Source: Labilibaculum manganireducens (GTDB taxonomy: Bacteria > Bacteroidota > Bacteroidia > Bacteroidales > Marinifilaceae). From it: a DNA stretch of 64,000 nt. The DNA is taken from the NCBI RefSeq assembly GCF_002843385.1, contig NZ_MVDE01000001.1:186001-250000 (forward strand), in the 5' to 3' direction. The notes beneath the pieces were generated by a model that saw nothing but the letters and a program-made list of their open reading frames with translations, was not told the DNA's origin and did not search any database. A program made the translations under genes and the position numbers. Positions 1 through 64,000 of the stretch are shown piece after piece; positions within the stretch are counted from its first letter, which is position 1, and every line of letters starts with the position of its first letter.

Positions 1-1
1 T

Positions 2-976
2 TTGGGTGAAACCAACAAGGAAGAGCAAAGCGTGGTTATTCGTTGGCTGGAAGAAAAGCACGAAAACCGCAGACATTTAGATCAATTGGAACAAATTTGG
101 CTGGAAAGCGGCAAATTAAATCCTCATCCAATTTCGGTTAATAAAAAATCAGCATGGACAAAGCTATCTTTTCGGTTAAATCAGCATGAAAAAACCCTCT
201 CTCCGTCTATTCAACGGTTTTCCCGATTTAGAATTGCTTTAATCAGCTCTGCAGCTGCATTCATTCTTGTTCTTTTTGGTATTTTCAATTGGTATTCCGA
301 TAATAAAATTCAAACAGAAGAATACTTACTATCCAACACCAGCCAATCTACCATTCAAGATAGTTTACCGGATGGATCAAAAATTTATTTGAATAAGTTC
401 GCTCACATTAGCTACCACACCTCAAAAACCAGGCAACGCATTGTAAATTTGCAAGGTGATGCTTTCTTTACTGTGAAAAGAGATACACTTAGGCCATTTA
501 TTGTTAATGCAGGTATTGGAGGCGTTAAGGTGTTGGGGACAAGCTTTCAGGTGAAGATGAAAGAAAACGGAGATATTGCTGTGGATGTGAATTCCGGCAA
601 GGTAGAACTCTTCCGCCCGAATAAAACCCAAACCGATACCTTGCACATGATTTTAACCAATAACGAAGGAGGCTTAATTTCGAGCCAACAAGATACAATT
701 ATAAGATTGACAAGCAATTCTTCGGCTTTTTTCTGGGTTGATAAAAGATTGTCCTTCAGAAATAAACCATTAAAAGAAGTATTCAAAGTACTTGAATCCT
801 GTTATCACATCACTATAAATTCAGACAATCCTGAAATAAACAATCTTTACTACTCTTCTTCATTCATTGATGAAGATGCTGAAAATGTGATTAAAGTTAT
901 CTCAAAGACATTTAACTTAACTTACAGCAGGAAAAAAAACACATTTACTATATCAGACCCGAAAAAGAATGAATAA
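2..976 (+). CDS. FecR family anti-sigma factor (5' truncated)
   Basis: This is an inner-membrane anti-sigma regulator that would hold an ECF sigma factor inactive until a signal arrives at its periplasmic domain. The visible part shows the end of the cytoplasmic sigma-binding region (EEQ..VIRWLEE, residues 7-18), one transmembrane segment at about 77-97, a FecR domain at about 115-205 containing LPDGSKIYLN and VLGTSF, and a C-terminal DUF4974-type STN-like domain at about 250-320. The reading frame is open to the window edge and family members begin some 10-20 residues earlier, so the TTG at position 2 is not taken as the true start. The stop overlaps the next start by 8 bp, so the two genes are translationally coupled. 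The cognate sigma gene should lie just left of the window. Confidence 0.9.
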   Translation: MGETNKEEQSVVIRWLEEKHENRRHLDQLEQIWLESGKLNPHPISVNKKSAWTKLSFRLNQHEKTLSPSIQRFSRFRIALISSAAAFILVLFGIFNWYSDNKIQTEEYLLSNTSQSTIQDSLPDGSKIYLNKFAHISYHTSKTRQRIVNLQGDAFFTVKRDTLRPFIVNAGIGGVKVLGTSFQVKMKENGDIAVDVNSGKVELFRPNKTQTDTLHMILTNNEGGLISSQQDTIIRLTSNSSAFFWVDKRLSFRNKPLKEVFKVLESCYHITINSDNPEINNLYYSSSFIDEDAENVIKVISKTFNLTYSRKKNTFTISDPKKNE

Positions 977-2819
977 AATTGCCCTGATTCTATCAATAAC
1001 AATAGCCTGTATTCTCTGCATCATGAAGATACAGGCTCAAAACTTTCTGGAAAAGAAGATCAACCTGGAAGTTACAAATCAAAGTACTGAAACTACAATG
1101 TTTATTCTAGAGAAACTTGGAGGCTTTAACTTCTCATACGATGCAATGTTACTCGACCCAAGTAAAATGATTTCGATTAAGGGCAAGCATCAGTCTCTCG
1201 AAGAAATATTGGATGAGCTCTTTAAAGGAAGATTGACCTATAAAGTGATCGGTTCGCATGTTATCTTACAATCGAAAAATAAGTCTGATTTGAGCAATAC
1301 CATGTGGGTTTTATCTGGTGTGATTACAAATTCAAACGGAAATCCACTCGAAAATGCAATTGTTTATGAGGTGAATCGGCAAGCTTCATTCATTACCAAT
1401 CCTAACGGAAAATACCTGTTGCATTTAGAAGGCAATCAAAATTCTGGTATCAACTTTAGCTGCAAAGGATACAAAGACACCATTGTTTATGTTCAGGCTG
1501 GTAAAAAACAGCAGCTAAATATTGTTCTTAAACCATGGCAGGCACAAAGTATCTTTAAAACAGAACCTGCTTTTGCCCAAAACTTACATTCCAGAACCAA
1601 AGCAATTAATTGGGCCTATACCAATAAAGAGTTACAGGATATTGGTTTTGTCAACCTTATGGTGACGAACAAAGCACTCTATATTTCCAACAACCTCAAT
1701 GTGAGAGAAGTACGATTTGTTCAGGTATCATTTATTCCCTCCTGGGGAACCAATCAATTAACAAATGGACTGGTTACAAACAAATTATCTATGAATATTA
1801 TCGCGGGATATTCGGCAAATATTGAGGGGTTCGAAATTGGAAGCGTAGCCAATATCATCCGGCAGGAAATGAATGGTGTCCAAATTTCCGGCGTTGCGAA
1901 CGTGGTGGGTGAAGATGTACATGGTGTTCAGGCTTCCGGTGTTGTCAATACAAATTTGGGAAACATGGATGGAGTTCAAATAGCTGGAGCAATTAACAGA
2001 GTAAAAGGCGATATTAAAGGCCTTCAAATAGGTGGAGCCATAAATTCTGCTGCTGCAAAATCATTGGACAGCATCCCCTATAGAGGTTGGAACGGACAAA
2101 TCAGCGGAGGAATTAATCTGCATGGTGGTGAGCGAATTAATCTGCAGGTCGGTGGTGTCTACAATCAAGCAAACTCGGTAGATGGGCTTCAAATTTCGGG
2201 GGCAATTAATCTGGTGAGAGGAACAACCAACGGGGTGCAAATATCTGGGATCTACAATCAAACCGACAAGTTGCGGGGCATACAAATTGGTCTCATCAAT
2301 TTTGCCGACACTATTGAAAATGGTTTTCCGATTGGATTGGTGAATATCATTAAAAACGGCTATCACAAATGGGAACTTTCAACAGATGAGTCGTTTTACT
2401 TTAATGCAGCCTACAAAACGGGTGGCAAAAATCTTTACAGCTTTCTAAGAATTGGAGCGGGTAAATATCTTAACATTGCTTATGGTATTGGCTGCACAAG
2501 CAATCCCAAACGCAAATTTTCAATCAACTTGGATGTGTCTGGTTCTTCCCTTTTTAACACTGATTCTGACTATGATGCTTTTGCTGGTGATCTGTACCGG
2601 GCTCAGCTTGGCCTTAATTTTAAACTGAACAAAAATATCACTATAAGCACAGGACCATCTTTCAATTTTTGTAGTCCGTATAAGGAACAAAAAGAGCTTA
2701 ACAAAACCAATTTATCCAATAAAAACAATCTCTTTTTTGGAAATTACTATTTAGATAAGTCTGTAAATACCAAGAAAGGTCAGTATTGGTTTGGCTGGCA
2801 ATTCGGCCTTAGATTTTAA
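969..2819 (+). CDS. STN and carboxypeptidase-regulatory domain surface protein with 16-residue repeats
   Basis: The protein has a signal peptide (about 1-24, ending QAQ), an STN domain (about 30-101, the secretin/TonB N-terminal fold) and a carboxypeptidase-regulatory-like beta sandwich (about 115-187). From about 280 to 470 it has 15-16-residue repeats of the form I-S-G-V-x-N...G-V-Q, then a beta-rich C-terminus. The repeats resemble those annotated as LA_2272-family surface repeats, first named in Leptospira; that link is from memory. In the usual FecR arrangement the STN domain belongs to a TonB-dependent receptor, but no plug or barrel of that type is seen here. The 8-bp overlap with fecR suggests it is the signal-sensing partner of that anti-sigma factor. 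It is probably exported to the outer membrane or surface. Confidence 0.75.
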   Translation: MNKIALILSITIACILCIMKIQAQNFLEKKINLEVTNQSTETTMFILEKLGGFNFSYDAMLLDPSKMISIKGKHQSLEEILDELFKGRLTYKVIGSHVILQSKNKSDLSNTMWVLSGVITNSNGNPLENAIVYEVNRQASFITNPNGKYLLHLEGNQNSGINFSCKGYKDTIVYVQAGKKQQLNIVLKPWQAQSIFKTEPAFAQNLHSRTKAINWAYTNKELQDIGFVNLMVTNKALYISNNLNVREVRFVQVSFIPSWGTNQLTNGLVTNKLSMNIIAGYSANIEGFEIGSVANIIRQEMNGVQISGVANVVGEDVHGVQASGVVNTNLGNMDGVQIAGAINRVKGDIKGLQIGGAINSAAAKSLDSIPYRGWNGQISGGINLHGGERINLQVGGVYNQANSVDGLQISGAINLVRGTTNGVQISGIYNQTDKLRGIQIGLINFADTIENGFPIGLVNIIKNGYHKWELSTDESFYFNAAYKTGGKNLYSFLRIGAGKYLNIAYGIGCTSNPKRKFSINLDVSGSSLFNTDSDYDAFAGDLYRAQLGLNFKLNKNITISTGPSFNFCSPYKEQKELNKTNLSNKNNLFFGNYYLDKSVNTKKGQYWFGWQFGLRF

Positions 2820-2983
2820 ACATTTATAATCAGATTCAACACAAAGAGCATGAAAGGATATGGATGCACTTCTGCATTCTTCTTATCTTCTTTCCTAAGA
2901 TCAATTTTTTGAAATTTTAAATAGGGGTATCTCCAACTACAATTGTCTTCCTTCTATAAGATCATAAAATCAAATTTATAGAA

Positions 2984-4033
2984 ATGACAAAAGTAAGAAT
3001 TGCATTAGCATGCATGATACTGAGCTTAATAAGCCCTGCAATTGCCCAAAACCACACAAAATATCAAGCTGGTTTTGTTTCTCCTATCGGAACCAATGGA
3101 ACAAACTCAATCAACTACATCAACGATTATTCCTTTAACTTACTGATAGGAATTAATGGTGGTGTAAATAAAATGGAAATTGGTGGCTTAGCAAATTACA
3201 ACAAAGGAAAAACGACTGGATTTCAACTTGCCGGAGTTACGAATATTACCAAAAACATATCAGATGGTTGTATAATTTCCGGAGTCGCTAACCTGATAAC
3301 TGATGATGTAAAAGGATTTCAGCTTTCTGGAGTCGGCAATATTAATTCCAGGAATTCAAATGGAGTAATGATATCCGGTGTTGCCAATATCACAAAAGAA
3401 AATGCCAAGGGATTTCAATTGTCCACGGCAAACATCACCAAAAACAAATTAAATGGCGTACAAATAGGAGCTTTCAACTATGCAAAAGTCCTAAAAGGAA
3501 GTCAAATAGGTGTTTTTAATCTTGTTGACAGCCTTGAAAGCGGCACACCAATAGGCCTTTTCTCTATTGTAAAAGGAGGTTATTATGCGCTTGAAATTTC
3601 TACCAATGATGTTATTCACGCTAATTTAAATTACAAAATGGGTGTTGAGCATTTCTATACCCTATTTACAGTTGGATTTGATCGATACAAGGGCAAAGAT
3701 CTTTTTAAATACGGCACCGGGTTTGGAAGTTTGCTCCCTATTGGGCAAAGATACAAGCTATCCTTTGAAGCAACATCAAACCAATTGGTATACGATAACG
3801 ACTGGAGTGAATTAAATCTTTTAAACACATTGCAAACCAATTTTCATTTTCACTTTACTCCTCAATGTTCCCTCTTTGCCGGCCCTACCCTTAATGCTTA
3901 CATAACCAATAAGAAAGTTGGTGAACAATATGGAACAATAGACATGCCACACACGATCTACGATCATACAAGCAGTAAAAACAAATTGTTTGTATGGATT
4001 GGTTTTAATGCTGGTGTTTCATTCCAATTTTAA
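2984..4033 (+). CDS. Exported surface protein with 16-residue G-V-x-N repeats
   Basis: The 349-residue protein has a signal peptide (about 1-21, ending AIAQ) and about eight repeats of roughly 16 residues with the pattern I-S-G-V-A-N...K-G-F-Q between about residues 65 and 185. A conserved junction, GTPIGLFSIVKGGY, is followed by a C-terminal beta-rich region of about 150 residues. The repeats and junction match the protein encoded just upstream (PIGLVNIIKNGY there), but the STN and regulatory domains are absent. It looks like a simpler paralogue of that gene, 164 bp downstream and in the same orientation. The repeats could form a beta-solenoid; that is inference from their spacing. Function is unknown. 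Confidence 0.7.
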   Translation: MTKVRIALACMILSLISPAIAQNHTKYQAGFVSPIGTNGTNSINYINDYSFNLLIGINGGVNKMEIGGLANYNKGKTTGFQLAGVTNITKNISDGCIISGVANLITDDVKGFQLSGVGNINSRNSNGVMISGVANITKENAKGFQLSTANITKNKLNGVQIGAFNYAKVLKGSQIGVFNLVDSLESGTPIGLFSIVKGGYYALEISTNDVIHANLNYKMGVEHFYTLFTVGFDRYKGKDLFKYGTGFGSLLPIGQRYKLSFEATSNQLVYDNDWSELNLLNTLQTNFHFHFTPQCSLFAGPTLNAYITNKKVGEQYGTIDMPHTIYDHTSSKNKLFVWIGFNAGVSFQF

Positions 4034-4046
4034 CCGAAACTAACAA

Positions 4047-4196
4047 AAAAGAGGGTGTCCAAAAAGTATAGTTCCATTGTCATTCTGATCCCGATGAATC
4101 GGGACGAAGAATCTTTGACTCTGAAAAACAGATGTTTCGACTTCCGTTCAACATGACAATCCGATACAAAATATTACTTTTTGGACACCCTCTTTT
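4047..4196 (+). repeat. Palindromic intergenic element with nested stems; probable bidirectional terminator
   Basis: An 18-bp perfect inverted repeat (gagggtgtccaaaaagta at 4051-4068, complement at 4175-4192), extended by A/T runs, encloses further stems: attgtcat/atgacaat (4076-4083 and 4153-4160) and tcccgat/atcggga (4089-4095 and 4098-4104). It fills most of the gap between two convergent genes and has T runs on both outer flanks, so it can end transcription from both sides. Its size and nested symmetry resemble a non-autonomous mobile repeat, but a second copy would be needed to show that, and no full copy occurs in this window. Confidence 0.65.
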
Positions 4197-4206
4197 GTTT
4201 TGTGAA

Positions 4207-6342
4207 TTATTTCTTCCTCCAAATCGTCATCTGCGCTATGGTATGCTGAAATTTCCGTGACGTTTCACGAATTACAAAAGGAACATCCCTGGGCTCATCC
4301 AACAAATCGAAATGTTCCCTCAAAATGTTCTTTAAACCATCGAATGATGTAAAAGGTTCACCATCTTTTCGGTATCCTCCTACCCATTTATCAACTTCGG
4401 TAAATTCTTCGAGCCAAGTATAGGGTGAAGTAAGAACCAAAATTCCACCATCATTAATCCTCATATGAATATCTTGCAAAAACTTAATAGGATCGTACAA
4501 TCTATCGATTAAATTGCCTGCAAAAACCAAATCGTATCCGGAATAAATGGGTTTTAAATTGCACGCATCAGCCTGAAAAAATTCTACGCTGTCACGAACA
4601 GAACCCAAGTCATGATCCACCAATTTAATTTCCTGATGACTCGTTAGTTTCCCTTCTTCCTGTCGGATATACTTTAACTTTCCGCTTTCTTTCAACTGGG
4701 TTCCAATGCGAATAAAACGAGCTGAAAAATCCAAACCTGTTACCTTATCGAAATATTTCGCCAGCTCGAAAGTCGTTCTGCCCGTTGCACATCCAATATC
4801 CAATGCATTCCCTTTAGTAAGGCCTTTTAAATGATTTTTGATAAGAGCAAGACAAGCTTTGGAATAATCTTTCACACCAAAATATTCCTCTCCATACTGG
4901 AATTCACAATATTGCGATACTAAACTATCCGTTTCATAGTAATCCGTTTCAATTTCCACCTCCTGATCTGATTCAATGTATCGAAAACCTGCATGCTGAA
5001 AAAAATGACGGCGAAAAGCATAACGGGAATCACGAATGGCCAGATTTCCTGTTGATATCCAGGATCCACCTTTAATCAGATTGTGTTTAGCATCGAAAGT
5101 TGGCGTTGAAAAATCATCGTAAAACGGATGAATCTCAAAACCGTCCAAGCCTGAAATAGGCATCTCTGTCCATTGCCACACATTCCCAATTACATCATAA
5201 AAACCACCAGTTTCAAATTTATCCACCGGACAAGAAGAAGAATAATACTCCAAATTTATATTTCCGGGAGCCATTTCCCATTCCGGTTGATCTGCAATAT
5301 TAAATGAATCGCGCAAACGATAATACTCCGCCTCGGTTGGCAAGCGCAAAGTTTTGCCTGTCTTCGCAGATTTCCAGTTACAGAAAGCCTTTGCTTCCAG
5401 ATAATTCACTTCTACAGGCCAATTCCAAGGCATTTCAATCATCTCGAGCATGGTACGAAACTTCCATTCGCTTCCTTCTTTCAGCCACCACAAAGGATGC
5501 TCACATTTTTTATAAGTCACCCAGCCCCAGCCTTCTTCCGTCCACCATTTTTCTGTTTTGTATCCATCATCGTCAACAAAAGCCTTAAACTCCTCATTCG
5601 AAACCAAAAACTTCGATGCATGAAATGATTTAATTTTAGATTGGAATTCTCCAAACTCATTGTCCCAGCCATACAGGGCATTGTCCTTGCCTTTTCCTAT
5701 TCTTACCTTTCCCGATTTCACTTTTAACAACTCGTTGACCGGAGCATCTCCCCATTCCATACAAATCTTAAACAGCAAATTGGGTTTTACCAAATGGATA
5801 GGCAACTGACGAATCAATACCGATGATGTTTCGATATGAATTCGCTGATGCTCTATTCCCATCATTATTACCCAAAACTGACTTTCCCAATTGATAGGAA
5901 TTGTCAGCGGAAGCTCTAAAATCAGCTTCTCAATCATCTTCTTTGCCTCATTACGATAAGCCAGAGTTTCCTGCGAAGTTGGCCATTCGTAATGTTTGTC
6001 ATTCAAATCATCCCACGACATTTCGTCAACACCAACTGCAAACATCGATTCAAATTTTGGATTCAATCTATCAGTAATGATTCCTGCCAATATCAATTTA
6101 TTTACAAAAAAGGTGGCTGTATGTCCAAAATAAAAAGCCAGAGGATGGCGCAATGGATCAGCCCGGTGTAAAAATGCCTCTTGTCCGTTTAAGCAATCGT
6201 ATAAGAGTTCATCCAATTCCCATGTCTTTCTAAAATAGTTGAGAATCTCTTTTCTTTTTTCTTCCGGATTCCCTTGGTTCAATATCGGTGTTTTAGTCAC
6301 CAATAAATCCTGATGACTCTTTGTTTCTATCATATTTTCCAT
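4207..6342 (-). CDS. ovoA: OvoA: 5-histidylcysteine sulfoxide synthase with C-terminal methyltransferase
   Basis: OvoA is a non-heme iron enzyme that joins cysteine and histidine through oxygen-dependent C-S bond formation, and its C-terminal domain N-methylates the mercaptohistidine product to give ovothiol A. Three parts are visible: an N-terminal DinB-like domain (about 35-190) with a likely first iron ligand H74 and the HX3HXE motif H165-H169-E171; a formylglycine-enzyme/sulfatase-modifying fold (about 210-455) with GNVWQWTE and GGSW; and a SAM methyltransferase (about 470-711) with motif ALDIGCATGR at 513-522. The 711-residue length fits full-length OvoA rather than EgtB, which lacks the methyltransferase. 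No ovothiol C-S lyase gene is nearby. It is monocistronic on this strand. Confidence 0.92.
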   Translation of the reverse strand: MENMIETKSHQDLLVTKTPILNQGNPEEKRKEILNYFRKTWELDELLYDCLNGQEAFLHRADPLRHPLAFYFGHTATFFVNKLILAGIITDRLNPKFESMFAVGVDEMSWDDLNDKHYEWPTSQETLAYRNEAKKMIEKLILELPLTIPINWESQFWVIMMGIEHQRIHIETSSVLIRQLPIHLVKPNLLFKICMEWGDAPVNELLKVKSGKVRIGKGKDNALYGWDNEFGEFQSKIKSFHASKFLVSNEEFKAFVDDDGYKTEKWWTEEGWGWVTYKKCEHPLWWLKEGSEWKFRTMLEMIEMPWNWPVEVNYLEAKAFCNWKSAKTGKTLRLPTEAEYYRLRDSFNIADQPEWEMAPGNINLEYYSSSCPVDKFETGGFYDVIGNVWQWTEMPISGLDGFEIHPFYDDFSTPTFDAKHNLIKGGSWISTGNLAIRDSRYAFRRHFFQHAGFRYIESDQEVEIETDYYETDSLVSQYCEFQYGEEYFGVKDYSKACLALIKNHLKGLTKGNALDIGCATGRTTFELAKYFDKVTGLDFSARFIRIGTQLKESGKLKYIRQEEGKLTSHQEIKLVDHDLGSVRDSVEFFQADACNLKPIYSGYDLVFAGNLIDRLYDPIKFLQDIHMRINDGGILVLTSPYTWLEEFTEVDKWVGGYRKDGEPFTSFDGLKNILREHFDLLDEPRDVPFVIRETSRKFQHTIAQMTIWRKK

Positions 6343-6507
6343 AAAATTTCAGCTTTGAATATTCCATTTTCATTGCAAAAATGAAGTTAATAATTATTCT
6401 TATCCATTCAAAAATCCATTGCAATGCAATACGAGTAATCAACAATAAAAAGATTGTTTTTGTTTTAAGAAATTTTAGTAATTTAATAAAGCACTAATTC
6501 TCAACAC

Positions 6508-6750
6508 ATGAACTATCTTATTTTTTTACTAATTGGACTTGTAGCCGGATGGATTGCGAGCATTTTATTAAAAGGTCGTGGTTATGGCATGATAATCAAC
6601 CTGATTTTAGGTGTTATTGGTTCTTTTATAGGAGGTACAATCTTTGGTATTTTTGGGATACATTTAAATGGATTCTTTGGTTTGCTAATATCTGCAACAG
6701 TAGGAGCTATTGTTCTTATTTGGGTAGTAGGCTTATTTTCGAAGAAATAA
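6508..6750 (+). CDS. GlsB/YeaQ/YmgE family small membrane protein
   Basis: This 80-residue protein is almost wholly hydrophobic, with three predicted membrane helices and glycine-rich turns (LIGLVAGWIAS, ILGVIGSFIGG, ATVGAIVLIW). That pattern is typical of the transglycosylase-associated/YeaQ family, whose members are often stress-induced; no enzymatic activity is established. The start lies just after an AT-rich leader and the C-terminus is a short KK tail. It stands alone between two minus-strand genes, so it must have its own promoter. Confidence 0.88.
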   Translation: MNYLIFLLIGLVAGWIASILLKGRGYGMIINLILGVIGSFIGGTIFGIFGIHLNGFFGLLISATVGAIVLIWVVGLFSKK

Positions 6751-6768
6751 GGCTCTTTTTACAGCATT

Positions 6769-6792
6769 CACCCCTTTAGGGATTTGGGTTAC
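6769..6792. repeat. Copy of a dispersed CCCCTTTAGG-type intergenic repeat
   Basis: The sequence cacccctttagggatttggg lies in the gap between the YeaQ-type gene and the ABM monooxygenase gene. Two further related copies are at 31901-31928 and 32003-32030. Similar CCCCTAAAGGGG motifs are, from memory, common between genes in Bacteroidota. The gap lies between two 3' ends, so a role in transcript ends is possible. Confidence 0.5.
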
Positions 6793-6810
6793 ATTTATGA
6801 ATCCAAAACA

Positions 6811-7128
6811 CTATTTCTCGAAAAAATAATCCGATTCCACCTTACAGATTCGAACAGCATATTTTTCGTACCAATTCTCTTTGCCTCTTTCCTGAGCAAT
6901 TTGATGTGCCGGATGCGCCTGCCATTTTTTAATGGCGTCCAGACTCTCCCAATACGAAACTGTTATTCCAACTTCATTTCTGGCCGATTCGGCACCCAGA
7001 AAACCTGGTTGTCTTCTCGCCAATTCCATCATAGAATCTGCCATTTCATCATAAGCATTATCTTCACCAGTTTTTACCGATGAAAATACTACCGCATAAT
7101 AAGGTGTTCTTATCGTTTTAGCAATCAT
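6811..7128 (-). CDS. Antibiotic biosynthesis monooxygenase (ABM) domain protein
   Basis: The 105-residue protein is a single ferredoxin-like ABM domain. The signs are a small-protein length typical of the family, the segment QPGFLGAESARN, a central VSYWESLDAIKKWQ strand-helix and the closing WYEKYAVRICKVE. Family members act as cofactor-free monooxygenases or heme-degrading enzymes, but many have no known substrate, so no specific reaction is assigned. The ATG overlaps the stop of the upstream LysR-type regulator by 4 bp (ATGA at 7125-7128), which implies a single transcript and coupled translation. Confidence 0.85.
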   Translation of the reverse strand: MIAKTIRTPYYAVVFSSVKTGEDNAYDEMADSMMELARRQPGFLGAESARNEVGITVSYWESLDAIKKWQAHPAHQIAQERGKENWYEKYAVRICKVESDYFFEK

Positions 7129-8072
7129 TTTTCTATAAAATTAGTTTTAACAATCTCCTTATCTTCCTCTCTTAGCATCTGCGAAGGCACACTCTCTTTA
7201 ATCACCTGACTAATTGCATTCAACAGATTAAGTCTCACCTCTGTTTTTAACGAAACCATACTTATTTCTCTTACCTTCTTCTTCCCTTTTATCTCCTTAA
7301 TCATTTCTTCCTGCTCCGAAGGAATCATTAAAGTAGATAGTTCAGGCAGGAAAGTAATTCCTCCCTTATATTCCACAATTCTACGTAAAGCGTCGATATT
7401 GTTACTCTCATATATAAAATTTCCATTCTGATTGGGCCGGGCACTGCAAATATTAGTCACCTGATCCATAAAACAATTTCCTTCTTTAAGCAACCAAACA
7501 TCCGAAAAATCCAATTTACTAATGTCTATTTTATCCTGTGAATACAACTCATGTTTATCCGACACATACAAATAAAACTGCTCGTAAAATAAAGGAACCA
7601 AATCAAGATTACTCTTTAATTCTATTGGTGTTGAGATAATTCCGGCATGAAAAATTCCGGTTTTAATTCCCTGCAAAATATTTTCGGTGATTGCCTCCTG
7701 AATCTTTATTTTAATCCTGGGATACTTTTTATTCAACTCATCGATAAACAAAGGCACAAGAAATGGCGATAAGGTTGGAATAATGCCCAGACAAACCTCT
7801 CCCTGAATCTCTTCAGACAATTGAATGGCAAAATCTTCCAATTGCTTCGATTCTGTCACCAAAGATTGTGCTTTTTCCAAAAAAGCAATTCCATTTAAGG
7901 TCGGTTCCACATTTTTGGTCGACCGATCGAAAAGAATAATACCCAACTCATCCTCTAAGGCCTGTATCTGCAAACTAACCGCCGGCTGCGATACTCCCAT
8001 CGATTTGGCAACACCTATATAACTTCCCAAACGGCCTAAGGCCAAAGCGTATTTTAATTGTTTTAGGGTCAT
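7125..8072 (-). CDS. LysR-family transcriptional regulator (OxyR-like)
   Basis: The N-terminal winged helix-turn-helix (MTLKQLKYALALGRLGSYIG..., then GVSQPAVSLQIQALE) is classic LysR, followed by a substrate-binding domain (about 90-300). An in-frame ATG lies 69 bp further upstream, but family members start at MTLKQL, so 8072 is chosen, giving 315 residues. Sequence style (LGIILFDRSTKNVEPT) is closest to OxyR-type regulators, but I cannot assign an inducer and do not see a confident pair of redox cysteines. It is co-transcribed with the ABM protein downstream and may control it or a stress response. Confidence 0.88.
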   Translation of the reverse strand: MTLKQLKYALALGRLGSYIGVAKSMGVSQPAVSLQIQALEDELGIILFDRSTKNVEPTLNGIAFLEKAQSLVTESKQLEDFAIQLSEEIQGEVCLGIIPTLSPFLVPLFIDELNKKYPRIKIKIQEAITENILQGIKTGIFHAGIISTPIELKSNLDLVPLFYEQFYLYVSDKHELYSQDKIDISKLDFSDVWLLKEGNCFMDQVTNICSARPNQNGNFIYESNNIDALRRIVEYKGGITFLPELSTLMIPSEQEEMIKEIKGKKKVREISMVSLKTEVRLNLLNAISQVIKESVPSQMLREEDKEIVKTNFIEK

Positions 8073-8218
8073 TCGATAACTTTTTCTTATTTGAATGATG
8101 AAGTTAATTAAAAATATCAATCTCTCAGCTATCAGATCCACAGTTCTATCTTCGGATAAGAGAAAAACGGATCAATAAAATTCTGATTAATACGTTTAAA
8201 ACTGCATTGTTTTTTAAC

Positions 8219-8254
8219 TTTGTCCACTTACTTAAAACAGCAATATTATCTTTG
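8219..8254 (+). promoter_or_regulatory. Candidate Bacteroidota promoter for mtnN-luxS
   Basis: TATCTTTG at 8247-8254 matches the Bacteroidota -7 consensus TAnnTTTG. A TTTG at 8219-8222 could be the -33 element, but the 24-bp gap is a little longer than the usual 19-21. The start codon of mtnN follows 31 bp after the -7 box. The -7 box is seen directly; its use as a promoter is inferred. Confidence 0.4.
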
Positions 8255-8285
8255 TACTTGATACTTACTACTTGATACGCAAAAA

Positions 8286-8990
8286 ATGAAAATTGGAATT
8301 ATAGGCGCAATGGAAGTCGAAGTAGTTAAACTTCGTGATCAATTGTCCAACAAAAAAGAACAAAAAAAGGGCTCCTTTGTTTTCTATACGGGTACTTTAA
8401 ACAATGTTGAAATTGTTTTGCTTCAATCGGGAATTGGAAAAGTAAATGCAGCTATCGGAACCACTTTACTCATCGACAACTTTAAACCTGATTATATAAT
8501 TAATACAGGTGCTGCGGGAGGTTTTCCCGGTGATTTAAAAGTTGGCGATATTGTAATATCCGAAGAGGTTATTCATCATGATATGGATTGCACTGTTTTT
8601 GGTTATAAAACAGGACAAGTTCCCGGAATGCCGGCAAGTTTTGCTGCCAATGAGAAATTAATCTCTTTGGCCGATAAATCGGTTCACCAATTAACCGATT
8701 TACAGACAAAAAAGGCAACTATTCTAACTGGTGATCAGTTCATGAATAATGCCGAAGCAACCAACAAGATAAAAACTTTATTCCCTGCCGCCGAAGCTGT
8801 TGAAATGGAAGGTGCCGCAATTGCACAAACCTGTTACCAGTTCGATATTCCATTTGTGGTTATCCGATCTATTTCGGATATTGCAGGACAAGAGAATGCA
8901 ATGGAATATCAGGAATTTGTTGAAATAGCTGCGGTAAATTCAGCCAAAATGGTGACAGAAATGGTACGTGAGTTAGGAAATCAGAAATAA
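8286..8990 (+). CDS. mtnN: 5'-methylthioadenosine/S-adenosylhomocysteine nucleosidase
   Basis: This enzyme hydrolyses methylthioadenosine and S-adenosylhomocysteine to adenine plus the thio-ribose sugar; the S-ribosylhomocysteine formed is the substrate of LuxS. The protein has the expected length (234 residues), opens with MKIGIIGAMEVEV, and carries INTGAAGG, DQFMNN, the substrate-binding VEMEGAAIAQ and the catalytic-loop RSISDIAG. It is followed 11 bp later by luxS, so the two steps that detoxify S-adenosylhomocysteine and make autoinducer-2 precursor are in one operon. Confidence 0.97.
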   Translation: MKIGIIGAMEVEVVKLRDQLSNKKEQKKGSFVFYTGTLNNVEIVLLQSGIGKVNAAIGTTLLIDNFKPDYIINTGAAGGFPGDLKVGDIVISEEVIHHDMDCTVFGYKTGQVPGMPASFAANEKLISLADKSVHQLTDLQTKKATILTGDQFMNNAEATNKIKTLFPAAEAVEMEGAAIAQTCYQFDIPFVVIRSISDIAGQENAMEYQEFVEIAAVNSAKMVTEMVRELGNQK

Positions 8991-9001
8991 AAAAAGAAAA
9001 A

Positions 9002-9481
9002 ATGGAAAAAATACAGAGCTTTACAGTAGACCACAATAAATTGAAAAGAGGGATTTATGTATCCCGTAAGGATAAAGTTGGAGCAGAGACATTAACAAGT
9101 TTCGATATCAGAACCAAATTGCCGAATCAGGAACCGGCAATGGATATTCCTGCAATGCACACCATGGAGCATTTGGGTGCTACCTTTTTAAGAAACCATA
9201 AAGAATGGGCAGACCGCACAATTTATTTTGGCCCAATGGGATGTCGTACCGGCTTTTATGCAATTTTCAACGGCGATTTGGAATCGAAAGATATCGTAAA
9301 AGTAACTCAGGAAATGTTCGATTTTATGGCTGATTTTAACGGCGAAATTCCAGGAACAAACAAAATAGAATGTGGAAATTACATGAGCCACGATTTACCA
9401 ATGGCCAAATGGGAATCAAACAAATTCAAAACTGAGGTTTTGGAGCATCTTACTGACGAGAATTTGAATTATCCTGAATAA
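9002..9481 (+). CDS. luxS: S-ribosylhomocysteine lyase (autoinducer-2 synthesis)
   Basis: LuxS splits S-ribosylhomocysteine into homocysteine and DPD, the AI-2 precursor. The metal ligands are visible as H53 and H57 in PAMHTMEHLGATF and C124 in IECGNY, with the catalytic C81 in GPMGCRTGFY. Length (159) is standard. It is the second gene of the mtnN-luxS operon and is followed directly by a strong terminator. Its main role may be methyl-cycle recycling; true AI-2 signalling would need a receptor, and none is in the window. Confidence 0.98.
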   Translation: MEKIQSFTVDHNKLKRGIYVSRKDKVGAETLTSFDIRTKLPNQEPAMDIPAMHTMEHLGATFLRNHKEWADRTIYFGPMGCRTGFYAIFNGDLESKDIVKVTQEMFDFMADFNGEIPGTNKIECGNYMSHDLPMAKWESNKFKTEVLEHLTDENLNYPE

Positions 9482-9499
9482 GGATTAAAAGTATACAAC

Positions 9500-9543
9500 A
9501 AAAAGAGACTGTTTTTCTTATTAAAAGGCAGTCTCTTTTTTTG
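9500..9543 (+). terminator. Rho-independent terminator after luxS
   Basis: A 12-bp perfect stem, aaaaagagactg at 9500-9511 paired with cagtctcttttt at 9529-9540, is followed by a T run. It closes the mtnN-luxS operon. Confidence 0.85.
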
Positions 9544-9586
9544 TTCAATTTTCCTTATATTTAGTGATAATAAATAGCTCCATGCA

Positions 9587-10036
9587 ATGAAGATTTCCGG
9601 ATCAAGGTTTCTTATTATTACAATTTTAATATTACTGATTCCCATTTATGCAAATTGGAAACTTATAGTATATGGGGAGAAAACAGAAGGTATTGTAGTA
9701 AAAACAGTAGAAGAAAATAGTGGCATGTTACTCTCTTTTTATTCCGTTATTGCCTACGAAGCCAATCAAAAGCAATTTACCTTAAAAGGTCCTGAGAATG
9801 TTGAATATCCTATTGGAAAAAAATTTCAGATTCTTCACTTACAAGAAGATCCTCAAAATGCGATTATTTTCTCAATAAAAGGATTCTATTTAAACAAATT
9901 CACTTCAACTTCGTTTGTGTTATTCGTTTTATGGATCGCATTTTACTTAAGCTTTTCACCAAAGAGTGCAAACCGGGACTCAGGAAAGCAAAAAATGAAT
10001 TCAAATAAAAAAAATTGCAGGAAAAAATTAGTTTAA
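9587..10036 (+). CDS. Small two-helix membrane protein (DUF3592-like)
   Basis: The 149-residue protein has an N-terminal membrane helix (about 7-28), an extracytoplasmic stretch of about 80 residues with GEKTEGIVVKTVEE and a second helix (about 106-122). A short lysine/asparagine-rich cytoplasmic tail follows. The order helix, T-x-G-x-V beta domain, Y-P-I-G-x...V/I-x-Y/H, helix resembles DUF3592 proteins, but the match is weak. The start is an ATG 50 bp after the luxS terminator. No function is assigned. Confidence 0.55.
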   Translation: MKISGSRFLIITILILLIPIYANWKLIVYGEKTEGIVVKTVEENSGMLLSFYSVIAYEANQKQFTLKGPENVEYPIGKKFQILHLQEDPQNAIIFSIKGFYLNKFTSTSFVLFVLWIAFYLSFSPKSANRDSGKQKMNSNKKNCRKKLV

Positions 10037-10224
10037 ACCTGATTTTGTATCTCCCAATATCCGAAGGATAAAACCTACCCTTATTCATTTCACATTCCAA
10101 ACATTTTAATTCTAAATTGCAACAAGTATGCTGCGAAAACTAAACAAATCATAAGGAAAACCAGTCAGATTTTACTAATTTGGCAGGCAAACATTCTATA
10201 AGTACTAATACTAAACCTAACAAC

Positions 10225-12339
10225 GTGAAAAAGACTTTTCTTTATGTACTTGTTGCAGGTATTGGTTTAACCGCCTGCAATAGTAACAAAAGTGAGCAAA
10301 AGACTGAAAATCCGTTTTTTGCAGACTACAACACTCCTCACCAAACAGCTCCATTTGATTTAATTAAATTTGAGCACTTCGAGCCGGCTTTCATGGAAGG
10401 CATGAAGCAAGGTCGTGCAGAAATTGATGCTATTGCCAACAATACTGAAGCACCAACTTTCGAAAATACGATCGAAGCAATGGATAAAGCAGGACAATTG
10501 TTGACTAAAGTCAGCAATGTATTTTTTAATCTTTCGGGTTCGGATACCAATGATTCCATTCAGGCTCTTTCGAAAAGATTGGCTCCTGAATTGACAAAAT
10601 ATGGTGCGGATATTGACCTCAACGAAAATTTGTTTAAAAGAGTTAAAGCTGTTTATGAGCAAAAAAATGCATTAAACTTAGACGTTGAAGCAAATACACT
10701 TCTTGAGAAAACGTACAAAAGTTTTGTTCGTGGTGGTGCCGATTTAGATGCCGGTAAAAAAGCAAAACTTCGTGCAATCGATGAAAAATTATCATTATTA
10801 ACTCTGCAGTTTGGAGAGAACCAATTGGCAGAAAACAATGCATTTGTATTGCTTATTGATAATGAAGATGATTTAGCTGGTCTTCCGGAATCTGTTAAAG
10901 CGGCTGCCGCTGAAACTGCAACTGCAAAAGGAGAAGAAGGAAAATGGGCTTTCACTTTAGACAAGCCAAGTATGCTTCCTTTTCTTCAGTACGCAGATAA
11001 CCGCGATCTAAGAAAAAAAATCTACATGGGTTATGTGAACCGTTGTAATAACGACAATGAGTTCGACAACAAAAAAGTATTGTCAGAAATTGCTAACCTA
11101 CGAGTAGAAAGAGCTCAATTATTTGGATTTAAAAGTCATGCAGATTATATTCTTGCCGAGAATATGGCAAAAACTCCTGAGAAAGTATTCGAATTATTGA
11201 ATAAACTATGGGATGCTGCTCTTCCAAATGCAAAACTGGAAGCTGCTGAAATGCAAAAAGTGATTGACAAAGAAGGTGGTAAATTCAAACTAGCATCTTA
11301 CGACTGGTGGTACTATGCTGAAAAAGTAAAGAAAGCGAAATACAATTTAGATGAGTCTGAACTTCGTCCATACTTCGAAATCAATAACGTTCGCGACGGT
11401 GCTTTCGAATTGGCTCACCGCCTTTATGGAATCAATTTCATCGAAAGAAATGACATCTCAAAATATAATAAGGATGTTCAGACCTGGGAACTGCAGGAAG
11501 CAGATGGAACTCATATTGGAATCTTCTATTTAGATTATTTCCCCAGAGCTTCGAAGCGTGGTGGTGCATGGATGAACAGCTTCCGCAAACAATCGGGTTG
11601 GCAAACAGAAAATGCAATCACTCCAATTATCTGTAACGTATGTAACTTTACCAAGCCTGTAGGCGATCAGCCAGCTTTGCTAAGTGTTGATGAAGTGGAA
11701 ACTTTATTCCACGAATTTGGCCACGCTTTGCACGGATTCCTTTCAAGATGCAAATACAACACTCTTTCTGGTACTGCAGTATCACGCGATTTTGTTGAAC
11801 TGCCATCGCAGGTAATGGAAAACTGGTGTTTAGAGCCTGAAATGTTGGCATTGTATGCCAAACATTACCAAACCGGAGAGGTAATTCCTGTTGAATTGGT
11901 TAAAAAAGTTCAGGATGCCGGTAAATTTAATCAAGGATTTGCTACTGTTGAATACCTTGCTGCTTCGTTGTTGGATATGAAATATCATACATTATCTGAA
12001 GTTCAGGATATCGATGTTCCAAAATTTGAAGATGATTATCTAAAATCAATTGGCTTGATTCCTGAAATCTATTCAAGATATCGTTCTACTTACTTTGCTC
12101 ACATTTTTAGCGGTGGATACTCTTCAGGATACTACGCTTACATCTGGGCTGGAGTATTGGATTCCGATGCTTTTCAGGCGTTCAAGGAAACTGGTTTATT
12201 CAACAAAGAAACTGCGGCAGCTTTCCGTAATAACGTTTTAGCAAAAGGTGGTACTGAAGATCCAATGGAATTGTATAAACGATTCAGAGGCGCAGAACCA
12301 AATATTGATGCTTTGTTAATCAAACGTGGTTTAAAATAA
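10225..12339 (+). CDS. M3-family oligopeptidase lipoprotein (Dcp/PrlC type)
   Basis: This is a zinc metallopeptidase of the thimet oligopeptidase family that digests short peptides. The zinc site is F-H496-E-F-G-H500 with the third ligand E525 in RDFVELPSQ. A GTG at 10225 gives MKKTFLYVLVAGIGLTAC, a lipoprotein signal with the lipidated cysteine at 18; the longer TTG frame from 10180 would put 15 polar residues before it, so the GTG is preferred. The result, 704 residues, is a normal length for the family. It is likely anchored in the periplasm or outer membrane, unlike the cytoplasmic E. coli enzymes. It has its own terminator. Confidence 0.93.
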   Translation: MKKTFLYVLVAGIGLTACNSNKSEQKTENPFFADYNTPHQTAPFDLIKFEHFEPAFMEGMKQGRAEIDAIANNTEAPTFENTIEAMDKAGQLLTKVSNVFFNLSGSDTNDSIQALSKRLAPELTKYGADIDLNENLFKRVKAVYEQKNALNLDVEANTLLEKTYKSFVRGGADLDAGKKAKLRAIDEKLSLLTLQFGENQLAENNAFVLLIDNEDDLAGLPESVKAAAAETATAKGEEGKWAFTLDKPSMLPFLQYADNRDLRKKIYMGYVNRCNNDNEFDNKKVLSEIANLRVERAQLFGFKSHADYILAENMAKTPEKVFELLNKLWDAALPNAKLEAAEMQKVIDKEGGKFKLASYDWWYYAEKVKKAKYNLDESELRPYFEINNVRDGAFELAHRLYGINFIERNDISKYNKDVQTWELQEADGTHIGIFYLDYFPRASKRGGAWMNSFRKQSGWQTENAITPIICNVCNFTKPVGDQPALLSVDEVETLFHEFGHALHGFLSRCKYNTLSGTAVSRDFVELPSQVMENWCLEPEMLALYAKHYQTGEVIPVELVKKVQDAGKFNQGFATVEYLAASLLDMKYHTLSEVQDIDVPKFEDDYLKSIGLIPEIYSRYRSTYFAHIFSGGYSSGYYAYIWAGVLDSDAFQAFKETGLFNKETAAAFRNNVLAKGGTEDPMELYKRFRGAEPNIDALLIKRGLK

Positions 12340-12395
12340 TTTATAAATTCCTGACTAAAGGCAATTTGTCGTTAGCAGATTTGCAAAAACATAAA

Positions 12396-12430
12396 GAATC
12401 CGGTTCACGATATGAACCGGATTCCTTTTT
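12396..12430. terminator. Bidirectional terminator between the M3 peptidase and tetR genes
   Basis: A 12-bp perfect stem, gaatccggttca at 12396-12407 and its complement at 12413-12424, has T runs on both sides and sits between two convergent genes. Confidence 0.85.
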
Positions 12431-12456
12431 ATTTATAATCTCAAATTGAATAAAAT

Positions 12457-13044
12457 CTAATCTTCGTATTCGTTTTTTTTAATGTACATATTCAAGACTT
12501 TTTGCTGCATCTCATCAATTGGATAACCGTCGGGCTCCAAAACAAAATTCATCGCAATTCCATCCAACATTGAGACAAGAAATCGGGTTTCCATCTTAGG
12601 GTTTTCAGAACCTTCTTTACTAAAATATTTTCTAATTATATTTAATTTCGGACTTACGATTTCGTGCAATTCATGTTTGTACTGGTCAACCACCCCGGGC
12701 TGAAGTCTCAAAGAATAAAAAAGGCGAAAGAAATCAAGATTTTTTTCAACAGAATCAAAATAATCGTCAATAAAAAACAGCAATTCAACCTCCTGCAATT
12801 TACCATCCTGATTTGGATCTACTCCATCAAATATTAGATGTACTGCCTCAGCAACAATTGTGTGAAGCAAATTCTCCTTCGTTTCAAAATGAGAAAATAA
12901 CTTTTCCTCACTAATACCAACTTCACCGGCAATCATAGCACCTGTTGTCGAGAAATAGCCATCCCGCACAAAAATTTCCAAAGCAATATTTAGAATCTCT
13001 TTCTTCAATAAATCATTTGCTGGATTATTTTTCGTTTCTGCCAT
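12457..13044 (-). CDS. TetR/AcrR-family transcriptional regulator
   Basis: The N-terminal 50 residues form a TetR helix-turn-helix: ILNIALEIFVRDGYFSTTGA, then GISEEKLFSHFETKENLLHTIV. The remaining 140 residues are helical, as expected for the ligand-binding and dimerisation part. Length (195) is normal. The ligand and targets cannot be read from the sequence. It is divergent from the unknown protein gene at 13659, separated by a 614-bp gap, so autoregulation or control of that gene is possible but unproven. Confidence 0.88.
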   Translation of the reverse strand: MAETKNNPANDLLKKEILNIALEIFVRDGYFSTTGAMIAGEVGISEEKLFSHFETKENLLHTIVAEAVHLIFDGVDPNQDGKLQEVELLFFIDDYFDSVEKNLDFFRLFYSLRLQPGVVDQYKHELHEIVSPKLNIIRKYFSKEGSENPKMETRFLVSMLDGIAMNFVLEPDGYPIDEMQQKVLNMYIKKNEYED

Positions 13045-13658
13045 AATCTGAAATTTTAATAATTAAGCCACTACTCCCTTTGTAAGTTACAACAGAATTT
13101 AGCTTAATTCCAAAAATTTTTATTTTCGGCAACACCGGCTTTATTTCGAAACTAAATTATATTCAGACAAATCCCGGCAAAAAGTCAGGACATTGTATTA
13201 GTTCATTTTCATTTTTTTTTGTTTCAAAAAAAAGACCAGAGTTCTTCAAACTTTAACAGATTTATAAGTCAAAATCGTCATTGAATTTTCGTGCAGAACT
13301 TTGAATACTAAAAAAAATGCTATTCAACAATTCGCTTTACTCAATTTTTTATACTCCCTACTAAATATTTTTGGCACTTCACTCATATATTTTTTTTTCA
13401 TAAATGCTTTTTAAGAATATTTACCGACACACAATGACGAATGAGTTATTTTTAGGTATTAAATGACATTTTTATTACACTAATACAATTTAATAATACC
13501 AATTTATGGTGTACATAAAATTTAAGTGATTGGACAATTAGATCATCGATTCCAAATCATTTAAAACAGATTAAACAAAGTCCGCAGAAACTCTGTGGCA
13601 TGTTATGGATAATAAGATCCATCTGTAACATCAAAAAAAATAAAAAAAAGACAATTTT
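13045..13658. other. 614-bp AT-rich intergenic region
   Basis: This gap lies between the tetR start and the unknown gene at 13659. It is strongly AT-rich with many T and A runs. I see no convincing open reading frame or RNA gene. The only clear structure is a short hairpin, ccgcaga/tctgtgg at 13582-13588 and 13592-13598, in the probable leader of the downstream gene. The unusual length for this genome suggests a complex control region for one or both flanking genes. Confidence 0.5.
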
Positions 13659-15179
13659 ATGAAAAGCTCAACAAAAGAAATGGAGAATGTTGCCACATTA
13701 GTTGCAAACAGCCAAACCGGTGGAGATGAATTCTACGCAGAATTGCAAAAAAAAGCCCAGGATGCAGTCGCTTCAATTTTTAAATCACCATTGTATCCAA
13801 TTCAGTATCCTTCTCAAGGAGATTTTCTATGGAACTGGCAAAACATGAATAACGACTTTAACGAATCAACCTACAATTACATTAATTCAGTTGTAGCTCC
13901 CGGGGATATTACAAACACTGCTAAGCTTGGATCACCGGGAAGTTTTCCAAACGCTTATGTTCAAATATTGAATTCAATAATGTACTCGCTGAACACCAAA
14001 GATCAAGGTCAGTTGGATCAAGCAACAAAAAATGCTTCGACACAGGGAGGAACAGTCGTTTCTGATTACCAAACTTGTTACGGTAACATCTCTGCTGAAG
14101 AGATGGAAAAAGTGAAGGTGAAAACCAAACTGGACTATATTATTGGTTATATTTTTGGTAGTGTTTGGAGTGGAAAAGAAGCTGCAGGCGAAAGCCCAAT
14201 CAGCTATACCCAAATGACTGAAGCCAGAAACTTAAAAAAATTATTGCCTAACCGCCCTGCATCAAGTGATCAGGTAATTTCAGACGTTTCTATCTATCTA
14301 AATATAATGAGTCCGGTAAACGCTCTGCAGGATGCACTGCAAAACGGCTCGTGGATACTAACATCATTAAAAGATTGTACTGAATTTCCAACTAAAAAAA
14401 ATGGTGGAATTAAAACAGTAAATCCTAATACCGGAGTAATTTCTGACAAATTCAATGTTGGGTATAGTATCAATAAATCAAAACAGGAGATTTCAAACGA
14501 CTTGCAAAATAAAGGCCGTACCATTGAAATTAAAATGGAAACACATTCAGCTTCAGGAAGTGAAATGAATGTACATATTGAAGGTCAGACAGGATTTAGT
14601 GTTGGTTCCTGGTTGAAATTTGGAATCTCAGGCGGAGGTTCATACGACATGTCGAAAGCTGAAGGAACAAGTACTGATTGTTCCGTTTCAATGAAGTGGG
14701 AAGGATATGCAATGATACCAATGGGTCCTGCTGCATGGCAACAAGCTACTGAAAAAGGATGGTATTACGCTGATCCAATTTCTCAAGCTGTAGCTAACGC
14801 AGAAAAGGATATTAGCGGATTTAAGTTTGTGATTAAACCAACTTTCAATATGGACACTTTTAAAAATGGTGGAAACTTTGGTATGCTAAACAACCTTTTA
14901 ATTGCTAACTACCCAACAGTTGAAATCACTTATCAAAATGCAAATTTTAAAAAATTTAAAGAAAGTTGGGAAGAACATGCATCGGGAAATCTGACACTTT
15001 TTGGTTTTATTAAACTAGGTAGCTTCAGTCAGGGAGTTTACAAAAGCTCTTTCAAAGAAAGTTCTGACAACAGTTCATTTAAAGTTACATTCTCTGCTTC
15101 GGATGCTATTGTTAGCGTTCCTGAACTGCAGCAAAGTGCATATGCTATTGGAGGTGCAGTTACAAACCCAGGCGCTTAA
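13659..15179 (+). CDS. Unknown protein, larger member of an IQYPSQG-motif paralogous pair
   Basis: I do not recognise this 506-residue family. It has no signal peptide and no membrane helix. It shares several blocks with the protein encoded downstream: IQYPSQG (48-54) with W-x-x-QNMN, SFPNAY, GGIKTVNPNTGVISD (249-263), GGNFGMLNNLLI, and a C-terminal AIGGAVTNPGA. About 110 residues (roughly 115-225), with GYIFGSVWSGKEA, are absent from the paralogue. A glycine/serine-rich beta segment (about 290-350) containing GSWLKFGISGGGSYDMS and the alternating C-terminal part suggest a beta-rich fold, perhaps a lectin- or toxin-like one; that is speculation. It is monocistronic or co-transcribed with the paralogue 116 bp downstream. 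Confidence 0.8.
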   Translation: MKSSTKEMENVATLVANSQTGGDEFYAELQKKAQDAVASIFKSPLYPIQYPSQGDFLWNWQNMNNDFNESTYNYINSVVAPGDITNTAKLGSPGSFPNAYVQILNSIMYSLNTKDQGQLDQATKNASTQGGTVVSDYQTCYGNISAEEMEKVKVKTKLDYIIGYIFGSVWSGKEAAGESPISYTQMTEARNLKKLLPNRPASSDQVISDVSIYLNIMSPVNALQDALQNGSWILTSLKDCTEFPTKKNGGIKTVNPNTGVISDKFNVGYSINKSKQEISNDLQNKGRTIEIKMETHSASGSEMNVHIEGQTGFSVGSWLKFGISGGGSYDMSKAEGTSTDCSVSMKWEGYAMIPMGPAAWQQATEKGWYYADPISQAVANAEKDISGFKFVIKPTFNMDTFKNGGNFGMLNNLLIANYPTVEITYQNANFKKFKESWEEHASGNLTLFGFIKLGSFSQGVYKSSFKESSDNSSFKVTFSASDAIVSVPELQQSAYAIGGAVTNPGA

Positions 15180-15227
15180 TCAGCTGTTGTAACAAATACC
15201 TGTTTCCACTATGCAGGTAATACTACA

Positions 15228-15253
15228 GAAGACCTGCTTTTCAGCGGGTCTTC
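15228..15253 (+). terminator. Hairpin between the two paralogous unknown genes
   Basis: gaagacctgc (15228-15237) pairs with gcgggtcttc (15244-15253) with one G-T pair. There is no T tract after it, so it may be an attenuator or RNA-processing stem rather than a full terminator. Confidence 0.45.
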
Positions 15254-15295
15254 ACATATTACATAGATTCTATCCTTATTGTAAAAAGAATATTT

Positions 15296-16528
15296 GTGAT
15301 GACTAAATCTATAGTAAGAATACTTTTTCTTCCGCTCCTGGCATCTGTTGCTCTTTCATATCAAACGGACACATATGAAACTGCTCAGTATAGCAATACA
15401 AAAAATGATACGGATACAACACTACAACCTGTATCAGAATCGCTTTACCCTATTCTTACGGATGCAATAAACAAAGGAATTGCTTCCTTCTATCAGGAAC
15501 AGATAACTCTTATTCAATACCCGTCACAAGGCAGTTTAAAATGGTACTACCAAAATATGAATGGAATATTCAATGAAGGAACGTTCAACTATATAAGTGC
15601 ACGGGTACAACCATCAGAAGACTCAAAATATTTAGCATCACTATCGCATGCAGGCGGATTTCCCAACGCTTATTCCAATCTGCTCAATAATATATATTAT
15701 AATACCGGCGAAACCGAACAACTAACTGATTCCATTCCTCAAGGTCGATGGGCATTATATCAACTTACAGAGAATACCTGTAATCCAACAAATGCAAATG
15801 GTGGAATGAAAACAATAAATCCAAATACCGGTGCTATTTCAGACTCATTTCAGGTTGCCTATACAATCTTAAACTCAATTGATCAACTGAGAACAGAGCT
15901 GAAAAATAATAGAAAATCGATAAAAATTGAGATAAAAATAAACAATCCAAACCCAATTAATGTGCAAATCATTACCTGCAATGAAACAACAACCGACAGT
16001 ATTTTGTACTGCTTGCCTGATTCGATAACATCGCTTCTTCTCCCATTCAATGCGGGAACGATGGAAAATGGAATACTGGGAATGGAATATTACGGAGTTA
16101 CGATGTTCAATATCCTTCCTAAAAAATGGGAATCTGAATCAAATACAGGATGGTACAATGGATTTCCGATTGCAGATGCAGTCAAAAATACGAACCCCAA
16201 AAATAAAGGATATCACTTTGCTGTGACACCTAAATATAATTTAGGCTTACTTAAAGACGGAGGCGACTTTGGTTTCATTACCAATTTATTGATTTGTGAC
16301 TCTTTGGTCAGCACATTCTCTGATCTCGAAGAACCTGTTTTAAAGGAAAATCCAAATACTCTCACCCCGTCGAACTTATTTCGCGGCAATCGGACTTCTA
16401 ATGAAAATGTTGTTATCAATCTGAAAGAATCCATTTTTCCTAAATTAAGTGTTCCAATCCTTGAGCAAACAGCTACAGTTATCGGCGGCACTTTTTGTTT
16501 TCCCGGTGCAGAAAAAGTAACTCCCTAA
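15296..16528 (+). CDS. Unknown exported protein, smaller member of the IQYPSQG-motif pair
   Basis: The 410-residue protein begins with a signal peptide (about 1-22: a basic start, FLPLLASVALS, then a polar mature start). The mature part carries the same conserved blocks as the gene upstream: IQYPSQG (73-79) with YYQNMN, GGFPNAY, GGMKTINPNTGAISD (169-183), GGDFGFITNLLI, and VIGGTFCFPGA near the C-terminus. It lacks the 110-residue insert and the glycine-rich segment. One paralogue appears exported and the other not, or exported by another route. Function is unknown. The ATG at 15299 (second Met) is an equally good start. Confidence 0.8.
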   Translation: MMTKSIVRILFLPLLASVALSYQTDTYETAQYSNTKNDTDTTLQPVSESLYPILTDAINKGIASFYQEQITLIQYPSQGSLKWYYQNMNGIFNEGTFNYISARVQPSEDSKYLASLSHAGGFPNAYSNLLNNIYYNTGETEQLTDSIPQGRWALYQLTENTCNPTNANGGMKTINPNTGAISDSFQVAYTILNSIDQLRTELKNNRKSIKIEIKINNPNPINVQIITCNETTTDSILYCLPDSITSLLLPFNAGTMENGILGMEYYGVTMFNILPKKWESESNTGWYNGFPIADAVKNTNPKNKGYHFAVTPKYNLGLLKDGGDFGFITNLLICDSLVSTFSDLEEPVLKENPNTLTPSNLFRGNRTSNENVVINLKESIFPKLSVPILEQTATVIGGTFCFPGAEKVTP

Positions 16529-16579
16529 AGAAAAAAATAAGCTTTTTTTAACTGCTGCCAGTTGAACAACAGACAGCTT

Positions 16580-17113
16580 CTATTTTTTCAAATCCGTTAC
16601 CAAACGATTTATAGATATCATATCAAAATCACCAAATTTTTCAGCCTCATAATTCTTAACAAATTCCTGATTGATTAAGAATAGCTTACTGTTGTAAGTA
16701 TCCTGCATAAAGGTATTCCCGCTGTGAAAATCCTCAAAATCGGTAAAATTAAGCGGACAAGTTGATAATTCCCAGTCATCGCCTTCGGGACTCATAAATA
16801 ACAAAGGCAATCCATGTGTGCGGCAGATAAAAGGCCGGGATTCGTAGATTTGACACAAATCATGAATCAGAAAATTACAATCGTCAGCTTCTTCATCCAG
16901 TTCCTGATACCCTTTTGGCGGGTTTGCCTTCAATTCCTGCAAGATGCTGAAATACTCCACCGGTAAAACCGAAAAATGCATGCAACACTCCGAACAACCT
17001 TTTTTGCAAACCATTTCATCTTTATGCAGGTTGGCTAACTTCTCACTCAATTCGCTTACTTCATTTCTCAGTTCGCGGTATCTTTCCAATTGGTTTTGTG
17101 CCTTGTCGTTCAT
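16580..17113 (-). CDS. YkgJ-family cysteine cluster protein
   Basis: The 177-residue protein has the family's zinc or iron-sulfur binding cysteines: CKKGCSECCMHF (about 36-47), then CNFLIHDLCQIYESRPFICRTHG (about 83-105). Members are small cytoplasmic proteins of uncertain biochemical role. It follows sfsA on the same strand after 42 bp, so the two may be co-transcribed. Confidence 0.88.
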   Translation of the reverse strand: MNDKAQNQLERYRELRNEVSELSEKLANLHKDEMVCKKGCSECCMHFSVLPVEYFSILQELKANPPKGYQELDEEADDCNFLIHDLCQIYESRPFICRTHGLPLLFMSPEGDDWELSTCPLNFTDFEDFHSGNTFMQDTYNSKLFLINQEFVKNYEAEKFGDFDMISINRLVTDLKK

Positions 17114-17155
17114 GCTCTTTCTTTTTAGGCTGGCAAAAGTACTTAGTTTAAGTAC

Positions 17156-17851
17156 TTATTCCAATTCGAAAGGCAGTAGTTCTCCTAATTCTATTCTTTC
17201 CGGCGTTACAATTGCCCGGATGGGATATACCTCCACTCCATTTTCGCGAGCTTCTTTTAATGTTGCAGCATAATCAGGATCGATATCATAAGCAGGAGCA
17301 AACTTATCGACGTCGGTTCGTTGAATCACATAAACCATCACAGCTCTTTTGCCTTCTTTCTTTACCTGCATTAATGTATTCAGGTGCTTTTTACCCCGGG
17401 TGGTTACCGCATCGGGAAAACGTGCATACTCTCCCACTTTCATACTCACATTTTTTACTTCGATAAAGCACTCCTCCTCCTCATTCGATGCAAAAACATC
17501 AAAGCGGCTATCGCCAAATTTCACCTCTCTTTTTACGAACGAATATCCTCTCAAAGTATCAATTTCTTGATTTTTGACGGCTTCGTAAACCAATAAATTA
17601 GGAACAGCTGTATTAATTCCTACCCAAGATTTGTTAATTCGGATCATTTCCCAGGTGTACTTGGTTTTTCGTTTGGGATCATCCACGTAAGTAAGATAAA
17701 CCTCCGCTCCTTCTTCCAGACAAGATTTCATACTGCCCGAGTTCGATGTATGAGCAACAACAATCTCCCCATTGTCCAACTCAACATCAGCTAAAAATCT
17801 TTTGTATCGCTTTATTAATCGACCATGCACTAGTTTATTGGGAAAAATCAT
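17156..17851 (-). CDS. sfsA: DNA/RNA nuclease SfsA (sugar fermentation stimulation protein)
   Basis: The 231-residue protein matches SfsA throughout: an OB-like N-terminus (LVHGRLIKRYKRFLADVEL), the AHTSNSGSMKSCLEEGAEVYL block, and a nuclease-like core with SRFDVFA, CFIEVKNVSM and FPDAVTTRGKKHLNTL. The D and E-x-K residues form the PD-(D/E)XK-type site. The family was first linked to maltose metabolism in E. coli and later described as a nuclease. It is the first gene of a probable two-gene unit with the YkgJ-like protein. Confidence 0.95.
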   Translation of the reverse strand: MIFPNKLVHGRLIKRYKRFLADVELDNGEIVVAHTSNSGSMKSCLEEGAEVYLTYVDDPKRKTKYTWEMIRINKSWVGINTAVPNLLVYEAVKNQEIDTLRGYSFVKREVKFGDSRFDVFASNEEEECFIEVKNVSMKVGEYARFPDAVTTRGKKHLNTLMQVKKEGKRAVMVYVIQRTDVDKFAPAYDIDPDYAATLKEARENGVEVYPIRAIVTPERIELGELLPFELE

Positions 17852-17928
17852 ATTTATAATTTATGTTGGAAAACCAAAGATAAGCAGATTTCACCTACTT
17901 TTGTGAGATTAAAAAGATATGAATTTGA

Positions 17929-19167
17929 ATGATGCCAACTGAAATTTATCCAAAAATATTTATTTACAATCCTACCTGCGAAATGGCCATTGCCAACGGA
18001 ACGGTTAGCTTTATGCCCAATAAAATATTAACAAAGTTTGAGCAGGATCTGGATGTATTGCCGATGTTTTTTGCAGATAAAATGGATACAGTATTGGTTC
18101 ATCAATTACCTGATCCGCAATTTATTGATCTGCTGATAAACGCAGGTGTAACTATCCCTAATTTCAAACCACTAAGCGCAGCATTAGCAGACTCTGATTT
18201 TATTAAAATGCCAAAAGGCAGTCTTCATCCCTGGGGCTGGAGTCCAAGAATTCATCACATTTTCAAACCATTTAAAGAGTCTTGCAGTCCTGATTTTTTA
18301 AATCAACCAAATGCCTGTTGGAAAGCAGAACATCGTGATTTATACAGCCGTAAAAAAGCTCTTGAAATTGGAACTGATGCAATTAACCACAAAAAAAACT
18401 CGCTGTTTATTGATCCCGATCAAACAGCACAAGTCTGCACCAGTGTTTTAGAGGTAGAACACCTAATGAGCAAATGGAAGCAAATTGTAATTAAAACACC
18501 ATTAAGCTCAGCAGGAAGAGGCATACAGATTCTTCGGTACGCCAGCTTAAATGAATCCATTATTCAATCGATTAATGGGATTCTTGCTTCACAATCCTAT
18601 GTAATGGTTGAACCTTTTTTTAATAAATTATTCGATTTCTCGCTTCAATACTATTGCAATGGGAAGAGTGAAGTGAATTATTTGGGATTGGGATTTTTTG
18701 AAACGGATTCGAAAGGACAATACCTGAGCAACTATCTGGGGGGTATTCCAAGCAAAATGGAAAAACTATTAACCGGAAAATACATTCAAGAATTGGAATC
18801 CTGCATGTCGGAAACTCTTGTTGATTCGGATATCGCAACCAACTATACGGGTTATTTTGGAGTTGATTGTATGTTGGTTTTAGATCGTGAAGAAAAGCTG
18901 AGAATTCATCCTTGCCTGGAGATTAACCTTCGGTACAACATGAGTACTTTGGCTCTTTTTCTAAACAAAAATATTCGTTCCGGCTCAAAAGGCAATTTTA
19001 AAATCTTTAATCAATTCAAAGCAAGTTTCGACCAATTCCATTTGGAAATGACGAAGAAACATCCACTTGAAATTCAGGATGGAAAATGGGTAAATGGATA
19101 TCTGCCATTGGTAAGTCCATTTCAAAATAAAACTTTTGGTGCCTATATCTTACTCGAAAAGGAATAA
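17929..19167 (+). CDS. ATP-grasp-like protein of unknown substrate
   Basis: The 412-residue cytoplasmic protein shows ATP-grasp features: a lysine-bearing strand and loop VIKTPLSSAGRGIQ (about 186-199), a MVEPFF hinge-like segment, and a metal-site region IHPCLEINLRYNMSTLAL (about 325-342) with E and N in the expected positions. The N-terminal part (FIYNPTCEMAIANG) looks like the preceding domain of such ligases. The substrate is unknown, and no peptide precursor, transporter or pathway gene is adjacent. It is divergent from sfsA and converges with the spondin gene. Confidence 0.7.
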   Translation: MMPTEIYPKIFIYNPTCEMAIANGTVSFMPNKILTKFEQDLDVLPMFFADKMDTVLVHQLPDPQFIDLLINAGVTIPNFKPLSAALADSDFIKMPKGSLHPWGWSPRIHHIFKPFKESCSPDFLNQPNACWKAEHRDLYSRKKALEIGTDAINHKKNSLFIDPDQTAQVCTSVLEVEHLMSKWKQIVIKTPLSSAGRGIQILRYASLNESIIQSINGILASQSYVMVEPFFNKLFDFSLQYYCNGKSEVNYLGLGFFETDSKGQYLSNYLGGIPSKMEKLLTGKYIQELESCMSETLVDSDIATNYTGYFGVDCMLVLDREEKLRIHPCLEINLRYNMSTLALFLNKNIRSGSKGNFKIFNQFKASFDQFHLEMTKKHPLEIQDGKWVNGYLPLVSPFQNKTFGAYILLEKE

Positions 19168-19211
19168 AAAAGGGATTCTCACTTCATGTGAAAACCCCCG
19201 TAATCCAAATT

Positions 19212-20501
19212 CTATTCGGCACTAATTGTCACCTTAATCAAATCATTTACTGCAGGATAAGTAAATCCATCATTCACCTGCATTACCTTAACCGCTTCAG
19301 TATCTCCGGTATTCGGTTCCGCTTGTCTTGGTGCCTGATTATTACCTGCACCCGGATATTCATTCACCTCGGTTCCGGCATCCCATAATTTTAACATAGC
19401 CGTTACATCTCCGGTAACCGGAATTCCATTATTGAATAAAGCAATTCCCATATCATCAAAAGCTGCAAATATATCATTTGATTGTCCCAACATCGTTGCC
19501 AGATTTAAGTAATCGCCTTCGGTTGCTTCAAAAGTAAATTCGAAAGCATCTCCCGGGAGTATCGGTGCTCCGCCGCTTTGTCCCACAGGTTCAGAAAAAA
19601 CACCGTGACCAACAACAGAAGACAAACCGTTCAAATAGGTATCTAAATCTCCGGGATCGCCATCTTCAGCCAATTTTTCCAAACCATTACCCGCTTGAAC
19701 TTCACCATCTGTGAACAATGGGTAACCAGCTGTGCTTACCGCAAATACACCGGGAGCAAAAGGGGAAACATATCCACTGTTATCAGCTAAAAACATTCCT
19801 TTAACGGCATTCGCTCCATCCTCTGCCAATCCTTCCAAACCATTTGCTGCAACCTGATTAGCAGTGAAAACAGGCATTCCTGAATTATGAACTACCCAAA
19901 CTCCTGGTGCTATTGGAGACTGGAAAGCATACATGTTGGATACGTTATTAATGGTGACTGTAAATTCAGAACCACCATCGTGAGCCAAACTCACCTGAAT
20001 TACTTCAGAATTTGCCGGATAGGTGTATCCATCCATTACATCGGCAACCAATCTAACAGTTCCGTTTTCATCCATTCCAGTATTTGCATCAGCTTGTCTG
20101 GGAGCCTGATCGGCTCCAACGCCCGGTTCTTGATTTACCTCTGTTCCTGCATCCCAAAGCATAATTTCAGAAGTCATGTCGCCTGTTACTGGATCTCCAT
20201 TGGCATCGTACAGAGCTAATCCTGTATCAGCAAAACCATAAAATAAATCATTTGACTGACCGAACATTGCAGCGAAAGAAAGGCGGGAACCCTTCCCTGC
20301 ATTAAAGCTAAAACTTAATGATCCACCTGGCCCAACAGCATCGGATGTACCCGATTTAAAAAAATCTTTACCTGTTTGAATATTTTCCACCCGAACTGTG
20401 AAAATTCCTTTTTGAAGCGGATTCATTACAACATCATCGTCCGAATCGCAAGCTGAAAATAACAATACGCCTGCTGCGGCTAAACTTAGTATCTTTTTCA
20501 T
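19212..20501 (-). CDS. Lipoprotein with two spondin-type domains
   Basis: The 429-residue protein has a lipoprotein signal (MKKILSLAAAGVLLFSAC, Cys18) and two copies of a spondin_N-like domain, at about 30-185 and 290-429. Both carry FGQSND or LGQSND, the LWDAGTEVN motif and an N-QAPRQA segment. Between them lie two short related repeats (GLEGLAEDG and GLEKLAEDG). Spondin domains are best known from animal matrix proteins; bacterial versions are lipid-anchored surface proteins of unknown ligand. The acidic mature start (DSDDD) fits the Bacteroidota surface lipoprotein export signal. It follows the Crp/Fnr gene by 99 bp. Confidence 0.88.
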   Translation of the reverse strand: MKKILSLAAAGVLLFSACDSDDDVVMNPLQKGIFTVRVENIQTGKDFFKSGTSDAVGPGGSLSFSFNAGKGSRLSFAAMFGQSNDLFYGFADTGLALYDANGDPVTGDMTSEIMLWDAGTEVNQEPGVGADQAPRQADANTGMDENGTVRLVADVMDGYTYPANSEVIQVSLAHDGGSEFTVTINNVSNMYAFQSPIAPGVWVVHNSGMPVFTANQVAANGLEGLAEDGANAVKGMFLADNSGYVSPFAPGVFAVSTAGYPLFTDGEVQAGNGLEKLAEDGDPGDLDTYLNGLSSVVGHGVFSEPVGQSGGAPILPGDAFEFTFEATEGDYLNLATMLGQSNDIFAAFDDMGIALFNNGIPVTGDVTAMLKLWDAGTEVNEYPGAGNNQAPRQAEPNTGDTEAVKVMQVNDGFTYPAVNDLIKVTISAE

Positions 20502-20600
20502 CTTTTTACATTTTTTGATTATTACTCTATACCAAAAGTAGCATCGTCAACAATCGTAAAATGTAAGCCATATCACATTTGCGAAAAAAAGATGAAATTT

Positions 20601-21269
20601 TTATAATTTTTCTTTCGCTAAAATTTTTATTTCCTTTCTGGAATAATCAATAATTCCCTCTTCCTTCAATTCATTAAATAAGCGTGTCACGGTTTCTCTG
20701 CTTGTTCCAATTAAATCTGCAAAATCTTTTTGAGTAAAAAAATGAGTCACAACCAGTTCTGTGCCCTCCATAGTTCCACTTTCATCGGCCATCTCCTTAA
20801 TGAACTCGCATAATCTGGTTCTAACATCTTTAAAAAGGAGAGCTTCCAAACGCCGTTCCATTTTTTTTATCCGTACACCTATCAGTTTGTAAATTGAAAA
20901 GCCAAACTTTTCATTTGTACGCATTAATTGATACATATCCGGCAATTTCATTGGGCACAGTTCGGTAGGTTCACTGCAGGCCAGTGCATAATCACTGCGT
21001 TTTTCTTCTCCCAGCAAAGCTTTTTCTCCAAATATTTCTCCTTTCCCGAGAATTGCCTTCACAACTTCCTCTCCGTCTTCGTTATAAGAAACAATTTTCA
21101 CCTTTCCTTTACTTACCATAAAAATTGATTGAGAAGCATCTTCGGGAAAATAGATAAAATCTCCTTTCTTAAATCCCTCAAAATGATCTTTTCCAAACTC
21201 CTTTAACTTATGCGGACAAAGAACCTGATAAAGGTTAACATTCTCGAAACGCCAAATTGAATCACTCAT
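20601..21269 (-). CDS. Crp/Fnr-family transcriptional regulator
   Basis: A cyclic-nucleotide-binding-like domain (about 15-125, with GDFIYFPED, ILGKGEIFGEKALLGE) is followed by a Crp winged helix (about 145-222, with FTQKDFADLIGTSRETVTRLFNELKEEG). An ATG at 21392 would add 41 residues, but that stretch contains the terminator of the upstream sodN gene (21352-21380) and does not look like protein. The start at 21269 (222 residues) is therefore preferred. It lacks an N-terminal cysteine cluster like that of Fnr, so iron-sulfur oxygen sensing is not supported. Position next to sodN hints at oxidative or nickel-linked control. Confidence 0.9.
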   Translation of the reverse strand: MSDSIWRFENVNLYQVLCPHKLKEFGKDHFEGFKKGDFIYFPEDASQSIFMVSKGKVKIVSYNEDGEEVVKAILGKGEIFGEKALLGEEKRSDYALACSEPTELCPMKLPDMYQLMRTNEKFGFSIYKLIGVRIKKMERRLEALLFKDVRTRLCEFIKEMADESGTMEGTELVVTHFFTQKDFADLIGTSRETVTRLFNELKEEGIIDYSRKEIKILAKEKL

Positions 21270-21351
21270 TGTACTGCTAATTTTAGAATCTGAATTTAAT
21301 TCATTCCATTTTAAATAAACACTTCCTTTTTGCGATCTGTATATATTGAAA

Positions 21352-21380
21352 AAATCCCTTTCTGTGCAAGAAAGGGATTT
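21352..21380 (-). terminator. Terminator of sodN
   Basis: A perfect 12-bp stem (aaatccctttct at 21352-21363, complement at 21369-21380) with a 5-nt loop is followed, in the minus direction, by a T run. It lies between sodN and the Crp/Fnr gene and decides the start of the latter. Confidence 0.9.
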
Positions 21381-21398
21381 GTGAAACACCATATATTT

Positions 21399-21896
21399 TT
21401 AATGATGATGATGCTCTTCCTCTCCAAAATACAAATGAGAAAGCTCCTGAACTGCCTGCTTCAACTTCTCAACATATGTTAGATCTGTAGTTTGTTTAGA
21501 CTTCATTGCATAAACACAAATTTCGTGCAGAACAGCCAGAAGTTCTGCATTTTTAGCCATTATTTTAGGCTCATCCGAAACTTTTACCCTTTGAAACATA
21601 AAGTACTGGGTAGCAATATCCTGAATTTTATTGGCATGATCTTCTTTATTGGTGATCCATCGAACCAGTTGATTGTAGTCTATTTTCTCTGCAGATGATA
21701 ATTCGGTAATCTTTTTCATGCTTTTCTCAATGGTTTCAATGTCTTCCGACAACATGATGATCCGAAGAGAATCGGCATAAATTCCGCAGGGAATCTCGCA
21801 ATGAGCATACGATTTTGATGAAGCCCCAAGCAAGAGCATAAACAAGATTAGAAGGCCTGCTCCAATTTTTGATTGTAAAGTTTTCATGGAAATCAT
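21399..21896 (-). CDS. sodN: Nickel-dependent superoxide dismutase with Sec-type signal peptide
   Basis: The enzyme dismutes superoxide using a nickel bound in an N-terminal hook. After a signal peptide (about 1-31, ending SYA) the mature chain would begin HCEIPCGIYAD: H32, C33 and C37 correspond to the nickel ligands His1, Cys2 and Cys6, and Y40 to Tyr9. The rest (NQLVRWITNKEDHANKIQ, CVYAMKSKQTTDL) resembles marine cyanobacterial NiSODs. Cleavage by signal peptidase would free the His1 amine directly; in Streptomyces and cyanobacteria a dedicated peptidase does this. A histidine-rich tail (EEEHHHH) may help bind nickel. The enzyme would act in the periplasm. A start at Met4 is equally possible. 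Confidence 0.92.
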   Translation of the reverse strand: MISMKTLQSKIGAGLLILFMLLLGASSKSYAHCEIPCGIYADSLRIIMLSEDIETIEKSMKKITELSSAEKIDYNQLVRWITNKEDHANKIQDIATQYFMFQRVKVSDEPKIMAKNAELLAVLHEICVYAMKSKQTTDLTYVEKLKQAVQELSHLYFGEEEHHHH

Positions 21897-22016
21897 TATT
21901 TTTTAGTGAATATTCAAACTTCTTATTTAAAATTAGTCTAAACATTCATAATACAAAAATTTCCGGCTTTTAATTTCCAAACAAAAAACTAATTCGTTTA
22001 CACTGGTCTGTAATTT

Positions 22017-22030
22017 TACGATCCATCGTA
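22017..22030. promoter_or_regulatory. Operator-like palindrome upstream of sodN
   Basis: tacgat-cc-atcgta is a perfect 6-bp palindrome about 120 bp before the sodN start codon, in the 218-bp gap after the LytTR regulator gene. It has no T tail and so is not a terminator. A regulator site is possible; no regulator is identified. Confidence 0.3.
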
Positions 22031-22114
22031 CAGAATATTGATGTCCGCATTTTAGCTTTGCTGTTCCTTTAAAACTGAAGGCTATATCGAGCTTTGCTTC
22101 CAATCACAAGCAAA

Positions 22115-22891
22115 CTATCCGGCTCCGTTAAACCAATCTTTAAAGCTGCCAACCTTTTCTCTGCTTACAATCAATTCCCTGTCAAATTCCTGCGATAAAT
22201 CTACTTTAAGTCGTGAATTGGAGTGAACCGAAACACCGTTTATTGAATTAATATTAACGATAAAGGAGCGGCTGATCCGATAAAACTGCTCCGGATTCAA
22301 CAAATCCTGAAGCTCTTCCATTTTGTAGTCAATAATATAGCGGTTGCCTTCTTTCAACAGAATAAACACATCTCTGCCATCGGCATAAAAAACAGAAATA
22401 TCCTCTGCCTTAAAGGATCTTAGTTTTTCGCCGATTTTCACCATGAAACGTGTTTTGTAATTTTTTTGAATAGTAGCCAGAGCATTGCTTAACTCCTCAA
22501 AATTCCTCATATTCCCGGCTCCTGTCAATGATTCCTTAAGGTGCTCTAATTTTTTTAAACTGGTATACAGATTATCAAACGTGACCGGTTTTAACAGATA
22601 ATCGATGCTGTTTAATTTAAATGCATTCAAAGCATATTCGTTGTATGCGGTAGTAAAAATAATAGGTGTTTGAACCTGTACTCTATTAAATATTTCGAAG
22701 CTCAGTCCATCAACCAAATGGATATCCAAAAAAATCAAATCAGCTTTGTTTGATGGGTTTCCCAACCAGATAGAGGAATCAGTAACTGAATCGAACCGAT
22801 CAATCACCTTTATTTTGGGATCGTATTTGTGCAGCAAACGTTCCAATTTATCGGCGGCCAATACTTCATCTTCTATAATAACTACATTCAT
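22115..22891 (-). CDS. LytTR-family response regulator
   Basis: A receiver domain (1-120) with acidic pocket E7/D8 and phospho-acceptor D56 in DLIFLDIHL is joined to a LytTR DNA-binding domain (about 150-258; FMVKIGEKLRSFKAEDISVF, YRISRSFIVNINSI). Length (258) is typical. It is the last gene of a four-gene minus-strand set with two LytS-like proteins, 31 bp after the degenerate one. Its likely partner kinase is the intact LytS-type protein at 23998-25035. Confidence 0.94.
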   Translation of the reverse strand: MNVVIIEDEVLAADKLERLLHKYDPKIKVIDRFDSVTDSSIWLGNPSNKADLIFLDIHLVDGLSFEIFNRVQVQTPIIFTTAYNEYALNAFKLNSIDYLLKPVTFDNLYTSLKKLEHLKESLTGAGNMRNFEELSNALATIQKNYKTRFMVKIGEKLRSFKAEDISVFYADGRDVFILLKEGNRYIIDYKMEELQDLLNPEQFYRISRSFIVNINSINGVSVHSNSRLKVDLSQEFDRELIVSREKVGSFKDWFNGAG

Positions 22892-22922
22892 GGCTAACAG
22901 GGATATGTGGTTTAGTAATTTG

Positions 22923-23963
22923 CTAATCTTCTAAATTAATTTTCGGAATGTAAATTTGGGTGAATTCACTCTTTTTATCCCAAACAAGCTCCTTATTTGA
23001 ATAAAACCCAATGGCTTTTTTTAAAGTCTTCATCTGCATATTCAATTTAGGAACCGGAGTTAACCGCTCCGATGACAAAAAATAAAATACAATATAATCA
23101 TCATTTTCGCTCACATCAACAACCAATTTGGTATTTAAATCAACCATTTGGTAATATTCAATCATTTGCAATACCTGCAAAACGGTATTGGGAACAATAT
23201 GAATTTCTTTTAGAGATGATTCAATTTTCCAATTGACAATAAAGTTGTTGTTGTATTTGTTATTTCTGATGAGTATGTACTGATCAACCTTTTGAATTTC
23301 CTCTTCGAGCGAGATAATTTCAGAGTATCTGTTCCCTAATATCCGTCTGTAAAATAAAGCCAGATGGTCGATGAATTTTTCTGCCTGATCAACTTCTTTT
23401 TTCCGAATCAGACTAATTACGCTTTCAAGTGACTGATATAAGAAATCCGGATTAATTTTATTCTTAAACACCTGCAGTTCAAATTCAATATTTTTCCGGT
23501 TCATTTCCTCTTTCTCCAGCAGAAGCACCTTTTGCTGATCTAAAAACCGGATACTCAGATAAAAAAGATGATACAAAATACCAACTAAAGTAAATACAAT
23601 AAGGAAAGAGGTCAATTCGGCTCTAAACTCGCTTAATCCCAGAAAATAAACGAAGTAGAGTGAAAAGAAGGCGAAAATAAGAATGATTGTGATGATAAAA
23701 CTCCCCATAAACAGAAAAAAGGATTTCAGCAAAACCCGTTCTTTTAAATAGCCGATTTTCTCCGTTTGATGAATCCAAAAGCGATATACTTCGAATAGGG
23801 CAAAAGTCACAATTCCCAAAAAGAGAACTTCTTCCGGACTAAAATTGTTTCCAATTTCAGAGAGCCGGTCGAATATTAGTAATATCAGCAGGTAAACGAA
23901 TACAGCAACCAAGGGTGGTGCAAATATCCTGTAAAGCAGATGGTTTAAATAATTAGTCTTCAT
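22923..23963 (-). CDS. Degenerate LytS-type sensor kinase (pseudokinase)
   Basis: The 346-residue protein has four membrane helices in the first 145 residues and a region aligned to the His_kinase family. The usual D/N-P-H-F-L-F-N-S-L is NPDFLYQSLES (171-181): the phospho-acceptor histidine is replaced by D173. The ATP-binding N-box (normally VENAIKHN) is also lost (VLQVLQMIEYYQM). It therefore probably cannot phosphorylate and may act as a regulatory or dimer partner of the intact kinase encoded 34 bp upstream. The reading frame is intact, so this is a maintained gene and not a pseudogene. Confidence 0.85.
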   Translation of the reverse strand: MKTNYLNHLLYRIFAPPLVAVFVYLLILLIFDRLSEIGNNFSPEEVLFLGIVTFALFEVYRFWIHQTEKIGYLKERVLLKSFFLFMGSFIITIILIFAFFSLYFVYFLGLSEFRAELTSFLIVFTLVGILYHLFYLSIRFLDQQKVLLLEKEEMNRKNIEFELQVFKNKINPDFLYQSLESVISLIRKKEVDQAEKFIDHLALFYRRILGNRYSEIISLEEEIQKVDQYILIRNNKYNNNFIVNWKIESSLKEIHIVPNTVLQVLQMIEYYQMVDLNTKLVVDVSENDDYIVFYFLSSERLTPVPKLNMQMKTLKKAIGFYSNKELVWDKKSEFTQIYIPKINLED

Positions 23964-23997
23964 AGTTAACAGCTGTTCTTTTGGTTTTGCATCTCAA

Positions 23998-25035
23998 TTA
24001 TTTCAATTGAGAAATCAGTGGTAAACTGACTTTAAAGTGTTCATTTTTATCCAGAAGAATCGTCTCATTGGTAAAATAGGAATATCTCTTTCGAATATTT
24101 TCAATGCCAATTTGAAATGATTCCGGTTGCTCCCGCAACGGATTGATATTGTTTCGAACGCACAAATAATTCTTCTCCGAATCAATTTCCACGGCCAGAG
24201 GTGTTGTCTGCGATATCAGATTGTGTTTAATTGCATTCTCAACCAGCATCTGCACGCTTAAAGGGGGAACATAGCTTTTTAAAACAGCATCCGGTAAGTT
24301 GATCTTTAATTCGTATGCTTCCTGAAACCGAACCTCAAGCAAATAATTGTAGGCCTGCACAAAATCCAACTCCTTTTGCAAGGGAATTAATGCCTGATCG
24401 TTCTGCTTAAATATGAAGCGATAGCTTTCGGCGAACATGCGGATAAAGCGTTCCGCCTTTTCGGTATCCTTATAAAGCAGCGAAGAAATTGTATTCAGGG
24501 AATTGAATAAAAAGTGAGGATCCAATTGAGATTTTAGCGCTTCAAACTGCAGATTAAGCTGATTGTTGATCATCTCTGCCGAGCGAATCTCCTCTTCCTT
24601 CATCTGATTGTAAGAATACACCACAAAATCCAAAAGGGAATAAACAAATACCAGAATAAAAAGAATGATCACCGATTTAAAGAATTCATCTTTATACATC
24701 AACCAAAACTGGGTATAAGTTAGTTCGGTGCGCAGCGATATTAAAAACATTTCGGAATAAATTGCCACCAGTGCCAAACCTACCACATACAGCAAAACAC
24801 ATTGAATTAAAAAACGAAGTGCATGTTTTTGACGCCAGTTAAAGTTCCTGTTTAAATACTGCCCGATTCCCAATGCCGAAAAGCCGGCCCACAAACCAAA
24901 TACAGCACTGGGCACATAGCCGTTGAATTTAAATTCGGCACCAGGCAATTCGCCTGCATGACCATAAAAAGCCAGCATATAGCACAAAATTCCAAGAACA
25001 GGACTGATGATAAAAAAACGTAAGTATTTATTCAT
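23998..25035 (-). CDS. LytS-type sensor histidine kinase
   Basis: Four membrane helices (roughly 5-145) precede a His_kinase domain with the intact phospho-acceptor LDPHFLFNSL (H174) and the ATP-binding N-box MLVENAIKHN (about 252-261), closing with a short catalytic domain (GIENIRKRY). It would pass phosphate to the LytTR regulator two genes downstream. The nearest upstream gene on the same strand, 165 bp away, encodes the SSDYE-repeat protein and may be part of the signal or the output. Confidence 0.92.
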   Translation of the reverse strand: MNKYLRFFIISPVLGILCYMLAFYGHAGELPGAEFKFNGYVPSAVFGLWAGFSALGIGQYLNRNFNWRQKHALRFLIQCVLLYVVGLALVAIYSEMFLISLRTELTYTQFWLMYKDEFFKSVIILFILVFVYSLLDFVVYSYNQMKEEEIRSAEMINNQLNLQFEALKSQLDPHFLFNSLNTISSLLYKDTEKAERFIRMFAESYRFIFKQNDQALIPLQKELDFVQAYNYLLEVRFQEAYELKINLPDAVLKSYVPPLSVQMLVENAIKHNLISQTTPLAVEIDSEKNYLCVRNNINPLREQPESFQIGIENIRKRYSYFTNETILLDKNEHFKVSLPLISQLK

Positions 25036-25200
25036 TGGTGCGTATGCGATTTTAATTCTATTTAGTTTAATACCTGCTAAAGATAAGTCAAGCAGTCTGA
25101 AATCAAACTTTTACGGCATCAATTTCGTTCTAATTGTATAATTACATGCCGAAAACAATTCATAAACTGTTGATCATCTTATTGAGTTGCAACAAACGGC

Positions 25201-26640
25201 TTATCTGTCTTTCCGATGAGAATAAATCGCTTTCATAACTTTCCCATATTCATATTCAGAACTTATTTCCTGAGTCGCATTAATAAGAGCATCATAAATT
25301 TTCTCATTGCTTAAATCCATTTTTTGACTTGCTCTGGTCAGGAATTGAGCCAATTCGTAATTGGAAGAAATATTCTCAGATTTAAAAATAAGTTCCAGTT
25401 GCTGTTCTACAGACAATTCCTCCTGATTTAACAACGAATTGTAAAACCTGCTTAATTCATAAGATGAAGAAATATTATCGGATGCTTTTATCAAGTAGTT
25501 AAAACGCCCGGTGCCTAAGGCCTCATAACCAATCAACTCATTTAATATTTGTGTATAGGAATATTCAGATGATATCTCTTCAATCAATTCATTAAATTCA
25601 TCCAGATTAGAGGTATTCAGCAAACCTCTCTTGATCATTGTGCCAATAATTTGTGTCCTTTCATAATCGGAAGATAAGCTGTGGGTTAGTTCAATTATTT
25701 CATTCAGGTTCTTTGTTGAGAGTCCGTCTGCATTCAGCAACGACTTAATAATCTGAGATTTTTCGTAGTCCGATGAAAGGTCTTCCACTTCCTTTAGCAA
25801 AATAGTTAATTGTTCATTGGTCAGCCTGTCATCATGCAAAGCCAGTTTCATTAAATTGGATTTTTCGTAATCCGATGAAATGTCATCAAAAGCACCAATA
25901 AAAAAGGTGAAGTTTTCGTTGGTTAAATCATTCAGTTTGTAAACAGATGACAACACCTGCGATAATTCGTAGTTTGAAGATAATTCTGCCAGACTTTGAA
26001 AAAAATCAGCCGAGACTTCTGCGTCTTCCAAAAATACCGGATTGTACTTTTTAAAAATCTGAGACAACTCATAATCAGAATCAATCCGGTAAGGAAACTC
26101 CCTCAGCAAACTTTGCAGTTCCGACTTCTTCAATTTATTATTCTTCAAAAGATATTCAACCATTCTTGAACTAAAATAGTCACTATCGGTTTTCTCCAAT
26201 TCCGATAAAAAGCCCGTGATGCCTTTCTTCTCATAAATCTTATTAACACGGTTCTCCAGATCCAATCCCGAATTACGAATTACATCTGGCAATACCTTTT
26301 TCATCCATTCCCGGCCTTTGGGTTCAAAATTCACCTCCTTATTTCCTTCAAAGTATCGGTAAGCAACACGTCCGTTGTCCGAACTTACGTATAACTTTCG
26401 TTTCATGCCGAAACTCACCATGCTGATTTTCAGATATCCGCCATCCGATATCGAAGTGATATCTGTATAAGAATCATTGAATTCGATATCTCCGTTGCTT
26501 GAAATCTTAAGATTTTCACGATTCCAGTTCGAATTCCAGCTAATCGTTATTTCTTTATCGGGCTTAACTGCAAAACCATTGTAAGCCGGAAGCAGCATTA
26601 CGGCTGCCATTACCAGTAAAAACTGAATGTACTTTTTCAT
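25201..26640 (-). CDS. Exported alpha-repeat protein with ten SSDYE-type repeats
   Basis: Starting at the second in-frame Met (26640) gives a signal peptide (MKKYIQFLLVMAAVMLLPA...GFA, about 1-24) and 478 residues; an ATG at 26694 would add 18 polar residues and is rejected. A short beta region (about 28-110, with ITISWNSNWN) is followed by ten repeats of about 35 residues, each with S-S-D/N-Y-E-x-S/T-Q-x-L. The spacing and helical content suggest an alpha-solenoid. I do not know a function. The operon position before the LytS/LytTR genes points to a periplasmic sensor or partner for that system. Confidence 0.8.
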   Translation of the reverse strand: MKKYIQFLLVMAAVMLLPAYNGFAVKPDKEITISWNSNWNRENLKISSNGDIEFNDSYTDITSISDGGYLKISMVSFGMKRKLYVSSDNGRVAYRYFEGNKEVNFEPKGREWMKKVLPDVIRNSGLDLENRVNKIYEKKGITGFLSELEKTDSDYFSSRMVEYLLKNNKLKKSELQSLLREFPYRIDSDYELSQIFKKYNPVFLEDAEVSADFFQSLAELSSNYELSQVLSSVYKLNDLTNENFTFFIGAFDDISSDYEKSNLMKLALHDDRLTNEQLTILLKEVEDLSSDYEKSQIIKSLLNADGLSTKNLNEIIELTHSLSSDYERTQIIGTMIKRGLLNTSNLDEFNELIEEISSEYSYTQILNELIGYEALGTGRFNYLIKASDNISSSYELSRFYNSLLNQEELSVEQQLELIFKSENISSNYELAQFLTRASQKMDLSNEKIYDALINATQEISSEYEYGKVMKAIYSHRKDR

Positions 26641-26831
26641 ATCGTAAGTATTAGTTGTTGTTTGTATGTCTTTTGTAATTTTTCTACGATACAATATTCC
26701 GAAATAGTTATTGGAATGAAAAATAAAATGAATTCAACTGTAGAATCATTGTAGTGAATTGTATTTTATCCTGTTCCCTTTCGGGATAAGGCAAGGAAAA
26801 GCAGCTCCATTCCGCTGTCAAAAATCTGTTT

Positions 26832-27226
26832 GGAGAGTATCCGGCGCAAACCAGACCATCAAAAAATAGTTTGAAGAGCATCCGGCGCAAGCCAGACCAT
26901 CAAAAAATAGTTTGGAGAGCATCTGACGCAAGCCAGACCATCAAAAAATAGTTTGAAGAGCATCCGGCGCAAGCCAGACCATCAAAAAAAAGTTTGAAGA
27001 GCATCTGACGCAAGCCAGACCATCAAAAAATAGTTTGAAGAGCATCCGGCGCAAGCCAGACCATCAAAAAATAGTTTGGAGAGCATCCGGCGCAAGCCAG
27101 ACCATCAAAAAATAGTTTGGAGAGCATCCGGCGCAAGCCAGACCATCAAAAAAAAGTTTGAAGAGCATCCGGCGCAAGCCAGACCATCAAAAAAAAGTTT
27201 GGTGGGCAACCGGCACAAGCCTGATT
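26832..27226. repeat. Tandem repeat array, nine 41-bp copies plus a partial tenth
   Basis: Copies begin at 26832, 26873, 26914, 26955, 26996, 27037, 27078, 27119 and 27160, exactly 41 bp apart, with a diverged partial copy at 27201. The unit reads roughly gaagagcatccggcgcaagcc then agaccatcaaaaaatagttt. Copies differ at only a few sites (gaagag/ggagag, ccggcg/ctgacg, aatag/aaaag). There are no spacers, so it is not CRISPR. Since 41 is not a multiple of three, it cannot encode a regular protein repeat. It fills much of the 739-bp gap from 26695 to 27433; the rest holds a degenerate possible copy at about 26791 and a terminator at 27264. Confidence 0.95.
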
Positions 27227-27261
27227 TTACTTTTGTCTCTCCTTTACAGGGATAGAAAACA

Positions 27262-27288
27262 AAAAAGCCACCCCGAAGGATGGCTTTG
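27262..27288 (-). terminator. Terminator downstream of fabG
   Basis: aaagcca (27264-27270) pairs with tggcttt (27281-27287), with C-rich/G-rich bases next to the loop. In the minus direction it is followed by a T run, so it likely ends the fabG transcript 146 bp beyond its stop. Confidence 0.7.
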
Positions 27289-27433
27289 AAATATGATTTT
27301 GCAATTTCTTATACCGATTGGATAAATTAGTGGGCTACATTTCGCCATGCTCAATATAGCTTCCTATTTATTCCATCGGCATTAGACCGAGTTTTTTTCG
27401 CTCGCCACGGCTCACTAATTATTCAAAATGGTA

Positions 27434-28180
27434 TTACATGTTCATTCCACCACAAACGTGAATGGTTTGTCCGGTTACGTATGAAGAAAGATCGGAACCT
27501 AAATAAACACATGTTTTTGCAATTTCTTCAGGAGTACCTCCTCTTTTCAAAGGAATTTTACCAGCCCATTCTTTCACAACATCTTCAGGAAGTTTTCCTG
27601 TCATTTCTGTAATGATAAAACCCGGAGCAATTGCATTGGAACGAATTCCACGGGAACCCAATTCTTTAGCTACTGATTTTGTAAAGCCAATAATTCCTGC
27701 TTTAGAAGCAGAATAATTTGCCTGACCCGCATTTCCGCTAACACCTACAACAGAACTCATGTTGATGATAGAACCGCTGCGTTGCTTCAACATGGTTTTT
27801 TGAGCTGCTTTGGTAAAGTTGAATACCGATTTCAAGTTCACGTTAATCACCATATCCCACTGCTCTTCGGTCATACGCATTAACAAAGTATCTTTTGTGA
27901 TACCAGCGTTGTTAACCAAGATATCAATTGCACCAAATTCTGCTACAATTTCATTAACTACTCTGTCGGTATCAGCAAAATTACTTGCATCCGATGCATA
28001 TCCTTTGGCTTTTACGCCGTAAGAAGCAATTTCTTTTTCAGTTTCGATTGCCTGCTCATTGTAGAACAAATCAGTAAAAGCAACATTAGCACCTTGCTTT
28101 GCAAATTCGATTGCAACTGCTTTACCAATACCACGGGATGCACCGGTAATAATCGCTGTTTTTCCTTCTAATAACTTCAT
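27434..28180 (-). CDS. fabG: 3-oxoacyl-ACP reductase FabG
   Basis: This is the NADPH-dependent short-chain reductase of fatty-acid elongation. The 248-residue protein has the nucleotide motif TGASRGIG (about 13-20), NNAG (about 88-91), the catalytic S-Y-K set (INMSSVVG, NYSASKAG) and the FabG-type ending IAKTCVYLGSDLSSYVTGQTIHVCGGM. The overall pattern (LLMRMTEEQWDMVINVNLKSVF) fits true FabG rather than a generic dehydrogenase. It is not in a fab operon here. Confidence 0.93.
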   Translation of the reverse strand: MKLLEGKTAIITGASRGIGKAVAIEFAKQGANVAFTDLFYNEQAIETEKEIASYGVKAKGYASDASNFADTDRVVNEIVAEFGAIDILVNNAGITKDTLLMRMTEEQWDMVINVNLKSVFNFTKAAQKTMLKQRSGSIINMSSVVGVSGNAGQANYSASKAGIIGFTKSVAKELGSRGIRSNAIAPGFIITEMTGKLPEDVVKEWAGKIPLKRGGTPEEIAKTCVYLGSDLSSYVTGQTIHVCGGMNM

Positions 28181-28660
28181 GAAATTCTATTTTGATTTTT
28201 TACTTTCAATACAACAACCGGATTATCCGGTTTTTAAAACTAAGATTTCCAACAACTTAAACTGTGATTAATCACACTTGTATTCAAAAATCGAAAACAA
28301 ATATAAAATATTTTCCCCTATTTTACTTTATGAATTTGGATTTTGAAACTGGCGCAGGTGCTTTTCAACCAATTTTTAATCTTAATTCATCACTTACAAA
28401 ACTCAACTAATCAAATGGGTAACTTATTAATTCCGCTGAATCAAGTCTTCTAATTCCAGCTTTATCTCACTGGCTATTCTTAGCAGAAAAATTTCTGTAA
28501 TGCTTAAAGCAGTAATCCTCGAGATGATAGATCTCTGAAAAATATTTTGCGTGTGCGTTATTTGAGTGCAGTAGACATTATTATTAATTTATTCACAGTC
28601 AAAACTACATCACCTATTAGATATAGAAATAACTAAATCAACAGTTTACAATCTACAACT
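28181..28660. other. 480-bp intergenic region with a sirtuin 3'-end relic
   Basis: This gap between fabG and the accessory operon holds a relic of a sirtuin gene 3' end at 28427-28501 (listed separately). Outside the relic I see only AT-rich sequence and no terminator of the usual form. Confidence 0.5.
28427..28501 (-). pseudogene. Relic copy of the 3' end of the sirtuin gene
   Basis: Read on the minus strand this gives ITEIFLLRIASEIKLELEDL and then I-Q-R-N-stop. It aligns with the C-terminus of the sirtuin encoded at 31080-31844 (ITDIFLQGKASEILGELEK). Thirteen of the first 21 residues are identical. At DNA level, 28463-28503 and 31119-31159 match at 33 of 41 positions, including an exact tatctcact. 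The similarity stops just upstream of this block. The frame ends in TAA at the matching place. No start or earlier sirtuin sequence is present. Confidence 0.7.
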
Positions 28661-29545
28661 CTAAAATATTTTATATATCATTAAGGCAAGGAATCCAAGA
28701 GCAAGAATAATATACATCATTCCAGTATATCTATGATTACAAAGAATCTTACCAAACAAAGGTGGTGATTCTATATATTGCTTATGAATCCATCCAAATT
28801 TTTTATCATCACCAACCGAATACTCAATAAGATTAAAATTATTTTCACCATTCTTAACAATGTCTATTTTCTCACCAAAACTAAGAAAGGTGACTGTATT
28901 TGTATTGTCATCAGTAGATATAGGGTTCTGGCGAACCCTAACATCTTTAGCATTAACAAAATAATCTCCATTTGGAGTAAGTGGAATTAGAGATACTGCA
29001 ATTGTAAATAATAAAGCAATCTGTGTAATTTTAAGATTTTTAGATTCGACCGATACAAAATTATTTTTAGCACTTGATTTTAAAGATGGTAGAACTATAT
29101 ATTTACAACTTAATAATTGAATAATCTTTTCACACTCGAAAGGAATATTTTTTGTGAGAACATTTAATCCTTCACAACCTATCTGGTAAGATTCCTGAAT
29201 GTGCCCATTTGGGATGAACTTGATATAGTTGTTTTCTTGTAAACCAATAATAAGCTGCATCAATTCCAACAAACGGTCATTAGTCCTTTTTACATTTTTT
29301 GTATGAATTTTAGTATTAATGGAATCTCCTAATAATTTACGAACGGGCTTCTCCCATTTAGTTTCAGGAACCTTAAAAACTACATTGCCTTTGTATAATT
29401 CTATTCTTTGATTTGGGAAAAACTTCTTGATTAAATCTCTAAAAACATCATAAAAAATACTATCAGCCTGTCCATTATTATATTTGAGAATAAAGTTCAA
29501 GACTTCCTTTTCAAACCCACTAATATTGCTAATAACTTGTTCCAT
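28661..29545 (-). CDS. Membrane protein with extracytoplasmic SH3-like domain, accessory operon gene 3
   Basis: The 294-residue protein has a cytoplasmic N-terminal part of about 165 residues with no recognised domain, a membrane helix (about 171-190) and a bacterial SH3-like domain (about 195-258; VNAKDVRVRQNP, GEKIDIVKNG, FGWIHKQYIE). A second helix (about 275-293) ends it. SH3b domains often bind cell-wall or surface ligands. It begins directly after the stop of the preceding gene (0-bp gap), so the operon is tight. Function is unknown. The arrangement of a soluble part with two helices is compatible with a membrane effector, which is speculation. Confidence 0.7.
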   Translation of the reverse strand: MEQVISNISGFEKEVLNFILKYNNGQADSIFYDVFRDLIKKFFPNQRIELYKGNVVFKVPETKWEKPVRKLLGDSINTKIHTKNVKRTNDRLLELMQLIIGLQENNYIKFIPNGHIQESYQIGCEGLNVLTKNIPFECEKIIQLLSCKYIVLPSLKSSAKNNFVSVESKNLKITQIALLFTIAVSLIPLTPNGDYFVNAKDVRVRQNPISTDDNTNTVTFLSFGEKIDIVKNGENNFNLIEYSVGDDKKFGWIHKQYIESPPLFGKILCNHRYTGMMYIILALGFLALMIYKIF

Positions 29546-30367
29546 TTATCCTATGTAAGATTTTAGTTGTTTGTAAGGATCAGATTTATAATTATCTCGG
29601 TTATTAAAAATCATATAATCTATTCCAAAATCTTTCAATTTAGAGGCTACTTTATCAACATATACCTGACTTAAATTATTGCTAGATGTAACTTCAAGAA
29701 GAATCATCCCTGTTTTCATATCTCCAGCCCTTTTAAGTGTTTCAAAATCCATTATTGCCTCACCAATCCTTGCTTTACTGTTAGCTGTCGAAATGTATGC
29801 TAAATCTTTAGTTTTATAATAATTAGACGAAGAAATAAAATCTTCCCTTTCAACCTTTTCTATCTTCTTTGTAGTATTCCCGTAGTATGTATCAATAAAC
29901 TTTGCAACAGCCCTAGCAAATGCGTTTCTCTTATCTCCCTCTCGTTGATGAGATGTTATAAAATGATATATGTGATTGTAGTACACCTTCACAAAATGGG
30001 CATATTGAAAAATTATATCTGTTAATTGTTCATGACTTTGATAAGCAAAATTCTTTTCTAAAAATTCACTTACCATTATATAATTTTCTCGTAAAAACTT
30101 ATCCTTAATTGCCTTAAATCTATCTTCTTTTAATAGGTAAGAATTTAAAAGATCATTACGTTCCAAGCTAACTTCTAGGGATAAATATAGATTATTAGAC
30201 AAACAATATCTACGCTTTTCTACATGCTCTAAAAATACTGTAACTGTATCTCCAGTATCCAAAAACATAGGTAGATCAATAATATACTTTTTCCCTGTAA
30301 TCTCCTCCACCAAAACGCGATCACCGTAAATCTTTAATATTTGACTCTCTATATCTTTTGCTTTCAT
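29546..30367 (-). CDS. DUF1828-like protein, accessory operon gene 2
   Basis: The 273-residue protein opens with a beta-rich domain (about 1-70; YIIDLPMFLDTGDTVTVFLE, RRYCLSNNLYLSLEV) that resembles DUF1828. A helical middle follows, then a C-terminal segment MILLEVTSSNNLSQVYVDKV (about 222-241) plus DYMIFNNRD that resembles the DUF1829 partner fold. The family match is from pattern memory and is not certain. Proteins of this kind are scattered in accessory regions; the role is unknown. It follows gene 1 by 12 bp and abuts gene 3. Confidence 0.6.
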   Translation of the reverse strand: MKAKDIESQILKIYGDRVLVEEITGKKYIIDLPMFLDTGDTVTVFLEHVEKRRYCLSNNLYLSLEVSLERNDLLNSYLLKEDRFKAIKDKFLRENYIMVSEFLEKNFAYQSHEQLTDIIFQYAHFVKVYYNHIYHFITSHQREGDKRNAFARAVAKFIDTYYGNTTKKIEKVEREDFISSSNYYKTKDLAYISTANSKARIGEAIMDFETLKRAGDMKTGMILLEVTSSNNLSQVYVDKVASKLKDFGIDYMIFNNRDNYKSDPYKQLKSYIG

Positions 30368-30379
30368 AAAGGACTTTTA

Positions 30380-30814
30380 TTAGATCTTTAAACTATGATG
30401 CAAAATAATTTTCTGATAATCACAATAACTTAGAAAATCACTAAGATTAATCCTAAAATCAGATGTTAATTTATTTAGTTTCTTATTAATAATTTCCATT
30501 TCCTTATCCCCAAAAACGCCCTCTTCTTCTTTCACTTTATTCTGTAGAAATATAACATACTTCCAATATTTCTTACGATTAAGAATTGAACCATTATGAT
30601 GTAATATCTTAATTGTATATGTATTGTTGGTCTCTTTACATTTATGCTCTATTACTATGGTATGCTTAGATTGTATACCAAAAGGATCATACCCTCTAAC
30701 AATCAATTTATCGGTATTATTAAGAAATGCATCAAACATTCTCTTTACAGTAGGAAGTTCAACATTCATTTCTCCATCCGTTTTATCCAATTCCTTAAAT
30801 TCGGCAAACCTCAT
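30380..30814 (-). CDS. Unknown small protein, accessory operon gene 1
   Basis: I do not recognise this 144-residue protein. It is soluble, lysine-rich and has a beta-rich middle (KHTIVIEHKCK, YTIKILHHNGS) followed by a helical C-terminus (INKKLNKLTSDFRINLSDFL). It is the first gene of the three-gene unit, which sits between two copies of the sirtuin 3' end. A DUF6978-type assignment is possible but not supported enough to state. Confidence 0.6.
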   Translation of the reverse strand: MRFAEFKELDKTDGEMNVELPTVKRMFDAFLNNTDKLIVRGYDPFGIQSKHTIVIEHKCKETNNTYTIKILHHNGSILNRKKYWKYVIFLQNKVKEEEGVFGDKEMEIINKKLNKLTSDFRINLSDFLSYCDYQKIILHHSLKI

Positions 30815-31079
30815 TAGTGCTATTTAATTTCATTCAAATATAAACATATAATCTTTTAATCATATAATAGTCCCTCTTTAAATAAAATTAAAGAAAAAAA
30901 CTCCTTCATGAAATATTATATGTCATCCTCTTTTCTTCTATGCCAGCTTGCCAAATGTAATAGGATCAAAGTAAAAACTGCTTACTTATATATGATATCA
31001 ACATAACATTCCATTGTGATGAAAAAAAAAACCGCTAAAAAATCGCCTCATACCTCATTTCTCAATTATATGAATTAAT

Positions 31080-31844
31080 CTATTTTTTTGGGAAAATCAC
31101 CTTCTCCAACTCCCCTAGTATCTCACTAGCTTTTCCTTGAAGAAAAATATCCGTAATACGATGGGTATAATTGGATGGTTCGGTATTTATTTCGATAATT
31201 ACAGCTCCTGCCCGCTTTGCTTCATTGGGAATCATGGCAGCCGGCATTACCTCACCTGTGGTTCCAATAATCAATACCAGATCGGTCATTCTTGCTGCTA
31301 AAAGCGATTTACGATAAGCATTTTCAGGTATGCCTTCCCCGAAAAACACAAAATCGGGTTTTAAAACTTCACCATCATGAATACACCGGGGAGGCAATTT
31401 ATTCAAATCGACTTCATTGGGTAAGTACAATCGATCACAGACAGGACAAATCATTTTTTGCGAATTCCCATGAAATTCAAGCACATTTTTAGATCCTGCC
31501 ATCTGATGTAAATTATCGATATTCTGAGTTACAAGAGCCTTTAGCAGTCCCTTTGTCTCAAAATCGGCTAATACTCTGTGAGCCTGATTGAATTCTGCCT
31601 TTCCAAAAAAATCATAAAAAATTGCTTTAATGGCTGTCCACGATTCTTTGGGGTGGGAATGAAAGAAATCCAAATCCAGACATTGCGGATCGTATCGGCT
31701 CCATAAGCCTTCCGGTCCGCGAAAAGGTGGAATTCCACTCTCTACAGAAATACCGGCTCCGGTAAATGCAATCATCGATCCCGAATTCCGGATTAATTCA
31801 GCAGCCTGCCGCACATCAACTTTACTATTTAATTTATTTTTCAT
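31080..31844 (-). CDS. cobB: SIR2-family NAD-dependent protein deacylase
   Basis: The enzyme removes acyl groups from lysine using NAD. The 254-residue protein has the Rossmann motif FTGAGISVESGIPPFRG (about 28-44), the catalytic TQNIDNLHQMAG with the following FHGN histidine (about 124), and a zinc site of which only some cysteines remain obvious (CPVCDRLY and PPRCI). The later NAD motifs IIGTTGEVMPAAMIPNEAK and VIIEINTE are present. Its 3' end is duplicated in degraded form at 28427-28501, beyond the three-gene operon. Confidence 0.93.
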   Translation of the reverse strand: MKNKLNSKVDVRQAAELIRNSGSMIAFTGAGISVESGIPPFRGPEGLWSRYDPQCLDLDFFHSHPKESWTAIKAIFYDFFGKAEFNQAHRVLADFETKGLLKALVTQNIDNLHQMAGSKNVLEFHGNSQKMICPVCDRLYLPNEVDLNKLPPRCIHDGEVLKPDFVFFGEGIPENAYRKSLLAARMTDLVLIIGTTGEVMPAAMIPNEAKRAGAVIIEINTEPSNYTHRITDIFLQGKASEILGELEKVIFPKK

Positions 31845-31900
31845 TTAAAATGTGAATTTAAAATTGATATAATTTTGCATACTAATCTGTATTGCAACAA

Positions 31901-32030
31901 TTAACCCCTAATATCCCCTAAAGGAGACTTTACCACAATGCATAAAGTTCAGTATTCGTTACTTCATTTCCACCCTCACAAAAAAACTTCTCGTGTAATT
32001 ATTTAATCCCCTTTAGGAGTTTGGGGTAAT
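31901..32030. repeat. Inverted pair of CCCCTAAAGG-type repeats
   Basis: The left copy at 31901-31928 (acccctaatatcccctaaag in part) faces a right copy at 32003-32030 (atcccctttaggagtttggg in part), giving an imperfect inverted repeat about 130 bp across. A third single copy is at 6769-6792. It could form a large stem-loop or be a relic of a small mobile repeat. Confidence 0.5.
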
Positions 32031-32100
32031 CAAACAATACTCTTTTCTGAAACAAAAAAACACCCTGCAAATACCTGTAAACATGCAAATTAAAAGAAGT

Positions 32101-32138
32101 AACATTTATTTAACATTCTTGTAACATTCCTGTAATGT
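32101..32138 (+). promoter_or_regulatory. Candidate Pho box upstream of pstS
   Basis: aacat occurs at 32101, 32112 and 32123, exactly 11 bp apart, followed by aatgt at 32134. The middle units read aacattcttgt and aacattcctgt. PhoB-type regulators bind direct repeats with an 11-bp period, and the sequence resembles a Pho box core. The site lies about 120 bp before pstS, and a PhoB-like regulator gene is in the same cluster. Confidence 0.6.
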
Positions 32139-32259
32139 TAGCTTCATAACATTGTAGTACCAAAAGATGAGGAGTTTGCTTCTCTTCTGTTGTTAAGAGT
32201 GAAATATAAATAATTTAATAAATACAAGAACAATAGTTCTAAACTAAAATCTTAAAAAG

Positions 32260-33330
32260 ATGAAAAAATTTCAACTGCTTCTAACCGCTGTTATTGCTGT
32301 TGCCCTTATGGCTAGTTGTGGAGGCTCAGGAAAAGAAAAAGCAAAAACTGCTGAGAAAGCGGAAACCATTACCGGTGCCGGTGCAACTTTTCCACAACCA
32401 TTTTACAACAAAATTTTCAAAAACTACTCATCAGAAAAAGGTTTGCTGGTTACTTATGGAGGAATCGGATCAGGCGGAGGAATTCGCAGTCTGAAAGATG
32501 AAATTGTTGATTTTGGTGCAAGTGATGCATTTCTAAACGATGCTAAATTAGCTGAAATGCCGGGTGAAGTTCTTCATATTCCAACCTGTTTAGGTGCTGT
32601 TGTTGCAGCATACAACCTTCCTGAAAAACCAGAACTGAAATTCACTCCTGAACTAATGGAAGGTATTTTCATGGGTAAAATTACAAACTGGAAGGATGCT
32701 AAAATTGCAGCTGTAAATCCTGGTATTAACTTACCCGATTTAGCCATTACTGTAGTTTATCGTTCTGATGGAAGTGGAACAACTTTCATTTTCAGCGATT
32801 ACATGAGCAAAGTTAGTGCTGATTGGAAAGAAAAAATTGGTACAGGAAAAGCATTGCAATGGCCTGTTGGAATAGGTGCAAAAGGAAATCCAGGAGTTGC
32901 CGGAACTATCAGCCAAACTGTTGGTGCAATTGGTTATATCGGATCGGAATATGCATTTGCTCAAGACATTCCTGTAGCAAGCATTCAAAATTTAGCAGGT
33001 AACTTTATTAAGCCTTCTGTTGAATCGGTAAGTGCTTCGGCAAAAGGTGAAATGCCGGCCGATACACGTGTTAGTTTAACAAACACCGATGCTGTTGATG
33101 GATATCCTATCTCAAGTTTTACCTGGTTGATCATCTACAAAGAGCAGAATTACAAGAACAGAAGTCTTGATCAGGCTGTTCAAACCATAAAATTGATTGA
33201 TTGGGCAATTAGTGCTGATGCGCAAAAAGAAACTACAAAAGTTCATTATGCACCACTTCCTGAAACTGCGGTTGCGAAAGCAAAAGCTGTTTTGAGTACT
33301 GTTACCTACAATGGCAAGTCTTTAAAATAA
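32260..33330 (+). CDS. pstS: Phosphate ABC transporter substrate-binding lipoprotein
   Basis: PstS captures phosphate outside the inner membrane for the PstCAB pump. The 356-residue protein has a lipoprotein signal (Cys20 in LMASCGG) and then the phosphate-binding motifs ITGAGATFPQPFYNK, YGGIGSGGGIRSL, DFGASDAFL and VVYRSDGSGTTFIFSDYM. It is the first gene of the pst cluster and is preceded by a candidate Pho box. A long hairpin separates it from pstC, which fits the higher PstS dose needed. Confidence 0.97.
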   Translation: MKKFQLLLTAVIAVALMASCGGSGKEKAKTAEKAETITGAGATFPQPFYNKIFKNYSSEKGLLVTYGGIGSGGGIRSLKDEIVDFGASDAFLNDAKLAEMPGEVLHIPTCLGAVVAAYNLPEKPELKFTPELMEGIFMGKITNWKDAKIAAVNPGINLPDLAITVVYRSDGSGTTFIFSDYMSKVSADWKEKIGTGKALQWPVGIGAKGNPGVAGTISQTVGAIGYIGSEYAFAQDIPVASIQNLAGNFIKPSVESVSASAKGEMPADTRVSLTNTDAVDGYPISSFTWLIIYKEQNYKNRSLDQAVQTIKLIDWAISADAQKETTKVHYAPLPETAVAKAKAVLSTVTYNGKSLK

Positions 33331-33352
33331 CAAACTGATTAATTTCAATATT

Positions 33353-33421
33353 GAACTTGCTTCCAGTTTATTTGTATTCATACAATAAAAAAGTTCTCCA
33401 AACTTAACCGGAAGCAAGTTC
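33353..33421 (+). promoter_or_regulatory. Large hairpin between pstS and pstC
   Basis: gaacttgcttcc (33353-33364) pairs perfectly with ggaagcaagttc (33410-33421) around a 45-nt loop that contains a smaller stem. There is no strong T run, so it may stabilise the pstS message or reduce read-through into pstC rather than terminate fully. Confidence 0.6.
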
Positions 33422-33449
33422 TTCATTTAACAGGAACCGTTCAAAGCTT

Positions 33450-34304
33450 ATGAACAGCGAAAAAATATTTCGATATCTTTTAATTGGTAGTGGTGTTTTG
33501 ATAGTACTGATTGCTATAGGAATTGTAACTACCTTATTTATTGGATCAATCCCCTCATTTAAAGAATTTGGTTTTGGTTTTATTTATTCAACAGACTGGA
33601 ATCCAACCCAAGGAAGAGAATCCTATGGTGCTCTCCCCTTTATTATTGGAACGCTGGTCACTTCAATTCTGGCATTATTAATAACATTTCCATTCGCCTT
33701 TTCCATTTCACTGTTTTTAGGCGAATATTTCAAGAATGGTAAATTACCATCTTTTTTACGATCTGTGATCGATCTGTTGGCAGGTATCCCATCCGTTGTA
33801 TACGGTTTATGGGGATTTTATGCTTTACGACCCATAATTACCGACTTGGGACTAAACGCTCAGGGATTTGGTATTTTCACATCATCCATAGTTCTTGCAA
33901 TCATGATCATACCTTACGCATCCTCTCTCGGATCGGAAGTGATCTCAATGGTTCCCGGCAGTTTAAAAGAAGCAGCATATTCTCTTGGTGCTACCCGGTT
34001 TGAAGTTGTAAAAACGGTTATCATTCCCAATGCAGGATCAGGAATATTTGCAGGATATATTCTTGCATTAGGAAGAGCAATTGGAGAAACAATGGCAGTA
34101 ACCATGCTGATTGGTAACTCCAACAAAATTCCAACTGGAATTTTCGATTTAGGAAACACTATGGCAAGTTTAATCGCCAATCAATTTGGCGAAGCCGATG
34201 GTTTAAAATACACCTCATTGGTAGAAATAGGATTGCTCTTATTTGTAATCACAGGTATTGTAAACTACATCGGCAAATTAATCATGAAAAAATTATCGGC
34301 TTAG
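33450..34304 (+). CDS. pstC: Phosphate ABC transporter permease PstC
   Basis: The 284-residue protein has six membrane helices and the permease EAA-type loop (GSLKEAAYSLGATRFEVVKTVIIP), with family motifs GIPSVVYGLWGFYAL and ALGRAIGETMAVTM. It forms the membrane channel together with PstA. It is the second gene of the cluster, 119 bp after pstS, and is followed 19 bp later by pstA. Confidence 0.95.
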   Translation: MNSEKIFRYLLIGSGVLIVLIAIGIVTTLFIGSIPSFKEFGFGFIYSTDWNPTQGRESYGALPFIIGTLVTSILALLITFPFAFSISLFLGEYFKNGKLPSFLRSVIDLLAGIPSVVYGLWGFYALRPIITDLGLNAQGFGIFTSSIVLAIMIIPYASSLGSEVISMVPGSLKEAAYSLGATRFEVVKTVIIPNAGSGIFAGYILALGRAIGETMAVTMLIGNSNKIPTGIFDLGNTMASLIANQFGEADGLKYTSLVEIGLLLFVITGIVNYIGKLIMKKLSA

Positions 34305-34323
34305 CCGGAATAAGATATATAGA

Positions 34324-35217
34324 ATGAATACATCTGCTCAAATATCGAATGCTAAGCTAAACAGGCGGTTGCTTAAGGATAAGCTATTTACCTACGCAAT
34401 TATACTTTTGGCATTCCTCTCAAGTGTCCCTCTTTTTCTTATACTTTTCGAGTTGATAAAAAAGGGATACAGGCAAATTAACATCAGCTTCTTTTATAAA
34501 GTTGCACCAGATACCATGGAGGCAATGGTTGCTGTTAAAAACAATGAAATTATTCCCGGCGGTATAGCCAACGGAATAGTCGGCACATTAATTATAGTTG
34601 GAATGGCTTCATTGATTGCTATTCCTGTAGGAATTATTTGCGGCATGTATCTGGCCGAAAATTCGAAAGGCAAATTTGCCGGAGTGGTTCGTTTTATAGT
34701 AGATATGTTACAAGGAGTTCCATCTATTGTGCTTGGAGTAATTGGGTACATCTGGATTGTAAAACCAATTACCGGCGGTTTTTCAGGCCTGGCTGGTAGT
34801 GTTGCCCTTTCTATCATGATGTTGCCCTCCATTGTACGCTCAACAGAGGAAACTTTAAAAATGATACCCGAAACCTTAAAGGAAGCCGCTCTTTCTTTAG
34901 GCGTTCCCTATCACAAAACCATGCTAAGAGTCGTGCTTCCATCAGGTATCAGCGGAATTCTTACGGGCGTAATTCTTGGTATATCAAGAATTGCGGGAGA
35001 AACGGCTCCATTAATGCTGACAGCTCTGGGAAGTGCTGCAATCAGCACAGATATTACAGAACCATCAAGTGCTATTCCCCTATTGGTTTGGGAGTTTTAC
35101 AACGATCCAAACCTTGTAGATATGATTTGGAGCGCCTCTTTGTTCCTGTTAATTTTGATTTTATGTTTAAATCTTACCGCTAAAGCAATCGCAAAAAGAT
35201 GGAAAGTACAGTATTAG
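34324..35217 (+). CDS. pstA: Phosphate ABC transporter permease PstA
   Basis: The 297-residue partner permease has the loop PETLKEAALSLGVPYHKTMLRVVLP and the PstA motifs GVPSIVLGVIGYIW and GISRIAGETAPLMLTALG. Its last 19 bp overlap the start of pstB, which suggests coupled translation. Six helices are apparent. Confidence 0.95.
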   Translation: MNTSAQISNAKLNRRLLKDKLFTYAIILLAFLSSVPLFLILFELIKKGYRQINISFFYKVAPDTMEAMVAVKNNEIIPGGIANGIVGTLIIVGMASLIAIPVGIICGMYLAENSKGKFAGVVRFIVDMLQGVPSIVLGVIGYIWIVKPITGGFSGLAGSVALSIMMLPSIVRSTEETLKMIPETLKEAALSLGVPYHKTMLRVVLPSGISGILTGVILGISRIAGETAPLMLTALGSAAISTDITEPSSAIPLLVWEFYNDPNLVDMIWSASLFLLILILCLNLTAKAIAKRWKVQY

Positions 35218-36056
35218 AAAAAAAAGAAGTAGAAGCTGAAGTAAAAGCACAACCTTATAAAGTCAACAACATGATGCAAAACCCAATTGAAAAAATAGAA
35301 TCTCCTATTTTAAACATCGATAAACTTTCCGTTTCCTACGGTGGAGACAAGTATTCGATTAATGAAGTTTCTGCGGGAATTGCAAAAAATAAAATTACAG
35401 CAATTATGGGACCTTCGGGTTGTGGTAAAAGCACATTGCTTAGAGCCATTAACCGAATGCACGAATTGTATCCTGATACGCACAACAAAGGTTCTGTTTA
35501 TCTTGGCAAAGAAGATATTTATAAGATGAATCCTATTTTACTGAGAAGAAAGATTGGAATGGTTTTTCAACGTCCAAACCCTTTCCCGACTATGAGTATT
35601 TACGACAATGTAATTGCAGGTTATCTTTTAAACGGAATTAAACTGAAGCGCTCAGAAAAAGACGCAATTGTTGAAAAATCTTTACGTGAAGTAGGTTTGT
35701 GGAGCGAGGTAAAAGATTCTCTTCACAACAAGGGAACTTTTTTATCGGGAGGACAGCAGCAACGCCTTTGTATAGCGCGGGCACTTGCCTACACTCCTGA
35801 AATTATCCTATTGGATGAACCCACATCTGCATTGGATCCGATTGCAACAGCAAAAATTGAAGATTTGCTGGTAAAACTGAAGAAGGATTTTACCATTGTA
35901 TTGGTTACGCACAACATGTCGCAGGCTGCAAGAATATCCGACTATTCCATGTTTATGTATTTGGGAGAATTGGTTGAGTATGGTAAAACCAAACAAATGT
36001 TTACCATGCCTAAAGACAAGCGAACCGAAGAATACCTAACCGGAAAATTTGGTTGA
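35199..36056 (+). CDS. pstB: Phosphate ABC transporter ATPase PstB
   Basis: This is the ATPase driving phosphate import. Walker A is GPSGCGKST, the Q-loop VFQRPNPFP, the signature LSGGQQQRLCIARALA, Walker B IILLDEPTSALDP and the switch histidine VTHNMSQAARI. The N-terminus has about 30 extra polar residues before the ABC fold (SPILNIDKLSVSYGG); an internal start at the later Met pair is possible, but the overlap with pstA favours 35199. Confidence 0.96.
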   Translation: MESTVLEKKEVEAEVKAQPYKVNNMMQNPIEKIESPILNIDKLSVSYGGDKYSINEVSAGIAKNKITAIMGPSGCGKSTLLRAINRMHELYPDTHNKGSVYLGKEDIYKMNPILLRRKIGMVFQRPNPFPTMSIYDNVIAGYLLNGIKLKRSEKDAIVEKSLREVGLWSEVKDSLHNKGTFLSGGQQQRLCIARALAYTPEIILLDEPTSALDPIATAKIEDLLVKLKKDFTIVLVTHNMSQAARISDYSMFMYLGELVEYGKTKQMFTMPKDKRTEEYLTGKFG

Positions 36057-36106
36057 TTTTTCAGCAAAACAGGAATTCTTATACTAACAACACAAATTCG
36101 CATACT

Positions 36107-36802
36107 ATGTCAATTAAAAAAGATAAAAAATTCGATAAGCTTGATAATGATTTCGCTAAAATGCAAACACTGCTTTTTCAACAGTTTGATATTTTAGAAG
36201 AGGTGGTCAATCATGGCTTGGATCAAATAGAAAAAGGACTGATAGACACGTTTAAAAAAAACGAAAATAAAATTGATCAGTTCGAAATAAAAATGAGTGA
36301 CAACATTATTGAAACAATTGGTTTGCAGCATCCTATGGCAAGCGATTTGCGCCTTTTAATCTCTTACTTTAGAATGATTGGCCATATTGAAAGAATTGGT
36401 GATCAGCTGAATAACATCATGCGCTTTTTTCATAAAATGGAGCCGCCAACAATTCATGAGAATCATAAAGATTCGGTTTTAAACATGCTGTCGATAAGCG
36501 CCGAAATGGTTAAAAAAGCATTAATATCCTTTGAGGACGGGGATCGCGAATATGCTATCTGGACCATTAAAAATGATGAGATCGTTGACGAAATGCAATC
36601 GAAAATTTTGAAGCGAATGATTCGAAAAAATTCACCCAAAAGCAGTGATCCCACCGAAATATTCAATCTGCTAAATTTCAACAGCATATTAGGTAATATC
36701 GAACGAATAGCAGACAATGCAACAAATATTGCTGAAGCAGCAATTTATTACCAGCAAGGCATTGATTTGCGCCATATGGAATTGCCTGAAGAGGATCAAT
36801 AA
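36107..36802 (+). CDS. phoU: Phosphate signalling protein PhoU
   Basis: PhoU links PstB activity to the PhoR kinase. The protein is all-helical with two three-helix repeats and the metal-binding style motifs ENKIDQFEIKMSDNIIETIGLQHPMASDLR and FNSILGNIERIADNATNIAEA in shortened family form. The start at 36107 (ATG; MSIKKDKKF) is preferred over an upstream TTG at 36053, which overlaps pstB, giving 231 residues. It ends the pst part of the cluster; the two-component genes follow after 224 bp. Confidence 0.93.
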   Translation: MSIKKDKKFDKLDNDFAKMQTLLFQQFDILEEVVNHGLDQIEKGLIDTFKKNENKIDQFEIKMSDNIIETIGLQHPMASDLRLLISYFRMIGHIERIGDQLNNIMRFFHKMEPPTIHENHKDSVLNMLSISAEMVKKALISFEDGDREYAIWTIKNDEIVDEMQSKILKRMIRKNSPKSSDPTEIFNLLNFNSILGNIERIADNATNIAEAAIYYQQGIDLRHMELPEEDQ

Positions 36803-37026
36803 AAAACGATAAAAGTTGGCGAACTACTATTACCAAATTAACATCAAAACATGCCTTATAAAATGTTTCTTTTCAGCTATATCTTCGTTAAAAAAGATGC
36901 ATCGTAACATGGCTATGCTTTACTTTTTTGCCTCGATACAGCTAAAAATTAATTCATTTTTATTAAAGTCTGTTTTGAAATTAAATTGGTATAAAACTTG
37001 AAACTCAACTTTTTTAATTAAAAACC

Positions 37027-37716
37027 ATGAAGGATTTAAAAATATTAGTAGTTGATGACGAAGAGGATTTATGCGAAATCCTCCAGTTCAACCTTAAACA
37101 GGAAGGATTTGATGTAGATGTTGCCTATTCTGCAGAACAAGCCTTGAAATTGGAGCTTCAAACGTACGATTTCTTCCTTTTAGACATTATGATGGGTGAA
37201 ATTTCAGGGCTCGATTTGGCAAAAATAATTCGAAGAAATCCTGATCTGGCAGAAAAACCAATACTTTTTATTACAGCGAAAACAAGCGAGGCAGATAAAC
37301 TTATTGGTTTTAATGCAGGAGCAGATGATTATGTATCCAAACCTTTCTCGGTAAAAGAAATTATTGCAAGAATTAATGTAATTTGCAAACGCGTTTTTTC
37401 TGATTCAAAAGAAGATGCTGTTTTCGAATTCGAAGATTTGAAAATGATATCGGAATCGAAAAAAGTGTGTATCGATGGAAAAGACATCGGTTTAACAAAA
37501 ACCGAGTACGAAATACTTCGATTGCTCATCAGTCATACGGGAAGAATATATTCCAGAGACGAAATAATGAGTATTATCTGGGCGAATGACAGCTCGATTG
37601 GCGACAGAACAGTGGATGTTAATGTAAGACGAATAAGAAAAAAAATTGGTGAATATCATAAATTCATTAAAACAAAATCTGGCTATGGTTACTATTTTGA
37701 ACCTAGAACAAATTGA
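37027..37716 (+). CDS. phoB: PhoB-like OmpR-family response regulator
   Basis: A receiver domain with phospho-acceptor D53 (FFLLDIMMGE) and conserved K103-region (DDYVSKPFS) is joined to an OmpR winged helix (about 130-229; LTKTEYEILRLLISHTGRIYSRDEIM, DRTVDVNVRRIRKKIG). Its place directly after pstSCAB-phoU and its 4-bp overlap with a kinase gene make it the likely controller of phosphate starvation genes, acting at sites such as the 11-bp-phased repeat before pstS. Confidence 0.92.
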   Translation: MKDLKILVVDDEEDLCEILQFNLKQEGFDVDVAYSAEQALKLELQTYDFFLLDIMMGEISGLDLAKIIRRNPDLAEKPILFITAKTSEADKLIGFNAGADDYVSKPFSVKEIIARINVICKRVFSDSKEDAVFEFEDLKMISESKKVCIDGKDIGLTKTEYEILRLLISHTGRIYSRDEIMSIIWANDSSIGDRTVDVNVRRIRKKIGEYHKFIKTKSGYGYYFEPRTN

Positions 37717-39530
37717 TGACCCTAATCTATAATTTCATGCAAAAACTCATTCAAAAATCCGGTTCAAAATACAAAAAGAGATTGTTCTTCTTCTTCTTTC
37801 TTATTGTTTTGATATTCTCTGTGTTAATTGGAGGATTTCAATACAGTCAGGAACGTTTGTATCGAAGAGAGAAACTGGAATATGCTCTTAATATTTATAC
37901 ACAACAGGTACATGAGCTAATTCAAAAAAAAGGGCTGAATAAAACTCTTAATTTTTCGGAAGTTGACACATTGCGTGCCTTAATGCCTGATAAAGACATA
38001 AGAATATCGGTTATCACCGCAAAAGGTAAGGTCGTTTACGACTCGTATGTGGAAAACATTGAAAGACTGGATAACCACATCAACCGCCCTGAAGTACAGA
38101 AATCATTGCATTCCCAAAAAGGAAGTAACATCCGCTTATCTGGTTCTACCGGACAATCCTATTACTACTATTCCAAAAACTATTACGAATACTTTGTTCG
38201 TACTGCTCTTCCAATCAACGAAAGTGTACTCAGCTTTTTAAAGGCCAACACTCTATTTTTCTATTTTCTGTTTGGTTTGTTTGGTGTTACTGTAATTTTT
38301 CTGATTTACGCTACAGAGCATTTTGGAAATTCGATTTCAAAACTTCGAAAATTTGCCATTAATGCCGCCCATAACAGAGAAATTGATCCAAATGAGGATT
38401 TTGGAAAAACAGAATTGGGTGAAATTAGTCACCAAATTGTAAAAATCTACCGCAAACTAACAAAAACAACCGAGGCTCTTAGTCTGGAGAAAGAAAAGTT
38501 GATTATGCACCTTCAGATTGCACAGGAAGGCGTTGCCATATTTGATAAAAAAAAGAACCTGATTCTCTGGAACAGTCATTTTATCGATTACATCAATTAT
38601 TTGGCTCACATTTCAAGTCATAACTATCAGGAACTGTTCGAGCTTCCGGAATTAAAAGAAATCACTGATTTTATCGATACAAACATCAAAAAACTGGGAA
38701 CAAACTACATTCCGAACGTTGATATAATCAGTACGAAAAAAACCATTACAATCGGACATAAAGTGTTTCTTTTCCAAGTAGTTGTTTTTACCGACGGTAA
38801 TTTCGAAATCTCGGTAAACGACATCACCAAAATGGAAAACGAGAAAACCATTAAACAGGAAATGACTTTGAACATAGCGCACGAGCTAAAAACTCCTGTA
38901 ACTGCCGTTTCCGGATTTTTGGAAACCATTAAGGATAATCCAACTATGGATGAAGACAAAAAAGTACAATTTATTGAACGTTCCTGTCTGCAGATTAATC
39001 GTTTATCGAATTTAATTCAGGATATTTCTTTTCTCACAAAAATTGAAGAAGCCAATGAATTGTTTGCCATTGAAGAGGTGAACGTAAAAGAAATGGTTCA
39101 GGAGATGCTCACCGATTTTGAATTAAAACTGGCAGAAACAAAAATGGAAATTGAACTGAACTTCCCTTCGGATCTTAAAGTAAAAGGGAATTCGGAATTG
39201 TTGGATTCTATTTTCAGAAATTTAATAGACAACTCGATAAAATACGCCGGAGAAGGATGTAAAATTAAACTCACACATTATTTCGAAGATACAAATTACC
39301 ATTACTTCTCGGTTACCGATAATGGAATTGGAATAAAAGAAGAGCATCTGCCACGTATTTTTGAACGGTTTTACCGCGGAGATCATGGCCGGTCAAGAAA
39401 AATGGGTGGTACGGGTTTAGGTTTATCGATCGTGAAAAATGCGGTTGCCTATCACAAAGGGAGAATATTTGTTAAAAAACGAAAAGAAAAGGGGATTGAG
39501 TTCTTTTTCTCCTTGAAAAAGACTTTATAA
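37713..39530 (+). CDS. phoR: PhoR-like sensor histidine kinase
   Basis: The 605-residue kinase has two membrane helices (about 24-44 and 175-195) around a periplasmic loop of about 130 residues, a HAMP-like linker and a PAS-like region (about 260-370). A HisKA domain with NIAHELKTPVTAVSGF and an HATPase domain with NLIDNSIKYAGEG, DNGIGIKEEHLPRIFERFYRGD and GGTGLGLSIVKNAV follow. The start overlaps the regulator's stop (ATGA), so the two are one unit. The genomic context suggests PhoR; the large periplasmic sensor is not typical of E. coli PhoR but is common in Bacteroidota. Confidence 0.9.
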   Translation: MMTLIYNFMQKLIQKSGSKYKKRLFFFFFLIVLIFSVLIGGFQYSQERLYRREKLEYALNIYTQQVHELIQKKGLNKTLNFSEVDTLRALMPDKDIRISVITAKGKVVYDSYVENIERLDNHINRPEVQKSLHSQKGSNIRLSGSTGQSYYYYSKNYYEYFVRTALPINESVLSFLKANTLFFYFLFGLFGVTVIFLIYATEHFGNSISKLRKFAINAAHNREIDPNEDFGKTELGEISHQIVKIYRKLTKTTEALSLEKEKLIMHLQIAQEGVAIFDKKKNLILWNSHFIDYINYLAHISSHNYQELFELPELKEITDFIDTNIKKLGTNYIPNVDIISTKKTITIGHKVFLFQVVVFTDGNFEISVNDITKMENEKTIKQEMTLNIAHELKTPVTAVSGFLETIKDNPTMDEDKKVQFIERSCLQINRLSNLIQDISFLTKIEEANELFAIEEVNVKEMVQEMLTDFELKLAETKMEIELNFPSDLKVKGNSELLDSIFRNLIDNSIKYAGEGCKIKLTHYFEDTNYHYFSVTDNGIGIKEEHLPRIFERFYRGDHGRSRKMGGTGLGLSIVKNAVAYHKGRIFVKKRKEKGIEFFFSLKKTL

Positions 39531-39550
39531 AATACCTATACTATATTTTA

Positions 39551-39579
39551 AACCACAGAAATTTCTGTGGTTTTTTTTG
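39551..39579 (+). terminator. Terminator of the phosphate cluster
   Basis: aaccacagaa/atttctgtggtt at 39551-39572 is a near-perfect palindrome followed by a run of eight T. It lies 20 bp after the kinase stop. Confidence 0.88.
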
Positions 39580-39683
39580 TTTTTGCTTGTTCTCATTGAA
39601 ATATTCGATTCTGATTCGCTCACATTCGAACATGTTTAAACATTTCTTACTATCTTCACTTTTCGTATAAAATTTAAATAACT

Positions 39684-40670
39684 ATGTACAAAGCATCTGA
39701 AAACAGATATGATGATATGCCCTACCGAAGATGTGGGCAAAGTGGTTTATTACTGCCTGCAATTTCTTTGGGATTGTGGCATAATTTCGGACATGTAGAT
39801 GTCTGTAACGAGTTCAGAAAGATTATTTTTCATGCCTTTGACCGGGGAATTACCCATTTTGATTTGGCCAACAATTATGGACCACCTCCAGGTTCTGCCG
39901 AAGAAAATTTTGGAAAAATTCTGAAAGAAGATTTAAAGCTATATCGTGACGAAATGATTATTTCGACTAAAGCAGGATATAAAATGTGGTCCGGGCCATA
40001 TGGTGATTGGGGATCACGAAAATATTTGGTTTCAAGTCTCGATCAAAGCTTGAAAAGAATGGGACTCGATTATGTCGATATCTTCTATTCTCATCGTCCC
40101 GATCCCAATACACCCATAGAGGAAACCATGATGGCACTGGATCATGTTGTCCGTCAGGGTAAGGCATTGTATGCCGGCATTTCAAATTACAGTGCCGATA
40201 AAACACGCGAAGCCTCAAGAATATTACGGGAACTGGGAACTCCCTGCCTTATTCACCAGCCAAAATATTCGATGTTCGAGCGTTGGGTTGAAAATGGCTT
40301 GTTAGATGTTTTGGAAGAAGATGGAATTGGTGGCATCGCCTTCTCTCCATTGGCACAAGGAATGTTGACCAATAAATATTTGAAAGGAATTCCTGAAGGC
40401 TCGAGAGCCGCTAAATCGCATGGTTTTTTGCAAAAAGAGCAGATTACTGAAAAAGTAATAGATAAAGTAAAGGCTCTGAATGCAATTGCCGAAAAACGAG
40501 GACAAAGTTTAGCTCAAATGGCAATTGCCTGGCTGCTAAAAGATAAACGAATTACTTCGGTTTTGGTTGGCGCAAGTTCGGTGAATCAACTCGACCAAAA
40601 CATAAATTCTGTTGCAAATTTACATTTTGAAGCAAGGGAATTGGAAGCTATTCAGAAAATATTGAATTAA
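39684..40670 (+). CDS. Aldo/keto reductase (YghZ/Gpr type)
   Basis: The 328-residue TIM-barrel oxidoreductase has GITHFDLANNYGPPPGSAEE with the active-site Asp and Tyr, STKAGYKMWSGPYG carrying the catalytic Lys, and YSHRPDPNTPIEETM carrying the His. The glycine-rich GPPPGSAE insert and the opening YRRCGQSGLLLPAISLG match the YghZ subfamily, which reduces L-glyceraldehyde 3-phosphate and other aldehydes with NADPH. It is monocistronic. Confidence 0.93.
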   Translation: MYKASENRYDDMPYRRCGQSGLLLPAISLGLWHNFGHVDVCNEFRKIIFHAFDRGITHFDLANNYGPPPGSAEENFGKILKEDLKLYRDEMIISTKAGYKMWSGPYGDWGSRKYLVSSLDQSLKRMGLDYVDIFYSHRPDPNTPIEETMMALDHVVRQGKALYAGISNYSADKTREASRILRELGTPCLIHQPKYSMFERWVENGLLDVLEEDGIGGIAFSPLAQGMLTNKYLKGIPEGSRAAKSHGFLQKEQITEKVIDKVKALNAIAEKRGQSLAQMAIAWLLKDKRITSVLVGASSVNQLDQNINSVANLHFEARELEAIQKILN

Positions 40671-40770
40671 ATTTAATTGAATACTAACATTTTTTCTTAA
40701 TGCTCGTAAATGCTTACTTTAAACTAATATTAGACTTTGTTAATTAATAATCACAAACAAACATTTACTT

Positions 40771-41127
40771 ATGAAACTATTTAAACCCTTCGTAAACCTT
40801 ACAAAATCAGCATCAACCGGAGTTTATACTATTAATTCCGTAGTTTCTTTACCAAAAGACTATGCACTTAGTTCTATAGAACAAGGACTTATAGAGATAG
40901 ACGGAAAAAAAGTATGGTCAGTAACAGCTACAGTAACCACAAACGGTTCGTTAGAAACCGATATTGTTGAATTCGCAGTTCCGCTAAAACAAGGACCTTC
41001 AGATGAAATCAAGAAAGTGAATATGATGGTTAAGCAAGCTTTATCCGGGGATTCTTCAGTAGGAAATCCTGTTGCAGACAACGGTACAGATGTGAATTAT
41101 GATGATGCTCAAATTGATGTTTTATAG
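40771..41127 (+). CDS. Unknown 118-residue protein with acidic tail shared with the next small gene
   Basis: I do not recognise the N-terminal body. It has no signal peptide or membrane helix; it is beta-rich (ALSSIEQGLIEIDGKKVWSV, then alternating VTATVTTNGSLETDIVEFAV). The last 18 residues, NPVADNGTDVNYDDAQID plus VL, align with the C-terminus of the 45-residue peptide encoded 172 bp downstream (GPVEENRTDVDYDDAEVD). The same tail on two different bodies suggests a recognised or modified peptide segment. It has its own terminator. Possibilities are a natural-product precursor with an unusual leader, or a partner protein; neither is proven. Confidence 0.75.
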   Translation: MKLFKPFVNLTKSASTGVYTINSVVSLPKDYALSSIEQGLIEIDGKKVWSVTATVTTNGSLETDIVEFAVPLKQGPSDEIKKVNMMVKQALSGDSSVGNPVADNGTDVNYDDAQIDVL

Positions 41128-41160
41128 TAATTGATTTATTCTTTGACTCAAATTGATTAC

Positions 41161-41190
41161 GGACATTGGCAAAACCAATGTCCATTTTAT
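41161..41190 (+). terminator. Terminator of the 118-residue gene
   Basis: ggacattgg (41161-41169) pairs with ccaatgtcc (41175-41183), followed by attttattt. It resembles the hairpin after the next small gene in its ggaca/tgtcc base. Confidence 0.8.
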
Positions 41191-41237
41191 TTACAATTAC
41201 TTGTTTTCTTATTTAGATACAAAATAAGGCATTCCGA

Positions 41238-41270
41238 TTTTGTAAAGAACTACTTATATATATATATTTA
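41238..41270 (+). promoter_or_regulatory. Candidate promoter of the 45-residue peptide gene
   Basis: ttttg at 41238-41242 and tatattta at 41263-41270 are close to the Bacteroidota -33 (TTTG) and -7 (TAnnTTTG) boxes, 20 bp apart. The ATG follows at 41299. The last base of the -7 box differs from consensus. Confidence 0.4.
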
Positions 41271-41298
41271 GCAATTGTTAAATTAAAATTGAAACATT

Positions 41299-41436
41299 AT
41301 GAATTTATTTGAAGAAAAATTATTAGAAGAAGAAAAATTAGCAGTTGAAGAGTTGAACAATGTTTATGGTGCTGGTCCTGTTGAAGAAAACAGAACCGAT
41401 GTTGATTATGATGATGCAGAAGTAGATAATCCTTAG
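41299..41436 (+). CDS. 45-residue RiPP-precursor-like peptide
   Basis: The frame starts at ATG 41299 and ends at TAG 41434-41436. The acidic, leucine-rich N-terminal half (MNLFEEKLLEEEKLAVEELN) is helical and leads to NNVYGAG (20-26). E-E-L-x-x-V-x-G-A-G resembles the leader end of double-glycine type peptides. The remaining 19 residues (PVEENRTDVDYDDAEVDNP) would be the core and are rich in Asp and Glu with a Thr and a Tyr but no Cys. The tail matches the end of the 118-residue protein upstream. No modifying enzyme, peptidase or exporter is adjacent. It has its own promoter-like and terminator elements. Confidence 0.72.
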   Translation: MNLFEEKLLEEEKLAVEELNNVYGAGPVEENRTDVDYDDAEVDNP

Positions 41437-41469
41437 GAATAAATTAATCACATGAATCAAATTTACACT

Positions 41470-41501
41470 GGACACTAATTGATAATTAGTGTCCATTTTT
41501 T
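41470..41501 (+). terminator. Terminator of the 45-residue peptide gene
   Basis: An 11-bp perfect stem (ggacactaatt at 41470-41480, complement at 41484-41494) is followed by attttttc. Confidence 0.88.
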
Positions 41502-41638
41502 CAATAAGGCAATGCCCTTGAAGACAACAGAACTGATGCTAACGCTCTTAATTTTAAAAAATGGCTTTCCTAAATTCGAACTAATATCTCATTCTTTTTT
41601 TATAACTTAGATTCTGCAATAAAAGCCCAGTTATTCCT

Positions 41639-43708
41639 ATGCGAAAACTAATTCTAATTTTATTTTGTATTCCTTCTTTCCTTTTGTCATTTGGGCAAAA
41701 AGTAGATTTTGTAGAACAAACATTGGATTCCATTCAAAATATCAATTCCAAAATTGAGTTTTTAAATGATTGGACAGGAAAAAACTACAGGAATTTCCCC
41801 GAGGCTGTTCTTTATTATTCTAATAATAATCTTGAATTAGCAAAATCTGTGAATAATTATTCAGGAGCTGGTGATGCATTAATTAGAATTGGTCTTATAA
41901 ACAAAAAAGATGATAACTATTCAGAAACTCTTAAATTTTATAATCAAGCATTGCAAAATTATGAACTAGGAATTGATTCTATTAGGATAAATAAAGCTTT
42001 ACTTAATAGGGCTAATATTTATAACAATATTGGAAAATATGATTTAGCTTTAAAAGATTATTTTAAAAGCCTTACTTATTTCAAAAAAAGTAATAATTTA
42101 AAAATACTCACAAGTATTTACAATAATTTAGGTCTTGTCTATAAGAATATTAAAGATTATAAAAATGCCCTTAAATACTATAATGAATCTGCTAAAATCA
42201 GTTTTGAAAACAACATAACTTCTACTCTTTATTTTTCAAACACTAATATTGCCAATATATTATCTATCCAGAATAAATTTCAAGAAGCTCTCTCCTACTA
42301 CAATAAAAATCTTGAAATTTTAAAAGAGAAACCCAACAAGTACCAACTTGCCCAAACCTATCACAACATCGGATCTTGTTTTATGGAAATGGAGCAAGAT
42401 TCAATGGCCTTGGAATATTTAAATCAAAGCTTGCTGTTAAAGAAAGAAATAGGAAATAAAAATCTAATAATATCTACCATTAATAGTCTAGCTCACGTTT
42501 ATTATCAGCAAGAGTTATATACCAAGGCTTTAATATACCGTAAAAAAGCACTTACACTTGCGGTTGAGACAAAAAACATTGAATATCAGAAAGATTGCAA
42601 CCGGGAGCTTTTCGCAATTTTCGCACAATTACACCAAGCAGATAGTGCAATACACTATATATTAAATTATGAATTGCTAAAAGACAGTATTTTCAACCTT
42701 AAAAATCTGAAACAGATTGCAGAGATTCAGGAAAAATATGAATCGGAGAAAAAAGAAACGCAAATTACTTTATTGGAAAAAGTAAACAAAAGTAGAATGT
42801 GGCAACGAAACAGTTTAATAGTATTGTTGATTTTACTGATTGGCTACGCTATTTTTATTGTCCGCTCGTATTATATAAATAAAAAAACGCATCGATTACT
42901 TCAATTGCAAAATGAGAGGATTCAATGGCATAAAACTCTTTTAGACCAAAAAAACGTGGCTTTATCAGATTCCAACAAAACCAAAAACAGGTTGTTTCAG
43001 ATCATTTCGCACGATCTGCGCTCTCCTTTAGCATCTGTATATAATATTGCTCAGTTGATCAAAATTTTTATTCAGCAAAGAAAATATCAATTACTCGAGG
43101 AAAGCTGCCACGACATGGAAGAATCCATAAGTAATGTATTGAGTCTAACCGACAATCTTCTATCCTGGTCTTTAAATCAATCAGGTAAACTGCCCTACAA
43201 ACCAGCTATTCTATCTCTTAAACCACTTTTAGAAAATAATCTTCGAACCTATTCGAGTGTAGCAAAACAAAAAAACATCCATCTACAATTACTACTTGAA
43301 GAAACTGTTATGGTTTTTGCCGATCGCCAAATGCTGGATACAGTAATTCGTAACCTAATTAACAACTCACTAAAATTCACGAAGTCAGGAGGAGTTATTG
43401 CGATCGGCCTAAATCAAAGTGATAACTTCGTTGAATTGTGGATAAAAGATAGCGGAATAGGAATTTCTGAAGATCAAATTGCGCATCTTTTTGAAATAGA
43501 CCATTCTCAATCTTATAACGGAACCAATGGCGAAAAAGGAAATGGATTAGGTTTACTCCTTTGTAAGCAATTTATTGAACAAAACAAAGGAGAAATACGG
43601 GTTGAGAGCACTTTAAATTTGGGAACAACCTTCCGGATTACAATTCCTGCTGCCGAAAATACAAATGAAATTTCAACCATTCTTTCTTCAAACGCAAATG
43701 CAAATTAA
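41639..43708 (+). CDS. TPR-containing sensor histidine kinase
   Basis: The 689-residue protein has a signal peptide (about 1-19), a periplasmic TPR region (about 60-370; repeats such as YDLALKDYFKSLTYFKKSNN, YKNALKYYNESAKIS), a coiled segment and a membrane helix (about 394-413). A HisKA domain with IISHDLRSPLASVYNIAQ and an HATPase with NLINNSLKFTKSGG, DSGIGISEDQI and GNGLGLLLCKQF follow. No receiver or DNA-binding domain is attached, and no response regulator gene is adjacent. It lies 202 bp after the 45-residue peptide gene, so a link with that peptide is possible but only positional. Confidence 0.92.
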   Translation: MRKLILILFCIPSFLLSFGQKVDFVEQTLDSIQNINSKIEFLNDWTGKNYRNFPEAVLYYSNNNLELAKSVNNYSGAGDALIRIGLINKKDDNYSETLKFYNQALQNYELGIDSIRINKALLNRANIYNNIGKYDLALKDYFKSLTYFKKSNNLKILTSIYNNLGLVYKNIKDYKNALKYYNESAKISFENNITSTLYFSNTNIANILSIQNKFQEALSYYNKNLEILKEKPNKYQLAQTYHNIGSCFMEMEQDSMALEYLNQSLLLKKEIGNKNLIISTINSLAHVYYQQELYTKALIYRKKALTLAVETKNIEYQKDCNRELFAIFAQLHQADSAIHYILNYELLKDSIFNLKNLKQIAEIQEKYESEKKETQITLLEKVNKSRMWQRNSLIVLLILLIGYAIFIVRSYYINKKTHRLLQLQNERIQWHKTLLDQKNVALSDSNKTKNRLFQIISHDLRSPLASVYNIAQLIKIFIQQRKYQLLEESCHDMEESISNVLSLTDNLLSWSLNQSGKLPYKPAILSLKPLLENNLRTYSSVAKQKNIHLQLLLEETVMVFADRQMLDTVIRNLINNSLKFTKSGGVIAIGLNQSDNFVELWIKDSGIGISEDQIAHLFEIDHSQSYNGTNGEKGNGLGLLLCKQFIEQNKGEIRVESTLNLGTTFRITIPAAENTNEISTILSSNANAN

Positions 43709-43759
43709 TCCTGTTTTTTTGCCCAGGTTTCCCTTCTTTAAAAATTACTTAAAAGTTAA

Positions 43760-45445
<1,686 letters not shown>

Positions 45446-45469
45446 GTCTAAATTAAACCTATATATCTC

Positions 45470-45505
45470 ATCCCCCGGACATTTATTTGTTTGGGGGATT
45501 CTTTT
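45470..45505 (+). terminator. Terminator of the ABC-F gene
   Basis: atccccc (45470-45476) pairs with gggggat (45493-45499), followed by tctttt. Confidence 0.75.
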
Positions 45506-45628
45506 ATTCTTGAGTTAAGGGAAACTCATCAAGTTACAATACTAATAAGATCCCCGCACAAAAGATCATCACAAAATATTTTTTAACTTCTTCATAATCC
45601 CATCAAGAACATTTATTATAATTATTAA

Positions 45629-45659
45629 TTGCTAATTTATAATTGTTCTACTAACTTTG
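45629..45659 (+). promoter_or_regulatory. Promoter of deoB
   Basis: TAACTTTG at 45652-45659 matches TAnnTTTG exactly, and a TTG at 45629-45631 lies 20 bp upstream at the -33 position. It lies just before and across a longer in-frame TTG start at 45657, which argues for the later deoB ATG at 45717. Confidence 0.55.
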
Positions 45660-45716
45660 CCTCACTACCTAAACAACCCTTCATCAGTATATTTTATACA
45701 CTTTAAACACAAGTTT

Positions 45717-46898
45717 ATGATTCCTAAAATAGAACGCGCTACAATTGTGGTGCTGGATAGCGCTGGCGTTGGTTATTTACCAGATGCTGAAGAATTTGGA
45801 GATGTTGGCTCCAATACATTTGGAAATATTGCCAAACACTGTAATGGCATTAATTTACCAAATATGCAGAAACTAGGTCTTGGTAACCTTACCGACATTG
45901 CCGGTGTTGCATCATGCAACAACACAAACGGAGCCTACGGAAAGGCTGCCGAAGCTTCCAAGGGAAAAGATACAACAACCGGTCACTGGGAGATTGCCGG
46001 AGTTAAGCTGGAACGTGCTTTCCCTACCTATGCGAATGGATTTTCAGAAAAAACCATTCAATTGTTTGAAGAAAGAACCGGCAGAAAAGTTATGGCTAAC
46101 AAGCCAGCATCTGGAACTGCTATTCTTGACGAATACGGAGAAGAGCAAATGAAAACTGGTAACTGGATTGTTTATACTTCTGCCGATCCTGTTTTTCAGA
46201 TTGCTGCTCACGAAGAAATTATTCCTTTGGACGAATTGTACCGGGCCTGTGAGATTGCTTTGGAAATTTGCTCCGAACACGAACCTGTAGCCCGTGTAAT
46301 TGCACGTCCGTATCTGGGAAGCGGGGAAGGAAATTTTGCCAGAACAGCAAATCGTCACGATTATTCTGTTACACCACCCGCTCCTACAGTTCTCGATCGT
46401 CTGAGCGAAAGCGGATTGGATGTTATCGGTATTGGTAAAACAAAAGATATTTTCGCCGGACAAGGAATTACCGACTCCCGCGGAACCAATAAGGATAATG
46501 TTGATGGAATCAACAAAACACTGATCGCTTTGAAAGAAGATTCAAAAGGTTTGATCTTCACGAATCTGGTCGATTTTGATATGATGTTCGGTCATCGTAG
46601 AAATCCGGAAGGATACAAAGCTGCTTTGGAAGAATTTGATCGCTATTTGCCTCAAATTCAGGCAAATTTAAAGGACGGTGAAATTTTAATTCTGACTGCC
46701 GATCACGGATGTGATCCCACTTACCCTGGAACTGATCACACAAGAGAGTACATTCCAATAATGGTGTATGGTAAAAATATCAAGCAGAATGTTGATTTGG
46801 GAACCAGAACATCTTTTACAGATATTGCTGCTACTATTGAAGAACTTTTATTGGGGAATAAGGTAGAAGGCAGTTTTGCAAAAGAACTTTACAATTAG
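45717..46898 (+). CDS. deoB: Phosphopentomutase
   Basis: DeoB interconverts ribose or deoxyribose 1-phosphate and 5-phosphate in nucleoside salvage. It is an alkaline-phosphatase-fold metalloenzyme: the metal-site Asp in VVLDSAGVGYLPDA, the threonine in KGKDTTTGHWEIAG, and the distal ligands in TADHGCDPTYPGTDHTREYIP are all visible. The ATG at 45717 (393 residues) fits the family start MIPKIERATIVVLDS; a TTG 60 bp earlier overlaps the promoter. Monocistronic with a bidirectional terminator. Confidence 0.96.
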   Translation: MIPKIERATIVVLDSAGVGYLPDAEEFGDVGSNTFGNIAKHCNGINLPNMQKLGLGNLTDIAGVASCNNTNGAYGKAAEASKGKDTTTGHWEIAGVKLERAFPTYANGFSEKTIQLFEERTGRKVMANKPASGTAILDEYGEEQMKTGNWIVYTSADPVFQIAAHEEIIPLDELYRACEIALEICSEHEPVARVIARPYLGSGEGNFARTANRHDYSVTPPAPTVLDRLSESGLDVIGIGKTKDIFAGQGITDSRGTNKDNVDGINKTLIALKEDSKGLIFTNLVDFDMMFGHRRNPEGYKAALEEFDRYLPQIQANLKDGEILILTADHGCDPTYPGTDHTREYIPIMVYGKNIKQNVDLGTRTSFTDIAATIEELLLGNKVEGSFAKELYN

Positions 46899-46932
46899 AC
46901 CTTTACGACAAAAAGTAAAACAATATTAAAAT

Positions 46933-46970
46933 AAAAATGCCGCCTCAAATAATTGAAGCGGCATTTTTTT
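46933..46970. terminator. Bidirectional terminator between deoB and the transglutaminase gene
   Basis: gccgc near 46939 pairs with gcggc at 46958-46962, extended by tcaa/ttga inside and by A/T runs on both flanks. It serves two convergent genes. Confidence 0.85.
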
Positions 46971-46997
46971 ATTCCATCAAGAGATTTCTGTTTTAGA

Positions 46998-49631
46998 TTA
47001 TTTTTCCAAAACTTTAAGTAAATGCTCATGAATCCCAATTTTATATCCGCGGGAAGCGAACTGAATATTGCCATTGGAATGTAAAACCAATAGTAATGGC
47101 TTCTCAACTTTACCTGTAATGCCCAACTCCTTTTTAGCCTGTATAATCAACTCATTGTTTTTATCTTTATACAGCTTATAATTTGATGGCATATTAGCAA
47201 AAAAAGCATCTGTTAAGTTTTCATCAGAAATTTCTTCCGCCTGCAATACAACAATATTACCATTCCATTCCTGATATCTCTTTCTGATATCTTTAAATTC
47301 TTCCATTAAATGTCGGGTTGGTTCTTTTCCTGGTTCCAGCCACATCAAAACAATTGCATCCTGCTTCTCTAATGATTTAAGGCTTACTCCTTCCCCATTA
47401 TCATTGAAAACCTTCAGTTTAGTATCCAAATGACCCAATATCTTACTCTCAACCTTTGGATCTCTGAATATCAAATCAATTTTAGTGGTCTGATTTTTTA
47501 AAACTTCAAAATGATTCAAATGTGTATAAACAGTTCCGTCAGCGCCACGTTTGCCTGTAACCAACCTATATTTTCCGACTTCCAATTCCAATTTTGAAGG
47601 CAAATCGGATAATTTAGAATCCCAGCCATAATCAAGACTTTCATAAACACCATCAATCATTTTCCCGATTGTAAAATGCATATAATAAGCCGGATCAAAA
47701 TCCTTTGCGGTATTATTCAACATCATAAAACCAGTAACTGGCTGATTAACTATTTGTTTTTCAAAATAAATATTCAACCATTCTTTACCATCGAAATACT
47801 GCGGTGTTTTTTCTGCTGGCTCCAAACGCGAAGGAATCCCTAAACTTCGGCAAAGAGCCACAAAAAATACATCACGCGACTCAGCATTCGAGATTCTTAG
47901 CTCATAAACACCCTTTGGAGTAATTGGCAGATTGTAATAATTCTCCTCTTCGGTAATTTGTATTTCCTTTAATATCCATTGCTTAATTTGCTCAATTCTC
48001 TCCGCTCGATTACCTGTAAATTTACCCTCAAAAGCATTCTGTAAATATCCTCGGTAAGCAATTAACCACTCATTGCTGATTCTTGGATTCAAAACATATT
48101 TCAAATAAAGCTCCTTGGAACTGTAATCTTCCAACTTGTATTTTCCGATCGTATTACTCAAATGATCTTCCAGTATTTCAGATCGCGTATCACGCAGATC
48201 TTTATCAGCAATTAAATTAAGAAGCTCAACTGCAATTGCACCATTTCCTTCAGATATTGATTCAATAAATTTCCGAATCTCTTTCCAATTTCCCTGACTT
48301 TTCTTGAAGCGGTTCCAGATCATTCCTGCATCCAAAGATTTTTTATCAGCTAATTTACAGGCAGTAATGGAATCTATAAAAGTGGTTCTATATTGCATTC
48401 GAATACTGTCTTCATAGGACAGACGAATATCATTTTGTTTCTTTTTGCTCTCATCAACCGAATAAGGATCTTGCTCAACCGGAGGAACCATATTTAAATC
48501 GGTAATCTGCTCTCCATAAAAGCCACGACCCAATTCCAAACAAAGCGTATCGGTTTGCTTTACGCTGATTTTCCTGCCAGCATACTCCCCCTCTTTACCA
48601 GCCCAGATAAGCAGATCACCCAAACCTGTAGTGAGGAAAGATATTCCATCAGAATCAGTATTCTTACTCGCAATTGGATAAAACTCAGCATAGTTATACA
48701 ATCCAAAATCTACTCTTGCATTTTCAACTGAATTACCCGATTGATCAACGACCTGCACGTAAATTTTCTTCACATCAGCATAATTCTCCACTACATTAAT
48801 CTCAGTGAAATTATCTGAACGCTTTACAACTTCATAATCTCCCTCAAAATCACCGAACACTTTGGTATGCACCAGCATAGCTCTGCGGGCAGGTTCGGTA
48901 AACCAACCCATATTCAAATCGGGTTCAGGCTCACAAGCTCCCAAGTAAGACCATTTCCCATCCGTCCAAACTTCCACCCAAGCATGATTGTCGTCGCTAT
49001 GAGCCCAGCGTGGAGTATAAACCTGACGGGCAGGAATACCTACAGAACGTAAGGCAGTAACGGTAAATGTTGATTCTTCACCGCATCTTCCCCACGAAGT
49101 TCTCACAATGCTTAGCGGTCCGCTTGTGCGAATATCTGTTGGAGCATAATTTACTTTTTCGTGACACCAATGATTCACTTCCAGCACTGCCTCTTTCATC
49201 GACATGCCTTTTAATCTTGGTTTCAACTCTTTCAGAAAAACCCATCGGGCCGAATCCAAATTTTCATTGTTTACACGGTATGGCAGCACAAAATGGCGAA
49301 ATAATTCATCCGGCACTTTTTTACCCCACTCAAAACTTTCTCTGGCCTCAAACGAAGATCGAACTTGTTTTAAGAAGAAATCGCCATTGTAATCGGCCAA
49401 ATCGCACAAAGGCATGTACGCATATAAAAACTGCAATGCTTCTTTTTCTTCAGTCGTTATATTTTCTTGGAATACCGAGAAAAGTTCATTTGATCTATTG
49501 GATGCAAATTCTTTTCGTTTTTCGAATCGGTTGGAAACTTTTGCACGAACAGCATTGTCTTGAATAAAATGTGCATCGGAACAGCCCCAAAAGAAAATGA
49601 GACCAAGCAGAAGGATAGAAATCTTCCTCAT
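46998..49631 (-). CDS. Transglutaminase-like lipoprotein with C-terminal thioredoxin-fold domain
   Basis: The 877-residue protein has a lipoprotein-type signal (Cys17 in FFWGCSD) and a transglutaminase-like cysteine-protease core with C183 (SWGRCGEESTF), H216 (DDNHAWVEVW) and a following acidic segment (CEPEPD). A carboxypeptidase-regulatory-like beta domain lies at about 290-375 and a second transglutaminase-like region at about 560-640. The C-terminal part (about 745-877; AIVLMWLEPGKEPTRHLMEEF) looks like a TlpA/thioredoxin fold but has no CxxC, so redox activity is unlikely. It is probably a periplasmic protein or peptidoglycan hydrolase or structural protein. cutC lies 15 bp upstream, so the two form an operon. 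Confidence 0.85.
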   Translation of the reverse strand: MRKISILLLGLIFFWGCSDAHFIQDNAVRAKVSNRFEKRKEFASNRSNELFSVFQENITTEEKEALQFLYAYMPLCDLADYNGDFFLKQVRSSFEARESFEWGKKVPDELFRHFVLPYRVNNENLDSARWVFLKELKPRLKGMSMKEAVLEVNHWCHEKVNYAPTDIRTSGPLSIVRTSWGRCGEESTFTVTALRSVGIPARQVYTPRWAHSDDNHAWVEVWTDGKWSYLGACEPEPDLNMGWFTEPARRAMLVHTKVFGDFEGDYEVVKRSDNFTEINVVENYADVKKIYVQVVDQSGNSVENARVDFGLYNYAEFYPIASKNTDSDGISFLTTGLGDLLIWAGKEGEYAGRKISVKQTDTLCLELGRGFYGEQITDLNMVPPVEQDPYSVDESKKKQNDIRLSYEDSIRMQYRTTFIDSITACKLADKKSLDAGMIWNRFKKSQGNWKEIRKFIESISEGNGAIAVELLNLIADKDLRDTRSEILEDHLSNTIGKYKLEDYSSKELYLKYVLNPRISNEWLIAYRGYLQNAFEGKFTGNRAERIEQIKQWILKEIQITEEENYYNLPITPKGVYELRISNAESRDVFFVALCRSLGIPSRLEPAEKTPQYFDGKEWLNIYFEKQIVNQPVTGFMMLNNTAKDFDPAYYMHFTIGKMIDGVYESLDYGWDSKLSDLPSKLELEVGKYRLVTGKRGADGTVYTHLNHFEVLKNQTTKIDLIFRDPKVESKILGHLDTKLKVFNDNGEGVSLKSLEKQDAIVLMWLEPGKEPTRHLMEEFKDIRKRYQEWNGNIVVLQAEEISDENLTDAFFANMPSNYKLYKDKNNELIIQAKKELGITGKVEKPLLLVLHSNGNIQFASRGYKIGIHEHLLKVLEK

Positions 49632-49646
49632 TAGTAGAATAATTAG

Positions 49647-50402
49647 TTATTTGTCCTCGGCTTTTAGGATGCTTACAATTTTACGAATTTTCTTGGAGTC
49701 TGCCTCATAAAATTCAAATTCAGGCACATTTTCTTCGCCTCCCATTGCAATTTTCGGATTCTGATATTCCATTTTCCCTCTCACCAAAGACTTTGCCGAA
49801 CAATGAAACTCTTTAGCTCCGGTATTTTGTTTTAAACCCAAAATATTTTCATGATTGATACCACTTCCCGGCATGATCACTATTCGTCCACTTGCCTTTT
49901 CAACTAAGCCTTTAAGTAAATCTGTGCCCATTACAGCAGTTTGTTCTCCTCCGGATGTGAGAATTCGAGCGGTTCCAATCTCTATCAATTGCTCCAAGGC
50001 TTTAAAATGATTATTCACCATATCAAAAGCTCTGTGAAAAGTAAAACTCATTGGTTTTGCCAAATCGATCAATTCCTTGGTTCTTTCCACATCAACATTA
50101 CCATCAGGTAACAGAACACCAGATACAATCCCATTCACACCAATTTCTTTGCAGTGAATTACATCCAGCTTCATACACTCAAACTCAATATCAGAGTAAC
50201 AAAAATCGGCTCCTCGAGGTCTGATAATTACATATAAAGGTATACGTACTAACTCTTTCGTTAATTTGATACAAGAAGCACTGGGAGTAGTTCCTCCTTC
50301 ATGAACGCCAGCACACAATTCAATTCGATCAGCCCCGGATTGTTCTGCTATAATCGCTGACTGAACAGAGTAACAACATATTTCGAGTAGAGATGTTTTC
50401 AT
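49647..50402 (-). CDS. cutC: CutC family protein (copper homeostasis)
   Basis: The 251-residue TIM-barrel protein carries the family signatures LEICCYSVQSAIIAEQSGADRIELCA, GGTTPS, IRPRGADFCYSD, FHRAFD and ILTSGG. CutC was linked to copper tolerance in E. coli, though its direct role in copper binding is disputed. It is the first gene of an operon with the transglutaminase lipoprotein 15 bp downstream. Confidence 0.94.
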   Translation of the reverse strand: MKTSLLEICCYSVQSAIIAEQSGADRIELCAGVHEGGTTPSASCIKLTKELVRIPLYVIIRPRGADFCYSDIEFECMKLDVIHCKEIGVNGIVSGVLLPDGNVDVERTKELIDLAKPMSFTFHRAFDMVNNHFKALEQLIEIGTARILTSGGEQTAVMGTDLLKGLVEKASGRIVIMPGSGINHENILGLKQNTGAKEFHCSAKSLVRGKMEYQNPKIAMGGEENVPEFEFYEADSKKIRKIVSILKAEDK

Positions 50403-50836
50403 TGGTTTCTATTTTTCATATAATTATAATTTTAGGTTTTTGTAATATAGCCTGTCCCGAACTAGTTTCGGGAGAACTTACCATATAATCATTTCCCTGT
50501 GTGCCAAAATATCTTGGAATATACCTTACATGCTTATGTGTTTAAGGCTTGACCGGTTGAAATATCAATACTATGGATTTTTAGTTTGATAAAAAAGAAC
50601 CTTTGTTAGGAATTTTTTGTTTTAATCCCGAGCCTATCTCCTTTTTCCTTTTACCATTTTTCCTTGTTCCTTGTTCCTTGTTCCTTTTACCTTGTTCCTT
50701 TTACCTTAAACCTATTCCCCGGTCTAAATAAGTAGTTTAAAACTCTAAACATGTTGCTATGATTTGAATTTCGCGATAATTTAAGGATATTTGCACTCGT
50801 ATTCACCTAACGAGAGACTAAGAAAATATATACTTA
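50403..50836. other. 434-bp intergenic region with low-complexity repeats
   Basis: This divergent gap between cutC and nadA has a palindrome tcccgaa/ttcggga (50455-50461 and 50467-50473). It also has a pyrimidine-rich stretch at about 50640-50710 built from ttccttg units and repeats of ccttgttccttttac. A possible nadA promoter element, gatatttg, is near 50787. No gene is seen. Confidence 0.55.
50659..50706. repeat. Short tandem ttccttg repeats
   Basis: Four or so ttccttg units are followed by two copies of a longer unit ending ccttttacc. The stretch is pyrimidine-only on this strand and may vary in length between strains by slippage. Confidence 0.6.
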
Positions 50837-51763
50837 ATGAGAGATAAGGTTCTTCAATTAGCAAAAGAAAAGAATGCAGTTATTCTTGCCCATTACTATC
50901 AAACGCCTGACATTCAGGAAATAGCCGATTTTAAAGGTGATAGTCTGGCTCTGGCGCAAAAGGCTTCAGAAGTAGATGCTGACATTATTTTGTTTGCCGG
51001 CGTTCATTTCATGGCTGAAACAGCCAAAATATTAAATCCTACAAGAAAAGTACTCCTGCCCGATTTAGAGGCTGGTTGTTCTCTTGCAGATTCGTGCCCA
51101 GCGGATGATTTTCGTAAATTTAAAGCACTTCACCCCGACCATATTGTTATTTCATATATCAATTGTACAGCCGAAATTAAGACTTTATCTGATGTGATTT
51201 GTACGTCAGGAAATGCAGTTCAAATTGTAGAATCCTTTCCTAAAGATCAGAAAATAATTTTTGCTCCTGATAAAAACCTTGGACGATACATAAATGAAGT
51301 AACCGGCCGACAAATGGTTCTTTGGGATGGAACCTGTGAAGTTCATGATATCCTTTCTTCGGAGAGAATCATGAAAATGAAAATTGAAAATCCTGATGCT
51401 GTACTTATTGCTCACCCGGAATGCGCGCATCCGGTATTGTTACTTGCCGATTTTGTTGGCTCAACAACAGCCATGCTGGATTACACTAAAAACAGCGAAT
51501 CTAAAAAATTCATTGTTGCAACAGAAACGGGAATTCTTCATCAGATGCAAAAAGATTCTCCTGACAAAGAATTTTTAATTGTTCCTGCAGATGAAACATG
51601 TTCTTGCAATGATTGTGCTTATATGAAGCTGAACACAATGGAGAAGTTATACTTGGCACTAAAAAACGAACAACCTGAAATCATCTTACCCGATGATGTT
51701 ATGGAAAAGGCAAAAGCACCAATTGTTCGAATGCTTGATTTATCGAGACACTTGATTAAATAG
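50837..51763 (+). CDS. nadA: Quinolinate synthase NadA
   Basis: NadA makes quinolinate from iminoaspartate and dihydroxyacetone phosphate in NAD synthesis, using a 4Fe-4S cluster. Motifs visible: [55 protein letters not shown] with one cluster cysteine, HPECAHPV with the second and [13 protein letters not shown] with the third. The length (308) is typical of this group. nadB and nadC are not in the window. It has a terminator shared with the convergent gene. Confidence 0.97.
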
Positions 51764-51783
51764 ATTTAAAACATACAATAATA

Positions 51784-51813
51784 AAAGGGAGATCAAAATG
51801 GTCTCCCTTTCTT
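51784..51813. terminator. Bidirectional terminator after nadA
   Basis: aaagggaga (51784-51792) pairs with tctcccttt (51802-51810). Runs of A and T flank it, and the neighbours are convergent. Confidence 0.8.
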
Positions 51814-51833
51814 ATAATGTAAATATTGAAATT

Positions 51834-52553
51834 TTAGTTTCTTATACTTTCAGGAGAAATACCTGCTAATTCACAAGCCTCCTCAAAATGCAGATCGTCT
51901 AACGCTTTGTAAAGAACAGCAAAAGCTGAGTGTATCCAAACTATCGAGACCAATACTCCTGCAAACAGACAAATAAGTCCTAAAATAATGACTAGGAATG
52001 ATAATATTCCCATTCCAAAAATTGTCCAAAAGTAGCCTTTACTCAAATAAAAGCTAAGCTTTACAGCCTGTATTGGATCTACCTTTTTATCCATTATTAA
52101 AAAGGGAACAAAAATCAACTTGCAAACCAAATAAATTCCAGGAATAATAAGAAACAGGAAGCCTACTACGACTATTCCAATCACCAATAAATGACTTAAA
52201 ATTACAAATAGAAACTTCTTGAACCCATTCAAAATTTCTTCAAACTGAGGTTCCGTTTTTCGTGATGCTTTCAAAAACATCCAATCTACACCATAACTAA
52301 ACGGAGTAACAACCAGTAGGTAATAGATAAATCCGAGAAATTTGAACGATGCCAAACCGATCTTAAATGAATCGCTGTCATCCCATCCCATTTGATTAAA
52401 TCCCATGGGCATATCAATAACTCCGGAAACAATGATTGCAAGTAATAAGATTAAAAAGTGTTTTTTCAGAACACTCCATCCTTCTTCAAAACAGCCCCCT
52501 ACAGTCGGGAATACTTTTAAAATAAGATTCTCTTTACAATAATCTACTCTCAT
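51834..52553 (-). CDS. Polytopic membrane protein of unknown function
   Basis: The 239-residue protein has about five or six membrane helices (for example LLLAIIVSGVIDMPMG, ILSHLLVIGIVVVGFLFLIIPGIYL, GMGILSFLVIILGLICLFAGV). The stretch LIIPGIYLVCKLIFVPFLIMDKKVDPIQAVKLS resembles proteins annotated as DUF975/glycerophosphodiester phosphodiesterase membrane-domain-like, shown here only as its pattern of P-G-I-Y and D-x-x-A-x-x-x-S. No enzymatic residues are evident. It is monocistronic. Confidence 0.75.
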   Translation of the reverse strand: MRVDYCKENLILKVFPTVGGCFEEGWSVLKKHFLILLLAIIVSGVIDMPMGFNQMGWDDSDSFKIGLASFKFLGFIYYLLVVTPFSYGVDWMFLKASRKTEPQFEEILNGFKKFLFVILSHLLVIGIVVVGFLFLIIPGIYLVCKLIFVPFLIMDKKVDPIQAVKLSFYLSKGYFWTIFGMGILSFLVIILGLICLFAGVLVSIVWIHSAFAVLYKALDDLHFEEACELAGISPESIRN

Positions 52554-52807
52554 AAACCAAGCCTGCTAATATTGATTAAATTATATTCTTCACATTCATC
52601 TATAAATAATAACCCTTGCCAGAGAGAAATTATTTATACCATTTTAGATAAATATAGAACATATAAGGCTTGTAAAAAAACACGAACAAAAAAAATAAAA
52701 AAATGATAGGGTATTTTATTCATAAAGCATCATAGTAGTAGAAGCAAGAAAATACACGATCGGTTTTCTCCTAATTTTAAAATTATTATCACATAAAATA
52801 AATCGCC

Positions 52808-54109
52808 ATGAAAACAAAAATTAGATTTTATTTCGCAATCATTCTTTCTGCCTTTTTGTTTTTCTCTTTCAGCAATGCAATGGCAGCGGAGGGAAATAAT
52901 GTTAAGAAAGAAAAAACTAAAGTACAACAGGTTATTGACACCTTAAAATACGATGTATACAAAGGGAAAGTTCAGGATTCCAAAACAAATGAACCTCTTA
53001 TGTTTGCAACAATTGCTGTTAAAGGTGTTAATGTTGCTACAGTATCGAACAGCGATGGTGAATTTCTATTGAAAATTGCTAAAGACCTTCCTGTTAGCAA
53101 AATTGAAATCACCTATATCGGATACAAAAATCTCGAAGTTTCTATTTCTTCATTAAAGGATAAGAAAAATATATTAAAGCTGGAATCAGTTACTATTCCT
53201 TTGGACCAAATTAACATTTACCCATTAGATCCTCTGTTTTTAGTAAAAAGTATTTTGGCTAAAATCGGTCAGAATTACCCTAAAGACCCAAATATGATGA
53301 AGGGTTTTTACCGCGAGACAATTAAGAAAAACAGAACCTACGTTGCCATTTCTGAAGCTATTGTAAACATTCACAAAGCGGGATACAGACAATTAAAAGA
53401 TGATCAGGTACAAATTTACAAAGGACGCAAAAGTCAGGATGTAAAGAAAATGGATACATTATTGTTCAAATTACAGGGCGGACCGAACACATCATTGCTT
53501 TTAGATGTTGTGAAAAACCCTTACAATCTGCTTTCCGATGATTTTATCGAAAACTATAATTTTTCAATCAAATCAATTACTAAAATTAATGACAAGATTC
53601 ATTACGTAATTGAGTTTAAACAAAAAGAAAATATAGATATTCCGTTGTATTACGGATTACTTTACATCGAATCGACAAATTTGGCCCTGTCAAGTGCAAA
53701 ATTTAGCTTGAACCTAAGTAATGAAGAGGAAGCCAGTCGAATGTTTATTAAACGCAAACCTGCAGGTGTAAAAGTAACTCCTACCTCAGCCGATTACTTA
53801 GTTAACTATACTGAAAAAGATGGCAAATGGTATTTCAATTATGCCAGAGGTGAGATCAATTTTAAATGCAACTGGAAACGTAAATTATTCAACACCAACT
53901 ATAGCGCAATGACTGAAATTGCGATTACCGACCGTAACGAACAGAATATTGTGCGCTTTAGAGGAGATGATAAATTTAGAGCAAATCAAATAATGGCTGA
54001 GGAAGTAAACAACTTTGCGGATGCTAATTTCTGGGGAGAATACAATACAATTGAGCCAGACCAATCCATCGAGTCGGCAATTCGGAAATTGAAAAGAAAA
54101 GCCAGATAA
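52808..54109 (+). CDS. Exported carboxypeptidase-regulatory-like protein
   Basis: A signal peptide (about 1-26, ending AMA) is followed by a carboxypeptidase-regulatory-like domain (about 50-130; GKVQDSKTNEPLMFATIAVKG, YIGYKNLEV). A family-specific domain of about 290 residues follows, with GFYRETIKKNRTYVAISEA and LDVVKNPYNLL. The gene at 55965 encodes a paralogue of the second part (SFYRESVLKNNKYMIYLES, LLLDIVQNQPEFL). These are common exported Bacteroidota proteins; their role is not known. It lies 260 bp before the ECF sigma gene and may be part of that regulon. Confidence 0.82.
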   Translation: MKTKIRFYFAIILSAFLFFSFSNAMAAEGNNVKKEKTKVQQVIDTLKYDVYKGKVQDSKTNEPLMFATIAVKGVNVATVSNSDGEFLLKIAKDLPVSKIEITYIGYKNLEVSISSLKDKKNILKLESVTIPLDQINIYPLDPLFLVKSILAKIGQNYPKDPNMMKGFYRETIKKNRTYVAISEAIVNIHKAGYRQLKDDQVQIYKGRKSQDVKKMDTLLFKLQGGPNTSLLLDVVKNPYNLLSDDFIENYNFSIKSITKINDKIHYVIEFKQKENIDIPLYYGLLYIESTNLALSSAKFSLNLSNEEEASRMFIKRKPAGVKVTPTSADYLVNYTEKDGKWYFNYARGEINFKCNWKRKLFNTNYSAMTEIAITDRNEQNIVRFRGDDKFRANQIMAEEVNNFADANFWGEYNTIEPDQSIESAIRKLKRKAR

Positions 54110-54180
54110 TGAAATTTTGAATTCAAAATATACTTGAGTTAGTTATCCTGCAACCTTTAGCAACTGAATTCAAAACAAGA

Positions 54181-54237
54181 AAAAGAACCGTTCACTCATG
54201 CTTGGGGAAACATGAGAATATTCAGAACGGTTCTTTT
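54181..54237 (+). terminator. Double-stem terminator before the ECF sigma gene
   Basis: A 13-bp perfect outer stem (aaaagaaccgttc at 54181-54193, complement at 54225-54237) encloses an inner stem ctcatg/catgag (54195-54200 and 54211-54216). The outer arm ends in T. Confidence 0.85.
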
Positions 54238-54369
54238 CATCCATAAAAATAAATCGGTTATGGATAAAGAAATATCAACAATAATATTGCAGATCTTTCC
54301 TCTAATGATTGAAAAATCCTAACTTAGAAAGTATTACAAGCTTTTTAAAATACGGGAAGAGATACGAAA

Positions 54370-54924
54370 ATGCCGGAAGATACAGATACTATACTTAAAC
54401 ACATACAAAAAGGTAATTTACAAGAGTTTGAAAAATTATTCAGAGCATATTACCCTTTACTATGTCATTACGCGCTGCGTTTTGTGAAAGACACAAATCA
54501 GGCTGAAGAAATTGTTCAGGAATTGTTTTGTCAGTTATGGGAAAACAGAAAAGATTTAAAAATACACACCTCACTAAAAGCATACCTTTACAAAGCAACT
54601 TATTTTAATAGCTTGCAGGTTTTGCGTAAAAGAGGCGTTAAAACACAGTATGAAAAATACATTAAAAATAACAAGCCGGAAAGCTCATTACCAATAGATT
54701 CGGTTGAAGAAAAAGAAATTTACAACATTGTTCAAAAAACTCTTTCAAATTTACCCGATCGTTGCAGTAAAATATTTAAAATGAGTAGGTTTGAAGGCTT
54801 AAAATATCAGGAAATTGCCGATAAGTTATCTATTTCGGTTAAAACTGTTGAAGCAAATATGGGAAAGGCATTAAAAGCCTTCCGAAAAAATTTAAAAGAT
54901 TACGTTGGAATTATTGTGCTATAA
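54370..54924 (+). CDS. ECF RNA polymerase sigma-70 factor
   Basis: The 184-residue protein has sigma region 2 (about 15-85; FEKLFRAYYPLLCHYALRFV, AEEIVQELFCQLWENR) and region 4 (about 120-175; LPDRCSKIFKMSRFEGLKYQEIADKLSISVKTVE). The style matches Bacteroidota ECF factors paired with FecR. Its anti-sigma partner starts 5 bp after its stop. Unknown stimulus. Confidence 0.95.
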   Translation: MPEDTDTILKHIQKGNLQEFEKLFRAYYPLLCHYALRFVKDTNQAEEIVQELFCQLWENRKDLKIHTSLKAYLYKATYFNSLQVLRKRGVKTQYEKYIKNNKPESSLPIDSVEEKEIYNIVQKTLSNLPDRCSKIFKMSRFEGLKYQEIADKLSISVKTVEANMGKALKAFRKNLKDYVGIIVL

Positions 54925-54929
54925 ACAAA

Positions 54930-55952
54930 ATGAAAGAAAATACATCACATAAAATTGAGTGGGAAATCATTTCAAAATACCTTAGTGGAGAGATGAGTGC
55001 AGAGGAAAAATTGGCATTTGAAAAGTTGATTGATTCCAATCCTGAGTATGCAGAAATTGTTTCTGCATCCGATAAAGATTTGGGTCTAATTCAAGAGGTT
55101 AACGAAATTCAACAACAATTTAATGTTGACGCAGCCTGGTTGGAAGTAAAATCCAATTTAAGCGATCTTAAAAAGGCAAATACCGCCAAGGTTATTCCTT
55201 TATTTTCGCTCCAAAACACAAAAAAACTCATACAGATTGCTGCCATGCTAATTATTGCCATTGGCCTTGGACTTGCATCATATCATATTTACAATGACAA
55301 ACTTGCTCCTTATCAAAGTATTTCATCGGAATTGAATGAAAGTGGTAAATCCATTACATTGGCTGATGGTTCTATTGTAACACTTAATGGCAAATCGGAA
55401 TTGGTTTACGAAAGATTATTTGCAGGAAAAGAAAGAAGGGTAAAATTAACCGGGGAAGCTTTTTTCTCAATTGCTAAAAATCCTGCCAAACCATTCATCA
55501 TTTCAGTGGGCAATGCTGAAATTAAAGTTTTGGGCACCTCATTCAACGTGAATGCTTCCAATAAGCATGTTGAAGTTTTGGTTGAATCGGGTAAGGTTCA
55601 ATTCTCACTTGCAAAAGAACCTGATAATAAAATTATTCTGGAAAAGGGCGATTTTGGCGTTTTACAGGAAGATTTTCTGGAAAAAAGAACACAAAACGAT
55701 GAAAACTATCTTTCCTGGAAAACTCAGTTGATGGTTTTTAAAGCGATGAGTTTACAGGATGTAGCTAAGGTTATTAACCGAACCTATCAGGTTAATATTC
55801 AATTTAACGACACAGCAATTCAAAATTTACCGATCACCACATCATTCAATAAAACACCTCTTAATGACGTTCTGGAAAACTTATGCCGGCCACATAACCT
55901 GACATATGAGAAGAGTGGTTCTCAAATTACGATAAAAAAAGAGCTGAAATAA
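54930..55952 (+). CDS. FecR family anti-sigma factor
   Basis: The 340-residue protein has a cytoplasmic sigma-binding N-terminus (ISKYLSGEMSAEEKLAFEKLI), a membrane helix (about 99-118), a FecR domain (about 125-230; LADGSIVTLNGKSELVYE, KVLGTSFNVN) and a C-terminal DUF4974/STN-like domain (about 260-335). It should silence the ECF sigma encoded 5 bp upstream. The STN-domain protein downstream (12 bp) is its probable signal partner. Confidence 0.95.
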   Translation: MKENTSHKIEWEIISKYLSGEMSAEEKLAFEKLIDSNPEYAEIVSASDKDLGLIQEVNEIQQQFNVDAAWLEVKSNLSDLKKANTAKVIPLFSLQNTKKLIQIAAMLIIAIGLGLASYHIYNDKLAPYQSISSELNESGKSITLADGSIVTLNGKSELVYERLFAGKERRVKLTGEAFFSIAKNPAKPFIISVGNAEIKVLGTSFNVNASNKHVEVLVESGKVQFSLAKEPDNKIILEKGDFGVLQEDFLEKRTQNDENYLSWKTQLMVFKAMSLQDVAKVINRTYQVNIQFNDTAIQNLPITTSFNKTPLNDVLENLCRPHNLTYEKSGSQITIKKELK

Positions 55953-55964
55953 TTTATTTCTAAA

Positions 55965-57548
55965 ATGAAAAGAAGAAAAATATATCAGAATTTAGTGCAA
56001 AGCATCCTTTTAAATGCTCTGCTTGTACTTGTGATATGTTTCTCTCAAAAAGTCAACGCACAGAGTTCGCTCTTACAAAACAAGATTTCAGTTGATCTTT
56101 CAGAACTAAGCATTAATGATGCCTTGGATTCTATTGCGGCAAAAAACAATTGCTATTTTACCTACAATTCTGATTTATTTACAAATAAAAAGAAACTTAG
56201 TCTTAAAGCTGATGAAGTTGAATTTGAAATTTTACTAAGGAAAATAGTGCAGGATACCAGCCTTACGTTTCAAGTGGTAAACAGGCATATTATTATTGTT
56301 CCCGCGAAATACAAAACAGATAAACCTCTTACTTCAAGTATGATTCCTTACATTTCGTACCGAAACATTAATGGCAAAGTAACGAATCAATCAGCTAAAA
56401 TATCTCTGCCATACGCCAGTATTGGTATTAGAGGCAAACATATTGGCACAATTAGTAATCTGGATGGAGAATTTGCCCTTACTCTTTCATCGGAAAATAG
56501 TAAAGACACACTGGTTGTTTCCTATGTTGGATTTAAAAATTTCGAAATCCCTGTTTCCGATATCTCAAATACCAAACTTCAAATTAAACTAAAAGAGGAT
56601 TTTATTTCGCTTCAGGAAGTGGTGATTCGAAACAACGATCCAAAATCAATAATAAAGGCTGCTGTCAATAGAATAGAAATCAATTATCCGCAAAACGCCT
56701 CCAATCTAACCTCTTTCTACAGGGAATCTGTACTTAAAAACAACAAGTATATGATTTACCTCGAATCTGTTTTGGATATTTACAAATATCCTTATTCGGA
56801 GAACGAACTAACTGATAAGGTGAAAATATTTAAGAGCCGCAAAATTTATGACGTATCCCGCCTGGATACCATATCTTTTCGATTAAAAGGAGGCATTCAA
56901 GGATGTTTACTATTGGATATTGTCCAAAATCAACCCGAATTTTTGAATCCTGAATTTATGGATCTATACACCTATCGTTTATCCGATATCAGCACATTCG
57001 ACAACAAACCTGTTTATATTATTGATTTTAAGCCGAAAGAAAATATCACCACACCTCTGCTGGAAGGTAAACTAATAATTGAAACCCGAAGTCTGGCAAT
57101 TATTGGTGCAGATTTTGGTTATAATCAAAGTAGGCTGCCCGAATTAACCAATCGGTTTATTAGCAAGGCAAATGCTAAAACCAAAGTTAGACCAGCGCTA
57201 ATTCAATATTCTGTAAATTACCGAAATATTGATGGTAAGTATTATTTAAATCACACTTTAGGAAATTTAAAATTTAAGGTGAAAAATAAAAAAAAGTTGT
57301 TTTCACAGACCTTCTCTACAACTTTCGAAATGGCAACTACAAAATTAGACACCATCAATGTTAGAAAATTTAAACATCACGAAATAATTGCTCCAACAAC
57401 AATTCTTTCCACTGAAAACCTAAGCTACGATAACAAATTCTGGGGCAACCAGACATTTATTAAGCCCGAAGACAATATTAAAGAAGCCATTAAAAGAATC
57501 AGCAGCAGCATGCAGCAGGTTGCAATGGATACGAGTAAAACGGAATAG
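55965..57548 (+). CDS. STN and carboxypeptidase-regulatory domain exported protein
   Basis: The 527-residue protein has a signal peptide (about 1-32, ending VNAQ), an STN domain (about 38-112) and a carboxypeptidase-regulatory-like domain (about 135-210; SYVGFKNFEI). A C-terminal domain shared with the gene at 52808 follows. The order sigma-fecR-STN is that of surface-signalling systems, but a TonB-dependent receptor barrel is lacking. It is the third gene of the unit, 12 bp after fecR. Confidence 0.85.
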   Translation: MKRRKIYQNLVQSILLNALLVLVICFSQKVNAQSSLLQNKISVDLSELSINDALDSIAAKNNCYFTYNSDLFTNKKKLSLKADEVEFEILLRKIVQDTSLTFQVVNRHIIIVPAKYKTDKPLTSSMIPYISYRNINGKVTNQSAKISLPYASIGIRGKHIGTISNLDGEFALTLSSENSKDTLVVSYVGFKNFEIPVSDISNTKLQIKLKEDFISLQEVVIRNNDPKSIIKAAVNRIEINYPQNASNLTSFYRESVLKNNKYMIYLESVLDIYKYPYSENELTDKVKIFKSRKIYDVSRLDTISFRLKGGIQGCLLLDIVQNQPEFLNPEFMDLYTYRLSDISTFDNKPVYIIDFKPKENITTPLLEGKLIIETRSLAIIGADFGYNQSRLPELTNRFISKANAKTKVRPALIQYSVNYRNIDGKYYLNHTLGNLKFKVKNKKKLFSQTFSTTFEMATTKLDTINVRKFKHHEIIAPTTILSTENLSYDNKFWGNQTFIKPEDNIKEAIKRISSSMQQVAMDTSKTE

Positions 57549-57562
57549 AATTTAAAGTATTC

Positions 57563-57973
57563 ATGACTTACATTTGTCCTAACTGCAAAAGAAAATTATC
57601 GGGTCCAAATCAATATCACTCGTGTTTTATTACCGATAAAGAAACTCATTTGCAGAAAATGAATGTTGATATATCGGAACTGTTTGAAACTCTTCTATCC
57701 TATCTGGCTACTTTTGAGAATCTTGAAATTATTTATTTAAAGACCTGTGTTCAATGTAAGACAGGTGCAACTTTTTTATCCATATACACAAAAAGAAATC
57801 ATCTGATATTGGAGTTTCAACTGCAACGGGAAGAAGATCAATTTCCAATTTACCTGTGCAAACGAATATCTAAAAACCGGGTACTGCACCGCATTGCCGT
57901 TGGCGGATTATCCGAGTTTGATCAACAACTAAAAAACTGGCTGAAGGAAGCTTATCAAACCATCAGGAAATAA
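57563..57973 (+). CDS. DUF5655-domain protein
   Basis: The 136-residue protein opens with a possible zinc-binding CPNCKRKLSGPNQYHSC (about 5-21) and continues into a DUF5655-like domain (TGATFLSIYTKRNHLILEFQL). It is 14 bp after the STN-domain gene, so it may be read through from that operon. No function is known for the family. Confidence 0.75.
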   Translation: MTYICPNCKRKLSGPNQYHSCFITDKETHLQKMNVDISELFETLLSYLATFENLEIIYLKTCVQCKTGATFLSIYTKRNHLILEFQLQREEDQFPIYLCKRISKNRVLHRIAVGGLSEFDQQLKNWLKEAYQTIRK

Positions 57974-58075
57974 CCGCATCATGTTATAATACTTCCTATG
58001 GAAACAAAATATTCTAAAAGTCTTCCTATTTTTGTATTTCTTTACAAAAAATTAATAAATCAGTAACTTCATTAA

Positions 58076-59080
58076 ATGGGAAGTCGAATAAAAAAAATAA
58101 TACAAAATTCAATTGGGATACTAATTGGTTCTGTATTCCTGTTTCTCACTTTGCGTGAAAAACCAATGGCTCCGGTATGGGAAAGCTTAGCAAATTCTGA
58201 CTATTTTTTTATACTGCTTAGCTTCGTATGTTTATTCATCATTTTTTACCTGCGGGCCTTGCGTTGGAAGCTGCTTATTGAAGAATCCGGAGAAAAACCA
58301 AAATCGGATAAAGTACTAACCTCGGTCCTGCTAGGCTACTTCGTGAATAGTTTTACTCCAAAATTCGGAGAAATAATTCGCTGCACATCTCTGCAAAAAA
58401 CAACTAAAGTTCCGGTTTCAGTATCAATGGGAAGCGTTATGGCCGAACGGGCTTACGATTTACTGATTTTGGGTCTTGGTGTGTTTGCTGTATTTTGGAT
58501 TGAACTGGATCGTTTACAGGGAATTATGGACTCTACTATTGGTGGAATTTCTCATATTTACGGCTACCGATATTTGTATGTAATTCCAATTGCCATACTT
58601 GTTCTTTTTATCCTTTTCTTGATTAGCTTACGCAGAATAAAAAAATCAGAACGGCGTCCGGTAAAAAAGATCGTTGAATTCTTACAAAGTATGTTTCTAT
58701 CGCTTAAGCAAGGCTTGCTTCTTAAAAAAAGATTCCAATTTATTGTATTAACATTGCTAATCTGGACAATGCTCGTTGTCTTAAATTACATCTATCTGCT
58801 TTGTTTGCCTGAAACATCAGGATACTCATTCAGTTTTGCCATTGTGATTCTGTTTATTGGCGGAATCGGCTGGGCTTTACCTAGTCCGGGAGGAATTGGA
58901 ACAACTCATTTTCTGCTCCTTCAATTGTTCCTTGCCTTTCAGTTGGATCCAAATGCGGGAATCAGCTTTGGAATTCTTTCCAATGGTTTAACTTTTATTG
59001 GTACCATTGTAATTGGTGGTTACGGCTATTTCAGATATTGGACAGAAACAAAAACTTTGGAAAAAGCGGCAAAAGCATAA
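58076..59080 (+). CDS. Lysylphosphatidylglycerol synthase TM region/UPF0104 family membrane protein
   Basis: The 334-residue protein has seven to eight helices, with the family hallmarks YLRALRWKLLIEESGEK, LLGYFVNSFTPKFGEIIRCTSLQ, GSVMAERAYDLLILG and ALPSPGGIGTTHFLLLQLF. The fold is that of the flippase part of MprF. The lysyltransferase domain is absent. A lipid-related transport role is probable but the substrate is unknown. Confidence 0.88.
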   Translation: MGSRIKKIIQNSIGILIGSVFLFLTLREKPMAPVWESLANSDYFFILLSFVCLFIIFYLRALRWKLLIEESGEKPKSDKVLTSVLLGYFVNSFTPKFGEIIRCTSLQKTTKVPVSVSMGSVMAERAYDLLILGLGVFAVFWIELDRLQGIMDSTIGGISHIYGYRYLYVIPIAILVLFILFLISLRRIKKSERRPVKKIVEFLQSMFLSLKQGLLLKKRFQFIVLTLLIWTMLVVLNYIYLLCLPETSGYSFSFAIVILFIGGIGWALPSPGGIGTTHFLLLQLFLAFQLDPNAGISFGILSNGLTFIGTIVIGGYGYFRYWTETKTLEKAAKA

Positions 59081-59139
59081 ATGATATTCCCTTTTAGCAA
59101 CAAGCATCCTAGGAATTCAACAAAACCATATTTTACACC

Positions 59140-59147
59140 TATCTTTG
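59140..59147 (+). promoter_or_regulatory. -7 box for the DEAD-box helicase
   Basis: TATCTTTG matches TAnnTTTG exactly, 27 bp before the ATG at 59175. No good -33 box is seen. Confidence 0.4.
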
Positions 59148-59174
59148 CACGATAAAATCATCTGAATACAAAAA

Positions 59175-60455
59175 ATGAAATTTAGTCAATATAGTTTTTC
59201 CCCCGATATTAAAAGAAATTTAGAAAGTTTAGGTTTTAACAGACCTACCGACATTCAATTTAAAGCCATTCCTCCAATTGTACGGGGAGAAGATGTGCTT
59301 GCCATTGCACAAACCGGAACAGGAAAAACAGCAGCATTTGCGATTCCTATTATCGATAAACTGCACAAAGCTAAGAATAACAAAAGCAGCAACGGCATTA
59401 AATGTGTTGTAATGGTTCCTACCCGCGAGCTGGCCATTCAAATTACCGAAGTTTTTCAAAAAATTGGAAAGCATACCAAAGTAACAAGCTTTTGTGTATT
59501 CGGCGGTGTTGAACAAGCTCCTCAGATTGCAAGTTTACAAGGTGGAATCGACGTATTAATAACCACGCCCGGCAGAATGTTCGATTTAACCAGTCAGGGA
59601 TTTATTCAGCTTGATAAAGTAGAAACCCTGGTTTTGGATGAAGCCGATCATATGTTGGACTTGGGTTTTATAAAAGACATTCAGGATTTGATTCGTTTTC
59701 TTCCAAAGAATCGTCAAACCTTGTTTTTTTCGGCGACAATCACGCCTAAAATAAAAAAACTGGCTTATTCGCTGGTTCGAAGTGCAATCCGCATTCAAAT
59801 TTCGCCTAAAGATCCTGTATCCAAGAACGTAGAGCATGGAGTTGCCTTTGTGAAAATGGATGATAAACGTTTCTTCCTGGAACGTATGATTAAGGAACAT
59901 CAGGAAAGTAAAATATTGGTTTTTGTAAGAACCAAAGTAAGAGCGGAACGCGTTCACAAAGCCATGGAACGTGTAGGAATAGAAACACAAACCATTCATG
60001 GAGACCGCGAACAGGATGATCGTTTAATAGCCTTAAATGCTTTTAAAACAGGAAAGGTAAAAATCTTGATCGCAACAGATGTTAGTGCCCGTGGTATCGA
60101 CATTCCCAATGTTGATTATGTGGTAAACTACGACATGCCCGATGTTGCCGAAAATTACGTTCACCGTGTGGGCAGAACCGGACGAGGTGTTCAAAAAGGT
60201 TTGGCCATTTCTTTCTGCGACCCAACGGATGAAAAAAAATTATTAGCTGAAATTGAAGAGTTTACCGGCACCGAAATTCAGGTAATGGACATATCGAAAG
60301 GAGAATACACTGCAACTATCGATTTTTCTGAAGATTACTCGAAAAGTTTGAAAGAGCTAATGGACGAAGCAGAAGATTTTCTGCAAAATCCGAAAAAGAA
60401 AAGTGTAAAAAAGAAAACTCCTGCGAAAAAGGCAGCGAAAAAGAAAAAAAAGTAA
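59175..60455 (+). CDS. DEAD-box RNA helicase (RhlE-like)
   Basis: The 426-residue protein has the Q-motif (GFNRPTDIQFKAIPPIVRG), Walker A AQTGTGKT, PTRELA, GG, TPGR, DEADHMLDLGF, SAT, and the second-domain motifs VFVRTK, ATDVSARGIDIPNVDYVVNYD and HRVGRTGRG. The C-terminus is lysine-rich (about 400-426) and will bind RNA non-specifically. The class is RhlE-like; cold or ribosome-assembly roles are typical for the group. Monocistronic with a good terminator. Confidence 0.95.
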   Translation: MKFSQYSFSPDIKRNLESLGFNRPTDIQFKAIPPIVRGEDVLAIAQTGTGKTAAFAIPIIDKLHKAKNNKSSNGIKCVVMVPTRELAIQITEVFQKIGKHTKVTSFCVFGGVEQAPQIASLQGGIDVLITTPGRMFDLTSQGFIQLDKVETLVLDEADHMLDLGFIKDIQDLIRFLPKNRQTLFFSATITPKIKKLAYSLVRSAIRIQISPKDPVSKNVEHGVAFVKMDDKRFFLERMIKEHQESKILVFVRTKVRAERVHKAMERVGIETQTIHGDREQDDRLIALNAFKTGKVKILIATDVSARGIDIPNVDYVVNYDMPDVAENYVHRVGRTGRGVQKGLAISFCDPTDEKKLLAEIEEFTGTEIQVMDISKGEYTATIDFSEDYSKSLKELMDEAEDFLQNPKKKSVKKKTPAKKAAKKKKK

Positions 60456-60473
60456 GCAATACAAAATAAATAA

Positions 60474-60510
60474 AACCTCAAAACCAAAATGGATTTGAGG
60501 TTCTTTTTTT
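60474..60510 (+). terminator. Terminator of the DEAD-box helicase gene
   Basis: aacctcaaa (60474-60482) pairs with tttgaggtt (60494-60502), followed by ctttttttt. Confidence 0.85.
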
Positions 60511-60610
60511 AAGGATAACTCTATACCTGCCGACAATAAATAGGCCTGATTCTTTGCATTTCGGCAAAAATCGAAATATATTCGTTCCTCTTAATCTAAA
60601 TCAATCAACT

Positions 60611-61780
60611 ATGCAATCACTAATATCTCCCGAAAGCAATTTAACCTTGTTTTTCGTGATAGCCGGAGCTGCGGCTTTTGGTCTCTATTCCGAACACAAA
60701 AAATGGTTTGGCAAACTATCCGGAATTTTGGTTACCATGATATCCATGTCGTTGCTTGCAATGGCTGGCGTGGTACCGGTAGCATCCAACCCAACCATTA
60801 AAGTAGATGTATACGATATGGTATTCTCCTATTTTATCCCCATTTCTATTCCCATGCTGCTGTTCAGTTCCAACATCCTTAAAATTGTGAAAGAGAGTGG
60901 AAAGCTATTGGTAGCCTATATTTTAGGTGCTATTGGAATTGTACTGGGATGCTTTATTGCATTTTGGCTGATTGATTTAGGTCCCGATTCAGGAAACACA
61001 GCTGGTGTAATTGCTGCCACACTTATTGGTGGAAGTGTAAATTTTATTGCTGCTGCCGAGATCTTAAATTTCAGCACCAATCCATTATTTACGGCAACCA
61101 TAGCTGTTGATAATTTTGTATCGAATTTATATACACTATTTCTGTTCCTTACTCCTTCTCTCCTGTTCTTATCCCGCTTTTTTGTAAAACCTAAGAAAGA
61201 AAACGAAGAGGAATCTGCCACATCATCCGACAAAGCACAATTCCCAATGAGTTTGGAGCGGGTAGCCGTTTCGGTATTTATTGCCGCTTTAATTGCCGGA
61301 TTGGGAAACCTTCTGTCTCCCTATCTTCAAGACTTATTGCACACCAAATTAAACCTTAGCATATTGGTGATTACAGTTTTAGCAGTGCTTGCCGCTAACC
61401 TGTTTCCTAAAAGACTAAAACCATTGGAAGACACAGCCTTTTCACTTGGTTTGTGGATGATGTACATCTTTTTGGCGGTAATTGGTGCTGCCACCAACAT
61501 GACACAAATATTTAGCATTGGCCCTGCTGTATTGGGATTTTACCTAACCATTATGCTCTTCCATTTCCTGTTTATGCTCGCTGTGGCCAAACTATTCAAA
61601 CTGGATGTTTACGAGGTGGTAATTTCATCGGCGGCAAACATCATGGGGCCATCGGTTGCAGCTCCAATGGCAGCATCTATGGGACAAAAGAAGCTGGTGA
61701 CACCCGGAATTCTGGTTGGTATTTTGGGTTACATCATCGGTACCTTTATTGGTGTTTCCATTGCCTTGTATTTAAGCTAG
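60611..61780 (+). CDS. DUF819 family membrane protein
   Basis: The 389-residue protein has about ten to eleven membrane helices. The start MQSLISPESNLTLFFVIAG is preferred over the TTG at 60554, which would prefix 19 polar residues. The motifs GLYSEHKKWFGKLSGILVTM, IPMLLFSS, GVIAATLIGGSVNFIA and SAANIMGPSVAAPMAAS are typical of DUF819 (YjcL-like), a transporter-like fold without a known substrate. Confidence 0.9.
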   Translation: MQSLISPESNLTLFFVIAGAAAFGLYSEHKKWFGKLSGILVTMISMSLLAMAGVVPVASNPTIKVDVYDMVFSYFIPISIPMLLFSSNILKIVKESGKLLVAYILGAIGIVLGCFIAFWLIDLGPDSGNTAGVIAATLIGGSVNFIAAAEILNFSTNPLFTATIAVDNFVSNLYTLFLFLTPSLLFLSRFFVKPKKENEEESATSSDKAQFPMSLERVAVSVFIAALIAGLGNLLSPYLQDLLHTKLNLSILVITVLAVLAANLFPKRLKPLEDTAFSLGLWMMYIFLAVIGAATNMTQIFSIGPAVLGFYLTIMLFHFLFMLAVAKLFKLDVYEVVISSAANIMGPSVAAPMAASMGQKKLVTPGILVGILGYIIGTFIGVSIALYLS

Positions 61781-61800
61781 ATCGAATCAAAAAAATAAAC

Positions 61801-61835
61801 AAAATGGCTTTGCACAATTGCAAAGCCATTTTTAT
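61801..61835 (+). terminator. Terminator of the DUF819 gene
   Basis: A perfect 13-bp stem, aaaatggctttgc at 61801-61813 and its complement at 61820-61832, has a T tail. Confidence 0.9.
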
Positions 61836-61860
61836 TGATTAAATACAAGCACAAAACCAG

Positions 61861-61889
61861 CACCGAAGCTTTAAAGTTTCGGTGTTTTT
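61861..61889 (+). terminator. Second hairpin after the DUF819 gene
   Basis: caccgaa (61861-61867) pairs with ttcggtg (61878-61884), followed by ttttta. It could be a back-up terminator. Confidence 0.6.
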
Positions 61890-61929
61890 ATATCTCGCTC
61901 ACAGCAGAATATATCCGAGCAAAGAATTA

Positions 61930-62290
61930 CTTCCAGTTCACTTCCTTTTATTGTTCCAAATTGCACATGGAATCTACTTCGCACTAAAGCGAAGAGAACA
62001 TTTTGATGTCCAAAGTCCTTCCGCTTCTTGCGGATGGTTCTCTAAGCTGCGTGCTAATACCTTCGCAGTAATGCAAACAAGGTTAATGATAAGAATAATA
62101 CCTTAGCATTGATGTGAAACAAGTGTTTTGATGAGAAAAAGACCTTCGCATTAGAGCGAAAGCAGTTTTACGCAGGAAAAATAGCCTTCGCATTGATGCA
62201 GAAGGAGTTTAAGAAGGAAAAAACAGGCTTCTCCCGCGGACGAAGGACATTCTGAAATAAAAATAAAGCCTTCGCTCCTAACAAGTTCCT
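61930..62290. repeat. Degenerate tandem array with 41-43-bp period and hairpin-forming units
   Basis: Copies of a unit of the form ccttcgcattgatgcgaaag... begin near 61974, 62017, 62060, 62101, 62143, 62185, 62227 and 62269. Many units contain an inverted pair such as cttcgcactaaagcgaag, so each can form a small stem. Copies are much more diverged than those of the array at 26832. The array fills most of the gap between the DUF819 gene and the next ECF sigma gene. There are no spacers and no coding frame. Confidence 0.8.
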
Positions 62291-62519
62291 ATTTCATGTT
62301 GGGGAAACCTCTCTAATTTATTAAAAACTGAAGTCCCCACTATCAGTGAGGCTTTCAGTAAAAAACAAAAGCGAAAGCACCATGTCTATTCAAAGTAAAA
62401 CAAACTTTTTTCATTTTATGATACGTGTCCACCCCTATTTAATTGTCTATTGTTTAGAAAGAGGTTAAATTCCCCTTCTAAAAAAAGTATTGCATGCACA
62501 AATCAGTCTAGTAGTAAAA

Positions 62520-63095
62520 ATGGAACACGCGCTAAAAACCCAACAGTTCGAAAACCTGACGGAAACAAGAATAGAACAACTTTTTAAAGAACATTATTCT
62601 GTTTTAACGGCTTATGCCAATAAATTCCTGTCCGATTTAGATGATTCAAGGGAAATTGTTCAGGATGTTTTTGTTCATCTGTTCGATAATCGGGAATCTG
62701 TAAAAATTCACACTTCAGCCAAGGCACATTTGTTTACTTCGGTCCGAAATGCCTGCCTAAATACCATCAAACAAAGAAAAAACCATGCCACTCATCATGA
62801 GAACATCAAATATTTAAGTTCTGGTTTTAGCTTGGAAGCTGATAAAATATTAGAACAGACAGAATTAGAATACGCCCTCTTTAAAGCAATTGATGAATTG
62901 CCTGAGCAATGTCAGCGAATTTTTAAACTGAACCGAATAGAGGGTTTCACCAATCAGGAGATTGCTGATCAGTTAGGAATTTCGAAACGCACAGTCGAAA
63001 CGCAAATCTCGAAAGCTCTAAAAAGCTTACGGATAACAATTGGCCCCATGCTGGCATCACTGCTTATTGTTTACCTATTGAACGCATTGAAATAA
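62520..63095 (+). CDS. ECF RNA polymerase sigma-70 factor
   Basis: The ATG at 62520 (191 residues) is preferred over an upstream TTG at 62490. Region 2 (LFKEHYSVLTAYANKFLSD, DSREIVQDVFVHLFDNRE) and region 4 (LPEQCQRIFKLNRIEGFTNQEIADQLGISKRTVE) are clear. The chain ends in a hydrophobic stretch (LASLLIVYLLNAL), also seen in some Bacteroidota ECF factors, which may be a membrane tail. The FecR gene follows after 64 bp. Confidence 0.94.
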   Translation: MEHALKTQQFENLTETRIEQLFKEHYSVLTAYANKFLSDLDDSREIVQDVFVHLFDNRESVKIHTSAKAHLFTSVRNACLNTIKQRKNHATHHENIKYLSSGFSLEADKILEQTELEYALFKAIDELPEQCQRIFKLNRIEGFTNQEIADQLGISKRTVETQISKALKSLRITIGPMLASLLIVYLLNALK

Positions 63096-63159
63096 TTTTT
63101 TTTTGAATTCAAGTACGTGTGCGGTCATTCTTATTTGTCATACCATTAGAAACAGCAAA

Positions 63160-64000
63160 ATGAAACAAAACAATCAACATATCGACGAGCAGCTTTTAAA
63201 GGCCATTTTAGAGGAAACTTCTTCTGATCAGGACAAGCAGGAATTCCAAAAGTGGATACAAGCTGATTCTGCAAACAAAGATACCTTTCTTAAAATGCAG
63301 AAAATCTGGAAATCGAGTAAAGGAATTGAAGTGTTCCAAAAAATTGATGAAGCTGCTGATTGGAAAATTATAAAAGCAAAATCAGGAAAAACAGTTCAAC
63401 TGAAAAAGGTAAACTTGTTTATGCAATATGCAGCCACTGTTCTTGTTTTGCTCTCACTTAGTTTGGTTTACCTGTATCAGACAACACCAGGCTTTGGTAA
63501 ATACGCAGAATACAAAAGTCTGCAGACAAAAAATCAAATTGTATTGGCTGACGGAACCGAAGTGTTTTTAAATAAGGAAAGTAAAATCGTTTATCCAAAA
63601 TATTTCAATTCAAAAGTAAGAAATGTAGAGATGGAAGGAGAAGCCTACTTTCAAGTGAAGCCCGATCCGACCAAACCATTTATAATCAAATCCGGAAATG
63701 CAATTATTGAAGTGCTTGGTACCAGCTTCAATGTTAAAAATGAAATGGATGGAACAACTATTGTAAGTGTGAATTCTGGAAAAGTAAGTCTGAAAAATCA
63801 GAAAACGCAGGAAATAGTTTATCTAACCAAAGGAGAAAAAGGAATCATTCAAAAACGTAAGGTAAGCGAATCGAAGAACGAAGAATTAAATTTCAATTCA
63901 TGGAAAACCAATGTTCTTACATTCAAGGACACGCCAATTGCGAAAGTTTTCAGTGATCTTGAGAATTATTACGGTGTAAAAATCACAAACAGGAGTGCTA
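63160..64000 (+). CDS. FecR family anti-sigma factor (3' truncated by window end)
   Basis: The frame starts at ATG 63160 (MKQNNQHIDEQLLKAILEE) and stays open for 280 codons to the window edge. It has a sigma-binding N-terminus, a membrane helix (about residues 90-107), a FecR domain (about 120-215; LADGTEVFLNKESKIVYP, EVLGTSFNVK) and the beginning of the C-terminal DUF4974 domain (WKTNVLTFKDTPIAKVFSDLENYYGVKI). It is the likely partner of the ECF sigma upstream, and its downstream target lies outside. Confidence 0.93.
   Translation, partial: MKQNNQHIDEQLLKAILEETSSDQDKQEFQKWIQADSANKDTFLKMQKIWKSSKGIEVFQKIDEAADWKIIKAKSGKTVQLKKVNLFMQYAATVLVLLSLSLVYLYQTTPGFGKYAEYKSLQTKNQIVLADGTEVFLNKESKIVYPKYFNSKVRNVEMEGEAYFQVKPDPTKPFIIKSGNAIIEVLGTSFNVKNEMDGTTIVSVNSGKVSLKNQKTQEIVYLTKGEKGIIQKRKVSESKNEELNFNSWKTNVLTFKDTPIAKVFSDLENYYGVKITNRSA

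Follow-up and report, generated by a model that had tools for sequence, protein, structure and literature searches.

Two neighbouring small genes in the bacterium Labilibaculum manganireducens encode proteins that end in the same kind of acidic tail, and the question is what such a tail, carried on two otherwise different proteins, might do. The genes lie in a stretch of 64,000 nucleotides (hereafter the window; contig 1, positions 186001–250000, of the genome labelled G000), and the original prediction took them for a candidate peptide natural-product or signalling pair. The signalling half of that proposal gained support, from linkage to a histidine kinase in two families and from exchange of the tail tip together with the sensor, whereas the natural-product half, a graspetide, was not supported. 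Our reading is that the tailed protein or peptide is probably a signal and the adjacent TPR-sensor histidine kinase its receptor, with pherotype-like specificity.

Two small genes end in a common acidic tail

The first gene (40771..41127, plus strand), an ORF with homologues that include proteins from a distant family, encodes a 118-residue protein with an N-terminal domain (about residues 1–90, predicted beta), a short variable linker and, as delimited from sequence and alignment, an acidic tail (residues 99–118, NPVADNGTDVNYDDAQIDVL; 41065..41124, plus strand), the last five residues of which (114–118) form a variable tip. The second (41299..41436, plus strand), an ORF with relatives in genome G035 only, encodes a 45-residue peptide made up of a double-glycine-type leader (residues 1–25, ending LAVEELNNVYGA; 41299..41373, plus strand) and a 20-residue core predicted from sequence comparison (GPVEENRTDVDYDDAEVDNP; 41374..41433, plus strand). 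BLASTP aligns the tails alone (residues 100–116 with 27–43; 11 of 17 positions identical, 15 of 17 positive; E 1e-06 for this single pairwise comparison), which confirms that two otherwise differing proteins share it. That the tails differ by conservative changes only, as first proposed, was slightly too strong: 15 of the 17 positions are positive, but G/R and A/E differ. Each gene is followed by its own terminator-like GGACA...TGTCC hairpin with a T-rich tail (41161..41183 and 41469..41495, both plus strand; hairpin scan), as predicted. Four terminator-like sites fall within 1.1 kb, where shuffled sequences average 0.4; the remaining two are a single palindrome inside the 118-residue gene.

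The tail is neither private to the strain nor a low-complexity end found on many proteins. With the 45-residue peptide as query (E <= 10), it occurs in its own 5.3-Mb genome at these two genes only, and is thus not a common acidic end; homologues of the 118-residue protein, 60–95% identical, are present in 17 of 56 Marinifilaceae genomes. That search matched 20 genomes at E <= 1, of which three weak matches (G006, G042 and G044; partial or within long frames) were dropped. Tail residues T106, D107, D111 and D112 do not vary among the 16 homologues aligned (G032, which equals G033, is left out), and four computed cores have net charges of −5 to −9. The collection of viral contigs and the PDB sequences contained no relatives, PHROGs gave no match with E below 0.1, and no PDB fold matched the 118-residue model at E <= 0.001. 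The short peptide, searched against 393 genomes of the order, reached a best E of 0.02 outside its own genome. A 52-residue ORF on the minus strand in another family of the order (L073, G615:C157), found through its leader alone, has a typical double-glycine leader, NNEELNTVKGG.

The tailed gene is kept with a TPR-sensor kinase in two families

Named relatives of the 118-residue gene come from seven loci: five Labilibaculum or Marinifilaceae contigs, Labilibaculum filiforme and Marinifilum. The MARINIFILACEAE synteny, read as far as each contig reaches, runs from pst-like genes and a response regulator, which we take these to be, through a PhoR-like kinase, an aldo/keto reductase, the 118-residue gene and a TPR kinase to an ABC-F ATPase; in the window, the PhoR-like kinase, the reductase, the TPR kinase and the ABC-F protein were checked against Pfam. 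One genome (G040) has an extra minus-strand ORF in an otherwise kept order. Short genes aside, the 118-residue gene lies directly 5' of the TPR kinase at all 16 readable Marinifilaceae loci. An orthologue of this kinase (51–78% identical to that of the window) is present in 16 of the 17 carriers, the contig of the seventeenth (G030) ending before it, and within Marinifilaceae it is confined to carrier genomes; the best kinase of a non-carrier is 38% identical (G025) and has no tailed gene upstream. Paralogous TPR kinases, too, lack a small tailed protein upstream at the 14 loci read, at one of which (L130) the contig starts just 5' of the kinase. No response regulator adjoins the TPR kinase in Labilibaculum.

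The same pairing recurs far outside the family. A profile of the 118-residue protein (A1), run against 395 genomes of the phylum, matched an intact 118-residue ORF ending DDPEDEGSTVTKYDEAEEE in G132, of family f25 (E 1e-04); partial matches in G097 and G171 are left out of the counts. Homologues are present in 8 of 92 f25 genomes (ten matched at E <= 0.1; G859 and G427, partial or within long frames, are excluded), and these tailed proteins align with those of Marinifilaceae over their full length. All eight loci have the same order: a tailed protein of 113–132 residues, a TPR histidine kinase of 785–817 residues whose gene follows directly or overlaps, and, 3' of it, a LuxR-type regulator of 216–219 residues. 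At the two loci checked with Pfam, the kinase has TPRs, HisKA_3 and HATPase_c and the regulator Response_reg and GerE. The kinase orthologue (E <= 1e-100) occurs in exactly the eight carriers among the 92 genomes. A joint profile of both families found, among the 395 genomes, only its own genome, seven f25 genomes and one partial match within a 912-residue frame (G353, not counted as a homologue), so the distribution is patchy in this sample. As the kinase types differ, HisKA in the window and HisKA_3 in f25, what is conserved is the pairing of a small tailed protein with a TPR-sensor kinase; its one-to-one retention in two families argues that the two work together.

The sensor is a predicted TPR solenoid outside the inner membrane

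The kinase (689 residues; 41639..43708, plus strand), recognised as the predicted receptor from Pfam, NCBIfam and co-occurrence, has FimS (NF053520) as its best NCBIfam model. At 258.8 bits it stays below the curated cut-off of 600 bits and is therefore called FimS-like rather than FimS. The AlphaFold2 model of the sensor (pLDDT 88.6) starts with a hydrophobic helix at the N terminus, continues with eight TPRs and closes with a long exit helix; the TPR domain precedes the transmembrane helix and is predicted to lie outside the inner membrane. Its best structural matches in the PDB are peptide-bound LGN TPR domains. An Asn in helix A of five successive repeats (123, 162, 203, 243 and 282) is invariant in 15 of 15 sequences; Asn contacts to the peptide backbone are a feature of TPR domains, according to the part of PMC3601957 available to us. 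Sequence entropy (13 of 16 genomes) peaks at 1.5 in TPRs 2 and 3, has its minimum of 0.7–0.8 in TPRs 5 and 6 and is 1.1–1.3 in TPRs 4, 7 and 8. In 15 of 16 genomes the ectodomain has a net positive charge; G029, at −2, is the exception.

Tail tip and sensor half lie in one exchanged block

Over 17.5 kb, the window and G028 are 94–97% identical in all blastn pieces, and homology is absent between 41108 and 42236, save for 46 bases of the short core that match the tail of G028; the only other gap is 162 bp (36829–36992), upstream of the PhoR-like operon. The left edge at 41108, where blastn homology to G028, G033 and G034 ends, falls by base-level alignment on position 2 of the Ala codon that follows Y-D-D, inside the tail; at the right edge (42236, kinase codon 200) homology resumes. 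In Labilibaculum the block holds the last five residues of the tail, the short gene and the sensing half of the kinase (codons 1–199, comprising the hydrophobic N-terminal helix and TPRs 1–4; 41639..42235, plus strand), although the start of the kinase gene is still 52–62% alignable between the window and G028. The two kinases are 99% identical in the kinase domain and 44% in the sensor. The edges are the same against G033 and G034, which carry the allele of G028 and so form one contrast with it.

A second, independent contrast has much the same structure. G049 and G050 are 98.7% identical to base 340 of the small gene, at most two codons further than in the first contrast, and homology is then lost until about kinase codon 220; the first 90 residues of the small protein are identical, the kinase domains 98% and the sensors 46% identical. 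The three short genes of G035 sit in an insertion bounded by that Ala codon, give or take two codons, beyond which the tail region and kinase are 82–86% like those of relatives. The sensor of the window is closest to that of G035 (60%), which belongs to a different genus and is the only other genome with short peptides. Between about +400 and +1150, G028, G033 and G034 share the allele with the tip ETTNP at 99–100% identity, amid adjoining blocks of 75–94% identity (wider flanks mostly 85–100%), and this allele thus also appears to spread. In the later TPRs, from +1150 to +1600, the kinase region of the same three genomes is mosaic once more, though less strongly, with 75–88% identity between blocks of 95–100%. 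Insertions in G039 broke the long alignments of L055 with L049, L054 or L052. No exchanged block was seen in f25, where the nearest pair available (G246/G194) differs throughout and is not a close one.

The trees of sensor and kinase disagree, in tests made with 15 rows and with clades picked after the identity tables had been seen. All four groupings tested were rejected: with the sensor alignment, p-AU is 7e-15 for the kinase clade and 1e-07 for G049+G050, and with the kinase alignment it is 2e-33 for the sensor-type clade and 5e-07 for G000+G035. Given flanks and kinase, tip and sensor are correlated with a partial r of 0.77 (p 0.0002) in 16 genomes and 0.59 (p 0.0002) in 13, falling to 0.28 (p 0.05) in 11 genomes with a single ETTNP member and to 0.22 (p 0.13) in the 10 genomes without that type. 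The association of tip with sensor thus depends largely on the ETTNP type, for which it is clear, and is no more than suggestive among the remaining types; the sensors of G038 and G039 are 71% identical and their tips different, and the one kinase at the G035 locus has three tip sequences next to it. As no more than 1.1 kb spans tip and sensor, linkage alone may account for their co-transfer. Their joint exchange nevertheless suggests that the tip matters to the sensor half and the sensor half to the tip. A hypervariable sensor, a conserved kinase domain and swapped alleles, as in pherotype systems, are thus all found in Marinifilaceae. In the Gram-positive systems, the sensor varies and the kinase domain is conserved (PMC4008528) and signal alleles match receptor alleles (PMC5629823), as far as the excerpts of these papers go.

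An unlikely alternative, although the likeliest of those considered after signal and receptor, is that the 118-residue protein is an internal partner of the kinase, an accessory subunit or inhibitor that docks via its tail and is not secreted, the short peptides being decoys or derivatives. The protein has neither a recognised export signal nor a double-glycine leader, no other form is present in 15 of 17 carriers or, within the reach of the motif scan, at any of the eight f25 loci, and it is retained one to one with the kinase in both families; AlphaFold2, moreover, packs the tail as strands (pLDDT 72–81), without agreement among the five models (mean pLDDT from 82.7 down to 50.1). A cytoplasmic partner, however, would miss a TPR domain that has a hydrophobic helix at its N terminus and precedes the transmembrane helix, short forms with C39-type leaders exist, and diversification and exchange fit an external signal better. 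It is improbable that an outside agent such as a phage or bacteriocin diversifies the TPR domain while the tip changes through proximity only. The proximity is real and the sensor variation extreme (24–48% per 25 residues between near-identical kinases), but the left edge falls at the same tail Ala codon in two independent pairs and also bounds the insertion in G035, five other TPR-kinase sets are not diversified (68–100% per 50 residues, with no such swap), and the pairing of small gene with kinase is kept across the phylum.

Short forms carry double-glycine leaders

Returning to signal and receptor, the short forms suggest a route by which the tail could leave the cell. Standalone tailed peptides are present in 2 of 56 Marinifilaceae genomes (2 of the 17 carriers), one in the window and three in G035; matches in G023 and G044, partial or within long frames, are not counted. 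By reading of the sequences, all four have Leu-12, Glu-8 and Leu-7 before GG or GA: the leader of the window ends with G-2 and A-1, and those of G035 include MNFFEEQLTNEELNKVFGG. This agrees with the double-glycine consensus of L-12, E-8, L-7 and GG, GA or GS before the core, as given in the excerpted text of PMC6363468. Pfam and NCBIfam leader models all score below their cut-offs, and the matches to ComC (13.6–15.1 bits, cut-off 20.4) and, for one peptide, bacteriocin_sig (15.5 bits, cut-off 15.7) are leads only. The predicted C39 cut coincides with the start of homology to the 118-residue tail. The short core of the window has 42 identical bases in common with the 118-residue tail of G028, and two of the three short cores of G035 have 44 with that of G039, which indicates that short and long forms exchange DNA. 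A strict motif scan saw no double-glycine short gene at the eight f25 loci.

An exporter does co-occur, as the original prediction had suggested checking: a C39 match is present in all 17 carriers and in 17 of the 39 non-carriers (Fisher p 4e-05, relatedness ignored), and four carriers, G035 among them, have a single one. No C39 exporter lies within the window; that of the same genome is far from the locus, beside an HlyD-type gene and a radical-SAM cassette. That a C39 exporter serves the tailed short peptides is plausible, and a relaxed motif found no plausible precursor peptide beside the exporter in four carriers (L086, L087, L089 and L091). The tailed peptides resemble C39/PCAT double-glycine peptides in their leader residues and differ in that the 118-residue form has no such leader and the exporter is encoded elsewhere in the genome.

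The exporter loci have features of their own. That of L. manganireducens (L085, G000:C38:22500-42000, 5389–14515) is a separate RiPP-like locus with the C39 exporter, the HlyD-type protein, a radical-SAM peptide maturase that scores 343 bits with GG_samocin_CFB (cut-off 300) and a 62-residue ORF with a VKGG leader. At the same exporter in G029 (L097, G029:C5, 10074–14522) there are genes for 306, 750 and 404 residues, which resemble lanthipeptide LanB/LanC parts. The cassette at the C39 exporter seems to change between species. In G026 (L088, G026:C1), a graspetide-ligase-like ATP-grasp gene lies just upstream of the exporter (about 7260–8213; 112.9 bits to TIGR04187, cut-off 350).

The resemblance to graspetides that had been proposed is confined to an acidic core with a Thr; here no ligase lies beside the gene and none is consistently present in the carriers. 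The ligase search used one model, TIGR04187, and none of the 56 genomes reached its curated cut-off. Only two of the 17 carriers (G026 and G037) have a match of more than 70 bits, and G035, with its three short peptides, has none at E <= 0.001. With this one model, a co-occurring graspetide-type ATP-grasp enzyme, among the checks first proposed, thus failed to appear in the 17 carriers. The observation that no ATP-grasp enzyme lies beside the tailed genes was correct, and no RiPP-maturation enzyme of any kind was recognised in the conserved neighbourhood. The ATP-grasp-like gene of uncertain family elsewhere in the window (17929–19164) has only a weak match (29.8 bits, cut-off 475) to LdmS, an L-amino-acid ligase model. 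RiPP maturation beside the gene was accordingly rejected as a candidate, there being no such enzyme recognised in the conserved neighbourhood and, by the one model, no consistent ligase among carriers. That the tail is the core of a bacteriocin or of a RiPP such as a graspetide, regulated by the kinase, is a reading to which we give very little credence. In its favour are a Thr followed by acidic residues and weak matches of the leaders, none reaching its cut-off, to ComC, Bacteriocin_IIc, bacteriocin_sig and Mersacidin; against it is the lack of a modifying enzyme in the conserved neighbourhood, of a consistent graspetide ligase (by the one model), of any immunity gene that we noticed and of a cleavable leader on the 118-residue form.

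Discussion

A peptide signal and its receptor are the simplest account of these observations. The acidic tail would serve as the signal; its receptor would be the TPR domain, predicted outside the inner membrane, of the neighbouring histidine kinase. The tail would be produced at the C terminus of the 118-residue protein, and some strains would additionally make it as a 20-residue core that follows a double-glycine leader and is cut and exported by a C39 exporter. Its constant part, xEDNxTDVDYDDA, may dock along the TPR groove, and specificity would come from the fit between its variable last four or five residues and the first TPRs, which vary as well. The exchange of tip and sensor half as one block in Labilibaculum and its relatives may keep incompatible versions apart, as in Gram-positive pherotype systems. 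What the analysis shows directly are the sequences themselves, the linkage in both families, the exchanged block, the disagreement between trees, the behaviour of the control kinases and the leader motif; secretion, including export of the 118-residue protein, binding, specificity and a quorum function are what we infer.

The arrangement recalls ComX/ComP of Bacillus and CSP/ComD of Streptococcus, in which a small signal gene also lies beside a histidine kinase. It differs from them in its TPR-solenoid sensor and Gram-negative host, in a very acidic core that occurs on two unrelated N-terminal parts and in the absence of a regulator adjoining the kinase in Labilibaculum. RRNPP receptors are cytoplasmic and, to our knowledge, have no kinase domain, whereas the receptor proposed here is a predicted membrane histidine kinase; the likeness is that RapI and RapF are among the structural matches of the sensor (ranks 34 and 47). 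In Rap/Phr pairs, a TPR superhelix binds the short peptide in its concave face and an Asn holds the peptide backbone (PMC3601957, in part). With FimS of Porphyromonas gingivalis, the kinase shares its best model, although below cut-off, and eight predicted TPRs, the number given for the FimS periplasmic domain in a 2024 study (PMC11053733), which, in its available portion, calls the signal unknown and suggests a polypeptide. A survey of Bacteroidales RiPPs mentions, in the excerpts at hand, a partial ComX-like protein in B. fragilis without the key Trp (PMC10352776). A signal/TPR-kinase pair of the present kind in Bacteroidota was not found in the open literature searched, as far as the accessible portions of those papers extend.

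The wider proposal, that the new small-protein family and its TPR kinase form a Bacteroidota peptide-signal system, found in two distant families, using two unrelated leaders and, in Marinifilaceae, occurring as exchangeable pherotype-like alleles across genera, is one that we advance tentatively and hold a little below even chances. The exchange edges and the two-family linkage indicate which residues and genes are worth testing. Pherotype systems with matching alleles of a ribosomal peptide and a kinase receptor are Gram-positive in the portions of PMC4008528 and PMC5629823 available to us; if our reading is true, this would be a pherotype system in Gram-negative Bacteroidota, with a TPR solenoid as the receptor. 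This reading also suggests a class of ligand for TPR histidine kinases and, if true, FimS-type TPR histidine kinases may be peptide receptors in general.
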